64,000 nucleotides of DNA, taken from contig JANDJZ010000057.1 of NCBI GenBank assembly GCA_027943245.1, positions 62,001 to 126,000 on the forward strand. The letters run 5' to 3'. Position numbers and translations under genes: made by a program. The notes beneath the pieces are model-generated. The model did not search any database. It saw nothing but the letters and a program-made list of their open reading frames with translations, and was not told where the DNA came from. Shown here one piece after another: positions 1 through 64,000 of the stretch (the first letter of the stretch is position 1; every line of letters starts with the position of its first letter). The stretch comes from Acanthamoeba sp. SK_2022b. Its lineage: Eukaryota > Discosea > Longamoebia > Acanthamoebidae.

Positions 1-419
1 ATCGACAGCGGCCAGCTGATGTCGCTGTCCCGGTTGGCGACGTTCTGCGCCGGCACCTCATTCATCAGGTAGTCATACAGCGCGCGCATGTCTTCCGCGC
101 TCATTTTGGCGTACGAGGTATACGGCATCGCCGGGTAAAGCCGGTGACCGTCTTTGGCCACCCCCTGGCGCATGGCGCGATCGAACTCCTCGAACGAATA
201 GGCACCGATGCCGTGCAGCTTGTCCGGCGTGATGTTGGTGGCGTAGATAGCCCCGAGCGGCGTCGGGAACTTCATGCCGCCCGCCAGTTCAGCGCCGCCC
301 GGCGCGGTGTGGCAGGCGGTGCAGTCGCCGGCCTTGGCGACATATTCCCCGGCCGACATCGCCTGGGCCGAGCCGCCGGCCGCCAGCAGGCTCAACAGGT
401 ACAGCGAACGCAGACTCAT
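1..419 (-). CDS. c-type cytochrome subunit (3' part missing)
   Basis: The gene runs off the left edge; the first 139 codons or so are visible. It opens with a short signal peptide (about residues 1-20, ending SAQA) and then a haem-binding CTACH motif near residue 34. The following segment resembles the first domain of the multi-haem cytochrome c subunits that serve membrane-bound alcohol, aldehyde and gluconate dehydrogenases. Its ATG overlaps the stop of the upstream oxidoreductase gene (ATGA), so the two are translationally coupled. I infer that it takes electrons from that enzyme in the periplasm and passes them to the respiratory chain. The number of haem sites cannot be known from this window. 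Confidence 0.85.
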   Translation of the reverse strand, partial: MSLRSLYLLSLLAAGGSAQAMSAGEYVAKAGDCTACHTAPGGAELAGGMKFPTPLGAIYATNITPDKLHGIGAYSFEEFDRAMRQGVAKDGHRLYPAMPYTSYAKMSAEDMRALYDYLMNEVPAQNVANRDSDISWPLS

Positions 420-2326
420 GCTCCCTCCTTGGCGGCAACCTTGCCGTAGGCCAGTTCGTTCACCGCGCGCCACGCCTGATCGATCGCCGAGTTGGCGTAC
501 GGGCTCCAGTCAGAATCGGAGTTGGCGATAACGATCTTGCCGATCGGCTGCCGCGCCGTTTCGATGATTTTCTTGGCTTCTTCTTCATCGTCAAACAGCC
601 CGTTGAGGAAGTAGGAATAACCGTGCGACCAGCGGTTGACGGTGATCGCCTGAATATCGCGCTGATGGTCGAAACCCGCCTCGCCCAGCATGCCCTGCAG
701 CTGTTCGCGGATCATCTGCTCATGCACCTCGAACGGCGTGCCCAGCAGCAGCGCGCGCCCTTTGCGCGACTGCTCGCGCGGGCTGAGGCCGCTGCCCGGC
801 AGCGTCGGCACGTACACCATATGCAGGCCGATTGGCCGATCCGGATCGCGCGGGTGCTGATACCCGCCCATGCTCACCGGGTAGTCCAGCTTCACGCGGC
901 TGTACGGCGCGGCCGGCGAATAAATTTCGTGCACGCCTAGCTTGATGAACGGTTGCCAGTTGCGGATCACCACTTTGCTGTACACCAACGGCGCCTTGAC
1001 GTTCTGCTTGAGCGCCTCCTGCTGCTCGTGTGACATCTCCGGCACCAGGTACGGGATCATCATGTTATAGCCGGCCATCACCACCTGCCCGGCGCGCACC
1101 TTGGTCATCTTCTCGCCGGTCATGTAGGTGACTTCCACCTTGTCGCCGACGTTGGCCGCGTGCAGCCCGGTGCTGTTCAAACGCAGCTTCACCGGCGACT
1201 CCGGCCGATCGAGCTGGCTGTAGTCGAATTTGGCCAGCACCACGTCGTTCATGTCCTTGCCGGCCGGCGCCACCGCCGGGATCAGCTGGCGCACCATCAG
1301 GCGCGTCAGCGTGGCGTTACCGTCCGGGAAGTGGAACACGTAAGGATCGTCGAGATCCGCCTGCGACTCTTCGTCCAGCGGCGGCAGATTCATGCCTCCG
1401 AGGCCCGGCAGATCGCAGATGCGCGCATCGCTGCACGACGTGCCGTCGATGCCCACCGCCTGGAAGTCGTTGGTGGTCTGCTGGAAATAACGGATCGCCA
1501 GCTCGCTCAGGCCCACTTTTTCACGCAGGAACTGGGTGTAGCTGTGGGTATCGAGCCATTCGACCTTCTGCTCCAGCGTCATCTCCGGCAGATAATCTTT
1601 CTCCACCGTATGCAGCGCGATCAGCGCCTGGCGATCGCTTTCCGGCAGCGGGAAATCGCCGATGAACGCTTCATAAGAGCGGCCGTTGAGGCGATCGCGC
1701 GGAATGTCGTCCGCCACCGTGCGGCCCGGATCGCCGCTCACCACCTTGTCGACGCCGAAGTTCTTGCGATCGAAGTAAACCCCGCGGCTCAGATTCAGAT
1801 CCGGGTAGAAGGTGGTGTCAAACGCCTGCTCCAGTTGGTCGATATCGACGCCGAGCTTGCGCAGCAGCCCCATCGCCACCGGGCTGAAGTTGGAGCGCGG
1901 CGACTGCAGCGATTCGCTGCCGCCGTAGCCGAGCAGCATGCCGTCGTCGGTGTTGAATTCGTTGCGCTTGGCGTGGCCGCCGAAGTCGTCATGGTTGTCG
2001 ATCAGCAAAATGCGCTGCTGCTCGCCTTTCAACTGCTGCCAGAAGCAGGCGGCCGCCAGCCCGCTGATGCCGGCGCCGACCACCACCAGATCGAACTCTT
2101 CAACGGCGGGTACGCTGCCGAAATCAAAGGTTTTACCGTCGCGCCCCAGCTGGTGCGCATGCTCGAACGAGCCTGGATGGTTACCCCGCAGCCCGGTCAG
2201 CGCCGGCGGGTAGTACAGGGTTTGATTGGCGGTTTGCGGCGACGCGCGCAAGATTTGCAGCGGCGTCAACCCGGCGGCGATGGTGATCGCCACCCCGTTG
2301 AGAAAATCGCGTCTGGTGATACCCAT
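416..2326 (-). CDS. spdH: Tat-exported FAD oxidoreductase, probable spermidine dehydrogenase
   Basis: The protein has 636 residues. The N-terminus carries a twin-arginine signal (TRRDFLNG, residues 4-11) followed by a hydrophobic stretch, so export of the folded protein is expected. A dinucleotide-binding VVVGAGISGLAAA motif lies near residues 80-95, followed by a long FAD-oxidoreductase body. Spermidine dehydrogenase was first described from S. marcescens; it splits spermidine into 1,3-diaminopropane and 4-aminobutyraldehyde (cyclising to 1-pyrroline). The gene sits downstream of a polyamine-type ABC importer and two 4-aminobutyraldehyde dehydrogenases and is coupled to a cytochrome c gene, which fits that reaction. 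The specific substrate is inferred from context and family resemblance; the flavoprotein fold is clear. Confidence 0.75.
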   Translation of the reverse strand: MGITRRDFLNGVAITIAAGLTPLQILRASPQTANQTLYYPPALTGLRGNHPGSFEHAHQLGRDGKTFDFGSVPAVEEFDLVVVGAGISGLAAACFWQQLKGEQQRILLIDNHDDFGGHAKRNEFNTDDGMLLGYGGSESLQSPRSNFSPVAMGLLRKLGVDIDQLEQAFDTTFYPDLNLSRGVYFDRKNFGVDKVVSGDPGRTVADDIPRDRLNGRSYEAFIGDFPLPESDRQALIALHTVEKDYLPEMTLEQKVEWLDTHSYTQFLREKVGLSELAIRYFQQTTNDFQAVGIDGTSCSDARICDLPGLGGMNLPPLDEESQADLDDPYVFHFPDGNATLTRLMVRQLIPAVAPAGKDMNDVVLAKFDYSQLDRPESPVKLRLNSTGLHAANVGDKVEVTYMTGEKMTKVRAGQVVMAGYNMMIPYLVPEMSHEQQEALKQNVKAPLVYSKVVIRNWQPFIKLGVHEIYSPAAPYSRVKLDYPVSMGGYQHPRDPDRPIGLHMVYVPTLPGSGLSPREQSRKGRALLLGTPFEVHEQMIREQLQGMLGEAGFDHQRDIQAITVNRWSHGYSYFLNGLFDDEEEAKKIIETARQPIGKIVIANSDSDWSPYANSAIDQAWRAVNELAYGKVAAKEGA

Positions 2327-2356
2327 ATAGGCTTCCTTTCAATTTTTATTATCATC

Positions 2357-2374
2357 GGCCGGCCGGGGCCGGCC
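2357..2374. repeat. GC-rich perfect hairpin between patD and spdH
   Basis: GGCCGGCC, a 2-nt loop and GGCCGGCC form an 8-bp all-GC stem in the 85-bp gap between two genes of the operon. No T-run follows it on the minus strand. It therefore looks more like an mRNA-stabilising or processing hairpin than a strong terminator. Confidence 0.5.
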
Positions 2375-2411
2375 CGAAGGCCGCGCTATTGTGCGGATAA
2401 TTATTGTAAAA

Positions 2412-3836
2412 TCAATGTTTGAACATCACATGACGAATGGCGGTGTAATCCTCCAGCCCGTACATCGACATGTCCTTGCCGTAGCCGGACAGTTTCTGGC
2501 CGCCGTGCGGCATTTCGCTCACCAACATGAAGTGGGTGTTCACCCAGGTGCAGCCGTATTGCAGGCGGGCGCTTAAGCGATGCGCGCGGCCCACGTCGCG
2601 GGTCCACACGGAAGACGCCAGCCCGTAGTTGGATTCGTTCGCCCAGGCCAGCACCTGCTCTTCGTCGTCGAACGGCGTCACCGTCACCACCGGGCCGAAC
2701 ACCTCGCGCTGCACGATCTCATCCTCCTGGCGCGCGCCGGCCAGCAGCGTCGGCTGGAAGTAGTAACCCGGCCCTTTCACCTTCTCGCCGCCGGTCACCA
2801 CCTGCACGTGCGGCAACGCTTTGGCGCGCTCGACAAAACCGGCGACCCGGTCCAGATGCTGGGCGGTAATCAATGGCCCCAGCTCGGTGCTCTCGTCGTC
2901 CGGCGCACCGATCTTCAGGCTGGCCACCGCCTCGCCCAGCCGCTTCACCAGCTCGGGATAAATGCTTTTCTGCGCGTAGATGCGGCAGGCGGCGGTGCAA
3001 TCCTGCCCGGCGTTGTAGAAACCGAAGCCGCGAATGCCGTCCACCACCTGCTGCAGATCGGCGTCGTCAAACACCAGCACCGGCGCCTTACCGCCCAGCT
3101 CCATATGGGTGCGCTTAATGCCGGCGGCGGTGTGGGCGATGATGTGCTCGCCGGTGGCGATCGAGCCGGTCAGCGACACCATGCGCACCTTGTCATGCCC
3201 GGTCAGCCGATCGCCGACGCTTGCGCCGCGGCCGAACAGCACGTTGAGCACGCCCGGCGGGAACAGCCCGGCGGCCAGTTCGGCCAGTTTGAAAGTGGTC
3301 AGCGGCGTCTGCTCCGACGGCTTGATCACCACGCAGTTGCCCGCCGCCAACGCCGGCGCCAGTTTCCAGGCCGCCATCATCAGCGGGTAGTTCCACGGCG
3401 CGATCGAGGCCACCACGCCGAGCGGATCGCGGCGAATCATCGAGGTATGCCCGGCCAGATACTCGCCGGCCGCCATGCCGGTCAGGCAGCGGCTGGCCCC
3501 GGCGAAGAAGCGAAACACGTCGGCCACCGCCGGCAGCTCGTCGTTCAACACGCAGTGATAAGGTTTGCCGCAGTTGAGCGACTCCAGCCTGGCGAAAGTC
3601 TCGGCATGCTCGTCGATCAGATCCGCCAGCTTGAGCAGATGCTCGGCGCGCGCCTTCGGCGTGGTTTGCCCCCAGGCGGCGAACGCGGCGTCCGCCGCCA
3701 GCACCGCGCGATCGACCTGCTCCGGGCTGGCCTCCGCCACCTGCGCAATCACTTCGCCGGTCGCCGGGTTATACACCGGCTGGGTCGCGCCCTGGCCATT
3801 CACCAGTTGGCCGTCAATCAACAGTTGGCTTTGCAT
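2412..3836 (-). CDS. patD: 4-aminobutyraldehyde (1-pyrroline) dehydrogenase
   Basis: The product is a 474-residue aldehyde dehydrogenase, the same length as E. coli PatD (YdcW), which it resembles throughout. The catalytic Cys is at about residue 280 in GQDCTAAC and the general-base Glu at about 246 in HMELGGK. The SLTGS cofactor segment is near residues 221-225. It oxidises 4-aminobutyraldehyde, made from putrescine or spermidine, to GABA with NAD+. The gene follows ydcV by 35 bp, as in the E. coli ydcSTUV-patD operon, and precedes the spermidine dehydrogenase gene. A second homologue lies at 7924-9387. Confidence 0.95.
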
Positions 3837-3871
3837 AGGGTTATCCTTTTATCAGAGGTCGGGTAAGGAAA

Positions 3872-4678
3872 TTATTTGCCGCTGCCGGCGACGCTTTCCC
3901 CACCTTTGGTCAGGTAGTAAGCGCCGAGGATCGGCAGCATGGTCAACAGCATTACCGACAGCGCCACCACGTTGGTGATCGGCACGTCGCGCGGGCGACC
4001 GAGCTGGTTCAGCAGCCACAGCGGCAGCGTGCGCTCGTGGCCGGCGGTAAAGGTGGTCACGATGATTTCATCGAACGACAGCGCGAACGCCAGCATGCCC
4101 CCGGCCAGCAGCGCCGAGCCGAGGTTCGGCAAGATCACGTAACGGAAGGTTTGCCAGCCGTCGGCGCCGAGATCCATCGACGCTTCGATCAGGCTGTACG
4201 AGGTGCGGCGGAACCGGGCGATGACGTTGTTGAACACGATCACCACGCAAAACGTCGCATGGCCGACGACGATAGTCAGGATACCCGGCTCGATGTTCAG
4301 CGCCTTGAACGCCGCCAGCAGCGCCAGACCGGTGACGATCCCCGGCAGCGCGATCGGCAGCAGCAACAGCAGCGAAATGCTGTCCTTGCCGAAGAAATCG
4401 CGCCGATACAGCGCCGCCGCCGCCAGCGTACCGAGCACCAGCGCGATGGCGGTCGCCAGGCAGGCGATCTGCGCCGACAGCAGCACCGCATCGATGATGT
4501 CCTGCCGCCCGGCGGCAACGTTGAACCAGTGCAGCGTGAAGCCCTTCGGCGGGAAGCTGAAGGCGGCATCCTCGGTGTTGAAGGCGTAGATGGCGATGAT
4601 CGCCAACGGGAAATGCAGGAAGATCAGTCCGCCCCAGGCGGCCAGCTTCAGCCCTAAGGGCGCGCGTTCAGAGTGCAT
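3872..4678 (-). CDS. ydcV: polyamine-type ABC transporter permease
   Basis: This is a 268-residue inner-membrane permease of the PotC type with about six hydrophobic helices. The EAA-loop region ([14 protein letters not shown], about residues 165-178) contacts the ATPase. It is close to E. coli YdcV in length and sequence. Its start overlaps the end of ydcU by 11 bp, indicating translational coupling. With YdcU it forms the channel of the YdcSTUV importer, which has been linked to putrescine and other substrates. Confidence 0.93.
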
Positions 4679-5612
4679 CGAAAGCCCCCAGACGTTTGAC
4701 GATGGAAAGGTAAATGGCGATCAGGACGATCGGCACCAGCGTAAAGGCCGCGGCCATCGGCATATTGCCGATCGCACCCTGCTGGGCGTACACCATGCTG
4801 CCGATGAAATAGCCCGGCGGCCCCACCAGCTGCGGCACGATAAAGTCGCCCAGCGTCAGCGAGAAGGTGAAGATCGATCCGGCGGCGATGCCCGGTACCG
4901 CCAGCGGCAAAATGACGTGGCGGAAGGTCTGCGCCGGCCGCGCGCCCAGATCCGCCGAGGCGTGCAGCAGCGAGGGCGGCAGGCGCTCCAGCGCTGCCTG
5001 GATCGGCAGGATCATGAACGGCAGCCAGATATAGACGAACACCAGAAAACGCCCCAGCCCCGAGGTCGACAGCGTGTTGCCGCCGACGCCGGGCACCGTC
5101 AGCAGCGAAGCCAACAGCGGCTCCAGCCCCAGGTGCTGCAGGAACCACTGCGCCACGCCATCCTTCGCCAGCAGCAGGGTCCAGGCATAGGCTTTAACGA
5201 TATAGCTGGCCCACATCGGCATCATCACGGCGATGTAAAAGAACGCTTTAACGCGGCCGCTGGTGTAGCGCGCCATGTAATAGGCGATCGGGAACGCCAG
5301 CGCCGCGCTGGCCAGCGACACCAGCACCGCCATGGTCAGCGTGCGCAGGATGATGTCGTAGTTGGCCGGGTTGAACAGCGCCGCCAGGTTGGCGAAGGTC
5401 AGATCCGGCGTCACCGCCATGGTGAAATCGTCGAAGGTGTAAAATCCTTGCCACAGCAGCGTCAGCAGCGAACCGAGGTACACCGCGCCGAACCACAGCA
5501 GCGGCGGCACCAGCAGCAAAAGCAGATACAGCGTCGGCCGGCGATAAAGCCAGGTCGACAGCGCGCGCACGGTACCGCCGCGCGCCGAGGGGGAATCGAT
5601 GCTCATGTCCAT
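4668..5612 (-). CDS. ydcU: polyamine-type ABC transporter permease
   Basis: This 314-residue permease is of the PotB type. It has an N-terminal cytoplasmic tail, a first helix around residues 30-50, and an EAA-like loop near residues 220-235 ([14 protein letters not shown]). It is the heterodimer partner of YdcV. The ATG lies one base after the ydcT stop and the 3' end overlaps ydcV, so ydcT-U-V are tightly coupled. Confidence 0.93.
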
Positions 5613-5613
5613 C

Positions 5614-6642
5614 TCACCTCTCCTCCAGCAGCGGTACCATCGCCGCGCGCGGCCAGCAGGCGACGATCGGCTGGCCGATCTGCCGCTGTTGCCCTTCGGC
5701 GATCCACTGTGGATTGGCCTGGCTGACCAGCAGCTTTTCGCCGCCGTTCAGCGCGATTTCATACCGCGTGGCCGCGCCCTGGTAATGGATTTCCTGCAGC
5801 GTGCCCTGTACCTGGATCTCGTCCTGCGCCGCGCCGCCATGCTCCAGCAGGCGGATATGTTCCGGCCGGATCGAGAAGGTCCGGTTTTCGCCGAGCAGGC
5901 GCTGCGCCAGCTCGCTGCGCACCACGTTGGAGGTGCCGACGAACTCGGCGACGAACGGCGTCTTCGGCCGCATGTAAAGCTCGCGCGGCGTATCCACCTG
6001 TTCGATGCGGCCGTTATTGAACACCGCCACCCGATCGGACATCGACAACGCTTCGCTTTGATCGTGGGTAACGAAGATAAAGGTGATGCCCAGCTGGCGC
6101 TGCAGCTTCTTCAGCTCGCCCTGCATCTGCTCGCGCAGCTTGAGATCCAGCGCGCCGAGCGGTTCGTCCAGCAGCAGCACCCGCGGCCGATTGACCAGCG
6201 CGCGCGCCAACGCCACGCGCTGCCGCTGGCCGCCCGACAGGTGCGCCGGCTTGCGTTCGGCAACGAAACCGAGCGCCACGCTCTCCAGCGCCTCTTGCGC
6301 CCGCGCCAGCCGCTCGCGTTTGGCGACGCCCTTCACCATCAGGCCGTAGGCGACGTTTTCCAGCACCGACATGTGCGGGAACAGCGCGTAATCCTGAAAC
6401 ACGGTGTTCACGTCGCGCTGATACGGCGGCAGGTTGGCGGCTTCCTGGCCGTGGATGCGAATCGAGCCGGAAGTGAGCTGTTCAAAGCCGGCGATCAGGC
6501 GCAGGCAGGTGGTTTTGCCCGAGCCGGATGGCCCGAGCATGGAGAAAAATTCCCCGTCCTGAATGTCGATGGATACCCGATCCACGGCGCGAACATCGCC
6601 GAAAGTCCGCGAAACATCGATGAATTGCACGGCAATGGTCAT
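5614..6642 (-). CDS. ydcT: polyamine-type ABC transporter ATP-binding protein
   Basis: The 342-residue ATPase subunit is of the PotA type. Visible motifs in order are Walker A (GPSGSGKTT, about residues 38-46), the signature LSGGQRQR (about 136-143), Walker B (VLLLDEP, about 155-161) and the switch His in FVTHDQSEAL. A C-terminal TOBE-like domain follows. It drives uptake through YdcU and YdcV. The gene starts 53 bp after the ydcS stop. Confidence 0.95.
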   Translation of the reverse strand: MTIAVQFIDVSRTFGDVRAVDRVSIDIQDGEFFSMLGPSGSGKTTCLRLIAGFEQLTSGSIRIHGQEAANLPPYQRDVNTVFQDYALFPHMSVLENVAYGLMVKGVAKRERLARAQEALESVALGFVAERKPAHLSGGQRQRVALARALVNRPRVLLLDEPLGALDLKLREQMQGELKKLQRQLGITFIFVTHDQSEALSMSDRVAVFNNGRIEQVDTPRELYMRPKTPFVAEFVGTSNVVRSELAQRLLGENRTFSIRPEHIRLLEHGGAAQDEIQVQGTLQEIHYQGAATRYEIALNGGEKLLVSQANPQWIAEGQQRQIGQPIVACWPRAAMVPLLEER

Positions 6643-6695
6643 TTTCTGTGCTCCATACTGATGTAGTTCGGGCGCAGCGGGCTGCGCCCCGCGGC

Positions 6696-7850
6696 TTAGC
6701 GGCCGCCCATGATGGCGATGTAATCCTGGGTCCAGCGGCTGTACGGCACGAACTTGCCGCCCTGCGCCTGCGGCGTTTTCCAGAAGGCGATTTTGTCGAA
6801 CTGGTTGAAGCCGTTGGTTTCGCAGCCCTTCTCACCCAACAGCGCGCTGGCCTTGCAGCCCGCCGGTGAAGCCGGCACCGATCCGAACCAGGCCGCCACG
6901 TCGCCCTGCACCTTCGGCTCCAGCGACCAGTTCATCCACTGGTAGGCGCAGCTCGGGTGCTTGGCGTCGTTATGCAGCATGGTGGTGTCCGCCCAGCCGG
7001 TCACGCCCTCTTTCGGGAACACGGTGGCGATCGGCTGCCCCTCGCCCTTCAGGGCGTTGGCCTGATACGGCCAGGCGCTGGAGGCCACCACGCCTTCGTT
7101 TTTAAAGTCGCTCATCTGCACCGAGGTGTCGTGCCAGTAGCGGTGGATCAGCGCGTGCTGGCTGCGCAGCAGCTTCAGCGCCGCCTGATACTGCTCTTCG
7201 TTGAGCTGATAAGGATCGCTGATGCCGAGCTGTGGCTGGGTGGCCTTCAGGAACAGCGCCGCGTCGGCGATGTAGATCGGGCCGTCGTAAGCCTGCACCC
7301 GGCCCTGGTTGCTCTTGCCGTCCGGCAGGTTCTGCTGCTGGAAGATCACCGCCCAGCTGTCCGGCGGCGTCGGGAAGGTTTTGGTGTTGTACATCAGCAG
7401 GTTCGGCCCCCACTGGTACGGCGTGCCGTAGGTTTTGCCGTCCACGGTGTACCAGGCGCCGTTCAGCAGGCGCGGATCGATGTTCTTCCAGTTCGGGATC
7501 AGCGCGGTGTTGATCGGCTGCACCCGCTTGCCGAAGATCAGGCGCAGCGAGGCGTCGCCGGAGGCGGTCACCAGATCGTAGCCGCCCTTGGCCATCAGGC
7601 TGACCATTTCATCGGAGGTGGCGGCGGTCTTCACGTTCACCGCGCAGCCGGTTTGCTTTTCAAACTGGGTGACCCAGTCGTAGTTTTTGTCGGACTGGCC
7701 GCGTTCGATGTAGCCGGGCCAGGCGATGATATCCAGCCGGCCTTCGCCTTTGCCCAGCGACTGCGGCAGATCGGCCGCCTGAGCCAGGCCGCACAGCACG
7801 GTGAGACAGAGCGCGGAGACGGTGGTGGTGACTGCGGTAGTTTTTCTCAT
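6696..7850 (-). CDS. ydcS: periplasmic substrate-binding protein of the polyamine importer
   Basis: The product has 384 residues; E. coli YdcS has 381. A cleavable signal peptide covers about residues 1-25 (ending AQAAD), followed by a PotD-like bilobal binding domain starting LDIIAWPGYIERGQ. It captures substrate in the periplasm for YdcTUV. It is the first transporter gene and lies 73 bp downstream of the second aminobutyraldehyde dehydrogenase gene. That extra dehydrogenase upstream is not part of the E. coli operon. Confidence 0.93.
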   Translation of the reverse strand: MRKTTAVTTTVSALCLTVLCGLAQAADLPQSLGKGEGRLDIIAWPGYIERGQSDKNYDWVTQFEKQTGCAVNVKTAATSDEMVSLMAKGGYDLVTASGDASLRLIFGKRVQPINTALIPNWKNIDPRLLNGAWYTVDGKTYGTPYQWGPNLLMYNTKTFPTPPDSWAVIFQQQNLPDGKSNQGRVQAYDGPIYIADAALFLKATQPQLGISDPYQLNEEQYQAALKLLRSQHALIHRYWHDTSVQMSDFKNEGVVASSAWPYQANALKGEGQPIATVFPKEGVTGWADTTMLHNDAKHPSCAYQWMNWSLEPKVQGDVAAWFGSVPASPAGCKASALLGEKGCETNGFNQFDKIAFWKTPQAQGGKFVPYSRWTQDYIAIMGGR

Positions 7851-7923
7851 CGTAATTACCCCTGTGTTGCGTATCTGTGTGCGGCAGGGAACGGCTGCCG
7901 CCTGATTTTGCTTTATAGAACCG

Positions 7924-9387
7924 CTAGAAGCTGGCTTTGAACTTCGCCATTACGTGCCTGACAACGCTGTAATCCTGTAGTGAATCGCTGGACAGATCCT
8001 TGCCGTAGCCGGAGCGTTTCAGGCCGCCGTGCGGCATCTCGCTCGCCAAGGTGAAATGGGTGTTGATCCAGGTGCTGCCGTACTGCAGATGGGCGGCGAT
8101 GTGCAGCGCCCGATCGATATTTTGCGTCCACACCGACGAAGCCAGCCCGTATTCCGAGTCGTTGGCCCACTCGACCGCCTGCTCCAGGTGTTCGAAGCGC
8201 GTGATGCTGACCACCGGGCCAAACACCTCGCGCTGCACGATTTCGTCGCTTTGCAGGCAGCCCGCCAGCAGGGTCGGCTGGTAGTAGAACCCCGGCCCGG
8301 AGTGGGCCGCGGCGCCGGTGATCAATTCGATATGCGGTTGGCTGAGCGCTCGCTCGACGAAGCTGGCGACGCGATCGCGCTGGCGGCTACTTATCAACGG
8401 GCCGATCTCGTTGTCCTGATCGCGCTTGCGGGCGAAGCGCAGGCTGGCGACCGCCTCGCCCAGCGCGTCCACCAGCTTGGGATAGATGCCCGCCTGTGCA
8501 TAGATGCGGCAGGCGGCGGTGCAGTCCTGGCCGGCGTTGTAATAGCCGTAGGTGCGGATGCCGTTGACCACCTCGTCGAGATCGGCGTCGTCGCAGACGA
8601 TCACCGGCGCCTTGCCCCCCAGTTCCAGGTGGGTGCGCTTGACGCTTTTGGCCGCCGCCTGAAGAATTTTTTGCCCGGTGACGATATCGCCGGTGACAGA
8701 CACCAGCCGCACCTGCGGGTGCCCCACCAGCTGGCTGCCGACCCCTTCCCCGCCGCCGTAGACGATATTCAGCACGCCCGGCGGCAGGATCTCCTGCAGC
8801 GCCGGCACCAGCGCCAGAATGGTCAGCGGCGTATGTTCGGAGGGTTTAAACACCACGGTATTGCCCGCCGCCAACGCTGGCGCAATCTTCCACGCCGCCA
8901 TCATCAGCGGATAGTTCCAGGGGGCGATCGAGGCCACCACGCCGATCGGATCACGGCGGATCATCGAGGTGTGGCCCGGCACATACTCGCCGGCCAGCTG
9001 CCCTTGCTGCGTGCGCACCGCGCCGGCGAAGAAGCGGAACACGTCGACCGCCGCCGGCAGATCGTCATTGAGCGCCTGATGCAGCGGTTTACCGCAGTTG
9101 AGGGCTTCCAGCTGCGCCAGCTGCGGCGCCTGCCGCTCGATGGCGTCGGCGATGCGCAGCAATAGAGCGGCGCGCTGGGCCGGCGTGGTGCGCGACCAGT
9201 GGCCGAACGCCTGCTGCGCGGCTTTCACCGCGCCGCCGACCTGCGCCGAAGAGGCTTCGGTCAGGGCGATCAGCGTCTCGCCGTTGGCCGGATTGACGAT
9301 GCATTCCTGCTGGCCTTCGCCGTCGACCAACTGACCGTTAATGAACTGCTGACAGGACAAACCTGAGAGAACCTGCACATCTGCCAT
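7924..9387 (-). CDS. second 4-aminobutyraldehyde dehydrogenase-like enzyme
   Basis: This 487-residue aldehyde dehydrogenase is a paralogue of PatD, with about 12 extra residues at the N-terminus. The catalytic Cys is at about residue 289 (GQDCTAAC) and the Glu at about 255 (HLELGGK). The NYNAGQDC and [13 protein letters not shown] blocks are shared with PatD. The cofactor segment reads SVTGDIV where PatD has SLTGSIA, so the two may differ in cofactor or aldehyde preference. As the first gene of the polyamine operon it probably acts on 4-aminobutyraldehyde or 3-aminopropionaldehyde. Confidence 0.85.
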
Positions 9388-9502
9388 CGCCTGACGCCCC
9401 TAAGTGACAAAAACGTTAACCAAATGTGAATAAGTTAGTTTTAATCAGCCTAAGCGAGCCTCTGGCGGGCAACAAATTCTAAATACTGAACGCCGCGTTC
9501 GA

Positions 9503-10432
9503 TTAAATCGAATGCTTAAGCCCGGCGGCATGTTTGCTGCCGTTCTCGCGCGCGATGGTAAGGAACGGCGTCACCAGCTCCGGCCGCGCGCTGCCGCGCC
9601 GCCACGCCAGCCCGATATCCAGCGGCTCCAGCAGATCGTCCAGCTTGCGCGCTTCGATCATGTTGCCCTCGAGCGACCAGGCGCGGTACGCCATGTCCGG
9701 CTGGATGGAGACCCCCATCCCCGCCGCCACCAGGCTGCGCACCGCCTCGGTCGAGGCGGTCTTCATGGCGATCTCCGGCTTCAGCCCGGCGCGCGACCAG
9801 ATGCGCCGCGCATGCACGTCCATTTCATCGGCGTTGAGCTGGATCAGCGGCTGTTTGGCCACGTCCGCCAGGCTGATGCTCTCGTGCTCCAGCAGCGGGT
9901 GCAGCGGCGGCAGCCACAGGCGATACGGCGAGTGCATCAGCACCTCGGTCTGCAGCGCGTCGCGGTCTTCGATGTTCGACAGGATCAGCACGCCGATGTC
10001 GATCTCGCCGCTGACCAGCAGATGCTCGATATACGGGCGCTCGTCTTCAACCACCTGCACGGTGACGTTGGGATAGGCCGATTTAAAGCGCGTGAGCAGC
10101 TCCACCAGGAAGTAGCCGGCCACCAGGCTGGTGACGCCGACGGTCAGCTTGCCGGTCAGGCTTTCGGTGCCGATCTGCAGGCTGCGCTTGGCGTTGTCCA
10201 CCGTCGCCAGGATCAGATACGACTGGCGCAGGAACTGATGCCCCTGATGGGTCAGCGTCATGCCCTTGGCATGGCGATCGAACAGCCGCACGCCGATCTC
10301 GGTTTCCAACTGCTGGATCGCCAGCGTCAGCGAAGACTGGGAGACAAACACCGCCTGGGCGCCGGCGGAGATCGACCCGGTTTCCGCCACCGCGATAAAG
10401 TGGCGGATTTGGCGTAACGTCATCATCCCCAT
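9503..10432 (-). CDS. LysR-family transcriptional regulator
   Basis: The 309-residue protein has an N-terminal winged helix-turn-helix (about residues 4-63: LRQIRHFIAVAETGSISAGA, then SSLTLAIQQLETEIGVRLF) and a C-terminal periplasmic-binding-like effector domain. It lies 115 bp upstream of the polyamine operon on the same strand, so it is the likely local regulator of uptake and oxidation genes. The effector is unknown. The start is uncertain among three Met codons in the first four residues; the first is used here. Confidence 0.88.
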   Translation of the reverse strand: MGMMTLRQIRHFIAVAETGSISAGAQAVFVSQSSLTLAIQQLETEIGVRLFDRHAKGMTLTHQGHQFLRQSYLILATVDNAKRSLQIGTESLTGKLTVGVTSLVAGYFLVELLTRFKSAYPNVTVQVVEDERPYIEHLLVSGEIDIGVLILSNIEDRDALQTEVLMHSPYRLWLPPLHPLLEHESISLADVAKQPLIQLNADEMDVHARRIWSRAGLKPEIAMKTASTEAVRSLVAAGMGVSIQPDMAYRAWSLEGNMIEARKLDDLLEPLDIGLAWRRGSARPELVTPFLTIARENGSKHAAGLKHSI

Positions 10433-10443
10433 CGCCTTTCAAG

Positions 10444-10548
10444 CCGCTGCGTTGTTGTCTGCGTGCGCTTACCCCAGTCACTTACTTGAGTAAGCTCCTG
10501 GGGATGCACGCCCTTGCCGCCTAGCCGCAACTTGAAATTCATTGGGGA
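10444..10548. repeat. dispersed enterobacterial repeat-like hairpin element
   Basis: This 105-bp segment contains a long hairpin: CCCCAG at 10472-10477 pairs with CTGGGG at 10498-10503, and CTTAC/GTAAG pair inside. It ends in a GCAACTTGAAAT-type tail. A related tail (GCAACTTGAAAGATGAAGGG) occurs near 52286-52305. I recognise this pattern from intergenic repeats common in Serratia, Yersinia and Erwinia, but could not search for other copies. Confidence 0.5.
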
Positions 10549-10757
10549 TCACCTCAATCAAGATAGTTAGATTGATTGTAGATCCCGCGAGAAAAGCGAT
10601 CGGAAAAAGTATCAAAAACGCGATAGCGTTCGCTTTTTTAGAATGCCGACGGGCAAAAAGAGGGAAACGGCGAGGCGAAGAAGCATGATGCGCGGGGAGC
10701 AGAAATGACAAGGGCGCAGCACGCTGCGCCCTGGATGGCCGATGACCCTGCGGAGGA
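10549..10757. other. gene-free part of the LysR-glnB gap
   Basis: The 10433-10757 gap lacks a credible gene. Beyond the repeat element it holds an AT-rich stretch and a small hairpin with a T-run (AACGC-GATA-GCGTT then CGCTTTTTT, about 10615-10641). It also contains the glnB terminator at 10711-10732. Confidence 0.6.
10711..10732 (-). terminator. terminator after glnB
   Basis: A 10-bp perfect stem (AGGGCGCAGC / GCTGCGCCCT) with a 2-nt loop lies 25 bp past the glnB stop. The T-run on the minus strand is weak. Confidence 0.65.
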
Positions 10758-12730
<1,973 letters not shown>

Positions 12731-12860
12731 TTGTGTACGATCCCGCTTAATACGTTCCATGGTGCTCTACGCCGGGGCGCGCCGCGGCAAAGAGAACGGA
12801 GTGTAAATCATTCCGCCGGATTTGTTGAGAACCTGCGTGGCAGGCGCCGGCGGCAAACTG

Positions 12861-13479
12861 TCATTCTTTAAAATCGTTGGCGTCCAGCTCGTGGCGCGAC
12901 AGCAATTTGTAAAACTCGGTGCGGTTGCGGCCCGCCATGCGCGCGGCCTGGGTCACGTTGCCCTTGGTGATCTGCAGCAGCTTGCGCAGGTAGTGCAACT
13001 CGAACTGGTTGCGCGCTTCGGCGAAGGTCGGCAGCGCGGTGTTTTCCCCTTCCAGCGCCTGCTCCACCAGCGCTTCGCTGATCACCGGCGCCGAGGTCAG
13101 CGCCACGCACTGCTCGATGACGTTGACCAGCTGACGCACGTTGCCCGGCCAGCTGGCGGTCATCAGCCGCTTCATGGCGTCGGTCGAGAAGCTGCGCACG
13201 AACGGCTTGTGCCGCTGAGCCGCCTCGCGCAACAGGTGGTTGGCCAGCAGCGGGATATCTTCGGCGCGTTCGTTGAGCGCCGGGATCTTCAGGTTCACCA
13301 CGTTGAGGCGGTAGTAGAGATCCTCGCGGAACTCGTTCTTCGCCATCGCCTTTTGCAGATCGCGGTGGGTGGCGGAGATGATGCGCACGTCAATGTCCAG
13401 ATCGCGGTTGCTGCCCAGCGGCCGCACCTTGCGCTCTTGCAGCACGCGCAGCAACTTCACCTGCAGCGACAGCGGCATA

Positions 13480-13511
<32 letters not shown>

Positions 13512-14201
13512 CGCCGCCGCCTGGAACAGCCCTTCGCGGCTGCTGACCGCGCCGGTAAAGGCGCCCTTGGCGTGGCCGAACAGTTCGGACTCCAGCAGCT
13601 GCTCCGGCAGCGCACCGCAGTTGATGGCGATAAACGCCTTGCCGGCGCGCGGGCTGGCGGCGTGGATCGCCTGCGCCACCACCTCTTTACCGGTGCCGCT
13701 CTGGCCGTTGATCAAGACGCTGACGTCGGACTGCGCCACCATTTTCACCTGCTCCAGCAGGCGCAACATCAGCGGGCTGCGGGTGACGATGTCTTCGCGC
13801 CAGGCCTCGTCGCCGGCCGGGGTGGCCGACAGCGCGAGCGCCTCGTCGATGGCCTTATACAGCGCATCGCGATCCACCGGTTTGGTGAGGAAGCTGAACA
13901 CCCCCTGCTGGGTGGCGGCCACCGCATCGGGAATCGAACCGTGCGCGGTGAGGATGATCACCGGCATGCCCGGCTGATGCTTTTGGATCTCGGCGAACAG
14001 CGCCATGCCGTCCATCTCGTCCATACGCAGATCGCTGATCACCAGATCGATCTGTTCGCGCGCCAGCAGGCGCAGCGCTTCCTGGCCGCTTTCGGCGGTG
14101 GTGACGTGAAAACCTTCGCTGGTCAGACGCATGCCCAGCAGCTTCAGCAGGCTGGGATCGTCGTCAACCAAGAGCAAATTGGCCGGTTTGCGTGCGGTCA
14201 T
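12861..14201 (-). CDS. glrR: sigma54-dependent response regulator GlrR (YfhA/QseF)
   Basis: The 446-residue NtrC-family activator has a receiver domain with phospho-acceptor Asp57 (LVISDLRMDE). Its AAA+ domain has Walker A (GQSGTGKE) and the sigma54-contacting GAFTGA loop. A C-terminal Fis-type helix-turn-helix covers the last 45 residues or so. Phosphorylated GlrR activates glmY in Enterobacteriaceae. The ATG overlaps the qseG stop by 4 bp. Three perfect copies of its known site lie upstream of glmY at 17210-17322 in this same window. Confidence 0.96.
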
Positions 14202-15070
14202 TGCGCGTGGGACTCCTTATTGGCAGGGTGCGGCGTATAGGTGTCTTCCGGTTCAACCGGCAGCGCGGTGCCTTTTTCCGGTTCGTCCTGCGATTCAGCC
14301 CCTTTGGCGGCCGCGCCGTTTTTACCGGCGGCTTCGCCCTTTTGCGAACCTGCGCTGTTGTCCGGGATTTCCCCTTGCAGCTGCTTGCGCGAAGAGAGCT
14401 GGCGCTCGATATCGGTCAGGTTCTCCAGCTTGCGCGAGGTGTCCTGCAGCTGCGATTGCAGACGCGCCTGGCTCTGGCGCAGCGAATCGATCTGACTGTC
14501 GCTGCTCTCCTGCAGATGCTGATAGCGTGCTTTCTCATCGAACAGCGTGATCTGCAGCAATTGCTGCTGGCGCCACAGCTGCGTCAGCGGACGCAGTGAA
14601 CCGGGGAATTCCATCCGGTAGCTGTTGATCCTGTCGATGATTTGGCGGCGTTCGCCGGAGGTCGGCTGCGCGCTGCCCAGCAGGATGCTCTGTTTGAAAA
14701 CGCCGGACCAGCTGTCGCCAGGCACCGTTTTCGCCAGCGCACGCGCCTGGGTCGACCCGATGCGATCGGCGCAGTCCATCGCGCGCAGCCAGTAGAGCGA
14801 GTTAGCCAGCGCGTCCTTATCGTCCAACTGCCACAGGGTATCGCAAGCCGCGGTGCGGTAATCGATTACCTTGGTATCCGGGATCGCCTCTTGCTGCTGA
14901 GGGTTCAAGCCACCGCTGACGGCGCGATCGACGCAGCCCGCCAGCAACAGCGGCATAAAGAAGACGGCGCCCAACCAGCTGATCGGGCGTTTGCCGAGCG
15001 GCGCTCTGTGCGTGGCACGCGGTGAACGTTCGGTCTGTGCAAGACGAAGGCGTTTAGACCATGTGTACAT
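14198..15070 (-). CDS. qseG: outer-membrane lipoprotein QseG
   Basis: The product has 290 residues. A lipobox (LLLAGC) places the lipidated Cys near residue 46 after a hydrophobic segment. A coiled-coil region (about residues 185-235) and a charged tail follow. The core matches E. coli QseG. QseG binds GlrK and stimulates signalling to GlrR. The gene lies 3 bp after glrK and overlaps glrR, forming glrK-qseG-glrR. The N-terminus before the lipobox is longer than usual, so a downstream start is possible. Confidence 0.88.
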   Translation of the reverse strand: MYTWSKRLRLAQTERSPRATHRAPLGKRPISWLGAVFFMPLLLAGCVDRAVSGGLNPQQQEAIPDTKVIDYRTAACDTLWQLDDKDALANSLYWLRAMDCADRIGSTQARALAKTVPGDSWSGVFKQSILLGSAQPTSGERRQIIDRINSYRMEFPGSLRPLTQLWRQQQLLQITLFDEKARYQHLQESSDSQIDSLRQSQARLQSQLQDTSRKLENLTDIERQLSSRKQLQGEIPDNSAGSQKGEAAGKNGAAAKGAESQDEPEKGTALPVEPEDTYTPHPANKESHAQ

Positions 15071-15073
15071 TAT

Positions 15074-16510
15074 TTATTCATTCTCGGCGGTTAACGGCAG
15101 TTCAATGCGGAAGCAGACGTCTGCACCGGCGACCGTCGCCAGTTGCAGCTCACCGCGCATGCGACGGATACAGTCCTGAGCGATGCTCAACCCCAGTCCG
15201 CTTCCTTTTACCGCCCCTTTTCGCTGGTGACTACCCTGGAAAAAAGGCTCGAAAATCATGGCTCTTTCAGCCTCGGGGATCGGCGTGCCGGTATTGGCGA
15301 CGTCGATTTGCACCCGTTGTCCAACCTGACGGCTGCGGATCCAAATGTTACCGGATTCCTTGCCGTAGTGCACCGCATTGGAGTAGAGATTATCCAGCAC
15401 GCGCATTAATAGCGTAGGCTCTGCCCAGCAGATTTCCGCCTCCAGCGTAATTTCGGTGGAAATCATCTTCGCCCGCGCCGGCAAACTGTGCGCAGCGACC
15501 ACCAAATCGACCATTTCGCGCAGCTCGACGTTCTCGTGTTCCGCCGGGCCATCGGCCAGTTTGCGGTTGTAATCCAACAGCTGTTCAATCAGCTGCTGCA
15601 GATGGCGGCTGCTGTTGTCGAGGATCGCCACCACCTCTTTCTGATCGGAAGTCAGCGGCCCCGCCACCTCGTCGGCCAGCAGTTCGGTGCCTTCACGCAT
15701 GCTGGCCAGCGGCGTTTTCAGCTCGTGCGAAATATGGCGCAAGAACTCGTGCCGCTGCGACTCCAGCCACGCCAGCCGCTCGCTCAGCCAGATGATGCGC
15801 TGGGCCAGCGAACGCAGCTCGCGCGGCCCTTTGAACGACGCGGTGCTGCCCAGCGCGCGCCCTTCTCCCAGACGGTTGATCATCCGCTCCACGGCCTTGA
15901 CCGGCCCGATGATCATGCGGGTGAACAGCACCACCAGCAGCACGCTGACCAGGAACAGCAGCAGCGCCTGCCAGCCGAAGAACTGGCCGCGCTCGGCAAT
16001 GGCCTGCTGCAGCTGCTGGCCACGCGAAAACACCACCGCGCGCGTGGCCTGCACCATTTCGGCGTTGGAACGGGAGAACGACTCGAGCAAGGCGGAAGCC
16101 TCTTGGTCCGGCCCGCTGTTATGGCATTTGATCGTCGCCAGTTGGGTCAGCAACTGGCGCAGCGTTTGGTAGTAGCGCTCGTCCGGCAGGATCGGCGCGT
16201 GGGCGTCCAGCATCTGCGAATACTGCTTGCGCTGGTTCTGGTACAGCTTCTGCAGCGTAGGATCGACCAGCACGCAGTACTGACGATAGCTGCGCTCCAT
16301 CTCCAGCGCCACGCTGGTCATCGCCTCGCTGCGCCGCGCGTCCACCAGCGTGGTGCGGTTGATGTCCGCCGCCTGCGCGCTGAGGTGATCCAGACTCTGG
16401 TAGGCCTGATAGGCCAGCACCAGCAGCGGCAACAGCACCAACAGGAACGCCAGCAGCACCAATTGCCGCAGCGAACGGGGGAATAAACGCCATTTTTTCA
16501 ACGAAATCAT
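15074..16510 (-). CDS. glrK: sensor histidine kinase GlrK (YfhK/QseE)
   Basis: The 478-residue membrane kinase has a first helix near residues 14-34, a periplasmic sensor of about 135 residues, and a second helix near 175-195. A HAMP-like linker, the HisKA box with phospho-His in SHELKTPLASM, and an HATPase domain with N and G boxes follow. It phosphorylates GlrR in response to envelope conditions. The gene starts about 430 bp downstream of glmY on the same strand. Confidence 0.95.
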   Translation of the reverse strand: MISLKKWRLFPRSLRQLVLLAFLLVLLPLLVLAYQAYQSLDHLSAQAADINRTTLVDARRSEAMTSVALEMERSYRQYCVLVDPTLQKLYQNQRKQYSQMLDAHAPILPDERYYQTLRQLLTQLATIKCHNSGPDQEASALLESFSRSNAEMVQATRAVVFSRGQQLQQAIAERGQFFGWQALLLFLVSVLLVVLFTRMIIGPVKAVERMINRLGEGRALGSTASFKGPRELRSLAQRIIWLSERLAWLESQRHEFLRHISHELKTPLASMREGTELLADEVAGPLTSDQKEVVAILDNSSRHLQQLIEQLLDYNRKLADGPAEHENVELREMVDLVVAAHSLPARAKMISTEITLEAEICWAEPTLLMRVLDNLYSNAVHYGKESGNIWIRSRQVGQRVQIDVANTGTPIPEAERAMIFEPFFQGSHQRKGAVKGSGLGLSIAQDCIRRMRGELQLATVAGADVCFRIELPLTAENE

Positions 16511-16934
16511 CTCATTCTCTCAGCTCTGTCACGATGCTAACTGACTCGCCGGAAAGAGAAAAGCCCGGCAAGGGAGAATCCTGAACGCACAAGGAAAAAG
16601 CCGCAAGTGCGGTGAAACGCGCCCATAGGCCTGGCCTGCCGACGGCATGCGGCCTCGGTAACATCAACCGGTGCAAAAGCGATAGCGTGGGGATAACGTC
16701 TGCGTTCGAGAGCATAGGTAACGAAACAGGGATAAGCGCAGCGTTGAGAAATGACATCGGGGCAAGAAACTTGCCCCAACGCAAGGAAAGTGTGGATGCC
16801 CTTGAACCTCGTCCCCAGGGTGATGTAGCGCAGCGGCTGGCATCGAACGGGACGAATAGCATCCGTAAGTATCCAGGATTGATGAACCCTTCATCACAGT
16901 TGGATACAGGCGGTGCCTCACTCCACGTGTCGCC
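16511..16934 (-). other. long structured leader between glmY and glrK
   Basis: About 420 bp without a convincing gene. An open frame (16512-16862) abuts glrK but has no family look and no clear ribosome site. The most obvious structure is a perfect 8-bp hairpin GGGGCAAG-AAA-CTTGCCCC at 16759-16777. It is nested in an outer GCGTTG/CAACGC pair (16741-16746 with 16777-16782, so the outer and inner stems share base 16777). Confidence 0.5.
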
Positions 16935-16939
16935 CGATG

Positions 16940-17075
16940 CTTGATAAAGCCGCTTGCGCGGTCTGTTATCGGTTTAGTTGGACGATAGGCACCATTTCTT
17001 TGGCATCATTCGGAGGCTTATGAGGCGATTTGCCGTCTAATTACAGCGCCGTCATAAAAAGTTGAATGAGCAACC
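16940..17075 (-). ncRNA. glmY: GlmY small RNA
   Basis: Position (between purL and glrK, same strand) and promoter design match enterobacterial glmY. The predicted 5' end reads GGTTGCTCATTCAACT, close to the E. coli GlmY 5' end. A small hairpin CCGC-GCAA-GCGG followed by CTTTAT (about 16942-16961) could form the 3' end; that end is approximate. GlmY sequesters the adaptor RapZ, protecting the related sRNA GlmZ, which activates glmS translation when glucosamine-6-phosphate is low. Confidence 0.82.
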
Positions 17076-17082
17076 GACGAGA

Positions 17083-17111
17083 ATAATGCACGTTGCGTGC
17101 CAACTTTGCAA
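17083..17111 (-). promoter_or_regulatory. overlapping sigma54 and sigma70 promoters of glmY
   Basis: Reading the minus strand, TTGGCACGCAACGTGCAT (17103-17086) has GG-N10-GC spacing and matches the sigma54 consensus. The sequence TTGCAA (17111-17106), 17 bp, CATTAT (17088-17083) gives a sigma70 promoter with nearly the same start site, about 17075. The same overlap is known for E. coli glmY. Confidence 0.88.
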
Positions 17112-17209
17112 TAAAAATAATAAACATATGATTTTACTAAAAAATAAAACCATATCAGTAACTTTCTTTGCACATCACGCCCCGATGAGCGATGAAAAAA
17201 ACGCCGCGC

Positions 17210-17227
17210 TGTCGCCAAATGCAGACA
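17210..17227. promoter_or_regulatory. GlrR binding site (proximal)
   Basis: Perfect TGTC-N10-GACA, about 120 bp upstream of the sigma54 promoter. Confidence 0.88.
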
Positions 17228-17272
17228 ACTAAAGCCAAACCCGATTACCACCAATAAAATCAATCAGTTAAA

Positions 17273-17290
17273 TGTCTCCATTTAGCGACA
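17273..17290. promoter_or_regulatory. GlrR binding site (middle)
   Basis: Perfect TGTC-N10-GACA; its spacer differs from that of the other two sites. Confidence 0.86.
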
Positions 17291-17304
17291 GAGAAAATAG
17301 CGCC

Positions 17305-17322
17305 TGTCGCAAAATGCAGACA
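17305..17322. promoter_or_regulatory. GlrR binding site (distal)
   Basis: Perfect TGTC-N10-GACA; differs from the proximal site at a single spacer base. It is 32 bp from the middle site, about three helical turns. Confidence 0.88.
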
Positions 17323-17350
17323 CTGCCGCCAATCGCCGAACGCCGGCCAT

Positions 17351-17376
17351 AAAAAAGGGCGCAATTGCTTGCGCCC
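17351..17376 (-). terminator. terminator after purL
   Basis: Stem GGGCGCAA-TTGC-TTGCGCCC followed by six T on the minus strand, 20 bp beyond the purL stop. Confidence 0.88.
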
Positions 17377-17396
17377 TCTGTACGGTGGTGGCCGTC

Positions 17397-20300
17397 TTAG
17401 CCCAGTTGCTTACGGGCGTTGCGGAACATGCGCATCCACGGGCTGTCCTCGCCCCACTCTTCCGGGTGCCAGGAGTTGCTGACCGTGCGGAACACGCGTT
17501 CCGGGTGCGGCATCATCACCGTGGCACGCCCGCTGGCGCTGGTCACGGCGGTAATGCCGTTCGGCGAACCGTTCGGGTTAGCCGGGTAAGCTTCCGTCAC
17601 CTGACCGGCGTTGTTGACGAAACGCAGCGCCACCAAACCGTGGCTTTCCAGCGCCGCCAGATGCGCCGCATCGCGCACTTCGACATGCCCTTCACCGTGG
17701 GAAACGGCGATCGGCATACGCGAACCGGTCATGCCCTGCAGGAACAGCGACGGGCTGGCCGCCACTTCCACCAGGTTGAAGCGCGCCTCGAAACGATCCG
17801 ACAGGTTGCGCACAAAACGCGGCCAGTGTTCTGCGCCCGGGATCAGCTCGCGCAGGTTGGACATCATCTGACAACCGTTGCACACGCCCAGCGCCAGCGT
17901 CTGCGGACGGTGGAAGAACGCTTCGAACTCGTCGCGTACCCGCTCGTTGAACAAGATAGACTTCGCCCAACCTTCGCCGGCGCCCAGGACGTCGCCGTAA
18001 GAGAAGCCGCCGCAGGCCACCAGCGTATGGAAGTCCTGCAGATCGCGGCGCCCTGCCAGCAGATCGCTCATGTGCACGTCCACCGCGTCAAAGCCGGCGC
18101 GGTGGAACGCCGCCGCCATTTCAACGTGGGAGTTCACCCCCTGCTCGCGCAGCACCGCCACTTTCGGGCGAGCGCCCTTGGCGATGTACGGCGCGGCGAT
18201 GTCTTCCTCCGGTGCGAAGGTCAACTTCACGTTCAGGCCGGGATCTTGTTCATCCTGCTTGGCCTGATGCTCCTGATCGGCACACGCCGGGTTGTCGCGC
18301 AGGCGCTGCATCTGCCAGGTGGTTTCCGCCCACCAGGTGCGCAGCGTATTGCGGCTTTCGCTGTACAGCGCCTTGCCGTGTTGGGTGATGACGAAACGAT
18401 CGCCGGCCTGCACGCTGCCGATGTGATGCACGTTGTCGGTCAGTCCGTGCTGAGCGAACGCCTGCTTCACGTCGTCGAGACGTTCGGCGCTCACCTGGAT
18501 CACCGCGCCCAGCTCTTCGTTGAACAGCACCGCCAGCGCATCGTCGCCGAGGCCGTCGAGATTGACGTCCACACCGCAGTGACCGGCGAAGGCCATCTCC
18601 GCCAGCGTCACCAGCAGGCCGCCGTCGGCGCGGTCGTGGTAAGCCAGCAGCGCTTGATCGGCCACCAGCTGCTGCATGGCGTTGAAGAAGCCCGCCAGCT
18701 GCGCAACGTTGCGCACGTCGGCCGGTTTGTCGCCCAGCTGGCGGTAAACCTGCGCCAGCGCGGTGGCACCCAGCGCGTTATGGCCGTTGCCCAGGTCGAT
18801 CAACAGCAGCGCGCTGTCGCCCTTATCGGTGCGCAGCTGCGGCGTCACGGTGTGGCGCACGTCCTCCACGCGGGCGAAGGCGGTGATGACCAGCGACAGC
18901 GGCGAGGTCATTTCGCGCTGTTCGTTGCCTTCCTGCCAGCGGGTTTTCATCGACATGGAGTCTTTGCCCACCGGGATGGTGATGCCCAGCGCCGGGCACA
19001 GCTCTTCGCCCACCGCTTTCACCGCTTCGTACAGGCCGGCGTCTTCGCCCGGGTGGCCGGCGGCGGCCATCCAGTTGGCGGACAGCTTCACACGCTTCAG
19101 GCTGCCGATCTCGGTGGCAGCCAGGTTGGTCAGCGCTTCCCCGACCGCCAGGCGGCCGGAGGCGGCGAAGTCCAGCAGCGCCACCGGCGCACGTTCGCCG
19201 AGCGACATCGCCTCGCCGTAGTAGCTGTCCAGGCTGGCGGTGGTGACCGCGCAGTCGGCAACCGGTATCTGCCACGGGCCGACCATCTGGTCACGCGCCA
19301 CCATGCCGGTAACGGTGCGATCGCCGATGGTGATCAGGAAGGTTTTCTCTGCAACGGCCGGCAGATGCAGCACGCGTTTCACCGCGTCGGCCAGCGTGAT
19401 GTTCTCACGCTGCACCGGCTGGCCACTCGCCTGCAGGCGGGTAACGTCGCGGGTCATTTTCGGCGTCTTGCCGAGCAGCACGTCCAGCGGCATGTCGATC
19501 GGCTGGTTGTCGAAGTGACGGTCGTTCAACGTCAGGTGCTGTTCTTCGGTCGCTTCGCCGATCACCGCATAAGGTGCGCGCTCGCGGCGGCAGATCTCGT
19601 CGAACTGCGCCATCTGCGCCGGGGCAATCGCCATCACGTAACGCTCCTGCGATTCGTTGCACCACACTTCCAGCGGGCTCATGCCCGGCTCGTCGTTGAG
19701 GATATCGCGCAGCTCGAAGCGGCCGCCGCGGCCGCCGTCGCTCACCAGCTCCGGCATGGCGTTGGACAGGCCGCCGGCGCCGACGTCATGAATAAACAGG
19801 ATCGGGTTCTGGTCGCCCAGCTGCCAGCAGCGGTCGATCACTTCCTGACAGCGGCGCTCCATTTCCGGGTTGTCGCGCTGCACCGAAGCGAAGTCCAGAT
19901 CGGCATCGGACTGACCGGACGCCATCGACGAGGCCGCGCCGCCGCCCAGGCCGATATTCATCGCCGGGCCGCCCAGCACCACCAGCTTGGCGCCGACGGT
20001 GATTTCCCCTTTCTGCACGTGATCGGCGCGGATATTGCCGATGCCGCCCGCCAGCATGATCGGTTTGTGGTAGCCGCGCAATTCGACGCCGTTGTGGCTG
20101 TTGACGCGCTCTTCATAGGTACGGAAGTAGCCCAGCAGCGCTGGACGACCGAATTCGTTGTTGAACGCCGCGCCGCCCAGCGGGCCTTCGGTCATGATAT
20201 CCAGCGCGGTGACGATGCGTTCCGGCTTGCCGAAATCCTGCTCCCACGGCTGTTCAAAGCCGGGAATACGCAGGTTGGACACCGAGAAGCCCACCAGGCC

Positions 20301-20622
20301 AGCTTTCGGCTTGGCGCCGCGGCCGGTAGCCCCCTCGTCGCGGATCTCGCCGCCGGAGCCGGTCGCGGCGCCCGGCCACGGCGAGATCGCCGTTGGGTGG
20401 TTGTGGGTTTCTACCTTCATCAGGATGTGCGCTTCTTCCTGATGGTAATCGTACTTGCCGTTCTCCGGTGCGGCGAAGAAGCGGCCGACCTGCGAGCCTT
20501 CCATCACCGCGGCGTTGTCTTTATACGCCGACAGCACGTAGTCCGGCGTCTGCTCATAGGTGTTCTTGATCATCTTGAACAGCGATTTAGGCTGCTGTTC
20601 GCCGTCGATGATCCAATCGGCG

Positions 20623-20655
<33 letters not shown>

Positions 20656-21287
20656 GCCTGCGCGAACATATAAAGTTCGATATCCGTCGGGTTGCGCCCC
20701 AAACCGGTAAAGGCATTCAGCAGGTAGTCGATCTCGTCCTGCGCCAGCGCCAGGCCGAGCCGGACGTTGGCCTGCTCCAGCGCGGTGCGCCCTGCGCCCA
20801 GCACGTCGATCGACTGATACGGCGCTGGCTGATGGTGCGCGAACAGCTGTTCGGCCTGTTGCAGCTCGCTGAAGACGGTTTCCATCATGCGATCGTGCAG
20901 CAGCGCGGCGAGCTGGCGCCACTGGGTTTCCGTCAGCTCGGGCGCCTTGACGTAGAACGCCAGGCCGCGCTCCAACCGCAGCACCTGCTGCAGACCGCAG
21001 TTGTGGGCGATGTCGGTGGCTTTGGAAGACCAGGGAGAAATGGTGCCCGGACGCGGCGTGACCAGCAGCAACCGGCCTTCAGGGGCATGTTCGGCGAGAG
21101 AAGGACCGTACTTGAGCAGCCGCTGAAGTTTGGCGTGTTCTTCGGCACTGAGCGGTGCGCTAACATCGGCAAAGTGGACATACTCGGCGTAGATATCACT
21201 GACGGGCAGGTGGGCGTCCTGGCAGCGGGACAGCAGTTTGGTAATGCGAAAAGCCGATAAAGCGGGCGAACCACGCAGAATTTCCAT
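17397..21287 (-). CDS. purL: phosphoribosylformylglycinamidine synthase
   Basis: This 1296-residue large-type PurL (E. coli 1295) converts FGAR, glutamine and ATP to FGAM in purine synthesis. An N-terminal linker and two AIR-synthase-like halves ([24 protein letters not shown]) precede a C-terminal class I glutaminase with the Cys in [10 protein letters not shown] and His-Glu in PHPERVFR. I chose the start [13 protein letters not shown], matching the family. An in-frame extension of 51 codons upstream overlaps the PurR box and is rejected. Confidence 0.97.
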
Positions 21288-21382
21288 AATCAAAGTTCTC
21301 TCGTCTTCGAAGCGGCGGATAAGACGCTTCATTGGGCGCAACAGGGGAAAACGCGCGCCATTATAGAGAATCCTCGCCGCAG

Positions 21383-21398
21383 ACGAAACCGTTTGCGT
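21383..21398 (-). promoter_or_regulatory. PurR operator upstream of purL
   Basis: The minus strand reads ACGCAAACGGTTTCGT, a near-perfect 16-bp PurR box, about 96 bp before the purL ATG. It implies hypoxanthine/guanine-dependent repression. Confidence 0.88.
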
Positions 21399-21508
21399 AG
21401 GGATTATTGATAAAAGCGTGCCGCACCGTCGAATTGTCATAACGTGTCAATAAAGTTGCACACTGGCGTTTTGTTGCGCAAAATGCCCCCCGCACTGGTG
21501 ATTTAACC

Positions 21509-23026
21509 ATGAGAAAAGTCGCGGTTGTCGTCGCCGGTGTACCTGTGCCACCACTGGATAACTATTTGAAACGTCTTAAAATAAACTACATCCTCATCGG
21601 CGTTGTCACCCTGCTTCTGGCTCTCGCGCTGTGGCCCAATATCACCTGGCGCAGCGGCCAGGGCGGGCAACTCCAGGAGATCATTTCCCGCGGCGAGTTG
21701 CGTATCAGCACGCTGAATTCACCGCTGACCTATTTCAACACCAAGCAAGGGCCGGGTGGGCTCGACTACGAACTGGCCAAGCGCTTCGCCAACTACCTCG
21801 GGGTGAAGCTGGTGGTGATCCCCCATCAGAACATCAATGACCTGTTCGACGATCTGGACGATGACGACGCTGACCTGCTGGCGGCCGGCCTTATCTACAA
21901 CCAGGAGCGCCTCAGCCGCGCGCGCACCGGCCCGGCCTACTACTCCGTTTCCCAACAGCTGGTGTACCGGCTGGGCACCCCGCGGCCAAAAGGCTTCGCC
22001 GACATTAAAGGCAAGCTGGCGGTCGCCTCCGGTTCCGCGCACGTCAGCACGCTAAAGCAGCTCAAGCAGGATAAATACCCGGATCTCGCCTGGGAGTCCT
22101 CCAGCGATCTCACCTCCAAAGAGCTGCTGGAGCGAGTCGCCGACGGCAAGCTGGACTACACTCTCGGCGATTCGGTAACCATCGCGCTGCTGCAGCGCAT
22201 CCATCCGCAGCTGGCGGTGGCGTTCGACGTCACCGACGAAGAGCCGGTCACCTGGTACCTCAAACGCGACGGCGACGACAGCCTGTACGCGGCGATGCTG
22301 GACTTCTACAGCCAGATGGTGGATGACGGCACCCTGGCGCGGCTGGAAGAGAAGTACCTCGGCCACGTCGGCAGCTTCGACTATGTGGACACCAAAACCT
22401 TCCTGTCGGCCATCGACTCGGTGCTGCCCAACTTCCGCCCGCTGTTCGAGAAGCACGCCAACGAGATCGACTGGAAGCTGCTGGCGGCCATCGCCTATCA
22501 GGAATCGCACTGGAATCCGCAGGCCACCTCGCCCACCGGCGTGCGCGGCCTGATGATGCTGACCCGCGCCACCGCCGACGGCCTGGGGGTCAACGATCGC
22601 CTCGATCCGGAAGAGAGCATTCAAGGCGGCGCCCTTTACCTGCAACGGCTGATGGCCAAGGTGCCGGACAGCGTGCCGGAAGACGAGCGCATCTGGTTCT
22701 CGCTGGCGGCTTACAACATGGGCTGGGGCCACATGCTGGACGCGCGCAAGCTGACCAAGACGCAAAAGGGCAACCCGGACAGCTGGGTCGACGTCAAGCA
22801 GCGCCTGCCGATGCTCAGCCAGAAGCGCTACTATCCGCAGCTGACCTACGGCTATGCGCGCGGGCGTGAAGCCTACAACTATGTAGAAAACATCCGCCGC
22901 TACCAGGTCAGTCTGGTGGGCTATCTGCAGGAAAAAGAGAGAAAGGCGGCGCAAGCGGCCGCCGAGCAAGAGGCGTTGGGGAAAGGCTACCCGACGGTGA
23001 TGCCGGAACTGGCGCTCAACTACTGA
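21509..23026 (+). CDS. mltF: membrane-bound lytic transglycosylase F
   Basis: The product has 505 residues from this ATG. A signal anchor ([18 protein letters not shown], about residues 29-46) is followed by a family-3 solute-binding-like domain (about 60-290). The C-terminal SLT domain has catalytic Glu in AIAYQESHW near residue 334. It cleaves peptidoglycan glycan strands to 1,6-anhydro products. Homology begins at LKRLKINY, so a TTG at 21566 could be the true start; the ATG at 21509 adds 19 residues. It is divergent from purL. Confidence 0.93.
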
Positions 23027-23566
<540 letters not shown>

Positions 23567-23650
23567 TTATACACACTAGCCTCCCTTTGTCGTAGCCGCC
23601 CGCCAATGGCTATACTGGCCGAATCAGCGTGTGATTCAGGGACCAGAAGC

Positions 23651-24703
23651 ATGAAACTCAGTAAAAAGAACGCGGTCGTGGTGCGCAAGGCGCTGGACGG
23701 TTGGGTGGGAGAAGGCGCCTTGACGCCCGAACAACGGCAGCAACTGCTGCAGCATGTGGCCGTGCAGCCTTTCGACTGGCGGCGGCTGGCGCGCTATGCG
23801 TTTCTCGCCGCGCTGGCCTCGCTGCTGATCGCCGTCACCAGCCTGTTCGCCGACAGCGAACTGCTTGCATGGCTCAGCGGGCTGTTCCGCTTCGACGCAC
23901 CGGTGCGCATGGCGATCGCCGGCATACTGGCGGCGCTGGCCTACGTCTGGGCGCTGCGTCGCCGCCGGCGCCACCCGGAAAAACGCTACGGCAATGAGGC
24001 CGCGCTGTTTGTCGCCGTGTTGCTTACCGCCTGCGCCTTATGGCAGCTGGGGGTCTGGCTGGATAACGGCAGCGGCCGGGTTTCCGTGCTGCTGCTGTTC
24101 GCCGCGCTGCTGTACGGCGCGATCGGCTGGTTCAGCCGCTCCGGGCTGGTGTGGTGGTTCGCCCTGCTGTCGCTCGGCAATGCCTTCGGCGCCGAGACCG
24201 GCTACCTGTCCGGCTGGGGCGCCTACTGGCTCGGCATGAGCTACCCGATTCGCTTTATCGCCTTTGGTGCGGTGCTGATCGCCGCCGCGCTGCTGTTGCG
24301 GCCGCTGTTGGCGCAACGCGGCCTGCAGCGGGTGTCGCTGGCGATGGGCCTGCTGTACCTGTTTATCGCCCTGTGGCTGCTGTCTATCTTCGGCAACTAC
24401 GGCGATCTCGACAGCTGGTACAGCGCGCGCCAGATCGAGCTGTTCCACTGGAGCCTGCTGTTCGGGCTGGCTGCCCTCGCCGCCATCTGGCTGGGGTTGA
24501 AGCATGACGACGCCATGCTGCGCGGCTTCGGGCTGACCTTCCTCGGCATTAACCTGTATACCCGTCTGTTCGAGTTTTTCTGGGACAGCATGCCGAAGGC
24601 GGTTTTCTTCGTGCTGCTCGGCCTGAGCCTGTGGGCGCTGGGGCATTATGCGGAGAAGATTTGGCAGCTGGGGCGCAAGCCGCACGACGTGACCGACGAC
24701 TGA
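23651..24703 (+). CDS. DUF2157-type multi-pass membrane protein
   Basis: The 350-residue protein begins with a soluble segment of about 45 residues typical of DUF2157 (MKLSKKNAVVVRKALDGWVGEGAL), followed by roughly nine to ten hydrophobic helices. Function is not known for the family. The start is the ATG at 23651, 10 bp after CAGGGA; longer frames upstream overlap tadA and have no support. It ends at a hairpin shared with pgpC, with which it converges. Confidence 0.8.
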   Translation: MKLSKKNAVVVRKALDGWVGEGALTPEQRQQLLQHVAVQPFDWRRLARYAFLAALASLLIAVTSLFADSELLAWLSGLFRFDAPVRMAIAGILAALAYVWALRRRRRHPEKRYGNEAALFVAVLLTACALWQLGVWLDNGSGRVSVLLLFAALLYGAIGWFSRSGLVWWFALLSLGNAFGAETGYLSGWGAYWLGMSYPIRFIAFGAVLIAAALLLRPLLAQRGLQRVSLAMGLLYLFIALWLLSIFGNYGDLDSWYSARQIELFHWSLLFGLAALAAIWLGLKHDDAMLRGFGLTFLGINLYTRLFEFFWDSMPKAVFFVLLGLSLWALGHYAEKIWQLGRKPHDVTDD

Positions 24704-24725
24704 TCGTGGTGCCGATAAAAGCAGA

Positions 24726-24747
24726 AAGGGCGGAATCTTCCGCCCTT
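24726..24747. terminator. bidirectional terminator between the DUF2157 gene and pgpC
   Basis: Stem AAGGGCGGAA/TTCCGCCCTT with a 2-nt loop, between convergent genes. Confidence 0.75.
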
Positions 24748-24750
24748 GGT

Positions 24751-25407
24751 TTATTCCAGCTGCTGCAGCTCGCCCTGCTTGCTTACCCGCCAGCGGTGCT
24801 CGCAAAAGAACAGCAGCGGATTATCCTGCTTGCTGTCGCTGTAGCCGCTGTACAGCTTCAGCGGCGCACCGAGCCGCTGCTCCAGCTGCACCACTTTCTG
24901 CGCTCCCAGGCAGCGCAGGGTCAAGACCCAGCCGCCGCAGCGGCGCGTGATGCGGCTGCCGATCAACCGCACCCGCGGCAGAAACGCCGAATCGCGATAC
25001 ACCTGCTCCACCAGCCGCTCCGGCGAGCCGGTAATCAGCCACACTTCGGCATCGTGCTCCTCCAGGTACTGCCGCAGCCGCATTTGCACCACCGGAAATG
25101 CGGTCACCTTCTGGCGAAAGACCTCGATAAACTGCCGCTCCAGCGCCTTTAGCGTCGTTTCGGAACGCCCAAAAGTGATCGCCCACAGCAGCAGGCTCAT
25201 CGGCCAACGCGCGGCGCGCCCCAGCAGCAGCAGCGCCAGACCGATCGGCAGCAGCAGCGGTATCACCAGCAACAGGTTCAGCGGTAAGCGGCGCAGCAGA
25301 AAACGCAAGAAACTGCCGAACATATCCTCCTGATGCAGGGTGCCGTCCAGATCGAAAAAGACCACGCGGCGCCCCTCTGCGGCCGGTTGTTGCTGCTTGT
25401 CGCTCAA
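24751..25407 (-). CDS. pgpC: phosphatidylglycerophosphatase C (YfhB)
   Basis: The 218-residue HAD-family phosphatase has motif I FFDLDGTL (about residues 17-24) and a membrane-associated hydrophobic hairpin (about 37-62). Motif II is in LITGSPERLV, with later HAD motifs near SGYSDSKQDNPLL. It dephosphorylates phosphatidylglycerol phosphate. The resemblance to E. coli YfhB extends to the last residues (GELQQLE), and it sits in the usual place near tadA. Confidence 0.94.
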   Translation of the reverse strand: MSDKQQQPAAEGRRVVFFDLDGTLHQEDMFGSFLRFLLRRLPLNLLLVIPLLLPIGLALLLLGRAARWPMSLLLWAITFGRSETTLKALERQFIEVFRQKVTAFPVVQMRLRQYLEEHDAEVWLITGSPERLVEQVYRDSAFLPRVRLIGSRITRRCGGWVLTLRCLGAQKVVQLEQRLGAPLKLYSGYSDSKQDNPLLFFCEHRWRVSKQGELQQLE

Positions 25408-25410
25408 ACG

Positions 25411-26778
25411 CTACTCCTCGGGATCGTTGAACCCCATCATCCAGGTGAAGAGAAAACCGGCGATAATCGTAATCAGCATCCCCGCCAGATACAACATCAC
25501 CTTACCTGAGACGATGGTCAACGCCAAAGGCAGCCCCGAAATGCCGAAGGTGATCACCGTCGCCACCTTCCAGTAGCTGATGAGCGCGCCGCCGACCGCA
25601 CCGCCGAGGCAGGCGCCGATAAACGGCCGGCCCAGCGGCAGCGTCACCCCGAAGATCAGCGGCTCGCCGATGCCGAGAATGCCGACCGGCAACGCCCCTT
25701 TGATCACCTTTTTCAGCCGCGCATTGCGGGTTTTCAACAGCACCGCCAGCGCCGCCCCCACCTGCCCGACGCCGGCCATCGCCAGGATCGGCAACAGCGG
25801 GTTGGAACCGTGCGCCTGCACCAGCTCGACGTGGATCGGCACCAGCCCCTGATGCAGACCGGAGAGCACCAGCGGCAGGAACAGCCCCGAGAGCAGCGCT
25901 CCCACCAGCAGCCCGCCCTTGTCGATCGCCAGATTGGCGCCGTGGGCGATGGCGTCGGAGATAATGCCGCCGATCGGCTGCAGAATCAGGATCGCCAGCG
26001 AGGCGGTGACCAGCGTGGTCAGCAGTGGGTTAAGGATCAGTTCGACCGATTCCGGCAGCAGCGTGCGCAGGCGTTTCTCCACCCAGCACATCAACGCCAC
26101 CACCAGCAGCACGGCGATCACCCCGCCGCGCCCCGGCTGCAGCGCCTCGCCGAACAAGGTAATCTGCGCCAGCGCCGGGCTGGAGAGAATGCCGGCCATC
26201 ACGCCGCCCATCGCCTGAGAGCCACCGAATACCCGCGCGGCGTTGACCCCGACCAAAATGTTCATGATGGCGAACACCGCGCTGCCGAAGATCGCCAACA
26301 GCCCCAGCACGTTCGGGTAGTCCACCGCCAGCTGGCCGGCGATGTCAGGCCGTTTCAGCAGGTTGATGATGCCGGTGATCAGGCCCGAGGCGATAAACGC
26401 CGGGATCAGCGGAATAAAGACATCGGCCAGTTTTTTCAGCGCGCCGCTCATCGGCGCAGCGTATTTTTGCTTGGCCTGCGCCTTGGTGCGGGCCGCGTCA
26501 CCGACGGCGACGACGGGCTGCGCGCTTCCGCTCAGCAATTCGCGCATGGCATCCACCACTTTGGCGGCGGCGCCTGGGCCAACGATAAACTGATGCTGCT
26601 CACCCTGTTTGATATAGCCCTTCACGCCGGGCAGCTGCCTGAGGGCGGCCAGATCCAGGCGCTGTTCGTCGCTGACCTCGACGCGCACCCGCGTCATGCA
26701 GTTCTCCAGTTTGAGGATATTACCCTCGCCCCCCACGCCCGCCAGGATCTGTGTCGCCAATGCCGTTGTCTTGTCCAT
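25411..26778 (-). CDS. murP: PTS N-acetylmuramic acid transporter, EIIBC
   Basis: The 455-residue protein has an EIIB domain with phospho-Cys in LENCMTRVRVEV near residue 28 and a ten-helix EIIC domain. It lacks an EIIA, so it needs the glucose EIIA, as E. coli MurP does. It imports and phosphorylates MurNAc. The ATG at 26778 follows GGTGGGG at good spacing; a GTG four codons upstream is less likely. It sits 18 bp downstream of murQ and ends 3 bp before the pgpC start, so all three may be read together. Confidence 0.92.
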   Translation of the reverse strand: MDKTTALATQILAGVGGEGNILKLENCMTRVRVEVSDEQRLDLAALRQLPGVKGYIKQGEQHQFIVGPGAAAKVVDAMRELLSGSAQPVVAVGDAARTKAQAKQKYAAPMSGALKKLADVFIPLIPAFIASGLITGIINLLKRPDIAGQLAVDYPNVLGLLAIFGSAVFAIMNILVGVNAARVFGGSQAMGGVMAGILSSPALAQITLFGEALQPGRGGVIAVLLVVALMCWVEKRLRTLLPESVELILNPLLTTLVTASLAILILQPIGGIISDAIAHGANLAIDKGGLLVGALLSGLFLPLVLSGLHQGLVPIHVELVQAHGSNPLLPILAMAGVGQVGAALAVLLKTRNARLKKVIKGALPVGILGIGEPLIFGVTLPLGRPFIGACLGGAVGGALISYWKVATVITFGISGLPLALTIVSGKVMLYLAGMLITIIAGFLFTWMMGFNDPEE

Positions 26779-26796
26779 CGCCGCCCCCACCGTGAA

Positions 26797-27690
26797 TTAA
26801 CGCGCCAGCGCCGCGCGCAGGTAGCCGTCGTGCCGCTGCAGCCGCTGCTGCGCCTCTTCGGCGCTGACGCCGGCTAAAAGCATCAGGATCGCCGGTTTGA
26901 CTTCGAAGCCGGTCTGCGCCAGCGCCGCCTCCGCCTGAGCGCGTTCGGCGCCGGTGGCCTCCACCACGATGCGGCAGGCGCGATCCACCAGTTTGACGTT
27001 GGTGGCCTTCACGTCCACCATCAGGTTCTGGTAAACCTTGCCCAGCTTGACCATCGCGCCGGTCGACAGCATGTTGAGCACCAGCTTCTGCGCAGTGCCG
27101 GATTTCAGACGCGTCGAGCCGGTCAGGGCCTCCGGCCCCACCACCGGCGAGATCGCCACCTGCGCTTCGTGCGCGATCGGCGAATCCGGGTTGCAGGAGA
27201 TGGCCGCCGTCGGGCAGCCCAGCCCGCGCGCATAGCGCAGTGCGCCAATCACATAAGGCGTGCGCCCGGAGGCCGCCAACCCCACCACCATATCGACGGC
27301 GGTGAGGTTCAGCGCCCGGAGATCGGCTTCGCCCAAAGCTTCGTCGTCTTCCGCCCCTTCCACCGCTTTAAGCAACGCGCCCGGCCCGCCGGCGATCAGC
27401 CCCACCACCACGCCGTGCGGCACGCCGAAGGTCGGCGGGCACTCGGAGGCATCCAGCACGCCCAGGCGGCCGCTGGTGCCGGCGCCCAAATAAATCAGCC
27501 GCCCACCGGCCTTCAACGCCGCCGCCGCCAAATCGACCGCCTGCGCAATCGCCGGCAGCACCTTTTCGATCGCCTCCGGCACCTTGCGGTCTTCCTGGTT
27601 AAAGCAGCGGACCATCTCCAGCGTCGACATCTCATCCAGCCTCATAGTGGCCGGGTTGCGGGTTTCCGATACCAGTGCGCCTAAGTTCAT
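26797..27690 (-). CDS. murQ: N-acetylmuramic acid 6-phosphate etherase
   Basis: The 297-residue protein has a SIS domain with a sugar-phosphate-binding [16 protein letters not shown] near residues 68-83, and a C-terminal UBA-like helical tail. It removes the lactyl ether of MurNAc-6-P to give GlcNAc-6-P. It is the first gene of the murQP unit, divergent from its regulator murR. Confidence 0.96.
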
Positions 27691-27701
27691 CTGTTCACCT
27701 T

Positions 27702-27716
27702 TGAATTTTTAATTCA
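27702..27716. promoter_or_regulatory. candidate MurR operator 1
   Basis: Inverted repeat TGAATT-TTT-AATTCA in the murQ-murR divergent spacer, just upstream of murQ. It has the same pattern as the repeat at 27734-27750. Confidence 0.6.
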
Positions 27717-27733
27717 CAAAATTAAATCAATAT

Positions 27734-27750
27734 TTGAATATTTTATTCAA
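27734..27750. promoter_or_regulatory. candidate MurR operator 2
   Basis: Inverted repeat TTGAATA-TTT-TATTCAA, 33 bp centre-to-centre from operator 1, that is three helical turns. It is suited to a dimeric or tetrameric RpiR-family repressor. Confidence 0.62.
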
Positions 27751-27857
27751 CAAAGCGAGCGCTATTTGCTATTTTAACGACGAGCTCACGAAAATTTTCA
27801 CCGCGCGTTTTCGCCGCCTGCGTGGCAAAATGGCCGCTGGTTTCCAGGGAAAGATCA

Positions 27858-28706
27858 ATGAGTACCCTTCTGCGCATTCGCCAGATGTATCCGACACTGG
27901 CGCAAAACGACCGCAAGCTGGCGGATTTTTTGCTGAACAACGCCGAGCAGGCGCGCCATCTCAGCTCGCAAAAGCTGGCCCAGCTGGCCGGCATCAGCCA
28001 GTCGAGCGTGGTGAAGTTCGCCCAAAAGCTGGGCTATAAAGGTTTCCCGGCGTTGAAGCTGGCGCTGAGCGAGACGCTGGCCCAGCCGCAGGCCGAACCG
28101 GTCGTGACCGTTCACAACCACATCCTCAGCAGCGACACGCTGAAAACCGTCGGTGAAAAGCTATTGGCGGAAAAGCAGGCGGCGCTGCGCGCGACGCTGG
28201 ACATCAACAGCGAAGAGCGGCTGCATCAGGCGCTGGACATGCTGCGCCAGGCGCGCCGGGTAATGCTGATCGGCATCGGCGCTTCCGGGCTGGTGGCCAA
28301 GGATTTTTCCTTCAAGCTGCTGAAAATCGGCGTGATGGCGGTGGCCGAAGCGGACATGCACGTTCAGCTGGCGGCGGTGCAGGCGCTGGACAAACGCGAT
28401 CTGCTGCTCGCTATCTCCTTCAGCGGCGAACGGCGTGAAATCAATCTGGCGGCGGAAGAGGCGCGCCAGGCCGGCGCCAGGGTGTTGGCGCTGACCAGCT
28501 TTTCTCCCAACGGCCTGCAGCAGCGCGCGGATCACTGCCTCTACACCATCGCCGAAGAGCCCCACACCCGCAGCGCGGCCATCTCTTCCAGCACGGCCCA
28601 GTACGCTCTCACCGATCTGCTGTTTATGGCGCTGATCCAGCACGATCTCGATCATGCCCGCGACCGCATCAAGCACAGCGAACAGTTAATGAAAAAGTTG
28701 GTCTGA
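27858..28706 (+). CDS. murR: RpiR-family repressor of the MurNAc genes
   Basis: The 282-residue protein has an N-terminal helix-turn-helix (SSQKLAQLAGISQSSVVKFA, about residues 36-55) and a C-terminal SIS domain (IGIGASGLVAKDFSFKL) that would bind MurNAc-6-P. The start at 27858 follows AGGGA; an upstream in-frame Met adds 12 unsupported residues. Divergent orientation from murQP matches the E. coli arrangement. Confidence 0.92.
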   Translation: MSTLLRIRQMYPTLAQNDRKLADFLLNNAEQARHLSSQKLAQLAGISQSSVVKFAQKLGYKGFPALKLALSETLAQPQAEPVVTVHNHILSSDTLKTVGEKLLAEKQAALRATLDINSEERLHQALDMLRQARRVMLIGIGASGLVAKDFSFKLLKIGVMAVAEADMHVQLAAVQALDKRDLLLAISFSGERREINLAAEEARQAGARVLALTSFSPNGLQQRADHCLYTIAEEPHTRSAAISSSTAQYALTDLLFMALIQHDLDHARDRIKHSEQLMKKLV

Positions 28707-28897
28707 GGCGTACATACAATCACAATTGCCTTTGCAACCTCCTCAGTGACAGTACGGATGCTGAGATATTACTTTATTGAGCAAGCTTATTACTTCAACG
28801 ATACCGGCAAACGCAATATTTATTGCTGACACATTATCTACTAATGTTACAATGTGGACAGTGATTAACTTGATTACGTATAGAAAAGGAATTTATT

Positions 28898-30214
28898 TTG
28901 AAAACCCTCTTAAAATCAACATTATGCTCTTTCTTATTCTTACCATTCCTTACCATTGCCAGCGTCGGTTTCTTATCCCCAAGTGGTGTTAATAAAGATT
29001 TCGCTGACAAAGTAGATTTTGCAATGATCAATGTTTATAACGCAGACCAACTGCGAGAAAACCTCGTCATTGCCAAAGAGCATAATTTGAAAATTTTCTT
29101 GGATCTGGGACCATCCATCAATACAGCCAGAGAGACTAAAGATATTAACGTAAATTATCACGATGGAAACGGCAGTGTTCAAAAAAAAGTGTTCACTCCA
29201 CAGGAGAAAAATAAACTAAGGAAATTACCTGAACCCGACGAACTAAATACGAGACTAAATCTGTACATTCCTATCATCAAAGAATACCCAGGTACCGTTG
29301 CGGCTATCTTTCTTGCTGACGAACCCTATTTAAACGGATTAAATAAAAAAGACCTCGAACTTGTCGCAGAGAAAACGCGGAAAATATTAAACGACAACAA
29401 TTTAAAAAAAATAAAACTAGGCGTTATCTTTGCCAGTGCAATGTTTGATCGTGATTTTGCAAAAATGATGGATGGAAACTCGTCAAAATACGTTGTCAAT
29501 ATTGATAGCCATTATAAAAGCATTATGGAAAAGAAACCGACTAACGATGAGTTGCAATGGGTTGAAGCGATTAAAGCCAATCGACTGACAACTTATGACT
29601 CAGCTGGGAATCTCTATACACAAGGGGGAATTCCTAAAGGGTTCGACATTTACACCTTTGATTTTTATCTCTCGACTATACTGTTAGATAATCTTTATGA
29701 AAACGTCATCACTTGGTTGAAAAATAAAAATCTCAGCACCAGCTGTGAAATGCTTCAAGAAAAAACCATCAGCCAACTTAGAAATGAACTGAGCTTCTTC
29801 AACGATGGGCCGGTTTCAACTTCTAAAAAAGAAATGGATAGCGATCAACATCTGCTAGATGCTTTATATCAATGTCGTATGGAAACGGTCACCAAACTCT
29901 TGAAGGCAGAAATAGAGAAAACATCACCTAAGGCAGAAATTATCCTTATTTCTGAATCCAGCAGCAATGGTGCAATGGAATTTGACGCACAGGGAAACAT
30001 TGAGAAATATCAACCGGAAAAACTGGTGGAACTACGTGTCTTACAAGAAGTACAAAGAGCAAAGAAATTCTATCAAGATAATGCCAACAGCAATGTTTCC
30101 GGCATCATGTTTTTCCTATATGCCAATGAATATGATAAGACGATAAAGATTAACATTGGTGGCGCAGCTGGCATGCCAGCGGTATTGAGCGAAATTTACT
30201 CTATCAAACAATGA
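28898..30214 (+). CDS. exported protein of unknown function, TIM-barrel glycosidase-like
   Basis: I do not recognise this 438-residue protein. The start is TTG, with AAAGGA 8 bp upstream. A signal peptide covers about residues 1-22. The body alternates short beta strands and helices. A strand ending in FLADEPY (near 140) and one ending in LISESSS (near 350) put acidic residues where clan GH-A glycosidases carry their acid/base and nucleophile, so a sugar-hydrolase-like barrel is possible. That is inference from pattern only. The gene is strongly AT-rich against its GC-rich neighbours, suggesting acquisition. It interrupts the core order between murR and yfhL. Confidence 0.75.
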   Translation: MKTLLKSTLCSFLFLPFLTIASVGFLSPSGVNKDFADKVDFAMINVYNADQLRENLVIAKEHNLKIFLDLGPSINTARETKDINVNYHDGNGSVQKKVFTPQEKNKLRKLPEPDELNTRLNLYIPIIKEYPGTVAAIFLADEPYLNGLNKKDLELVAEKTRKILNDNNLKKIKLGVIFASAMFDRDFAKMMDGNSSKYVVNIDSHYKSIMEKKPTNDELQWVEAIKANRLTTYDSAGNLYTQGGIPKGFDIYTFDFYLSTILLDNLYENVITWLKNKNLSTSCEMLQEKTISQLRNELSFFNDGPVSTSKKEMDSDQHLLDALYQCRMETVTKLLKAEIEKTSPKAEIILISESSSNGAMEFDAQGNIEKYQPEKLVELRVLQEVQRAKKFYQDNANSNVSGIMFFLYANEYDKTIKINIGGAAGMPAVLSEIYSIKQ

Positions 30215-30224
30215 TCCGCTAATA

Positions 30225-30244
30225 AGGGAGCTTCGGCTCCCTTT
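30225..30244 (+). terminator. terminator after the exported protein gene
   Basis: Stem AGGGAGC-TTCG-GCTCCCT then TTT, 10 bp past the stop codon. Confidence 0.75.
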
Positions 30245-30360
30245 AATCATGGGGGCTTATATCTAACCAGCAACGTCAGAACACTACAAACGCTGTCACT
30301 CTTATCCGCCGACCACGACGCTCTATCCCCCATCGCATCAAATTCAGCAATAGTTGATGA

Positions 30361-30687
<327 letters not shown>

Positions 30688-30705
30688 TCCGCCGCAGGAC
30701 TGACA

Positions 30706-30726
30706 AGGGCGCCACAGGCGCCCTTT
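30706..30726. terminator. terminator between yfhL and acpS
   Basis: Stem AGGGCGCC-ACA-GGCGCCCT followed by TT; the genes converge here. Confidence 0.75.
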
Positions 30727-30732
30727 CTCTTT

Positions 30733-31113
30733 TCAGCTTTCGACGATCACCGTCGCGCAGGCGTAGCGCCGTTCGTCGGCCAGCGAAACGTGGATCGCGG
30801 CGACCCCCATCTCCCCGGCCAGCTCGGCGGCGCGGCCGTGCAAACGAATATTCGGCTTGCCCAACGCATCGTTGAACACTTCGAATTGATTGAACGCCAG
30901 GCCGTTGCGAATGCCGGTGCCGAACGCCTTGGCGGCGGCCTCTTTCACGGCGAAACGTTTGGCCAGAAAGCGAATCGGCTGCTGGTGCTGCTGATACAGC
31001 GCCCACTCGGCGTCGCTCAGCACGCGGCGTGCCAGACGATCGCCGCTGCGCTCCACCACCGCTTCGATACGCGCCATCTCGACGATGTCGGTACCCAGCC
31101 CGAGCACCGCCAT
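30733..31113 (-). CDS. acpS: holo-[acyl-carrier-protein] synthase
   Basis: The 126-residue enzyme transfers 4'-phosphopantetheine from CoA to apo-ACP. Motifs are [13 protein letters not shown] (Asp near residue 9) and [13 protein letters not shown] (Glu near 58). The start MAVLGLGTD overlaps the pdxJ stop by one base (TAATG). It is the last gene of the lepA-to-acpS unit. Confidence 0.96.
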
Positions 31114-31844
31114 TACCGACGCGCTTCCCGCATCAGCACTTTCATGTCGGCAACCGCGGCCGGCAGCCCGCACATCACCGCCTGGCCGATAATCGCATGG
31201 CCGATGTTCAGCTCGTGCATTTCCGGCAGCGCGGCAATCGGCTGCACGTTGTGGTAGGTCAGGCCGTGGCCGGCGTTGACCTTCAGCCCTTTCTCGGCCG
31301 CGTAGGCGGCGGCTACCGCTATGCGGCGCAGCTCGGCCTGTACCGCCAGCTCGCCCTGGGCTTCGGCGTAGGCACCGGTGTGGATCTCGATATAAGGAGC
31401 GCCCACCGCCACCGCCGCGTCGATCTGGCGATGATCGGGATCGATGAACAGCGAGACCAAAATGCCCGCCTGCGCCAGGCGCTCAACCGCCACGCTCATT
31501 TTGTCCAGCTGGCCGGCGACGTCCAGGCCGCCTTCGGTGGTCACTTCTTCACGCTTTTCCGGCACCAGGCAGCAGAAGTGCGGCTTCAGCTCAATGGCGA
31601 TGTCCAGCATCTCGTCGGTCACCGCCATCTCCAGATTCATGCGCGTCTGGATGGTCTGGCGCAGCAGGCGCACGTCGCGGTCGGTGATGTGGCGGCGGTC
31701 TTCGCGCAGATGCACGGTAATGCCGTCGGCCCCCGCCTGTTCGGCAATGAATGCCGCCTGAACCGGATCCGGGTATTGGGTTCCGCGCGCGTTACGTAAC
31801 GTGGCGATGTGATCGATATTGACGCCCAGCAGCAAATCAGCCAT
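31113..31844 (-). CDS. pdxJ: pyridoxine 5'-phosphate synthase
   Basis: The 243-residue TIM-barrel enzyme begins [19 protein letters not shown] and has the conserved HLREDRRHI active-site segment. It condenses 1-deoxyxylulose 5-phosphate with aminoacetone phosphate in vitamin B6 synthesis. It lies between recO and acpS, as in E. coli. Confidence 0.97.
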
Positions 31845-31915
31845 GACAACCTCTAAATACGATTTTCAGTGCCAGCAGTTTACACGCGGGCGCAGGGCGG
31901 CAAAAGGGGAAAAGG

Positions 31916-32647
31916 TCAGGCGTCGTCGACCGGCGTATTCGGCTGTTTGCGCACGAACTGGCGGAACAGTTCGCGGCTCTTCAACGGCTTGCCGCCGAGG
32001 TAGGGTTTCAGCGCCATACGGGTGAAACGCTTGGCGGCGCGCAGCGTCTCGGCATCGGGAAACTGACGCTCCGCCAGCGCGCGCAGTTCGCGCCCGGTGA
32101 AGCTGTAATGATCCACCACCAGGCTGGCGATAAAGCCTTTCTCTTCGCGGTAACGATAGGTCATGGCATCATCCACCGGCAGGCCGCTGCCGGCGCAGTG
32201 CAGGAAATCGAGGCCGTAGCCCAGGTGGTGCAGCAAGGCCAGTTCGAACTGACGCAGCGCCTGCTCCGGCGAGCTGTCTTCCGCCGCCAGCGCCTGCAGG
32301 CATTGCAGATAGTCGAAGAACAGCACCGAGTAGTTGGTTTCCTGCTCCAGCACGCGCGCCAGCAGTTCGTTCACGTACAGGCCGCTGTAAAGCATCATGC
32401 CGCTGAGGGGTAAACCGAGGGAGACCGCTTCGGCGTTGCGCAGCGTTTTCACTTCGCCGCGGCCGCCCCAGCGCACTAACAGGGGGGTAAAGGGCTGCAG
32501 GCAACCCTTCAGATTGGAACGGCGGCTGCGCGCGCCTTTCGCCAGCAAGCGCACCCGCCCATGACCTTCGGTAAACAGATCCAGCATCAGACTGGTTTCA
32601 CTGTACGGCCGCCCATGCAGGACGAAAGCGCGCTCCCAGCCGTCCAC
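31916..32647 (-). CDS. recO: DNA repair protein RecO
   Basis: The 243-residue protein has an N-terminal OB fold ([23 protein letters not shown]) and a C-terminal helical domain. It loads RecA with RecR in gap repair. It starts 6 bp after the era stop. Confidence 0.96.
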
Positions 32648-32653
32648 GGATCG

Positions 32654-34242
<1,589 letters not shown>

Positions 34243-34423
34243 TTACCAATAGATCAAGAATGCGTCAAAAACTTGCAGCATACGGAACAGGCCTGCTTCG
34301 CCGAAAGCCGATCCAAAGCTGTTTCGTTTGCAGTGGCTCCCAGCAGGAGCCAACTTTTTATCGCTCGAGAAAGTATTCTACAACGAGTGGAAACATAATG
34401 CTGTGTTTATATCCCCTTAATCT

Positions 34424-34451
34424 TTCACGCCGCAGTAGGCTGCGGCGTGAA
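34424..34451 (-). terminator. 12-bp perfect hairpin between lepB and rnc
   Basis: TTCACGCCGCAG-TAGG-CTGCGGCGTGAA, 24 bp after the lepB stop. No T-run follows on the minus strand, so it may be an RNA-processing or partial-termination element and not a full terminator. Confidence 0.55.
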
Positions 34452-34474
34452 ATAGACAGAGAATAAGTCAGCGA

Positions 34475-35452
34475 TTAATGAATGCCGCCGATCCGGCTGA
34501 AACGCACGCCGGTAGGCCACTCACCTTCCTGCTTTTCAAAGCTCATCCAGATGGCCGTGGCTTTACCCACCAGATTTTTCTCCGGCACAAAGCCCCAGTA
34601 GCGGCTGTCCGCGCTGTTGTCGCGGTTGTCGCCCATCATGAAGTAATGCCCGGCCGGCACCACCCACTCCGCCAGCGGTTTGCCCGGCTGTTGGTAGTAA
34701 GCGCCTACCTGATCCTGCGTGCCCGGCACGGTCAGGATGCGGTGGGTCACGTTGCCCAGGCTCTCCTGACGCTCGCGCAGACGAATGCCGCCCTGCGGCA
34801 CGTTGTCGTTCAGCGGGATTTGGTAGAAGCCGTTGCTGGCCTCGCCCATGCCGCTGCGGCTGAACAGCTGCACGAAGTCGCTCGGCTGGGCGTCCGCGTA
34901 GGTCACCGCCAGCGCGGTATCGCAGGACTGCCCGCTGTTGCAGGACGGCTGCACCGTAACGCGCTTATTCACCGGATCGTAAGTAATACGATCGCCCGGC
35001 AGGCCAATTACGCGCTTGATATAATCCAGCTTCGGATCCAGCGGATATTTAAATACCGCAATATCGCCGCGCTTCGGATGGCCGGTTTCAATGAGCGTGG
35101 TCTGGGTAATCGGATCTTTAATGCCGTAGGCATATTTCTCCACCAGAATGAAATCGCCAATCAACAGCGTCGGCATCATTGAGCCGGACGGGATCTGGAA
35201 CGGTTCGTAAATAAACGAACGCACCACAAAGACCAGCAGCAGCACCGGGAACACCGATGCGCCAGTCTCTACCCAACCAGGCTGCTTCGCCACTTTCGCC
35301 AGCGTTTTATCGTCTACGGCGCCCGCGGTCTGCTCGTTGACCGCCGCGATCTTCGCGCGGCGGGCCGGCGCCCATTTAAAGCGCTCGAAGCACCAGATGA
35401 TCCCGGTGACCAGGGTGGCCAACGCCAGGATCAGGGCAAACATATTCGCCAT
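34475..35452 (-). CDS. lepB: signal peptidase I
   Basis: The 325-residue protein has two N-terminal membrane segments (about residues 4-22 and 65-82), then nucleophile Ser in PSGSMMPTL near residue 94. The catalytic Lys is in YIKRVIGLPGDRI near 149. It cleaves signal peptides on the periplasmic face. It follows lepA by 32 bp. Confidence 0.97.
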   Translation of the reverse strand: MANMFALILALATLVTGIIWCFERFKWAPARRAKIAAVNEQTAGAVDDKTLAKVAKQPGWVETGASVFPVLLLVFVVRSFIYEPFQIPSGSMMPTLLIGDFILVEKYAYGIKDPITQTTLIETGHPKRGDIAVFKYPLDPKLDYIKRVIGLPGDRITYDPVNKRVTVQPSCNSGQSCDTALAVTYADAQPSDFVQLFSRSGMGEASNGFYQIPLNDNVPQGGIRLRERQESLGNVTHRILTVPGTQDQVGAYYQQPGKPLAEWVVPAGHYFMMGDNRDNSADSRYWGFVPEKNLVGKATAIWMSFEKQEGEWPTGVRFSRIGGIH

Positions 35453-35484
35453 GCAAACTCCCTCGTTTCGCGAACTCGTCGCGG

Positions 35485-36232
35485 TTACTTGCCGTCTTTA
35501 CCGACGTGCAGAATGGCCAGGAACGCTTCCTGCGGCAGCTCGACGTTGCCGACCTGCTTCATGCGTTTCTTACCGTCTTTCTGTTTCTGCAGCAGCTTTT
35601 TCTTACGGCTGACGTCACCGCCGTAGCATTTCGCCAGCACGTTTTTACGCAACTGCTTCACGGTGGAACGCGCGATGATGTGCGTGCCGATCGCCGCCTG
35701 AATCGCGATGTCGAACTGCTGACGCGGGATCAGATCTTTCATCTTCTCCACCAGTTCACGGCCGCGATACTGCGAGTTGTCGCGGTGGGTGATCAGCGCC
35801 AGCGCATCCACGCGCTCGTTGTTGATCAGCACGTCCACGCGCACCATGTCGGAAGCCTGGAAGCGCTTGAAGTTGTAATCCAGCGACGCATAACCGCGCG
35901 ACGTGGACTTCAGGCGGTCGAAGAAGTCGAGCACCACTTCCGCCATCGGGATTTCATAGGTCAACGCCACCTGGTTGCCGTGGTAGACCATATTGGTCTG
36001 CACGCCGCGTTTCTCAACGCACAGGGTGATGACGTTGCCCAGGTATTCCTGCGGCATCAGCATGTGGCATTCGGCGATCGGCTCGCGCAGTTCCTGGATA
36101 TTGTTCAACGGCGGCAGCTTGGACGGGCTGTCGACGTAGATCACTTCTTTGCCGGTGGTTTCCACTTCGTAGACGACCGTCGGCGCGGTGGTGATCAGAT
36201 CCAGATCGTATTCACGCTCCAGACGCTCCTGA

Positions 36233-36276
<44 letters not shown>

Positions 36277-37284
36277 GAAGCCCAGCGCGGTGGAGCTTTC
36301 CGGCTCGTAGAACAGGGAGGCGTCGTTGAGGCTCAGTTTGCCCAGCGCATCGCGGAAGGATTCATAGTCGTCGGAGCTGATCGGGAACAGACCGGCGTAC
36401 ACCTGCGGCTTCACTTTCTTGAAGCCCGGCAGCGCTTTATCCGCCGGCTGACGCGCCTGCGTCAAGGTATCGCCCACCGGCGCGCCGAGGATGTCTTTAA
36501 TCGCACAGACCAGCCAGCCTACTTCGCCGCAGTTCAGCACGTCGCGATCGACCTGCTTCGGCGTGAAGATGCCCAGGCGATCGGCGTTGTACACCTGGCC
36601 GGTGCTCATGACCTTGATCTTGTCGCCCTTGCGCAGCGTGCCGTTCTTGACGCGCACCAGAGAGACGACGCCCAGGTAGTTATCGAACCAGGAGTCGATG
36701 ATCAGCGCCTGCAGCGGCGCATCCGGATCGCCCTGCGGCGGCGGGATGTCGCGCACCAGGCGCTCCAGCACTTCGGGCACGCCGACGCCGGTTTTGGCCG
36801 AGCAGCGCACCGCATCGGTAGCGTCGATACCGACGATGTCTTCGATTTCCTGTGCGGCGCGATCCGGATCGGCGGCCGGCAGGTCAATCTTGTTCAGTAC
36901 CGGCACCACTTCCAGATCCATTTCGATCGCGGTGTAGCAGTTGGCCAGCGTCTGGGCTTCTACGCCCTGACCGGCATCCACCACCAACAGCGCGCCTTCG
37001 CAGGCCGCCAGCGAGCGGGAAACTTCATAGGAGAAGTCAACGTGGCCGGGGGTGTCGATAAAGTTGAGTTGATAGGTCTGCCCATCCAGCGCCTTATAAT
37101 CCAGCGTCACGCTCTGCGCTTTGATGGTGATGCCGCGCTCGCGCTCCAGATCCATGGAATCGAGCACCTGCGCGGCCATTTCACGGTCGGACAAGCCACC
37201 GCAGATTTGGATAATGCGGTCAGACAGCGTCGACTTACCGTGGTCAATATGGGCAATAATGGAGAAATTTCGTATATGCTTCAT
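35485..37284 (-). CDS. lepA: elongation factor 4
   Basis: This 599-residue translational GTPase has G1 [12 protein letters not shown] near residue 13, DTPGH and NKID. Its EF4-specific C-terminal domain ends in the basic [20 protein letters not shown] segment. It acts on ribosomes during translation initiation and elongation stress. It is the first gene of lepA-lepB-rnc-era-recO-pdxJ-acpS. Confidence 0.97.
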
Positions 37285-37802
37285 TATAAAAGTTTTTCTG
37301 CCTTGGTATTTCTGAATTACTCGCCTATAGAAACCCGCATGGACCTAAAGCGACAGTGAATGGGTTAGGCCGTCTTGCACCTGAATCGCTGCATTCTACA
37401 TGCCACACCACTGAAAACCTAGCGATCGGTGCAGTGAAGGCATTCTATTATGCGCAGCTAAATGTTACAGGGCACCCCGGCGGGTGAAAACAGATGTTAA
37501 CGCGGACGATACGGCCTGAACCCAAGGCTTGCAGGTGCTTCGTGGCCGTCAAACTCCGGCACTAATACATAACCGGCCGCAGCGCAATAAACCCTCTCCG
37601 AAATTATAAGAAAAGAATATTTGGATCAACCTCTTAGAATTCCATTTCGCCCCTCTGCCTTTAGGAAAAACCCCATATACGCCACCACCGCCCCTCGGAT
37701 AGAAAGGGCGTGAACTCCGCGAAAAAACATTATTCCGGGCACTACATCGGCAGCCCACCGGGGTTCAGCAGCATATCTGCGTACGTTGATTGGAAGGTGC
37801 AT
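37285..37802. other. 518-bp gap between lepA and the PH-like protein gene
   Basis: The lepA promoter and leader must lie here. I see no RNA gene or convincing small ORF. Base composition is more even than in the flanking genes. In E. coli lepA and rseC are adjacent, so this gap and the following gene are extra. Confidence 0.5.
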
Positions 37803-38639
37803 ATGATCGATAAAGGGCAAATGCTGAGCCGGCACGATTTTTCGAAGGTCAACTGGGGCATTCTGGCGGCGGCGGCGCTGCTGTTTAGCGTGGGGGCCGC
37901 GCTGTTGGTGCTGCCGCTGCTGAGCAGCATTGATGAAAGCGAAGTCATCACGCTGTTGCAGGCCGGAGCAGGCACGATTTTACTCGGCTGTACGCTGCTG
38001 GCGCTGCGGCACTATCTGCGCCCGACGCTGACCTATCGCCTGTACGAGCATGGTGTGCGGGTCTTTGACGGCCACCATCACAAAGAGCGCTTCATCCCGT
38101 TTGAGAAAATCGGCGACATCTATCGCTTTCGCGGCGGCAAAGCTTTTGGCGGGCTGTTTGACGTCACGGCGTTCCGCGCCGGCGCGGATCAGCCCTGGTG
38201 TACGGTTTTCAGCAACGTCGCCCATTCGTGGCGGCTGGCGGACGTGATCGTTGACCAACAGCTGCAGCAGCGCGGGCCGCTGGCATTGAATGCGCTCTAT
38301 CAGGGGGAGGTGGTGCCGTTTCACACCGTTGAGGGCGACGCACGCTGGCTGTGGCAGCTGCTGCTGGGCAAACGGCAAGGTACGCCGACTGAAACGCTGC
38401 GGCTAAGCGCCACCTTGCTGGCCACGGAACGGGGAAACGTGCCGCTCGAGCAGATCCGCGCGGTGGAAAACCATCCGCAGCTCGGCATCCGTTTGCTCGA
38501 CGGCCAGGGAAATGTGCTGTTCGCGATTAACTACGATTCGCTGCTCAGCGCCGATCTGTTTATCGCGCTGTTGGAGCATATGATCCACAACCGCATCCCC
38601 GCCTATCACAACCCGGCGATGACGCGGCCGTCGGTTTAA
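37803..38639 (+). CDS. membrane protein with tandem PH-like domains, function unknown
   Basis: The product has 278 residues from the ATG at 37803, which has GGAAGG 6 bp upstream; an earlier in-frame Met adds 31 unsupported residues. Two transmembrane helices (about residues 15-37 and 48-66) are followed by two similar beta-rich modules. One starts YEHGVRVFDGHHHKERFIPFEKIGDIY; the other LSATLLATERGNVPLEQIRAVENHP. The pattern, polypeptide-turn-FxKIxxI, resembles bacterial PH domains. It overlaps the end of rseC by 4 bp in convergent orientation. Confidence 0.75.
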   Translation: MIDKGQMLSRHDFSKVNWGILAAAALLFSVGAALLVLPLLSSIDESEVITLLQAGAGTILLGCTLLALRHYLRPTLTYRLYEHGVRVFDGHHHKERFIPFEKIGDIYRFRGGKAFGGLFDVTAFRAGADQPWCTVFSNVAHSWRLADVIVDQQLQQRGPLALNALYQGEVVPFHTVEGDARWLWQLLLGKRQGTPTETLRLSATLLATERGNVPLEQIRAVENHPQLGIRLLDGQGNVLFAINYDSLLSADLFIALLEHMIHNRIPAYHNPAMTRPSV

Positions 38640-39112
38640 ATCAGCGGGGAGTTTTCCGCCTGCATGCGCATCGCGGTAGGCGGCAGCCCAATCTGCAGCA
38701 CCACCGGCTGGTAATCGGCCTGCTCGCCCAGACGCCGGGCCAACCGGCGCGCCAGCATAAAGGCCGCCCCGCCGCCCAGCACGGCGCCGACTGCCGCCGA
38801 GGCGTCGCTGCCGAAACAATATTGCAGCAAGGTGCCGCCCAGCATCATGCCCAGCAGCGGCGTCAGGTAAACCAGCATGGCGGAGCGCAGCAGGCTGCCC
38901 TCCGCAATGCCAACCTCGACACGCTGCCCCGGTTCGAGCGGTTGATCGATATGCACCTGCAGCTGATGCTCGGTTTCCGGCACCAGCTCGTTCAACGCGC
39001 GCGCGCCGCAGCCGGAGCGCGCGGTACAGCTGCCGCAACCGGCCTTGGGTTCACAGCGCAGCAGCGCTACGCCCTGTTGCCACGAAACCACCGTGGCCCA
39101 CTCTTTCATCAT
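38636..39112 (-). CDS. rseC: SoxR-reducing / sigmaE regulatory protein RseC
   Basis: The 158-residue inner-membrane protein begins MMKEWATVVSWQQG. A Cys cluster (CEPKAGCGSCTARSGCG, residues 20-36) sits before two central helices, and the C-terminus is cytoplasmic. It is linked to SoxR reduction. Its ATG overlaps the rseB stop (TAATG). Confidence 0.93.
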   Translation of the reverse strand: MMKEWATVVSWQQGVALLRCEPKAGCGSCTARSGCGARALNELVPETEHQLQVHIDQPLEPGQRVEVGIAEGSLLRSAMLVYLTPLLGMMLGGTLLQYCFGSDASAAVGAVLGGGAAFMLARRLARRLGEQADYQPVVLQIGLPPTAMRMQAENSPLI

Positions 39113-40068
39113 TACGGCGATACCTTGAAAGAAATGCTGTCGGCGATGCGCTTGGCCGTAGCCGGCGGCAATTCGCCCACGATAGTGATTTCGTTGCCCG
39201 CGCGCACTTCGGTCTGAATGGTACGGCGCCCCTGACGGTAGTATTGCTGCCCGGCTCCGCTGCCCGCCGGGCTGACGTTGACCGAGAAGCTGAACAGACC
39301 GTCGCTGTAAAGCCGGGATTCGACCGGCACGGCAACGTTCGGCAATTTGCGGCGATTGCGCGCCACCTCGTCCACCCCGGCCGGCAGCCAGCCGGTGCTC
39401 CAACTGAGCTGGACGTTTTCCACCGCCGGCAGCGACAGCAGCGGCGGCAGGTTGGCTTTGAGCAGCCCCTGCATCGCGCCCTGCACGTCGGCGCCGACCG
39501 CGAAGGAGATCACCCGATATTGCTCCAGCGTTTCGCCGTCGCGGTCGAGCAGATCCACCCGCAGCGGCAGCTTGGTGTCCTCGTCCATCCAGACGATGTA
39601 GCTATAGCGGGAACCGTCGCGCGCCACCACGCGCAGCACTTCACACGGCCGATCGGCGATGCGGGTGCTGCCCACGGAGATGAAGTCGTAGTACTTGGCC
39701 AGACGGGTGAAATCGGCATAGACGATCGCCGGCAGCGCATCGACGATGTGATCGCCGGTGAGCGTGAACGGCTCCAGGCCAGGCTCGAAGTAGCTGATCC
39801 CGCCGCCGCGCTGCAATACTTCGCGGCGCGGGCCGTCCATATGCAACAGCTGGCCGAGCGGCACGTTGCCGATCACCGCATGGCGATAGCGCAACGACTC
39901 GATTCCCTGCTTGCTGATGCTGATGTAGGCGAGCTCGTAATTGAGAGAACGGCTGGCGCTGCTCATCTGTTGCAATAACGCCCCGGACGCAGTTGGCTGC
40001 GCCGGGGCGATGCTGGAATAGAGCAGGCTGCCCGTCAATAAACAAACGGAGAACCAGATTTGCTTCAT
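39112..40068 (-). CDS. rseB: sigmaE regulatory protein RseB
   Basis: The 318-residue periplasmic protein has a signal peptide (about residues 1-23), a large LolA-like domain and a small C-terminal domain. It binds RseA and protects it from DegS; lipopolysaccharide intermediates release it. It overlaps rseA by one base (TAATG). Confidence 0.96.
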   Translation of the reverse strand: MKQIWFSVCLLTGSLLYSSIAPAQPTASGALLQQMSSASRSLNYELAYISISKQGIESLRYRHAVIGNVPLGQLLHMDGPRREVLQRGGGISYFEPGLEPFTLTGDHIVDALPAIVYADFTRLAKYYDFISVGSTRIADRPCEVLRVVARDGSRYSYIVWMDEDTKLPLRVDLLDRDGETLEQYRVISFAVGADVQGAMQGLLKANLPPLLSLPAVENVQLSWSTGWLPAGVDEVARNRRKLPNVAVPVESRLYSDGLFSFSVNVSPAGSGAGQQYYRQGRRTIQTEVRAGNEITIVGELPPATAKRIADSISFKVSP

Positions 40069-40721
40069 TACTGCTGTTGCATTCCTAAAGACTGAGTTCC
40101 GGGAACCTGAATGGCAGCCTGTTGCGGGTTGCTTTGTTCAAGCTGCAGCTGATCCGAATGCAGGCGGCGTTGCAGTTCATAGTCCTGCAGCATGGCGTTG
40201 ATACGCTTGCGCTGTTCCTGCACCTGCTGCTGTTGGCCGCTGCCGGTGGAGAAGCTGTCGGCCGGGACGCCCAGGCTGACCGGTGAGGCCTGGCCCATGA
40301 TCGGCAGCGTGGTGAAGGCCGGCGATTCGGACGCGTTCGATGACGCAGCAGGTTGGTTATAGTGCTGTACGCCGACGATCACCGCCAGCGACACGCAGGC
40401 CGCCATACCGATTTGCGTAATCTGGCTCGCCCAAGGACGCACTTTGTCCCAGAACGGCATTTTCTGCCAGGTATGAGGCTGCGGCTGAGATTCCTGAACG
40501 GCGGAAGGCACCAGCCGGGCGGGTTCTTTCTCAAGTGCAGCGGCTACGCGATCGGCGATGTCGAGATGCATCACTTGCCCGACATCACCTCGCAGTGTGT
40601 CACGTATCAGGTGATAGCTCTGCCAGCTTTGTTGAAGCGTTCGATCTTGCGACAGAGAACTCAACAGCTCGCTGTCGAACGATTCACCATCCATCAGAGC
40701 GGAAAGCTTTTCTTTCTGCAT
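40068..40721 (-). CDS. rseA: anti-sigmaE factor RseA
   Basis: The 217-residue protein has an N-terminal sigma-binding domain starting MQKEKLSALMDGE. A single membrane helix (about residues 103-120, ITQIGMAACVSLAVIVGV) precedes a periplasmic domain rich in Gln. The C-terminus ends in QQQ; the E. coli DegS/RseP pathway cuts such proteins sequentially. It holds sigmaE at the membrane. Confidence 0.96.
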   Translation of the reverse strand: MQKEKLSALMDGESFDSELLSSLSQDRTLQQSWQSYHLIRDTLRGDVGQVMHLDIADRVAAALEKEPARLVPSAVQESQPQPHTWQKMPFWDKVRPWASQITQIGMAACVSLAVIVGVQHYNQPAASSNASESPAFTTLPIMGQASPVSLGVPADSFSTGSGQQQQVQEQRKRINAMLQDYELQRRLHSDQLQLEQSNPQQAAIQVPGTQSLGMQQQ

Positions 40722-40751
40722 GCCTAAGTACCCTTCCTGTGCCCGCCATTG

Positions 40752-41327
40752 CTAACGCTGGATCAGCGGTTGAACTTTATTATCGATAGCTTCCCGGGCG
40801 CGGAAAATACGCGAACGTACGGTTCCGACCGGGCAATCCATGATGGCAGCTATCTCTTCGTAGCTTAGACCATCCAACTCCCGCAGGGTAATCGCCATGC
40901 GAAGATCCTCAGGGAGCGACTCAATGGTACGGAAAACTATCTGTCTCAGCTCTTCTGACAACATTAAGTTCTCAGGGTTCGAAATTTCTTTCAGTGCGCC
41001 CGCACTTTCGTAATTTTCCGCATCGTTAGCGTCCACATCACTGGATGGCGGACGGCGCCCCTGAGCAACCAGATAATTCTTTGCCGTGTTCACGGCGATT
41101 CGATACAACCAGGTATAAAAAGCGCTGTCGCCACGGAACGATTCCAGTGCGCGATAGGCCTTGATAAACGACTCCTGCACCACATCGGGCACATCGCCCT
41201 GCGGCACATAGCGGGAAACGAGACTCGCCACCTTATGCTGATAGCGCACTACCAGTAGGTTAAACGATTTCTGATCGCCCTTTTGGACCCGCTCGACCAG
41301 AACTTGATCCGTTAACTGCTCGCTCAT
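40752..41327 (-). CDS. rpoE: RNA polymerase sigmaE (sigma24)
   Basis: The 191-residue ECF sigma factor has region 2 (VVRYQHKVASLVSRYV ... DVVQESFIKAYRAL) and region 4 (LREL DGLSYEEIAAIMDCPVGT). It directs the envelope stress response. The start is MSEQLTDQVL, as in E. coli; a 25-codon longer frame is rejected. It heads rpoE-rseA-rseB-rseC. Confidence 0.97.
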   Translation of the reverse strand: MSEQLTDQVLVERVQKGDQKSFNLLVVRYQHKVASLVSRYVPQGDVPDVVQESFIKAYRALESFRGDSAFYTWLYRIAVNTAKNYLVAQGRRPPSSDVDANDAENYESAGALKEISNPENLMLSEELRQIVFRTIESLPEDLRMAITLRELDGLSYEEIAAIMDCPVGTVRSRIFRAREAIDNKVQPLIQR

Positions 41328-41421
41328 CCGAGGTAAACTCTCCCCAAATCCGTCTCCACGCGTAAAATTGTACTGCCAGCCATACATTATTTTCCTGAGC
41401 AAGCACTCGCTTGGAGTTCAT
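41260..41421 (-). CDS. rseD: candidate rpoE leader peptide RseD
   Basis: A 53-residue frame starting MNSKRVLAQENNVW ends 68 bp inside rpoE. It is out of frame with rpoE. E. coli has a leader ORF of similar length overlapping rpoE (RseD) that couples translation to rpoE. The size and placement fit here, but I could not compare sequences. The start codon overlaps the -10 of the putative sigmaE promoter, so only transcripts from further upstream would carry it; a GTG six codons later is another possibility. Confidence 0.55.
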   Translation of the reverse strand: MNSKRVLAQENNVWLAVQFYAWRRIWGEFTSDERAVNGSSSGRAGPKGRSEIV

Positions 41422-41438
41422 ATAGAACACGAAGTTCC
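41411..41438 (-). promoter_or_regulatory. putative sigmaE autoregulatory promoter
   Basis: The minus strand reads GGAACTT, 16 bp, then TCCAA, a close match to the sigmaE consensus, about 84-110 bp upstream of the rpoE ATG. Confidence 0.6.
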
Positions 41439-41541
41439 ATATCGCCATTGTTTTTTCTGTTGATGTCGCCCTATCCGTGGCTTTTGCCCGGACAGTTAGG
41501 CTAACATGAAATTCACTCTTCTTCTGCACACATCATACGTT

Positions 41542-43143
41542 ATGCAACCATCATCTGAACATGTTAGCGATGTACTGATCGTCGGCAGCGGCGCTGCGGG
41601 CCTGTCACTGGCGCTGCGCCTGGCGCAGCATTGCAAGGTTACCGTTCTCAGCAAGGGGCCGCTCAGCGAGGGCGCCACCTTTTATGCCCAGGGCGGGATC
41701 GCCGCGGTATTCGATGAGACGGACAGCATTGCCTCACACGTTGATGACACTTTGATTGCCGGCGCCGGCCTGTGCGACAAAGAGGCCGTCGAATTCATCG
41801 CCGGCAACGCGCGCCACTGCGTGCAGTGGCTGATCGATCAGGGCGTGCTGTTCGACACCGAGGTCAACGCGCAGGGCGAGGAGCATTATCACCTCACGCG
41901 CGAAGGCGGCCACAGCCATCGCCGCATCCTGCACGCCGCGGACGCTACCGGTAAGGAAGTAGAGACCACGCTGGTGGGGAAAGCAAGCGCTCACCCCAAT
42001 ATTTGCGTGATGGAGCGCCGCAACGCGGTTGACCTGATTACCTCGAACAAAATCGGCCTGCCGGGCACCCGCCGAGTGGTGGGCGCTTACGTCTGGAACC
42101 GCGAGCTGGAGCGGGTGGAAACCTACCGCGCCAAAACGGTGGTGTTGGCCACCGGCGGCGCAGCTAAGGTATACCAATACACCACCAACCCGGACATCTC
42201 CTCCGGCGACGGCATCGCCATGGCCTGGCGCGCCGGCTGCCGGGTCGCCAACCTGGAGTTCAACCAGTTCCACCCGACCTGCCTGTTCCATCCTCAGGCG
42301 CGCAACTTCCTGCTGACCGAAGCGCTGCGCGGCGAAGGGGCTTACCTGAAGCGCCCGGACGGCAGCCGCTTTATGCCCGATTTTGACCCGCGCGGCGAAC
42401 TGGCCCCGCGCGATATCGTCGCCCGCGCCATCGACCATGAAATGAAGCGCCTGGGCGCCGACTGCATGTACCTGGACATCAGCCACAAGCCGGCGGAGTT
42501 CATCACCCAGCACTTCCCGATGATCCACGAGAAGCTGCTGACGCTGGGCTTCGATCTGACCCGGCAGCCGATCCCGATCGTCCCGGCGGCGCACTACACC
42601 TGCGGCGGCGTGATGGTCGATCAGCACGGCCGCACCGATCTCGACGGGCTGTACGCCATCGGCGAGGTCAGCTATACCGGCCTGCACGGCGCCAACCGCA
42701 TGGCGTCGAATTCGCTGCTGGAGTGCCTGGTGTACGGTTGGTCGGCGGCGGAAGACATTCTGCAGCGCCTGCCGTTCCTTCAGCAGGCCAAACAGGTGCC
42801 GCACTGGGATGAAAGCCGAGTGGACGATGCGGACGAACGGGTGGTGATTCAGCACAACTGGCACGAGCTGCGGCTGTTCATGTGGGATTACGTCGGCATC
42901 GTGCGCACCACCAAGCGGTTGGAGCGCGCCCTGCGCCGCATCAACACGCTGCAGGCGGAAATCGACGAGTACTACGCTCACTTCCGCATCTCCAACAACC
43001 TGCTGGAGCTGCGCAATCTGGTGCAGGTGGCCGAGCTTATCGTGCGCAGCGCCATGGCGCGCAAAGAGAGCCGCGGCCTGCACTACACGCTGGACTATCC
43101 GGATCTGCTGCCGGAAGCGCTGCCGACCATTTTACAGCCTTAA
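41542..43143 (+). CDS. nadB: L-aspartate oxidase
   Basis: The 533-residue flavoenzyme has the FAD-binding [18 protein letters not shown] at the N-terminus, then the succinate-dehydrogenase-like active-site segments [21 protein letters not shown] and [10 protein letters not shown]. It oxidises L-aspartate to iminoaspartate, the first step to quinolinate and NAD. The start [12 protein letters not shown] gives the usual length; the first in-frame Met lies 12 codons earlier. It is divergent from rpoE. Confidence 0.97.
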
Positions 43144-43154
43144 ACTCTGCGACA

Positions 43155-43181
43155 GGGCGCCTAATCGGCGCCCTTTTCTTT
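43155..43181. terminator. terminator between nadB and trmN6
   Basis: Stem GGGCGCC-TAATC-GGCGCCC then TTTTCTTTT on the plus strand; the genes converge. Confidence 0.85.
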
Positions 43182-43961
43182 TCAGTAAAACAGGTAGAAG
43201 TCGGCGATCAACCGGCGGAAATCCTCGGTATAGCTGCCATCGGCCTGCTTGATCGCCAGCGCCTGCTCCCGCAGCGGCGTTTCCCGCCGCGTCAGCGCCA
43301 GCAGCACCCGGTGCAGCGGCGTATCGGCCCGATCGCTGACGTTCACTTTCGCCGCCGTCTGCCAGCCGCTTTGCTGCGCCAGACGTTCGAATTCGGCGCC
43401 GATGTCGTGCGGCAGCACCACGCAGAACGTTCCCTGTTCCGCCAACAGCTGTGCCGCACAGGCCAACAGCGCATCGTGCGTCAGGGTTTCGGTGTAGCGC
43501 GCGTTGTGGCGCGCCTGGTCGCGGCAGGCCACCGCCGGCTCGAAATAAGGCGGATTACTGACGATCAGATCATACTCAGCGGCATGCTGCTGCGCATAAT
43601 GGTGAATATCCTGCGCATGCACGCGGATGCGCTGCGGCCACGGCGACTCCGCCGCATTTTCGCGCGCCTGGCCGGCGGCGGCTTCATCCAGCTCCACCGC
43701 GTCAATGGTCACTTCGTCGCCGCTGCGCTGCGCCAGCATCAGCGCGATCAGCCCGCTGCCGCTGCCGATGTCCAGCACCCGGCGCGCCTGCCCCAGCGGC
43801 GCCCAGGCGCCGAGCAGCACCCCGTCGGTGCCCACTTTCATGGCGCAACGATCGTGGGCGACAAAGAATTGTTTAAAGGTAAAACCCCCGCGGCGCGGGG
43901 TAAAATCGGCTTTCGATCGCTTGCTCACACTCACCACCTGGCTATAAAACTGGCGTAGCAT
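43182..43961 (-). CDS. trmN6: tRNA1(Val) (adenine37-N6)-methyltransferase
   Basis: The protein has about 259 residues. The class I methyltransferase core has LDIGSGSGLIALMLAQR and the N6-adenine motif NPPYF. A characteristic N-terminal block (RRGGFTFKQFFVAHDRCAMKVGTDGVLLG) matches YfiC. It methylates A37 of tRNA-Val1. The start is uncertain: ATG at 43961 is used, but a GTG about 12 codons downstream preceded by CAGGTGG is also good. It is divergent from srmB. Confidence 0.92.
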   Translation of the reverse strand: MLRQFYSQVVSVSKRSKADFTPRRGGFTFKQFFVAHDRCAMKVGTDGVLLGAWAPLGQARRVLDIGSGSGLIALMLAQRSGDEVTIDAVELDEAAAGQARENAAESPWPQRIRVHAQDIHHYAQQHAAEYDLIVSNPPYFEPAVACRDQARHNARYTETLTHDALLACAAQLLAEQGTFCVVLPHDIGAEFERLAQQSGWQTAAKVNVSDRADTPLHRVLLALTRRETPLREQALAIKQADGSYTEDFRRLIADFYLFY

Positions 43962-44060
43962 AAGGCAATCTGATCGACGGGAAAAGAGCGGCTTTCCGCT
44001 TAAATAGGTGAAGATCGCGGCCAACCCGTCTATAATCGGCGCCCCAAGTAGAGGTAGACC

Positions 44061-45383
44061 ATGACAGCAACCACTTTTTCCGAACTCGAACTCGATGATC
44101 GCCTGATCGACGCGCTGCGCGACAAAGGCTACGATCGCCCCACCGCCATTCAGGCCGCTGCGATCCCGCCGGCGATGGACGGGCGCGACGTCTTAGGTTC
44201 GGCTCCGACCGGCACCGGCAAAACCGCCGCCTTCCTGCTGCCCGTGCTGCAGCACCTGCTGGACTTTCCACGCAAAAAATCCGGCCCGCCGCGCGTACTG
44301 ATCCTGACGCCAACGCGTGAACTGGCGATGCAGGTCGCCGATCAGGCGCGTGAATTGGCTGCTCATACCTCGCTGGATATCGCCACCATCACCGGCGGCG
44401 TCGCTTACATGAACCACGCGGAAGTGTTCAGCGAAAACCAGGACGTGGTGGTCGCCACCACCGGCCGTTTGCTGCAATACATTAAAGAAGAGAACTTCGA
44501 CTGCCGCGCGGTGGAAACCCTGATCCTCGACGAAGCCGACCGCATGCTCGATATGGGCTTCGCGCAGGACATCGAAACCATCTCCGCCGAAACCCGCTGG
44601 CGCAACCAGACGTTGCTGTTCTCCGCCACGCTGGAAGGCGAAGCAATTCGCGAATTCGCCGAGCGCATCCTGAAAGAGCCGGTGGAAGTGGAAGCCGATC
44701 CATCGCGCCGCGAACGCAAAAAGATCCTGCAGTGGTACTACCGCGCTGATGACGTGCAGCACAAAACCGCGCTGCTGATCCACCTGCTGAAGCAGCCGGA
44801 CGTGCAGAAATCGGTGATCTTCGTGCGCAAACGCGAGCGCGTGCACGAGCTGGCCACCTGGCTGCGCGAAGCGGGCATCAACACCTGCTATCTCGAAGGC
44901 GAAATGGTGCAGGCCAAACGCAACGAAGCGGTCAAACGCATGATGGATGGCCGGGTTAACGTGCTGGTCGCCACCGACGTTGCCGCACGCGGTCTGGATA
45001 TCCTCGATATCACCCACGTGTTCAACTTCGACATGCCGCGCACGGCGGACACCTACCTGCACCGCATCGGCCGTACCGGCCGCGCCGGGCGCAAAGGCAC
45101 CGCCATTTCGCTGGTGGAAGCGCACGACCATCTGCTGCTGGGCAAAGTGGGCCGTTACCTGAACGAGCCGCTGAAAGCGCGCGTGATCGACGAACTGCGG
45201 CCGAAAACCAAGGTGCCGAACGAGAAGAGCAACGGCAAGCCATCGAAGAAAGTGCTGGCCAAACGCGCGGAAGATAAAGCGAAGAACAAAGAAAAGGCCA
45301 AGGTGAAAGTGCGCCATCGCGACGCCAAAAACGTCGGCAAACGCCGTCAGGCGAAGGCCAAACCGGCCGGCGACGCGGAATAA
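44061..45383 (+). CDS. srmB: DEAD-box RNA helicase SrmB
   Basis: The 440-residue helicase has the Q motif, Walker A SAPTGTGKT (about residues 49-57), DEAD (in LILDEADRMLD), SAT and HRIGRTGRAG. The C-terminal extension is highly basic (from about 380). It helps early 50S subunit assembly. The start is ATG at 44061. Confidence 0.97.
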   Translation: MTATTFSELELDDRLIDALRDKGYDRPTAIQAAAIPPAMDGRDVLGSAPTGTGKTAAFLLPVLQHLLDFPRKKSGPPRVLILTPTRELAMQVADQARELAAHTSLDIATITGGVAYMNHAEVFSENQDVVVATTGRLLQYIKEENFDCRAVETLILDEADRMLDMGFAQDIETISAETRWRNQTLLFSATLEGEAIREFAERILKEPVEVEADPSRRERKKILQWYYRADDVQHKTALLIHLLKQPDVQKSVIFVRKRERVHELATWLREAGINTCYLEGEMVQAKRNEAVKRMMDGRVNVLVATDVAARGLDILDITHVFNFDMPRTADTYLHRIGRTGRAGRKGTAISLVEAHDHLLLGKVGRYLNEPLKARVIDELRPKTKVPNEKSNGKPSKKVLAKRAEDKAKNKEKAKVKVRHRDAKNVGKRRQAKAKPAGDAE

Positions 45384-45398
45384 CCACCGCTGCCTAAG

Positions 45399-45427
45399 AA
45401 AAAACCGCCTGTACAGGCGGTTTTTTT
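45399..45427. terminator. bidirectional terminator between srmB and phlB
   Basis: Perfect stem ACCGCCTGTACAGGCGGT with A-run before and T-run after. Confidence 0.92.
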
Positions 45428-45435
45428 ATGGGCGT

Positions 45436-46191
45436 TTACTGCTGCGCGTAGTGCGTGGCCAGGCGGTGCCCCTGCAGCCATTTATCCAGTTCGCGGAACT
45501 GCGCCTTCAGTTCGTCATTCTGCAAATGCGCCGGCGTTTGCGAGAAATAAAACTGGAACGCGACGCCCTGCTGGTTGCGCGCCCGGGCATCGGCCCCGGC
45601 CTGCAACAGCAGCAGCGCCAGGTGCGGCGCGTTAATCTTCGCCGCCAGATGCAGCGGAGTATCCCCCAGCCGGTCGCTCAAGGTGGTGTCCGCCCCGGCC
45701 GCCAGCAACATCCGCAGTTGCTCTTCACGCCCGGCCAGCACCGCCGCCGCAAGCGGCGTGGCGCCGGTAACGGCATTACGCACGTTCACCTGCGCCCCTT
45801 TGGCCAGCAGCAACCGCAGGTACTGCGCGTCTTGCAGCATCGCCGCGGTGTGCAGCGCGCTGTTGCCGTCCAGCCCCGCCGCCGCCGGGTCGGCGCCGAG
45901 ATCCAGCAACGCCTGCACGCTATCCGGCTGCTGCGAAAGCACCGCCCACTGCAACAGCGTGACCTGCCGATCGCCCCGTTCGCGCAAGCGATCCTGCGTG
46001 GCCTGCGCATGGATACCCTGCGTATCGCCACGCGCCACCGCCTGAGCCAGCGCCAGATTGCTGTGGCCGTCAAACGGCGAAATCTCCTGCCCCATCTGTT
46101 GCTCCTTAGCCATCATCAGTAAACCGGTCACCGCGACCAGCGCCAGTAAGGCTATCGCCAGCGCCCGCCGCAAGCGACGCCCTTCAGGCAT
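45436..46191 (-). CDS. phlB: ankyrin-repeat accessory protein of phospholipase A
   Basis: The 251-residue protein has an N-terminal hydrophobic anchor or signal (about residues 8-27). At least four ankyrin-type repeats (GNSALHTAAMLQDAQYLRLLL, GATPLAAAVLAGREEQLRML, GDTPLHLAAKINAPHLALLL) follow between about 70 and 215. Its gene overlaps phlA by 8 bp. In S. liquefaciens and S. marcescens phlB follows phlA and its product counteracts PhlA inside the producing cell. The assignment rests on that order and the repeats. Confidence 0.85.
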   Translation of the reverse strand: MPEGRRLRRALAIALLALVAVTGLLMMAKEQQMGQEISPFDGHSNLALAQAVARGDTQGIHAQATQDRLRERGDRQVTLLQWAVLSQQPDSVQALLDLGADPAAAGLDGNSALHTAAMLQDAQYLRLLLAKGAQVNVRNAVTGATPLAAAVLAGREEQLRMLLAAGADTTLSDRLGDTPLHLAAKINAPHLALLLLQAGADARARNQQGVAFQFYFSQTPAHLQNDELKAQFRELDKWLQGHRLATHYAQQ

Positions 46192-47146
46192 TGGCCTTCG
46201 CCTCCCACGGCTTTTGTTCCGCCATCGAGCTTATCACCTTGTCGATGCCGTGCGCCGTCAGGCTGCGATCCAGATGCTTGCTCGGCCGCCAGTCATCGAT
46301 GCCGGTCAGGGTATCGTTGTTGGCCAGGGTGATGTTGTGGCCGATGGCGTCCGGGATCAGCGAGGTCGACTCCTGGGTGCTGGTCAGCATGTCATATTGT
46401 TCGCTGTAACGGCGAATACCGCCGGCTTCGGCATCTTTCTTCGCCGCCGCCGGATCGATACCCAGGCGATTCAGGGTGTAATCCGACACCCCGGCCGCGT
46501 TGAAGGTGACCGCGACAGTGCCGGTCGCCAGCGCCGCCGTGGCCGCCAGGCCGCCGCCGAGCGAATGGCCGGCGATCACCAGCGCATCGCCGAAGGCCGC
46601 CTTGGCGCTTTTGGCAGCGGCAACCGCCTGATTGTACTGCACATCGTCATAGCCCGTCGCCTGCCGCACGTTGCTCAGCCAATCGCGCCAGTCGTTGGTG
46701 CCGGCGAACGCCAACACATACTGCTTGTCGTTGCTGTAAATCCCAGCCTGGAAACCGCTGCCCGCGTCGTGCAGGCTGGCGGGATCGATGCCGAAACCGA
46801 GCAGCGCGCTGTCGCTCAGGCGGTTGAACCCGGCGGCGCCCTGGCCATTGAGTGAGTAAACGTCCTTGGCCAACAGCGCCAACGCATAATCCCCCTCCTG
46901 CGATTGCTGCCCCCGCGTCACGCCCGGCGCTGCCGCCGCCGTCGGTACCGCCGCTGAGATATCGCCGACCAGCGTATTCAACAGATTCTGCGCGTTCAGC
47001 GTGTTCTGAGAGGGAGAGACCACCGGCGCCGGATTTGCCGGCGCTGCCGCGGGCTGCGCCGCCGTCGCCGTCTCGGCAGCGGCGCGAGGCGTAGGGATCG
47101 CGGCCACCGGGGATACTGCAGAGGTAAAACTTAAAGGCATACTCAT
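46184..47146 (-). CDS. phlA: extracellular phospholipase A
   Basis: The 320-residue class 3 lipase-type enzyme has an Ala/Pro-rich N-terminal region of about 60 residues without a Sec signal peptide. The nucleophile elbow is GHSLGGG near residue 197, with the oxyanion-side block LAFAGTNDWRDWLSNV before it. Serratia PhlA hydrolyses phospholipids, and lysophospholipids it releases make it haemolytic. The S. liquefaciens enzyme leaves through the flagellar export route and is controlled by FlhDC. It is cotranscribed with phlB. Confidence 0.9.
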   Translation of the reverse strand: MSMPLSFTSAVSPVAAIPTPRAAAETATAAQPAAAPANPAPVVSPSQNTLNAQNLLNTLVGDISAAVPTAAAAPGVTRGQQSQEGDYALALLAKDVYSLNGQGAAGFNRLSDSALLGFGIDPASLHDAGSGFQAGIYSNDKQYVLAFAGTNDWRDWLSNVRQATGYDDVQYNQAVAAAKSAKAAFGDALVIAGHSLGGGLAATAALATGTVAVTFNAAGVSDYTLNRLGIDPAAAKKDAEAGGIRRYSEQYDMLTSTQESTSLIPDAIGHNITLANNDTLTGIDDWRPSKHLDRSLTAHGIDKVISSMAEQKPWEAKANA

Positions 47147-47289
47147 GCCGACTCCTTGTCGATAGACTTTTTATTGAGCACCTGAATAGGTGCTGATTTA
47201 GCTATCGGCAGGTCGGATGAGTTCTGTATTAGAAATGCTTATCTTTGTACAGAATGTGATCCACGTTCGGTTTTCGGCCGCCAAACGCC

Positions 47290-47310
47290 AGAAAGGGAGC
47301 CGAAGCTCCC
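47290..47310 (-). terminator. terminator after grcA
   Basis: Stem GGGAGC-TTCG-GCTCCC then TTTC on the minus strand, 20 bp past the grcA stop. The same hairpin core is used at 30225. Confidence 0.72.
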
Positions 47311-47329
47311 TGATTGACTGCGCCGCAAA

Positions 47330-47713
47330 TTACAGGCTTTCGGTAAAGGTGCGGGCGATAACGTCGCGCTGCTGTTCCGGCGTCAGGGAGTTGAAGCGCA
47401 CCGCATAGCCGGACACGCGGATGGTCAGCTGCGGGTATTTTTCCGGGTGCTTGACCGCGTCTTCCAGGGTTTCGCGACGCAGCACGTTGACGTTCAGGTG
47501 CTGACCGCCTTCCACGCGCACGGTCGGCTGCATTTCCAGCGGCACTTCACGGTATTCGATCTGGCCCAGGTCGCTCACCGCGACAACCTGATCTTCCGCG
47601 TAGTTGGCCTTGGCGCACACGCAGCGAGCTTCCGCTTTTTCATCGTCCAGCAGCCAGAAAGAATTCACCAGCGCCTGGTCATTCGCTTTGGTAATTTGAA
47701 TACCGGTAATCAT
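47330..47713 (-). CDS. grcA: autonomous glycyl radical cofactor
   Basis: The 127-residue protein begins [12 protein letters not shown]. The C-terminal glycyl-radical motif RVSGYAVRF lies near residues 99-107. It replaces the damaged C-terminus of pyruvate formate-lyase after oxygen exposure. A six-codon upstream extension is rejected. An FNR-type box upstream fits anaerobic induction. Confidence 0.97.
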
Positions 47714-47837
47714 TATGTTGCCTCCGTACAAGGGCGTAAAAATTCACGTCGTGAGAAAACCCAATTCTGGTTTCGGCCATTTGGTAAAACCATTGTTGTC
47801 TTGTTGTTCTGTATACCAGCCTGACCGGGCCAGTTCC

Positions 47838-47851
47838 TTGATTAAAGTCAA
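47838..47851. promoter_or_regulatory. FNR-type site upstream of grcA
   Basis: TTGAT-TAAA-GTCAA, one mismatch from TTGAT-N4-ATCAA, 125 bp upstream of the grcA ATG. The rest of the 47714-48059 gap is AT-rich and should hold the divergent grcA and ung promoters. Confidence 0.65.
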
Positions 47852-48059
47852 TTTTTACCGGGTAGGCACAGGGCGTGAAGGGGCAAATTTATGTTTTATA
47901 TCAATTTTCCCACTGCGGCAAAAACCAATTATTTTTGTAAATTTTCAAAAATAATTGCATAGGACACGGCGGCGAGAAATGAAAAGCGGGTTTCGCTGCG
48001 CGTGCCGAAACGGTAAGCTATAGGCCATGAATTGCTAAAGAAAACAAAGGAGAGCGTTT

Positions 48060-48743
48060 ATGGCCACCTCCCTCACCTGGCATGACGTGATCGGCAAAGA
48101 GAAAGAGCAGCCCTATTTTGTTGAAACGCTCGCCTTTGTTGCCGCTGAACGCCAGGCCGGTAAGACCATTTATCCACCGCAGAAGGACGTGTTCAACGCT
48201 TTCCGCTATACCGAGCTGGCGGACGTCAAGGTCGTCATCCTCGGCCAGGATCCGTATCACGGCCCCAATCAGGCGCACGGCCTCTCTTTCTCGGTGCGCC
48301 CCGGCGTGCCGGCGCCGCCGTCGCTGGTGAACATGTATAAAGAACTGGCGACCGACATTCCCGGCTTCGAACGCCCGGATCACGGCTACCTGCAAAGCTG
48401 GGCCGAACAGGGGGTGCTGCTGCTCAACACCGTGCTGACGGTGGAAGGCGGCCGCGCGCACTCGCACGCCAACCTGGGCTGGGAAACCTTTACCGACAAA
48501 GTGATCGCCGCCCTGAACGAGAACCGTGAAGGCGTGGTGTTCCTGCTGTGGGGCTCGCACGCGCAGAAGAAAGGCAACTTTATCGACCGCAACCGCCACC
48601 ATGTGCTGAAGGCGCCGCACCCGTCGCCGCTCTCCGCGCACCGCGGTTTCCTCGGCTGCCGTCACTTCTCGCAGGCCAATCAGCTGCTGGAGCAGCAAGG
48701 GCTCACGCCGATCGACTGGATGCCGCGCCTGCCGCAGGCGTAG
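48060..48743 (+). CDS. ung: uracil-DNA glycosylase
   Basis: The 227-residue family 1 enzyme has the water-activating loop [18 protein letters not shown] (Asp near residue 64) and the minor-groove loop [11 protein letters not shown] (His near 187). It removes uracil from DNA. It has a good AGGAGAG ribosome site (preceded by AAA) and is divergent from grcA. Confidence 0.97.
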
Positions 48744-48752
48744 CACAGAGAC

Positions 48753-48780
48753 AAAAAAGGCACCCTCGGGTGCCTTTCTT
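48753..48780. terminator. bidirectional terminator between ung and grpE
   Basis: Stem AAGGCACCC-TC-GGGTGCCTT with A- and T-rich flanks between convergent genes. Confidence 0.88.
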
Positions 48781-48798
48781 TATGCGTTGCCGGGGCGA

Positions 48799-49383
48799 TT
48801 ACGCCTTGGCTTTGGAGACTGCAACCATCGCCGGACGCAGCAGGCGGCCGTTCAGCGTATAGCCTTTCTGCATCACCATCATCACGTGGTTCGGTTGATG
48901 ATCGGCGGATTCCATCATGCTCATCGCCTGATGCACTTCCGGGTTAAACGGCACGTTGACGTCGCCGACGATTTCGATGCCGTACTTGCGCACCACGTCC
49001 AGCAGCGATTTCAGCGTCAGCTCGATGCCTTCGATCATCGCGGCCAGTTCCGGGTTGTTTTTATCCGCCAGATCCAGCGCGCGCTCCAGGTTGTCGATCA
49101 CCGGCAGCAGATCGCCGGAGAATTTCTCCAGGGCGAACTTGTGCGCTTTCTCGACGTCCAGTTCGGCGCGGCGGCGGATGTTTTCCGCTTCCGCTTTGGC
49201 GCGCAGCAGGCTGTCGCGCTCATGCTGCTGAGCTTCCGCCAGTTGGGCTTCCAGTTCGGCGATACGCGCATCGCGCAGATCGACGCCTTCCGCCGCTTCC
49301 GGCAGCGTATCATCGTGATGAGCGTGTTGTTCCATTTCTTCCGAGACTTGCTCGTTTGGCGTCTTCTGTTCTTTACTACTCAT
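48799..49383 (-). CDS. grpE: nucleotide exchange factor GrpE
   Basis: The 194-residue protein has an acidic N-terminus, a long coiled coil (about residues 35-90) and a C-terminal beta domain with [16 protein letters not shown] and [15 protein letters not shown]. It releases ADP from DnaK. A sigma32 promoter lies upstream. Confidence 0.97.
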
Positions 49384-49424
49384 GAATATCTCCGCGTTTT
49401 AGCATTAATCTCGCAACTTGGCTT

Positions 49425-49453
49425 ATTATGGGGATCAAAACCGGGGTTTCAAG
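49425..49453 (-). promoter_or_regulatory. sigma32 heat-shock promoter of grpE
   Basis: The minus strand reads CTTGAA, 14 bp, then CCCCATAAT, a near-perfect sigma32 promoter, 45 to 70 bp upstream of the grpE ATG. Confidence 0.9.
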
Positions 49454-49508
49454 TCAACCGGTCACAATGTGGGGCATAAACGGGTCCCGGTGAGGAAAAT
49501 CACAACAA

Positions 49509-50042
49509 ATGAATAAAAAATTCGCCTGTATTGGCATTGTTGGCCACCCGCGTCACCCTTCAGCGCTGGCAACCCACGAGATGCTGTTCCACTGGCTGGT
49601 CGCCCGCGGCTATTCGGTGATGGTCGAACGCCAGATCGCCCATGATTTGGGGCTGAAAGACGCCGTGACCGGCAGCCTGGCGGATATCGGCCAGCGCGCC
49701 GATCTGGCGGTAGTGGTCGGCGGCGACGGCAACATGCTCGGCGCCGCGCGCGTGCTGGCGCGTTACGACATCAAGGTGATCGGGGTCAACCGCGGCAACC
49801 TCGGCTTCCTCACCGATCTCGATCCCGACAACGCCCTGCAGCAGCTGGCGGACGTGCTGGAAGGCGAATACATCGACGAACAGCGTTTCCTGCTGGAAAC
49901 CATCGTGCATAAAGAGCACCAGCAGTGCCGCATCAGCACCGCCATCAACGAAGTGGTGCTGCACCCCGGCAAAGTGGCGCACATGATCGAATTCGAAGTG
50001 TACATCGACGATCGCTTCGCCTTCTCGCAGCGCTCCGACGGC

Positions 50043-50078
<36 letters not shown>

Positions 50079-50387
50079 TCGCTCTCCGCCGGCGGGCCGA
50101 TCCTCACCCCGTCGCTGGAGGCGATCGCGCTGGTGCCGATGTTCCCGCACACTCTCTCCGCCCGGCCACTGGTGATCAACGGCGACAGCACCATCCGCCT
50201 GAAGTTTTCGCAGATCGGCAGCGATCTGGAGATCAGCTGCGACAGCCAGATCGCACTGCCGATCCAGGAAGGGGAAGAAGTGCTGATCCGCCGCAGCGAT
50301 TTCCACCTGAATCTGATTCACCCGAAGGACTACAGCTATTTCAACACGTTAAGCACCAAGCTGGGCTGGTCGAAAAAATTGTTCTAA
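49509..50387 (+). CDS. nadK: NAD kinase
   Basis: The 292-residue kinase has [13 protein letters not shown] near residues 72-84, the NE/D segment NEVVLHPGK, and the glycine-rich [16 protein letters not shown]. It makes NADP+ from NAD+. It is divergent from grpE and followed by SOS-controlled recN. Confidence 0.97.
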
Positions 50388-50405
50388 AATCTACGCCGGC
50401 CACTT

Positions 50406-50447
50406 TACTGTATATAAAACCAGTTTATACTGTATGAAACTACAGTT
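50406..50447. promoter_or_regulatory. twin LexA boxes of recN
   Basis: Two adjacent boxes: TACTGTATATAAAACCAGTT (50406-50425) and TACTGTATGAAACTACAGTT (50428-50447). The second is a perfect CTGT-N8-ACAG. A two-base gap separates them, as in E. coli recN, so expression should be tightly repressed and strongly DNA-damage inducible. Confidence 0.93.
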
Positions 50448-50473
50448 ATGTGTTTATACACAGGAAGGTTCCC

Positions 50474-52135
50474 ATGCTGGCGCAATTAACCATCAGCAAC
50501 TTTGCTATCGTTCGTGAGTTGGAAATCGATTTTCAACCGGGTATGACGGCGATCACCGGTGAAACCGGCGCCGGCAAATCCATCGCCATCGATGCGCTGG
50601 GGCTGTGCCTCGGCAACCGCGCCGACGGCAACGTGGTGCGCCTGGGAGCCGCCCGCGCCGACATCTGCGCCCGCTTCTCGCTGGCGGACACCCCGTCCGC
50701 GCGCGAATGGCTGGAACAGAACCAGCTGGACGACAGCAACGAATGCCTGCTGCGCCGCGTGATCAACGCCGACGGCCGTTCACGCGGCTTTATCAACGGC
50801 ACCGCCGTGCCGCTGTCGCAGCTGCGCGAGCTGGGGCAACGCCTGATCCAAATCCACGGTCAACACGCCCATCAGCTGCTGCTCAAGCCGGAGCACCAAA
50901 AAGCGCTGCTCGACGCCTACGCCGACGAACCCGCCCTGCTGGCGGCGATGAGCCAGGCCTACCAACGCTGGCACCAGAGCTGCCGCGAGCTGGCGCACCA
51001 TCAGCAGCAGTCCATCGAGCGCGAAGCACGCAAGCAGCTGCTGCAATACCAATTGAAAGAGCTGAACGAATTCTCGCCGCAGGCCGGCGAGTTCGAACAG
51101 ACCGACGCCGAGTACAAACGCCTGGCCAACAGCGGCCAGCTGCTGACCCTCAGCCAGCAGACGCTGCAGCTGCTCGCCGACAGCGACGAGAACAACATGC
51201 TCAGCCAGCTCTACAGCGCCAAGCACCTGCTACTTGAACTGGCCGGGCTGGACGACAAACTCGGCGGCCTGCTGGACATGCTGGAAGAGGCCTCTATCCA
51301 GATCAGCGAAGCCAGCGACGAGCTGCGCCACTACGCCGATCGCATGGATCTCGATCCCAATCGCCTGCACGAGCTGGAACAGCGCCTGTCGCGCCAAATC
51401 AGCCTGGCGCGCAAACACCAGGTTGCGCCGGAAGAGCTGCCGCAGCTGCATCAGCAGTTGCTGGATGAACAACAGCTGCTTTCACAGCAGGAAAGCGACC
51501 ATGAGCACCTGAACGAGGCGGTCACCCTGCATCACCAGCAGGCGCTGGCGCTGGCGGAGCAGCTGCATCAGAAACGCCTGCATTACGCCGCCGAGCTGAC
51601 CACGCTCATTACCGACAGCATGCAGGCGCTCTCCATGCCGCACGGCAAGTTCAACATCGATGTGCGTTTCGAGCCGCAGCATCTGAGCGCCGAAGGGGCC
51701 AGCCGCACCGAGTTCTGCGTCTCCACCAACCCGGGGCAGCCGCTGCAGCCGCTGGCGAAGGTCGCCTCCGGCGGTGAGCTGTCGCGCATCGCGCTGGCCA
51801 TTCAGGTGATCACCGCCCGCAAGATGGAAACCCCGGCGCTGATATTCGATGAGGTGGACGTGGGCATCAGCGGCCCGACTGCCGCCATTGTCGGCCGCCT
51901 GCTGCGCCAGCTCGGCGAATCCACCCAGGTGATGTGCGTGACCCACCTGCCACAGGTGGCCGGGTGCGGGCATCAACACCTGTTCGTCAGCAAGCAGACC
52001 GACGGCACGGTCACCGAAACCCAGATGGCGCCGCTGGATAAGCGCGCCCGGTTGCAGGAGCTGGCGCGCCTGCTCGGCGGCAGCGAAGTCACCCGCAATA
52101 CGCTGGCGAACGCCAAAGAACTGCTGGCGGCATAA
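50474..52135 (+). CDS. recN: DNA repair protein RecN
   Basis: The 553-residue SMC-like ATPase has Walker A GETGAGKS near residue 30, long central coiled coils (about 155-365), the signature [15 protein letters not shown] and Walker [13 protein letters not shown]. It acts in double-strand-break repair. The start [10 protein letters not shown] follows AGGAAGG; an upstream Met adds eight residues and is rejected. Confidence 0.97.
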
Positions 52136-52375
52136 AAAAGCTCAACTTTTTCACTTTCCTGCGGTCTGACAGTGACGCTGTTGACCCGAAAGATATCTAA
52201 AGTGCGGCGCGGCGGCGATTCGAAGCCTCCTCAACGGCCTGAAACAGGCCAAGCGCTTGAGGTGCTGAAAGAAAGCCAACGCGTCGCAACTTGAAAGATG
52301 AAGGGTATAAAGGTTTCCAACTGCCGCAAGGTCTATTATCATCGGCATCCTATGCCCTAAAGGAATGTGATTACT
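52136..52375. other. recN-bamE gap with a repeat remnant
   Basis: About 240 bp without a gene. It contains a small hairpin GGCCTG-AAA-CAGGCC (52231-52245). A tail at about 52286-52305 (GCAACTTGAAAGATGAAGGG) resembles the end of the repeat at 10444-10548. The bamE promoter is presumably near 52310-52360. Confidence 0.45.
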
Positions 52376-52714
52376 ATGCGCTGTAAAACGCTGACTGCCG
52401 CCGCTGTAGTTCTTGTGATGCTGACTGCAGGCTGTTCTACTTTTGAAAAGGTGGTTTATCGTCCTGACATCAACCAGGGGAACTACCTGACGTCGACCGA
52501 CGTGGCGAAAATTCAGAAAGGGATGACCCAGCAACAGGTCGCTTACACATTGGGCACCCCAATGCTGCAAGACCCGTTCGGGACTCAGACGTGGTTCTAT
52601 GTGTTCCGTCAGCAACCTGGCCATGAAGACATCACCCAGCAGACGCTGACGCTGACCTTCGACAGCGCAGGCGTGTTGACCGATATCCAGAACAAACCGG
52701 CGCTGACCAAGTAA
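52376..52714 (+). CDS. bamE: outer membrane protein assembly factor BamE
   Basis: The 112-residue lipoprotein has lipobox LTAGC (Cys near residue 20) and a SmpA/OmlA fold beginning [13 protein letters not shown]. It is a subunit of the BamABCDE outer-membrane insertion complex. The start [10 protein letters not shown] is preferred over a Met three codons upstream. Confidence 0.96.
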
Positions 52715-52810
52715 TCGGCGCCGCCCGCTCTTCCGGCCCATGAGGGGGCATGATGTTCCTCATGACAGTCGCAGGCTGCAACGCGGAAGAGAAATCAGTT
52801 TCAGATAAAA

Positions 52811-52840
52811 AATAAGGCGCTCATAGCGCCTTATTTTTTT
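52811..52840. terminator. bidirectional terminator between bamE and rnfH
   Basis: Stem AATAAGGCGCT-CAT-AGCGCCTTATT followed by TTTTT. The rnfH stop codon lies inside the hairpin. Confidence 0.88.
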
Positions 52841-53115
52841 GCCTTTTCTGCCCGTTGCCGGCGCAGCTCTTTCGGATCGGCTATCAGCGGCCGGTAGATC
52901 TCCACCCGGTCGCCGTCGTTCAGCGTATCGCCCAGCTTGGCCGGGCGGCTGTAGATGCCGATTTTATTGCTCTTGAGATCGATATCCTGGCGCAGCTCCA
53001 GCAGGCCCGAAGTCTGGATCGCCTGCTCAACGCTGCTGCCCTCGGCCAGTTTCACCTTGCGCAGGTACTGACGCTCCGGCAAGGCGTACACCACCTCGAC
53101 CTGGATGTCAGACAC
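52831..53115 (-). CDS. rnfH: RnfH-family ubiquitin-like protein
   Basis: The product has 94 residues from a GTG start at 53115. It starts [18 protein letters not shown] and ends with a basic tail typical of the enterobacterial family. The GTG overlaps the ratA stop (GTGTCTGA), so the pair is translationally coupled. A beta-grasp fold is expected; the function is unsettled. Confidence 0.88.
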
Positions 53116-53542
53116 TGTAGACCTCTTTCGCCCGCTGGGTAAATGCCTGCACCATGCTGCCCGCCAGCTCTTTGAACACCTTGCCAAACGCCAGCTCTAT
53201 CAGTTTGTTGGTGAACTCGAAGTCCAGGTGCAGCTCCACCTTGCAGGCCTCTTCGCTCAGCGGCGTGAACTGCCAGCCGCCCATCAGCTTGCGGAACGGA
53301 CCATCGACCAGCTGCATATTGATGCTCTGGTTATCCAGCAGCGTATTGCGTGTGGTGAAGGTCTTGCTGATACCGGCCTTGGCGACGTCCACTGCGGCCG
53401 TCATTTCGTTGGAGGTAGCGTTAAGCACCCGGCTGCCGGTGCAGCCTGGCAGAAAATCGGGATAAGAATGAACATCGTTAACCAACTGATACATCTGCTC
53501 GGCGCTGAACGGCACTAATGCAGACCGACTGATCTGGGGCAT
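53108..53542 (-). CDS. ratA: ribosome association toxin RatA / START-domain protein
   Basis: The 144-residue START-like (Coq10-type) protein begins [21 protein letters not shown]. The E. coli homologue was reported to bind 50S subunits and block 70S formation; a role in ubiquinone function like Coq10 is an alternative. The start was chosen by family match over a Met 18 codons upstream. It is divergent from smpB. Confidence 0.9.
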
Positions 53543-53703
53543 ATCATTTCCTGTGAGACATAAAACGTACAGATAATACCATTTATCTGGCGGCAAACAA
53601 AAAATCTGCTAAGGGATGGAGGCGCCAAAAATGCGAAAAATTGCGCAGGTGCTGAACGGGAAAGGATTTCTTTCGCTGAAGCATCCAGTATAATGAACGC
53701 ACT

Positions 53704-54186
53704 ATGACAAAGAAAAAAGCACACAAACCCGGTTCCGCCACCATTGCTCAAAACAAGCGCGCGCGTTTCGAATACTTCATTGAAGAAGAGTTCGAGGCGG
53801 GCCTGTCGCTGCAAGGGTGGGAAGTTAAATCGCTGCGTGCCGGCAAAGCCAACCTCAGCGACAGCTACGTGACGTTCCGTGACGGTGAAGCCTATCTGTT
53901 TGGCGCCACCATCACCCCGCTCAACGTGGCTTCGTCGCATGTGGTGTGCGATCCGACGCGTACCCGTAAACTGCTGCTGAACCGACGCGAGCTGGACACC
54001 CTGCTCGGCCGCGTCAACCGCGAAGGTTACACCGTGGTGGCCTTGTCCCTGTATTGGAAAAATGCCTGGAGCAAGATCAAGATCGGCGTAGCCAAAGGCA
54101 AGAAAGAGCACGACAAACGCGATGACATCAAAGATCGCGAATGGCAGACGGCGAAAGCCCGTATCATGAAGCACGCCAATCGTTAA
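53704..54186 (+). CDS. smpB: SsrA-binding protein SmpB
   Basis: The 160-residue trans-translation partner has a beta-barrel core (residues 20-130: [20 protein letters not shown]) and a basic C-terminal tail ([15 protein letters not shown]). It delivers tmRNA to stalled ribosomes. It is immediately upstream of ssrA, as usual. Confidence 0.97.
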
Positions 54187-54235
54187 GCCGCTGGCTTATC
54201 GAGGTAAACTTCTGGTATACTGCATAAAGTTACTT

Positions 54236-54599
54236 GGGGCTGATTCTGGATTCGACGGGATTTGCGAAGCCCTAGGAGCATGCCGAGGGGCGGTTGGCCT
54301 CGTAAAAAGCCGCAAAAAAATAGTCGCAAACGACGAAAACTACGCTTTAGCAGCTTAATACCCTGCTTAGAGCCCTCTCTCCCTAGCCTCCGCTCTTAGG
54401 ACGGGGATCAAGAGAGGTCAAACCCAAAAGAGATCGCGTGGACGTCCTGCCTGGGGCTGAAGCGTTAAACTCAATCAGGCTAGTCTGTCAGTAGCGTGTC
54501 CATCCGCAGCTGGCCGGCGAATGTAAAGATTGGACTAAGCATGTAGTGCCGACGGTGTAGTAATTTCGGACGGGGGTTCAAATCCCCCCAGCTCCACCA
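54236..54599 (+). ncRNA. ssrA: transfer-messenger RNA (tmRNA)
   Basis: The 364-nt RNA starts GGGGCTGATTCTGGATTCGA and ends GCTCCACCA, pairing as an Ala-tRNA-like acceptor. The tag reading frame at 54326-54358 encodes ANDENYALAA followed by TAA. Pseudoknot regions follow the enterobacterial sequence closely. It frees stalled ribosomes and tags the nascent peptide for ClpXP. The ssrA 3' end is a frequent integration site for mobile elements, and the accessory block starts just after it. Confidence 0.98.
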
Positions 54600-54641
54600 A
54601 ATACGTCGCCAGTGAACCAGATAGACCCGGCGATAATAGCG

Positions 54642-54674
54642 AAAAAGCCCACAACTTCGGTTGCGGGCTTTTTT
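54642..54674 (+). terminator. terminator after ssrA
   Basis: AAAAAGCCC...GGGCTTTTTT hairpin with a TTCG loop and a single mismatch in the stem. Confidence 0.88.
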
Positions 54675-55370
54675 GTATCCGTAATCGTTCGAGTTTATCC
54701 GGCTAAATCTGGAGACTGTTGGTATGCGGTTTGATATACGCTAAATTGATACCAATTACGTACAACCAATAGATGGAAGACTCCGTGCATAGCGTGGACT
54801 ACATAAGTATAAAAACCAGAGCCCAGCAAATGGCAGAATAGCAGCAAATTGCCTTAGAGAGCATTTTTGCAGCCGTCGAGGCCAATTGGTTTGCCCTTAA
54901 GCGAACAAGGATAACTGCGGACTAGCCAAGGATATCTGGCGATCTTAAGAAAGTTGTTTTCCGAGGTCTGTAGTTATCCTAATTCAGGAAATTAAGGCAA
55001 GAATGGTGATTGAAGCATTAGTATGGCAATAGTAGAGTGCATTCCAGTTTCAGTTAGTTGACGGATCAACGCACCCCAGTTTGGGTAGCTCGCAAGAAAC
55101 TACTGTTTACAGTTAACCAAGGGAGTTCCAACCGTTTAGCTATACGCTTCTGAGGCAGACAACCTTGATTATGGAGAATAAATACCTCGATAAACCATAC
55201 CCTTTTACTTATAAAAAAATACCCATTAAGCAGATGACGATCATTATTTTCGAAAAAAAGCCACCCTAACAGACGTTTAGAATGTAATTTCTACAGCTGC
55301 GCCGTGATTAGGTAAACATATCACTTCTGTTCAGATGGACGAATTCAGTAAGCCACTCTACTACCTAAGG
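54675..55370. other. gene-free AT-rich stretch after ssrA
   Basis: About 700 bp with no intact gene on either strand. A short plus frame from 54774 (MEDSVHSVDYIS...) is stopped by a TAG after about 22 codons and then continues open for about 28 codons. It could be the relic of a decayed gene. No tRNA, IS end or second copy of the ssrA 3' end is visible. Confidence 0.5.
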
Positions 55371-56090
55371 TTACAACATAAAAGGTTGGTTAGAGCTAGT
55401 TTCAATTGGAAGATATCGTTCCTTATCGCCTCGCAAGATATGCCCGTCCAGAAAAAGGCTACGTAGCTGAGCTGTCGACGATATGCGCATTTTTATCATG
55501 GCGTTCCGTTTGTGCGTGCTTATAGTTTTATATGCAACATTAAATTTCTTGGCCAAACACTTGATACTATCCCCTTCAATGATACCTGTAATTATAGCTA
55601 TTTCACTAGGTGTGAGGTTTGACATGGGAGGACCTATGTAAAACTGGGAATTATATGAGGCAAAATTCTCTCCATCAAAAAATCGTGTCAAAAAACTAAC
55701 AAAGCAACTTATGTCAATTTTTTTTGGTATCTGCCAGCCAGCCTCCCCCCGCTCAAAATTATTGAATTTATTTATAAACATGGTCGGTTTTGAAGACCAG
55801 AGCAGACACTTTACTGACGGATGATAAGTGGCCATGAAGTGAGTGAACTCTCCCCAGTTATTATAACTCTCATTCTGACCGAAGGCCTCCATCAAATAGA
55901 CATCGGCAGGCCCTTTCCTCAGCGCCAAACACATTAGTGCGGATAGACTGGATACCACATCGGTAACATTTATTCTTTCAACAAAATATTTACTTAATAC
56001 CTGAACCATACTCTCCCGATAAAAAACCACCGGATCCATCACTACAATATTTATCTTTCTGTTGTTTTTCTTCAAGATTGCGATGCCCAT
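55371..56090 (-). CDS. LuxR-type regulator with a receiver-like domain
   Basis: The product has 239 residues. The N-terminal half looks like a degenerate response-regulator receiver (NIVVMDPVVFYRESMVQVL, about residues 13-31). The position expected to hold the phospho-Asp reads VYLMEAFG, with Glu in its place. The C-terminal helix-turn-helix (LTPSEIAIITGIIEGDS, CLAKKFNVAYKTISTHKRNAMIKM, about 157-200) is LuxR/FixJ type. It lies downstream of fimH on the same strand and probably regulates the fim operon, as FimZ or FimW do in Salmonella. That role is inferred from position. Confidence 0.8.
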   Translation of the reverse strand: MGIAILKKNNRKINIVVMDPVVFYRESMVQVLSKYFVERINVTDVVSSLSALMCLALRKGPADVYLMEAFGQNESYNNWGEFTHFMATYHPSVKCLLWSSKPTMFINKFNNFERGEAGWQIPKKIDISCFVSFLTRFFDGENFASYNSQFYIGPPMSNLTPSEIAIITGIIEGDSIKCLAKKFNVAYKTISTHKRNAMIKMRISSTAQLRSLFLDGHILRGDKERYLPIETSSNQPFML

Positions 56091-56216
56091 GTAATAACCA
56101 TATACTTATGACCCCGAGCGCAAGTAGTTTCGAGATTAAACGAGCCCTACATGATAATCATGTCGCGAATTTTTATCTGCTAAAGCGTTTTATCGAGGTA
56201 TAAGATATAGATAATG

Positions 56217-57188
56217 CTACTCGTAAACGAACGTCACGCCAATAATGGACTGAACATTGCCTGCTACCACTTGCCCATTGATTCGTGCATAGGAAGCCGT
56301 TAGTCCCAAACTTTGGGGGCTGGTACCGACCGTACCGAGAGAGACATTCTTATTGGTAGCTACAATGCCATTACGGTTAGACAGTTGTACGCCAACGCCA
56401 GTAGCCGGATTTGAAGATGACGTATTGGTAAATATGGTGCTTGCCGTATCAGCAGTTGTGCCGGTCAGATAATAAGCCAGCTGTTGGTTTTGTCCGCAAT
56501 GGACAGTCAGCGGTACAGCAGCCGTGCCGGGGTAATCCGGCAAGGTAACCGTCACATTGCGCGATGACACGTCGCAACCACCAGTGGGAACCACCACTGT
56601 GTTATTAGCATAAATATTCCATGTGAAACGGTCTATTGTGCCATTTTGTTGACCGGTTTGAGGGTTTGTTGAATATTTATACATATTTAATCTGGCAATC
56701 AAACTACCCTTATTAATTAATACTCCTGACGCCGCTGAAATAGGCTTCAGAAATAGCATAACATTCCATGGCTGATATGAACTGGTTGTAAATGCGGTCT
56801 CTTTGGTTCTATTAGTAACTGGCAGTGGATAGCTTGAATTATAATACTTCACCGTTCCTGTGAAATTTTCCAGCGCCCCACCATAGGCGCTGCCGTCATT
56901 TAAAGCCACCCAGTCAATATAGGATTGTGGAAGTTCATTTCGACAACTTATGCTTGAGTTTAGGTCTACAACGAGGTTCTGACCAGCCTGTACGCTAGGC
57001 GTTAAGTTAGCATAAACAGTGAAAGTTCCTGCCCCTCCTCCAGAGCTAGAATTAATTACATTTCCTGTAGCATCCTTACAAGCAAAAGCATTAGCGCCGG
57101 ATGAATATGCCATTAGGCATACAGAAGCCACGAGGGCAGCAACTTCTTTTTTCTTCAACACTTTATTTAGTTTTGAAACCAGTGTCAT
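56217..57188 (-). CDS. fimH: type 1 fimbrial tip adhesin
   Basis: The 323-residue precursor starts at the ATG at 57188, 7 bp after GAGGAG. The signal peptide ends SGANA and the mature protein begins FACKD, so Phe1, needed in the FimH mannose pocket, is kept. An N-terminal lectin domain is followed by a linker (VVPTGGCDVSSRNVTVTLP) and a pilin domain ending GVTFVYE. Asp54-like (YIDWV) is present. The 133-142 loop is about six residues longer than in E. coli, and the Asp47 equivalent reads Glu. Last of the structural genes. Confidence 0.92.
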   Translation of the reverse strand: MTLVSKLNKVLKKKEVAALVASVCLMAYSSGANAFACKDATGNVINSSSGGGAGTFTVYANLTPSVQAGQNLVVDLNSSISCRNELPQSYIDWVALNDGSAYGGALENFTGTVKYYNSSYPLPVTNRTKETAFTTSSYQPWNVMLFLKPISAASGVLINKGSLIARLNMYKYSTNPQTGQQNGTIDRFTWNIYANNTVVVPTGGCDVSSRNVTVTLPDYPGTAAVPLTVHCGQNQQLAYYLTGTTADTASTIFTNTSSSNPATGVGVQLSNRNGIVATNKNVSLGTVGTSPQSLGLTASYARINGQVVAGNVQSIIGVTFVYE

Positions 57189-57204
57189 GACGTGACTCCT
57201 CAAT

Positions 57205-57708
57205 TTAGGCGTAAGTGTATGTGACATTAATTACGGCCTGAATACTGCCTTGCTTGGCGTTGCCATTAACTGATAACGCACGAACCTGTAATGGCAGACT
57301 CGCTGACTGTGTGGAATCATCAACCTGAACCGCCTTGGTTTTTCCGTTGTTTAGGTTATTGCCACTGGTGTCCTGCAATTCCAATTGAAGATTGGTTGCC
57401 CCACCTTGATTTTTGTAATATCCCGTGCTGTCCGTTGTCCCCGTGAATGTTGCCGTGACTCTCGAAGTGCCTATTGGACAATTGGTCAAATTCAGCGTTA
57501 CCGGATGCCAGGCTGAACCCGAGCCGGCCTGTATATAATTAAATGTAAACAAGTCGCCCAAGTCTACCGTCGCCGATGGCGTTGATACGGTGCAGGGCTT
57601 GGCCACTACGCGTCCGTTGACCGTAATGGTCACGTCAGCTGCATGCGCGGCGAATGTTGTAGTAAAAAGCAACGCCCCCGCCAGCATAATGTTCTTGATA
57701 ATGATCAT
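57205..57708 (-). CDS. fimG: minor fimbrial subunit, FimG-like
   Basis: The 167-residue pilin-fold protein has a signal peptide ending AAHAAD. The conserved Cys pair (KPCTVSTPSATVDLGDL ... LTNCPIG) and C-terminal beta-zipper VINVTYTYA are present. It lies between fimF and fimH, the FimG position, where it links the adhesin to the tip fibrillum. It starts 12 bp past the fimF stop. Confidence 0.85.
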   Translation of the reverse strand: MIIIKNIMLAGALLFTTTFAAHAADVTITVNGRVVAKPCTVSTPSATVDLGDLFTFNYIQAGSGSAWHPVTLNLTNCPIGTSRVTATFTGTTDSTGYYKNQGGATNLQLELQDTSGNNLNNGKTKAVQVDDSTQSASLPLQVRALSVNGNAKQGSIQAVINVTYTYA

Positions 57709-57720
57709 CTTCAGACTTCC

Positions 57721-58245
57721 TTACTGAAACTCTAAGGTGAAATTGGCCGTCGCTGTCACTGTTCCTGCCATCACGGGAGCGCGCGTTGCCATTAAGCGTG
57801 CATAAAAGCCCAACGTATTGGGCTGGCCCGCCGTCAATGTCGTCCACTTCAGGGAGTCCTGAGCCGCATTTAATGGAATCGGAGTCTTGTCGCGATCCAG
57901 TATTTGCACTCCAATACCGCTTGCGGCGTTTGTTCCAGCATCAATCTTTAACAGGGTAGTGTTGTCGTTGTCAGAGGTTCCGACATACCCCACGCGAACT
58001 GCCGTCGCGGAACTGCCGCACTTGTCGAAGACAATCTTGAAAGGTATGGATGGCGTGACGGCCCCAACCCGGTTGAATTGCTTGGCCGCATTGCTCAACA
58101 AATCCACCGTAAAATCCTGAGAGTCAACAGAGACCGAGCAGGCATTGTCTTTTAGATAACCTGTGATGGTGATAGTACTGTCCGCCGCATGGGCATATCC
58201 CGCAACCAACGGCAACAAACACAGGATTGGAAGGTATTTTCTCAT
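57721..58245 (-). CDS. fimF: minor fimbrial subunit, FimF-like
   Basis: The 174-residue pilin has a signal peptide (ending YAHAAD), the Cys pair (NACSVSVDSQ ... FDKCGSS) and C-terminal ATANFTLEFQ. It follows the usher gene by 21 bp, with AGGAGA before the ATG. It is the predicted adaptor in the tip fibrillum. Confidence 0.87.
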   Translation of the reverse strand: MRKYLPILCLLPLVAGYAHAADSTITITGYLKDNACSVSVDSQDFTVDLLSNAAKQFNRVGAVTPSIPFKIVFDKCGSSATAVRVGYVGTSDNDNTTLLKIDAGTNAASGIGVQILDRDKTPIPLNAAQDSLKWTTLTAGQPNTLGFYARLMATRAPVMAGTVTATANFTLEFQ

Positions 58246-58266
58246 TGCGTCATCATCTCCTGCTTA

Positions 58267-60858
58267 TCACCGGCAAATGGCAGAGGCATAGCTCAAAGCC
58301 TGGTTTTGACTGTCAGCCGGCAAACTGTACGTCGCCGTGCAGCGTTCATTTTCGCTATTGCCCCACCTCACGTTGACGGTACCTTTTGGCGCAAGGCCGG
58401 TAAGGTAAACTTGCCCGCCATCTGCCACGATGCTGCCTGACTGACCATCTCCGTAAGAGGCTACAGAGCCGAACGGGACTGGCTTGCCGTTGTTTGTCAA
58501 TGTCATAAGAACCTTCAGCCCGACTTTGGCCTTGAAGTCCGCACGCACGACGGCTCCCCGTGTAGGAACGACGCTTAATACCGGTTCCTCCAGTTCGACG
58601 TTGTTCGCCAGTGTATTCGTGTTCAAGGATATCCGATTCTCGCGGTAGTCCATCGCATAAGGGAGCACGGCATAACCACGCCAATCTGTACGCACCCCTG
58701 TTTGATTCTCGACAGAAACGTGTTTCGCCCCCGGCGCCTTGATAAGCACCATGGTGTCATTGAGTGGCTGGCTGAAGGTGATGCCATTTTCGTGGGCAAG
58801 TACGCCACCACTGGCACCATAGTAAATCTGCTTATAGTCACCGCTGTGGCTATAACCGACGTTGGCGTTGCCGTAAGCGCCGCGGTAATTCAGCGCGGCG
58901 TTACCCGTTGCGCCGCTGTTACCATTACCGCCGCTGTTATAGCCCGATTGCACGCTATAACTCAGGTTGTTATCTTCCAGCAGCGTCCCGTAAAGGCCGG
59001 CCGTATTTGTCGTACGTCCCTTGAAGTCTGTCGACGTGTTGTAACTGGCATTGGCATTTCGGAATACTGACCGGGTATCCGAGCGCATCCAGTGGCTGAA
59101 CGGAATATTAATGTTGAAAGCAAGCAGTTGGTCTTTATCGTCGGACCAGGCATTTTTGGACAGACTATAACTCAGGCTCCAGCTGATATCCTGAATGGTG
59201 CTGTTATAACCAATCTGCAGCTGTTCATCTGAACGGCTGGTATTCCAGTAGCTTTGATGACTGCCAGTCAGGTATATCGTCGATGTCCGTCCAACCTGTT
59301 GCGTCACCGTCGCCTGCAAACGACCGCGCTTGCTGTAGTTCAGATTGTAATAATCCGTCAGCTTTGGTTTGATATTCACGATCCCGTCTTCACTAATCAC
59401 GGAGTAACCGCTCATGCGTCGCCACGCGGTGTCGGCCAGAGAATAGAAGCCCCGAGTAGAATAACGGTATCCGACCAGTTGGAAATTGGTCCCTAACTCA
59501 TTGAGCGATTTGTTATAGAGAAAACGCAGAGATTGTCCCTGATGCTTGCTGCCGTCAGGCAAGGTGGCATTCGCCTGCGTAATATCTGAAGATACCGCCC
59601 CGAGGTAGCCCAGGTTTTTTCCCACCCCGAGGTTAAAGGCACGATAGTCGTTTGAGGCACGTGTGCCGCCATAGACCGTCCAGCCATCGGGTAATCCCCA
59701 AAGCGCCGTTCCCTGGAAAAACTTCGGCTTGTCTTGTTGTTCATTACCACTGCGGAACTGCCCTGCAGTCACCGCGTACTTCACCTGTCCTTCACGCTGC
59801 AACATCGGGACGGATGAGAAGGGAACGGTAAAGACCTGAACGGAGCCATCCGCCTCTTTCACCGTCACCTGCAGATCGCCACTGTTTCCTGCCGCATACA
59901 GATCACCGATAGTGAATGCGCCGGCGGGTACCGTGGTCTGATATATTTCATATCCGTTCTGCTTGACCGATACGCGTGCGGTACCACGTGCTATTCCATG
60001 TATAACAGGAGCAAAGCCGCGTTGACTGTCGGGCAGCATATTATCGTCTGTGGCAACCTGAAGGCCGCGGAAGTTGATACCTTCAAAGATATCACCCGCA
60101 GTATAGCCATCACCCATCGTCAGCCGGCTGCGCCAGGATACAATGTCACGTTCAAGCCAGGTATTGACATGTTGCCAGCGATTTTCGTTATATCCCGTGC
60201 CGCTGCTGTAACTCCAGGTTGAGTTATCCCGCAGGCGCCATGCCCCCAGGTTGAGACCCGTTTGCAGATTGAGATAGGCGTAATTGCGGGTGCCGCCATT
60301 GTGACTGCGCACTTCACTGCCGGTATAGTTGTAATTGAGCAAACCGGCCGTAATACCATTATCCCAAAGCTCGGGAGCTATGTACCCTCTCGCCTGATTT
60401 CCCATGAAAGCCTGAGGAATGCTGATGGAAAGACGCTGGCGACCGACATCGAATGAGCTTGCAGCATCAGCAATAAGCCGTGTGAAAGGCACGCAGGCCG
60501 TGCTCTTCATTACGGCAATATCTGGAATAGTCAAGGTATTGACGCCAAGTGAAGCCAGCTGAGAGCGAGTGAGACACGGTTCCAGCTTGCTACCGTCATC
60601 ACTTTTATCAAAGGTGATGTCTCGCGTCGTCACGTAACCCTCGTTCATGTAAATGTCGACACGATAGGTACCCGGCGGCGCATCAAGCCCCTTTTCGAAA
60701 CTGGAGAGATCGGCAACCGATGCCGGGTCGTCAGCCAGGAACCGGGGATTGAAGTAGTTGTCTGCGCGCGCGGAAAATGTCGAAGCCACCAAGAGCAATG
60801 CCAGCGGCGTAAGCATTGCTTTGTTTAGCGCCCGTTCCCGGATGTGGTATTTTTTCAT
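58267..60858 (-). CDS. fimD: fimbrial outer-membrane usher
   Basis: The 863-residue usher has a signal peptide (about residues 1-32), an N-terminal periplasmic domain with NYFNPRFLADDP, a 24-strand barrel with the plug domain, and C-terminal domains. The last residues include a Cys pair (ENERCTATY ... ASAICR). It is the assembly platform and pore for chaperone-subunit complexes. Confidence 0.95.
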   Translation of the reverse strand: MKKYHIRERALNKAMLTPLALLLVASTFSARADNYFNPRFLADDPASVADLSSFEKGLDAPPGTYRVDIYMNEGYVTTRDITFDKSDDGSKLEPCLTRSQLASLGVNTLTIPDIAVMKSTACVPFTRLIADAASSFDVGRQRLSISIPQAFMGNQARGYIAPELWDNGITAGLLNYNYTGSEVRSHNGGTRNYAYLNLQTGLNLGAWRLRDNSTWSYSSGTGYNENRWQHVNTWLERDIVSWRSRLTMGDGYTAGDIFEGINFRGLQVATDDNMLPDSQRGFAPVIHGIARGTARVSVKQNGYEIYQTTVPAGAFTIGDLYAAGNSGDLQVTVKEADGSVQVFTVPFSSVPMLQREGQVKYAVTAGQFRSGNEQQDKPKFFQGTALWGLPDGWTVYGGTRASNDYRAFNLGVGKNLGYLGAVSSDITQANATLPDGSKHQGQSLRFLYNKSLNELGTNFQLVGYRYSTRGFYSLADTAWRRMSGYSVISEDGIVNIKPKLTDYYNLNYSKRGRLQATVTQQVGRTSTIYLTGSHQSYWNTSRSDEQLQIGYNSTIQDISWSLSYSLSKNAWSDDKDQLLAFNINIPFSHWMRSDTRSVFRNANASYNTSTDFKGRTTNTAGLYGTLLEDNNLSYSVQSGYNSGGNGNSGATGNAALNYRGAYGNANVGYSHSGDYKQIYYGASGGVLAHENGITFSQPLNDTMVLIKAPGAKHVSVENQTGVRTDWRGYAVLPYAMDYRENRISLNTNTLANNVELEEPVLSVVPTRGAVVRADFKAKVGLKVLMTLTNNGKPVPFGSVASYGDGQSGSIVADGGQVYLTGLAPKGTVNVRWGNSENERCTATYSLPADSQNQALSYASAICR

Positions 60859-60975
60859 GTTATCCGTGCCTGCTCCATAAACCAGGTGACTTGTCGCTAC
60901 CGCACGCCGTCATCAATGCCGGTGCTGCGTTACCTGCGTTATTGAATCCATTGTTTTAGTGAATGACTCAGATCG

Positions 60976-61677
60976 TTACTGCAAGGTGCCTTTCATCACA
61001 GACGTGAGCGCACCGTAATCATTAATCGTGCGATATGTAATTGCACTGCCGGCATCGCCCGGCAGTTTCACCGTTGCCTCCCCCATAGGCGGGACCATGA
61101 CATTGGCTAATGAACGTGTGCCGGCATTCAATTCCGTGACGGTCAGAAAATAGGGTGTTGGATTATTCAGTACCAGTGTGTTCGCATCGCGTTTAAACGT
61201 CAGTTTTCCGGGGGCCTGATCAGGCGCCATACTGAGATTTTGTGGGCGATACAACAATTTGATTCGGCTCGTTATCGCCAGTTGAAGCGTATTTTCTTTC
61301 TGTTTTGCCTTGTCCAGAGAGGGAATGGCTTTGACGTTGACCCAGAAAAGACTTTCGCGGTCTTTAGGCAAGGCGTTATTGGTTGCATCAATAATACGCA
61401 GCGTATTTTCTTTTTTCCCCTGCATGAGGAACAACGGCGGAGTAATAACGAACCGGCCTTCTTTTTGACCATCATCGTTCTCGACCCAGGATTGAATAAG
61501 AAAGGTGTCTTTATCATTATTGTTGCTCACACCCAGAGTGACCTGTTTCTGTTCTGCCGGATAAATAACGCGTGTTGCCCCAAGAGCCACGCCCGCTTCA
61601 GCATGCGGAGTACAAAATACGACTGCCAAAGCCAGCAGTGAACCCATGACGTTTCCGGTCGCTTTCATTTTAATCAC
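60976..61677 (-). CDS. fimC: periplasmic fimbrial chaperone
   Basis: This 233-residue PapD-type chaperone has a signal peptide ending HAEAG and donor-strand region G1 near VLNNPTPYFLTVTEL. The conserved GVALGATRVIYP and RESLFWVNVKAIP segments carry the anchor Arg and Lys. The start is GTG, 5 nt after GAGG; an ATG three codons later has poorer spacing. It lies between fimI and fimD, as in E. coli. Confidence 0.93.
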   Translation of the reverse strand: MIKMKATGNVMGSLLALAVVFCTPHAEAGVALGATRVIYPAEQKQVTLGVSNNNDKDTFLIQSWVENDDGQKEGRFVITPPLFLMQGKKENTLRIIDATNNALPKDRESLFWVNVKAIPSLDKAKQKENTLQLAITSRIKLLYRPQNLSMAPDQAPGKLTFKRDANTLVLNNPTPYFLTVTELNAGTRSLANVMVPPMGEATVKLPGDAGSAITYRTINDYGALTSVMKGTLQ

Positions 61678-61768
61678 GTTAACCTCTTGGGCGGATAACC
61701 GCCGTTTTAACCTTTTGCGCGCGCTTATCTCATCCGAGATAAAAGTTTCATACGCGAAAACGAATGTT

Positions 61769-62308
61769 TTATTGGTATGTCAAAGAGAACCAAGCCTGGG
61801 CATTTGCAGCACCACCGATAACCGTATTGCCGGTTGCCCGATATTTGGCAACAAATTGCAAGATACGCGTTCCTTTAGTCAGCGGTTTCCAAGACTGAGG
61901 TTCTGAATTAATGGGTATGAGTTGCCCCTGTTCATCGAACAGGGCGATGCCGACGCCAGACGCAATTCCCTCGCCTTCGCCAACCGACAGAACATCAGGG
62001 TTTTTGCCATCGGCTACGCCGTGAAAGACGATACCGACGCGATCGCTGACATTGGGATTACAATCCTGGAGATGCAAACTGAACGGCACCGGATCGGCGT
62101 CATCCCCTGCATCCTTGAAACGGTTACTGCTAACCTGTCCCATGCGAACAACCAGTTGCCTGTCACCCGCCTCAACCGTACAGGCTTCAGCGATGAGCTC
62201 CCCCTGAAAGCGCATCTGTCCTCCAGGAAGCGTGACGTTCCACTTGTTGCCGGCGATAGACAGAGGAGCAATGAAAAGCAGGCAGAGTCCCAGTCTGGTT
62301 TTGAGCAT
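61769..62308 (-). CDS. fimI: fimbrin-like protein FimI
   Basis: The 179-residue pilin has a signal peptide (about residues 1-20), the Cys pair ([11 protein letters not shown] ... LQDCNPN) and C-terminal [10 protein letters not shown]. It lies between fimA and fimC. In E. coli FimI is thought to end fibre growth and anchor the rod. A GAGGG site precedes the ATG. Confidence 0.87.
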
Positions 62309-62377
62309 CGCTTATTCCCTCTTCGATAGCTGAAAACAGGCCGTCCTGGCCTGATTAAGCATCCTTGCAGACCGGTA

Positions 62378-62926
62378 TTACTGGTACTGAACTTTAAAGT
62401 TGGCGTTCGCGTTGGCAGTACCAGGAGTGGCAGCACCGGTGGCGATGTAACGCGCCTGGAATGGCAGAGTGTTGGTACCGTCAGTCAGAGTGGCAGCAGT
62501 ACTGAAGGTTGCACCGTCGAATGCCAGCGCTTTGCCTGCACTGTCCAGCACCTGCACACCCACGTTGGTAGCACCACCCGCAGAGGAGCTTTCCAGTGCC
62601 AGAGCAGTTGGGTTCTCAGCATTGACAGCAACACCAGAGAATGCAATGGCCGCTTTGGTAGCAACGGTGGTATCGCAATCGTTCAGCTGAATGTTGAAGC
62701 CTACAGCAGAGCTGGTTTTACCCGCCTCGCTCAGCGTGGCAGTTTTGACCTGGCCCAGCTGGACGGTTTGGTCTACAGAACCGGCATCAACGGCGCAAGC
62801 AGCGTTAACTACTTCACCTTTAAAGTGAACGGTACCACCGTTAACGGTAGTAGTTGCTGCATGAGCCAGGCCAGCAGTCATCAGAGAGGCGGCAATCAAG
62901 GTGTTGATAAGACGGATCTTACGCAT
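62378..62926 (-). CDS. fimA: major type 1 fimbrial subunit
   Basis: The 182-residue pilin has a signal peptide [20 protein letters not shown] continuing to AHA, then [21 protein letters not shown]. The Cys pair is NAACAVD ... LNDCDTT, and the C-terminal strand is NFKVQYQ. It forms the fimbrial rod. The gene starts 115 bp downstream of the left repeat of the invertible element. A 44-codon longer frame crossing that repeat is rejected. Confidence 0.95.
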
Positions 62927-62955
62927 AAGTTCAAAACTCCATGTCTTGGTAAAAG

Positions 62956-62968
62956 GCCAATAATTGGC
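62956..62968. promoter_or_regulatory. palindrome in the fimA leader
   Basis: GCCAAT-A-ATTGGC, 30 bp upstream of the fimA ATG. It could be an operator or an mRNA hairpin near the ribosome site. Confidence 0.45.
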
Positions 62969-63041
62969 ATAACAACTTGATTCAAATGAGCATTTTTTCT
63001 GTTTGTCTCGCGCCAAATCGAACACGGAAAGACAAAAAAAG

Positions 63042-63064
63042 TAGTCAAAATGAACCAAATTGTA
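63042..63064. repeat. left 23-bp inverted repeat of the fim switch
   Basis: Begins TAGTCAAAATGAACC; an exact reverse complement of 63328-63350. It lies on the fimA side. Confidence 0.95.
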
Positions 63065-63327
63065 TCATTTGGAGTTAAATATTGTTTTTTGCATAATTAC
63101 AGTTAAATGCTTCTAAATAAATATGCATTGTAGTCAAACAAGCTGGAGAGGCGATTGATGGGATAATATAAGAATGGATAAAGTATGGATTGCGACTGCA
63201 AAGAATTTTGCACTCTCAGATGTTTCTGCTGCGGTTGGCTAGTTAGGTAACTAATAAAAGCGGATATTCTGTTAAAAAAAAGAATCCAAGAAGAATTGAC
63301 TTGGCGCAAATTATAGACGAAACTAAT

Positions 63328-63350
63328 TACAATTTGGTTCATTTTGACTA
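63328..63350. repeat. right 23-bp inverted repeat of the fim switch
   Basis: Begins TACAATTTGGTTC; exact reverse complement of 63042-63064. It ends 6 bp before the recombinase stop codon. Confidence 0.95.
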
Positions 63351-63356
63351 ATTCCT

Positions 63357-63917
63357 CTACAATTCCTTTTGCCAAACCTCTGCAAACCGACGATGATTGC
63401 TCGAGGTATATAACACTGTGTGTTGAATGTTTCTATGTCCCAAATAGTCCTGTATCAGCCGCGTATCTGTCCCCCTGTTAGCCAAAGCATATCCGCATGA
63501 ATGCCTCAACATATGTGGATTAAGAGAGACGGCGATACTTGCCAAGGAACCGAACTTCTTCATCATGTTATAAACTTGTTGGCGAGAAAGAGGACCGCCT
63601 TTTTGCGAGAGAAATATCCAAGGTGATTCGCAGCCACGCCATGTTACTCTTTCCTCTAGCCAAGCTTTTAGAAGCTTTATCTCTGAAGCCAAAAGTGGAT
63701 GCGTTGTTTTTAAGCCGCTTTTTAGCCTGTTTACGTGCACGACTTTATCAATGAGATTGATATCCGAAAATTTTAAGTGGCAGAGCTCACTAACCCTGAA
63801 ACCATGAATAAAACACATTTGAATAAAACACTCATCTCGCTTAGGGAAACTTCCTTTACGAGATGCCTCAAGCAAGCGATCTATTTCATTTTGTGTAAGA
63901 TATTTTCTTTTCTTCAC
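63357..63917 (-). CDS. FimB/FimE-type tyrosine recombinase
   Basis: The product has 186 residues from a GTG at 63917 preceded by GGAGGTG; a Met 22 codons upstream lacks such a site. The complete tyrosine-recombinase set is visible: Arg in FIHGFRVSELC, HMLRHSCG (His and Arg), LGHRNIQH (His) and the nucleophile Tyr in VLYTSSNHRRF. Length and sequence fit the short FimB/FimE recombinases that invert fimS. It sits like fimE, upstream of the switch on the fim strand. FimB- or FimE-like directionality cannot be told by eye. Confidence 0.9.
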   Translation of the reverse strand: MKKRKYLTQNEIDRLLEASRKGSFPKRDECFIQMCFIHGFRVSELCHLKFSDINLIDKVVHVNRLKSGLKTTHPLLASEIKLLKAWLEERVTWRGCESPWIFLSQKGGPLSRQQVYNMMKKFGSLASIAVSLNPHMLRHSCGYALANRGTDTRLIQDYLGHRNIQHTVLYTSSNHRRFAEVWQKEL

Positions 63918-64000
63918 AGAAACACCTCCATATTTTAGGCCGTGTGAAAAATTACCGTCGATTTTCAAGCTTCTTGATATCAATAGTATTATCTCAAGTG

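Follow-up and report, generated by a model that had tools for sequence, protein, structure and literature searches.

A 309-bp element at the right end of the window (the whole 64-kb stretch of DNA that was analysed) is very probably a phase-variation switch of the fimS type, inverted by the product of the adjacent recombinase gene and connecting or disconnecting an internal predicted promoter and a type 1 fimbrial operon. This reading is built on the sequence of a bounded element, a complete recombinase gene with its catalytic residues, a complete operon and arms that fit the profile of the family. An element occupies the same place beside a recombinase in L003, L004, L005 and five Serratia marcescens plasmids. 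We propose that the tyrosine recombinase would recombine the two 23-bp arms, with crossover within the central hexamer GAACCA, so that the element inverts. After inversion the predicted TTGACT promoter would face fimA.

Should inversion occur, some of the variability in Serratia fimbriation would be traceable to a simple genetic cause. No phase switch at a Serratia type 1 operon is described in the titles and abstract starts among the matches listed, and the S. marcescens work cited in PMC11316696 (in excerpt) concerns catabolite control.

The repeat-bounded element and its linked recombinase

The recombinase gene, the element, fimA-I-C-D-F-G-H and a LuxR-type gene follow one another at the right end of the window, all genes on the minus strand:

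63357..63917, minus strand: tyrosine recombinase of the FimB/FimE family (PF00589, NF007370), GTG start predicted
63042..63350, no strand: predicted invertible element, 309 bp, with perfect 23-bp inverted arms
62378..62926, minus strand: fimA, major subunit (NF011741, above cut-off)
61769..62308, minus strand: fimI (NF052361, above cut-off)
60976..61677, minus strand: fimC-type chaperone (PapD domains; best NCBIfam model FimC, below its cut-off)
58267..60858, minus strand: fimD usher (domain and NCBIfam model matches)
57721..58245, minus strand: fimF (NF052362, above cut-off)
57205..57708, minus strand: fimG (NF052363, above cut-off)
56217..57227, minus strand: fimH-type adhesin with a mannose-binding domain (PF09160)
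55371..56090, minus strand: LuxR-type regulator gene downstream of the operon (PF00196)

The initial annotation had likened this layout to E. coli fimE-fimS-fimA, and the likeness is borne out by a FimB/FimE-family recombinase, a repeat-bounded element and a complete fimAICDFGH operon. Its description of a gene-free 309-bp element, bounded by perfect 23-bp inverted repeats and lying between a complete FimB/FimE-type recombinase gene and fimA, also holds. The arms (63042-63064 and 63328-63350) are complementary at 23 of 23 positions, stretch to 26 bp if one mismatch is allowed and lie 263 bp apart. Among exact inverted repeats of the window whose arms lie no more than 1 kb apart, this one is the longest, the runner-up being 14 bp long, while the longest such repeat in 20 simulated 64-kb sequences measured 12-16 bp. 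A search of the window with the 20-bp centre of the arm, allowing up to 3 mismatches, found no place besides the two arms; the 44.9-Mb assembly held two extra matches, each with 3 mismatches, against one for a reversed-pattern control. The element is AT-rich (GC 32% vs 59% for the window). Two mechanical open reading frames touch it, one at 63103-63375 on the minus strand and the other an upstream extension of the fimA frame, and family-model searches gave neither of them family support. Only 6 bp separate the recombinase stop codon from the element, and the start of fimA (62926) is 115 bp from the fimA-side arm. The 549 bp of fimA equal the length annotated on S. marcescens plasmids.

The recombinase gene is complete within the window. 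Its product scores 162 bits with PF00589 and 260 bits with the NCBI tyrosine DNA invertase model NF007370 (cut-off 221), but 206 bits, below the cut-off of 222, with NF007371; of the NCBI models, E. coli FimB has its best score on the former and FimE on the latter. The enzyme shares 53% identity with FimB and 46% with FimE, and the closest database protein, 99% identical, is named Serratia marcescens. Translation likely starts at a GTG at 63917, 7 nt after GGAGGT, although the open frame runs on upstream. Residues R63, K88, H157, R160, H183 and Y192 are invariant in all 13 aligned family members, and we take K88 and H183 to be among the catalytic residues of this enzyme. R, H, R and Y form the tetrad named for FimB and FimE (PMC9820224, in excerpt). 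No second invertase was found at the locus or in the next 8 kb of the contig, which leaves a single linked recombinase.

Recombination sites, crossover and direction of switching

Each arm contains a 21-bp site of the family:

63044..63064, plus strand: fimA-side recombination site, profile score 24.1 bits, predicted crossover hexamer GAACCA at 63052-63057
63328..63348, minus strand: recombinase-side recombination site, profile score 24.1 bits, predicted crossover hexamer at 63335-63340

These scores come from a profile of 36 arm rows from 18 loci, with duplicates collapsed, drawn from Erwinia, Photorhabdus, Proteus, Providencia, Morganella, Hafnia, Franconibacter, Trabulsiella and Phytobacter; it was built without any Serratia or Escherichia and includes one misregistered row (L004dn2). 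Over the 64-kb window the two arms rank first, and the next-best place, with the arms' own reverse strands set aside, reaches 6.1 bits. The top score in the E. coli fim locus is the left fimS site with 23.8 bits; the right site reaches only 12.2, and a place inside fimS with no known site scores 20.2. The best match of the arm itself in that locus (17/23) is weak alone, as 17 of 300 shuffled arms reach at least 17 somewhere in it, but it still counts because it falls on the known right fimS site.

Three expectations of the initial annotation are not supported. The repeats had been called unrelated in sequence to those of fimS, a view we reject given the near-equal profile scores and the match at the right fimS site. 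A different site specificity had been suggested for the recombinase, whereas, in sequence terms, a profile made without either genus finds both the window's arms and the E. coli left site. Nor is the repeat length special against the 9 bp of fimS: when the inverted repeats of relatives were scanned on both sides of the recombinase gene with mismatches allowed, Proteus showed arms of 23 bp and Photorhabdus arms of 26-28 bp, mismatched at one or two positions. E. coli fimS has additional, nonidentical binding elements for the recombinase around its 9 bp (PMC11316696, in excerpt), and the repeats of E. coli hyxS are 16 bp long (PMC6083910, in excerpt).

For the centre of the sites, 42 elements were picked by hand, giving 31 distinct pairs. 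Not among the 42 were L054; L077, with its repeat 553 bp away from the enzyme; L031 and L039, which contain Ns; L056, which is N-masked; and duplicates (L122, L135 and L137, for instance). The central hexamer is the same in both arms in 30 of the 31 pairs, with 12 different hexamers among them and GAACCA in both arms of the window, an agreement inflated because arms were found by mutual similarity and obtained with a site caller that favours a few fixed positions. In 5000 random re-pairings of arms the number of identical hexamers averaged 4.2 and never exceeded 12. The exception, with unequal hexamers, is Hafnia alvei L055. Tyrosine recombinases need equal crossover regions. Since the hexamer is kept identical between arms across the family yet differs between systems, we infer that crossover would take place inside GAACCA. 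The recognition of seemingly dissimilar repeats by Fim recombinases is described as an open question (PMC6458436, in excerpt), on which these 31 aligned site pairs bear. At the level of sequence, the locus shows four traits of fimS/Mrp-type switches: a short tyrosine invertase with catalytic residues, a repeat-bounded element of ~250-320 bp beside it, arms of the family type and an identical centre.

The two complete sites of the window are identical over all 21 positions, a state reached by none of the other 30 distinct pairs; the nearest of these agree at 20 positions, the three plasmid types at 17-19 and E. coli at 15. The one-way action of FimE in E. coli is attributed to the sequence surrounding the repeats (PMC6083910, in excerpt). 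Taken together, these points lead to the prediction that the core sites alone give no preferred direction, so that a bias towards OFF would need neighbouring DNA, transcription or accessory proteins. The OFF state predicted for every Serratia copy is hard to square with unbiased switching, although the sites of those relatives are unequal. Fully symmetric sites are a natural case on which to test the idea that Fim recombinases owe their direction to unequal half-sites (PMC6083910, in excerpt).

Predicted promoter, orientation and competing explanations

Two features bear on the expression of fimA:

63296..63324, plus strand: predicted promoter inside the element, TTGACT at 63296-63301, 17 nt, weak GAAACT at 63319-63324
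62970..62982, minus strand: match to the IHF consensus within the fimA leader, 60 bp beyond the fimA-side arm

At the recombinase end, 37 bp separate the TTGACT box from the site core; in the deposited orientation the box faces the recombinase. A TTGA[CG] box stands 36-39 bp from the site core at that end in 18 of 23 elements, E. coli MG1655 included, at the fimA end in one (L055) and at neither end in four, in a set of relatives that are not independent and with a distance picked after viewing the elements. As the box points away from fimA, like that of E. coli MG1655, the deposited orientation is predicted to be OFF. The best -10 candidate is poor (3/6 matches), and a consensus promoter scan of 62900-63500 found none inside the element and one promoter-like site outside it, against 1.7 expected; promoter and OFF state are thus predictions. 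Hafnia alvei L055, which has the sole fimA-end TTGAC box of the 23 elements and the sole unequal hexamer pair of the 31, was possibly deposited in the ON orientation. An IHF-consensus match is also present, 60-73 bp beyond the fimA-side arm, in 7 of the 9 relatives from Serratia and Erwinia that were compared. It was not found at that place in L004, L005 or E. coli, where the outer IHF site (IHF-1) is on the other side, adjoining the left repeat (PMC9993118, in excerpt).

Flipped copies were sought in plasmids, Serratia genomes and viral contigs, and none was seen among the alignable copies. Seven related loci were compared, and the four with an alignable interior (L083, L133, L134, L135) all have the window's orientation relative to their flanks. 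The viral contigs hold six distant enzymes (39-55% identical) and no exact 20-mer match. In Photorhabdus a related enzyme adjoins a 319-bp element that occurs in both orientations. Our pairwise set comprised 37 elements, namely the window's and 36 from near 79 loci that passed thresholds for score, length, N content and core motif; of its 93 pairs whose flanks are conserved, 30 consist of two oppositely oriented elements, all 30 within Photorhabdus. These pairs show inversion for the enzyme family and not for the window's own element.

A former switch now locked OFF, with an element and enzyme that look intact, inversion too rare to be of use and fimA silent or driven from outside the element, is an improbable alternative. 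The single orientation of all four alignable relatives and the weak -10 hexamer would agree with it, but the recombinase gene is complete with its catalytic residues conserved, and both sites are perfectly preserved. Moreover, a deposited genome displays a single majority state, so a working switch could likewise produce a common OFF state.

The same assembly contains a second chaperone-usher fimbrial operon (L123:6774-7325 and L124:4775-5667; contig C309 of G000, ~276.8-285.7 kb) whose two FimB-family invertases share 51-52% identity with the window's; one of them adjoins a 321-bp element (L124 4775-5095) with 25-bp imperfect inverted arms. Loci related to it are found in 11 Serratia genomes; the switch has the same orientation in 10 of the 11 examined, L155 not being alignable. 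We think it quite improbable, more so than a locked switch, that the window's element flips mainly through another invertase acting in trans, such as one of these paralogues. The presence of both in one assembly and the similar site (15.9 bits) of the paralogue beside its own element speak for such an action, and unlinked Fim recombinases acting on E. coli fimS provide a precedent (PMC6458436, in excerpt); against it, the linked gene is complete and adjacent, and the C309 site is centred on GAACTA, the window's on GAACCA. That the repeat arose by chance, or acts as a hairpin terminator or attenuator, with recombination absent, can practically be dismissed: nothing was found in support, a search of 62900-63500 gave no terminator-like site, and the arms exceed the simulated maximum of 16 bp, match an independently built site profile and are 263 bp apart. 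We keep to inversion by the adjacent recombinase as the preferred reading.

A mosaic, mobile operon and its known relatives

The operon lies in an island next to the tmRNA gene:

54236-54599: ssrA (tmRNA gene)
54600..64000, no strand: window part of a ~10-kb fimbrial island, with ssrA on one side; the backbone resumes at L002:2745

Similarity to the Serratia backbone stops just past the tmRNA gene and resumes ~10 kb on, from L002:2745; in G016 the two island flanks are ~330 bp apart. In several Serratia genomes (e.g. G013, G014, G017) the sequence at and after the end of ssrA (54577-54683) is present again close to the island's far boundary, as would be seen at an integration hotspot. No convincing direct repeat of the ssrA end was found at the far island boundary of the window's own contig. 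This Serratia-like contig (C730, 157,824 bp, G000) belongs to a 44.9-Mb assembly of 1129 contigs, far too large for one Serratia genome, and may stem from a symbiont, a contaminant or a mixed sample.

Among 30 Serratia genomes, only G001 matches fimA, element and enzyme in one piece; the match in G002 is split in two, and G015 matches fimA and the leader with a diverged enzyme. The G015 operon is on a 94.8-kb contig, probably circular because both ends continue the same gene. This plasmid-type operon is otherwise 98% identical to the window's, but the N-terminal part of fimH (lectin domain, 56628-57077) has no blastn match in it while both sides match; from the sequence, the binding domain appears to have been replaced locally.

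Most of the operon is also present on five S. marcescens plasmids, where it is 97-100% identical to the window over 58000-62378 and has a recombinase and a ~310-bp element in the same place. In three of own type (pAM01, pE13 and the AGR_1573 plasmid) the element interior is partly alignable and the recombinase has ~81% DNA identity (63500-63917); in two of other type (pET_P3 and pTE4) the interior is not alignable and the recombinase has ~62% over the same span. Against the pET_P3 type (L122, L136, L137), identity is 97-99.5% between 57100 and the end of the leader, 96% across the fimA-side arm, 31-40% in the interior (forced alignment) and ~62% in the recombinase. Against pAM01 (L133) it is 99.8% in fimA, 82% in the leader and 81% in the recombinase. 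Similarity to the pET_P3 type stops at 63063, one base short of the inner edge of the fimA-side arm. Such a breakpoint could reflect either a cassette exchanged at its own site or homologous recombination that ended where homology ended. It is tempting to speculate, although we hold it to be rather unlikely, that switch and recombinase form a cassette swapped between fimbrial operons at the fimA-side arm, which would serve as inversion site and docking point and give the plasmid and chromosomal copies of one operon different enzymes and promoters; the exchange here would have left identical sites with no built-in direction.

The E. coli fimS switch (314 bp) and the window's share the layout, the type of operon, the length of the element, the families of recombinase and site, and the place of the TTGA box. 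However, FimB and FimE are both linked in E. coli, against one recombinase here; its sites, with nonidentical binding elements, agree at 15 of 21 positions instead of 21; its crossover centre is GGGCCA; and it has no IHF-consensus match at the place that corresponds to the window's, IHF-1 being beside the left repeat (PMC9993118, in excerpt).

The Photorhabdus system shares a related recombinase (57%, L008), long arms and the site family, and both orientations are found there. Its element lies upstream of the recombinase gene with the centre GCACCA, whereas the window's lies downstream with GAACCA. We presume that this Photorhabdus element with 26-28 bp arms is the Mad switch.

The MR/P switch of Proteus mirabilis, where MrpI is the sole linked recombinase beside an invertible element (PMC9820224, in excerpt), is similar to the window in its single linked enzyme. 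It serves MR/P fimbriae, while the window's element adjoins a type 1 operon. The Proteus relatives (L045, L049, L050, L053, L054) have the element upstream of the recombinase gene and not downstream; Proteus arms of 23 bp carry one mismatch where the window's are perfect, and their centre is ACACCA. In summary, the sequence points to a switch of a known kind, less ordinary for its fully symmetric sites and for an apparent cassette exchange in a mobile operon.
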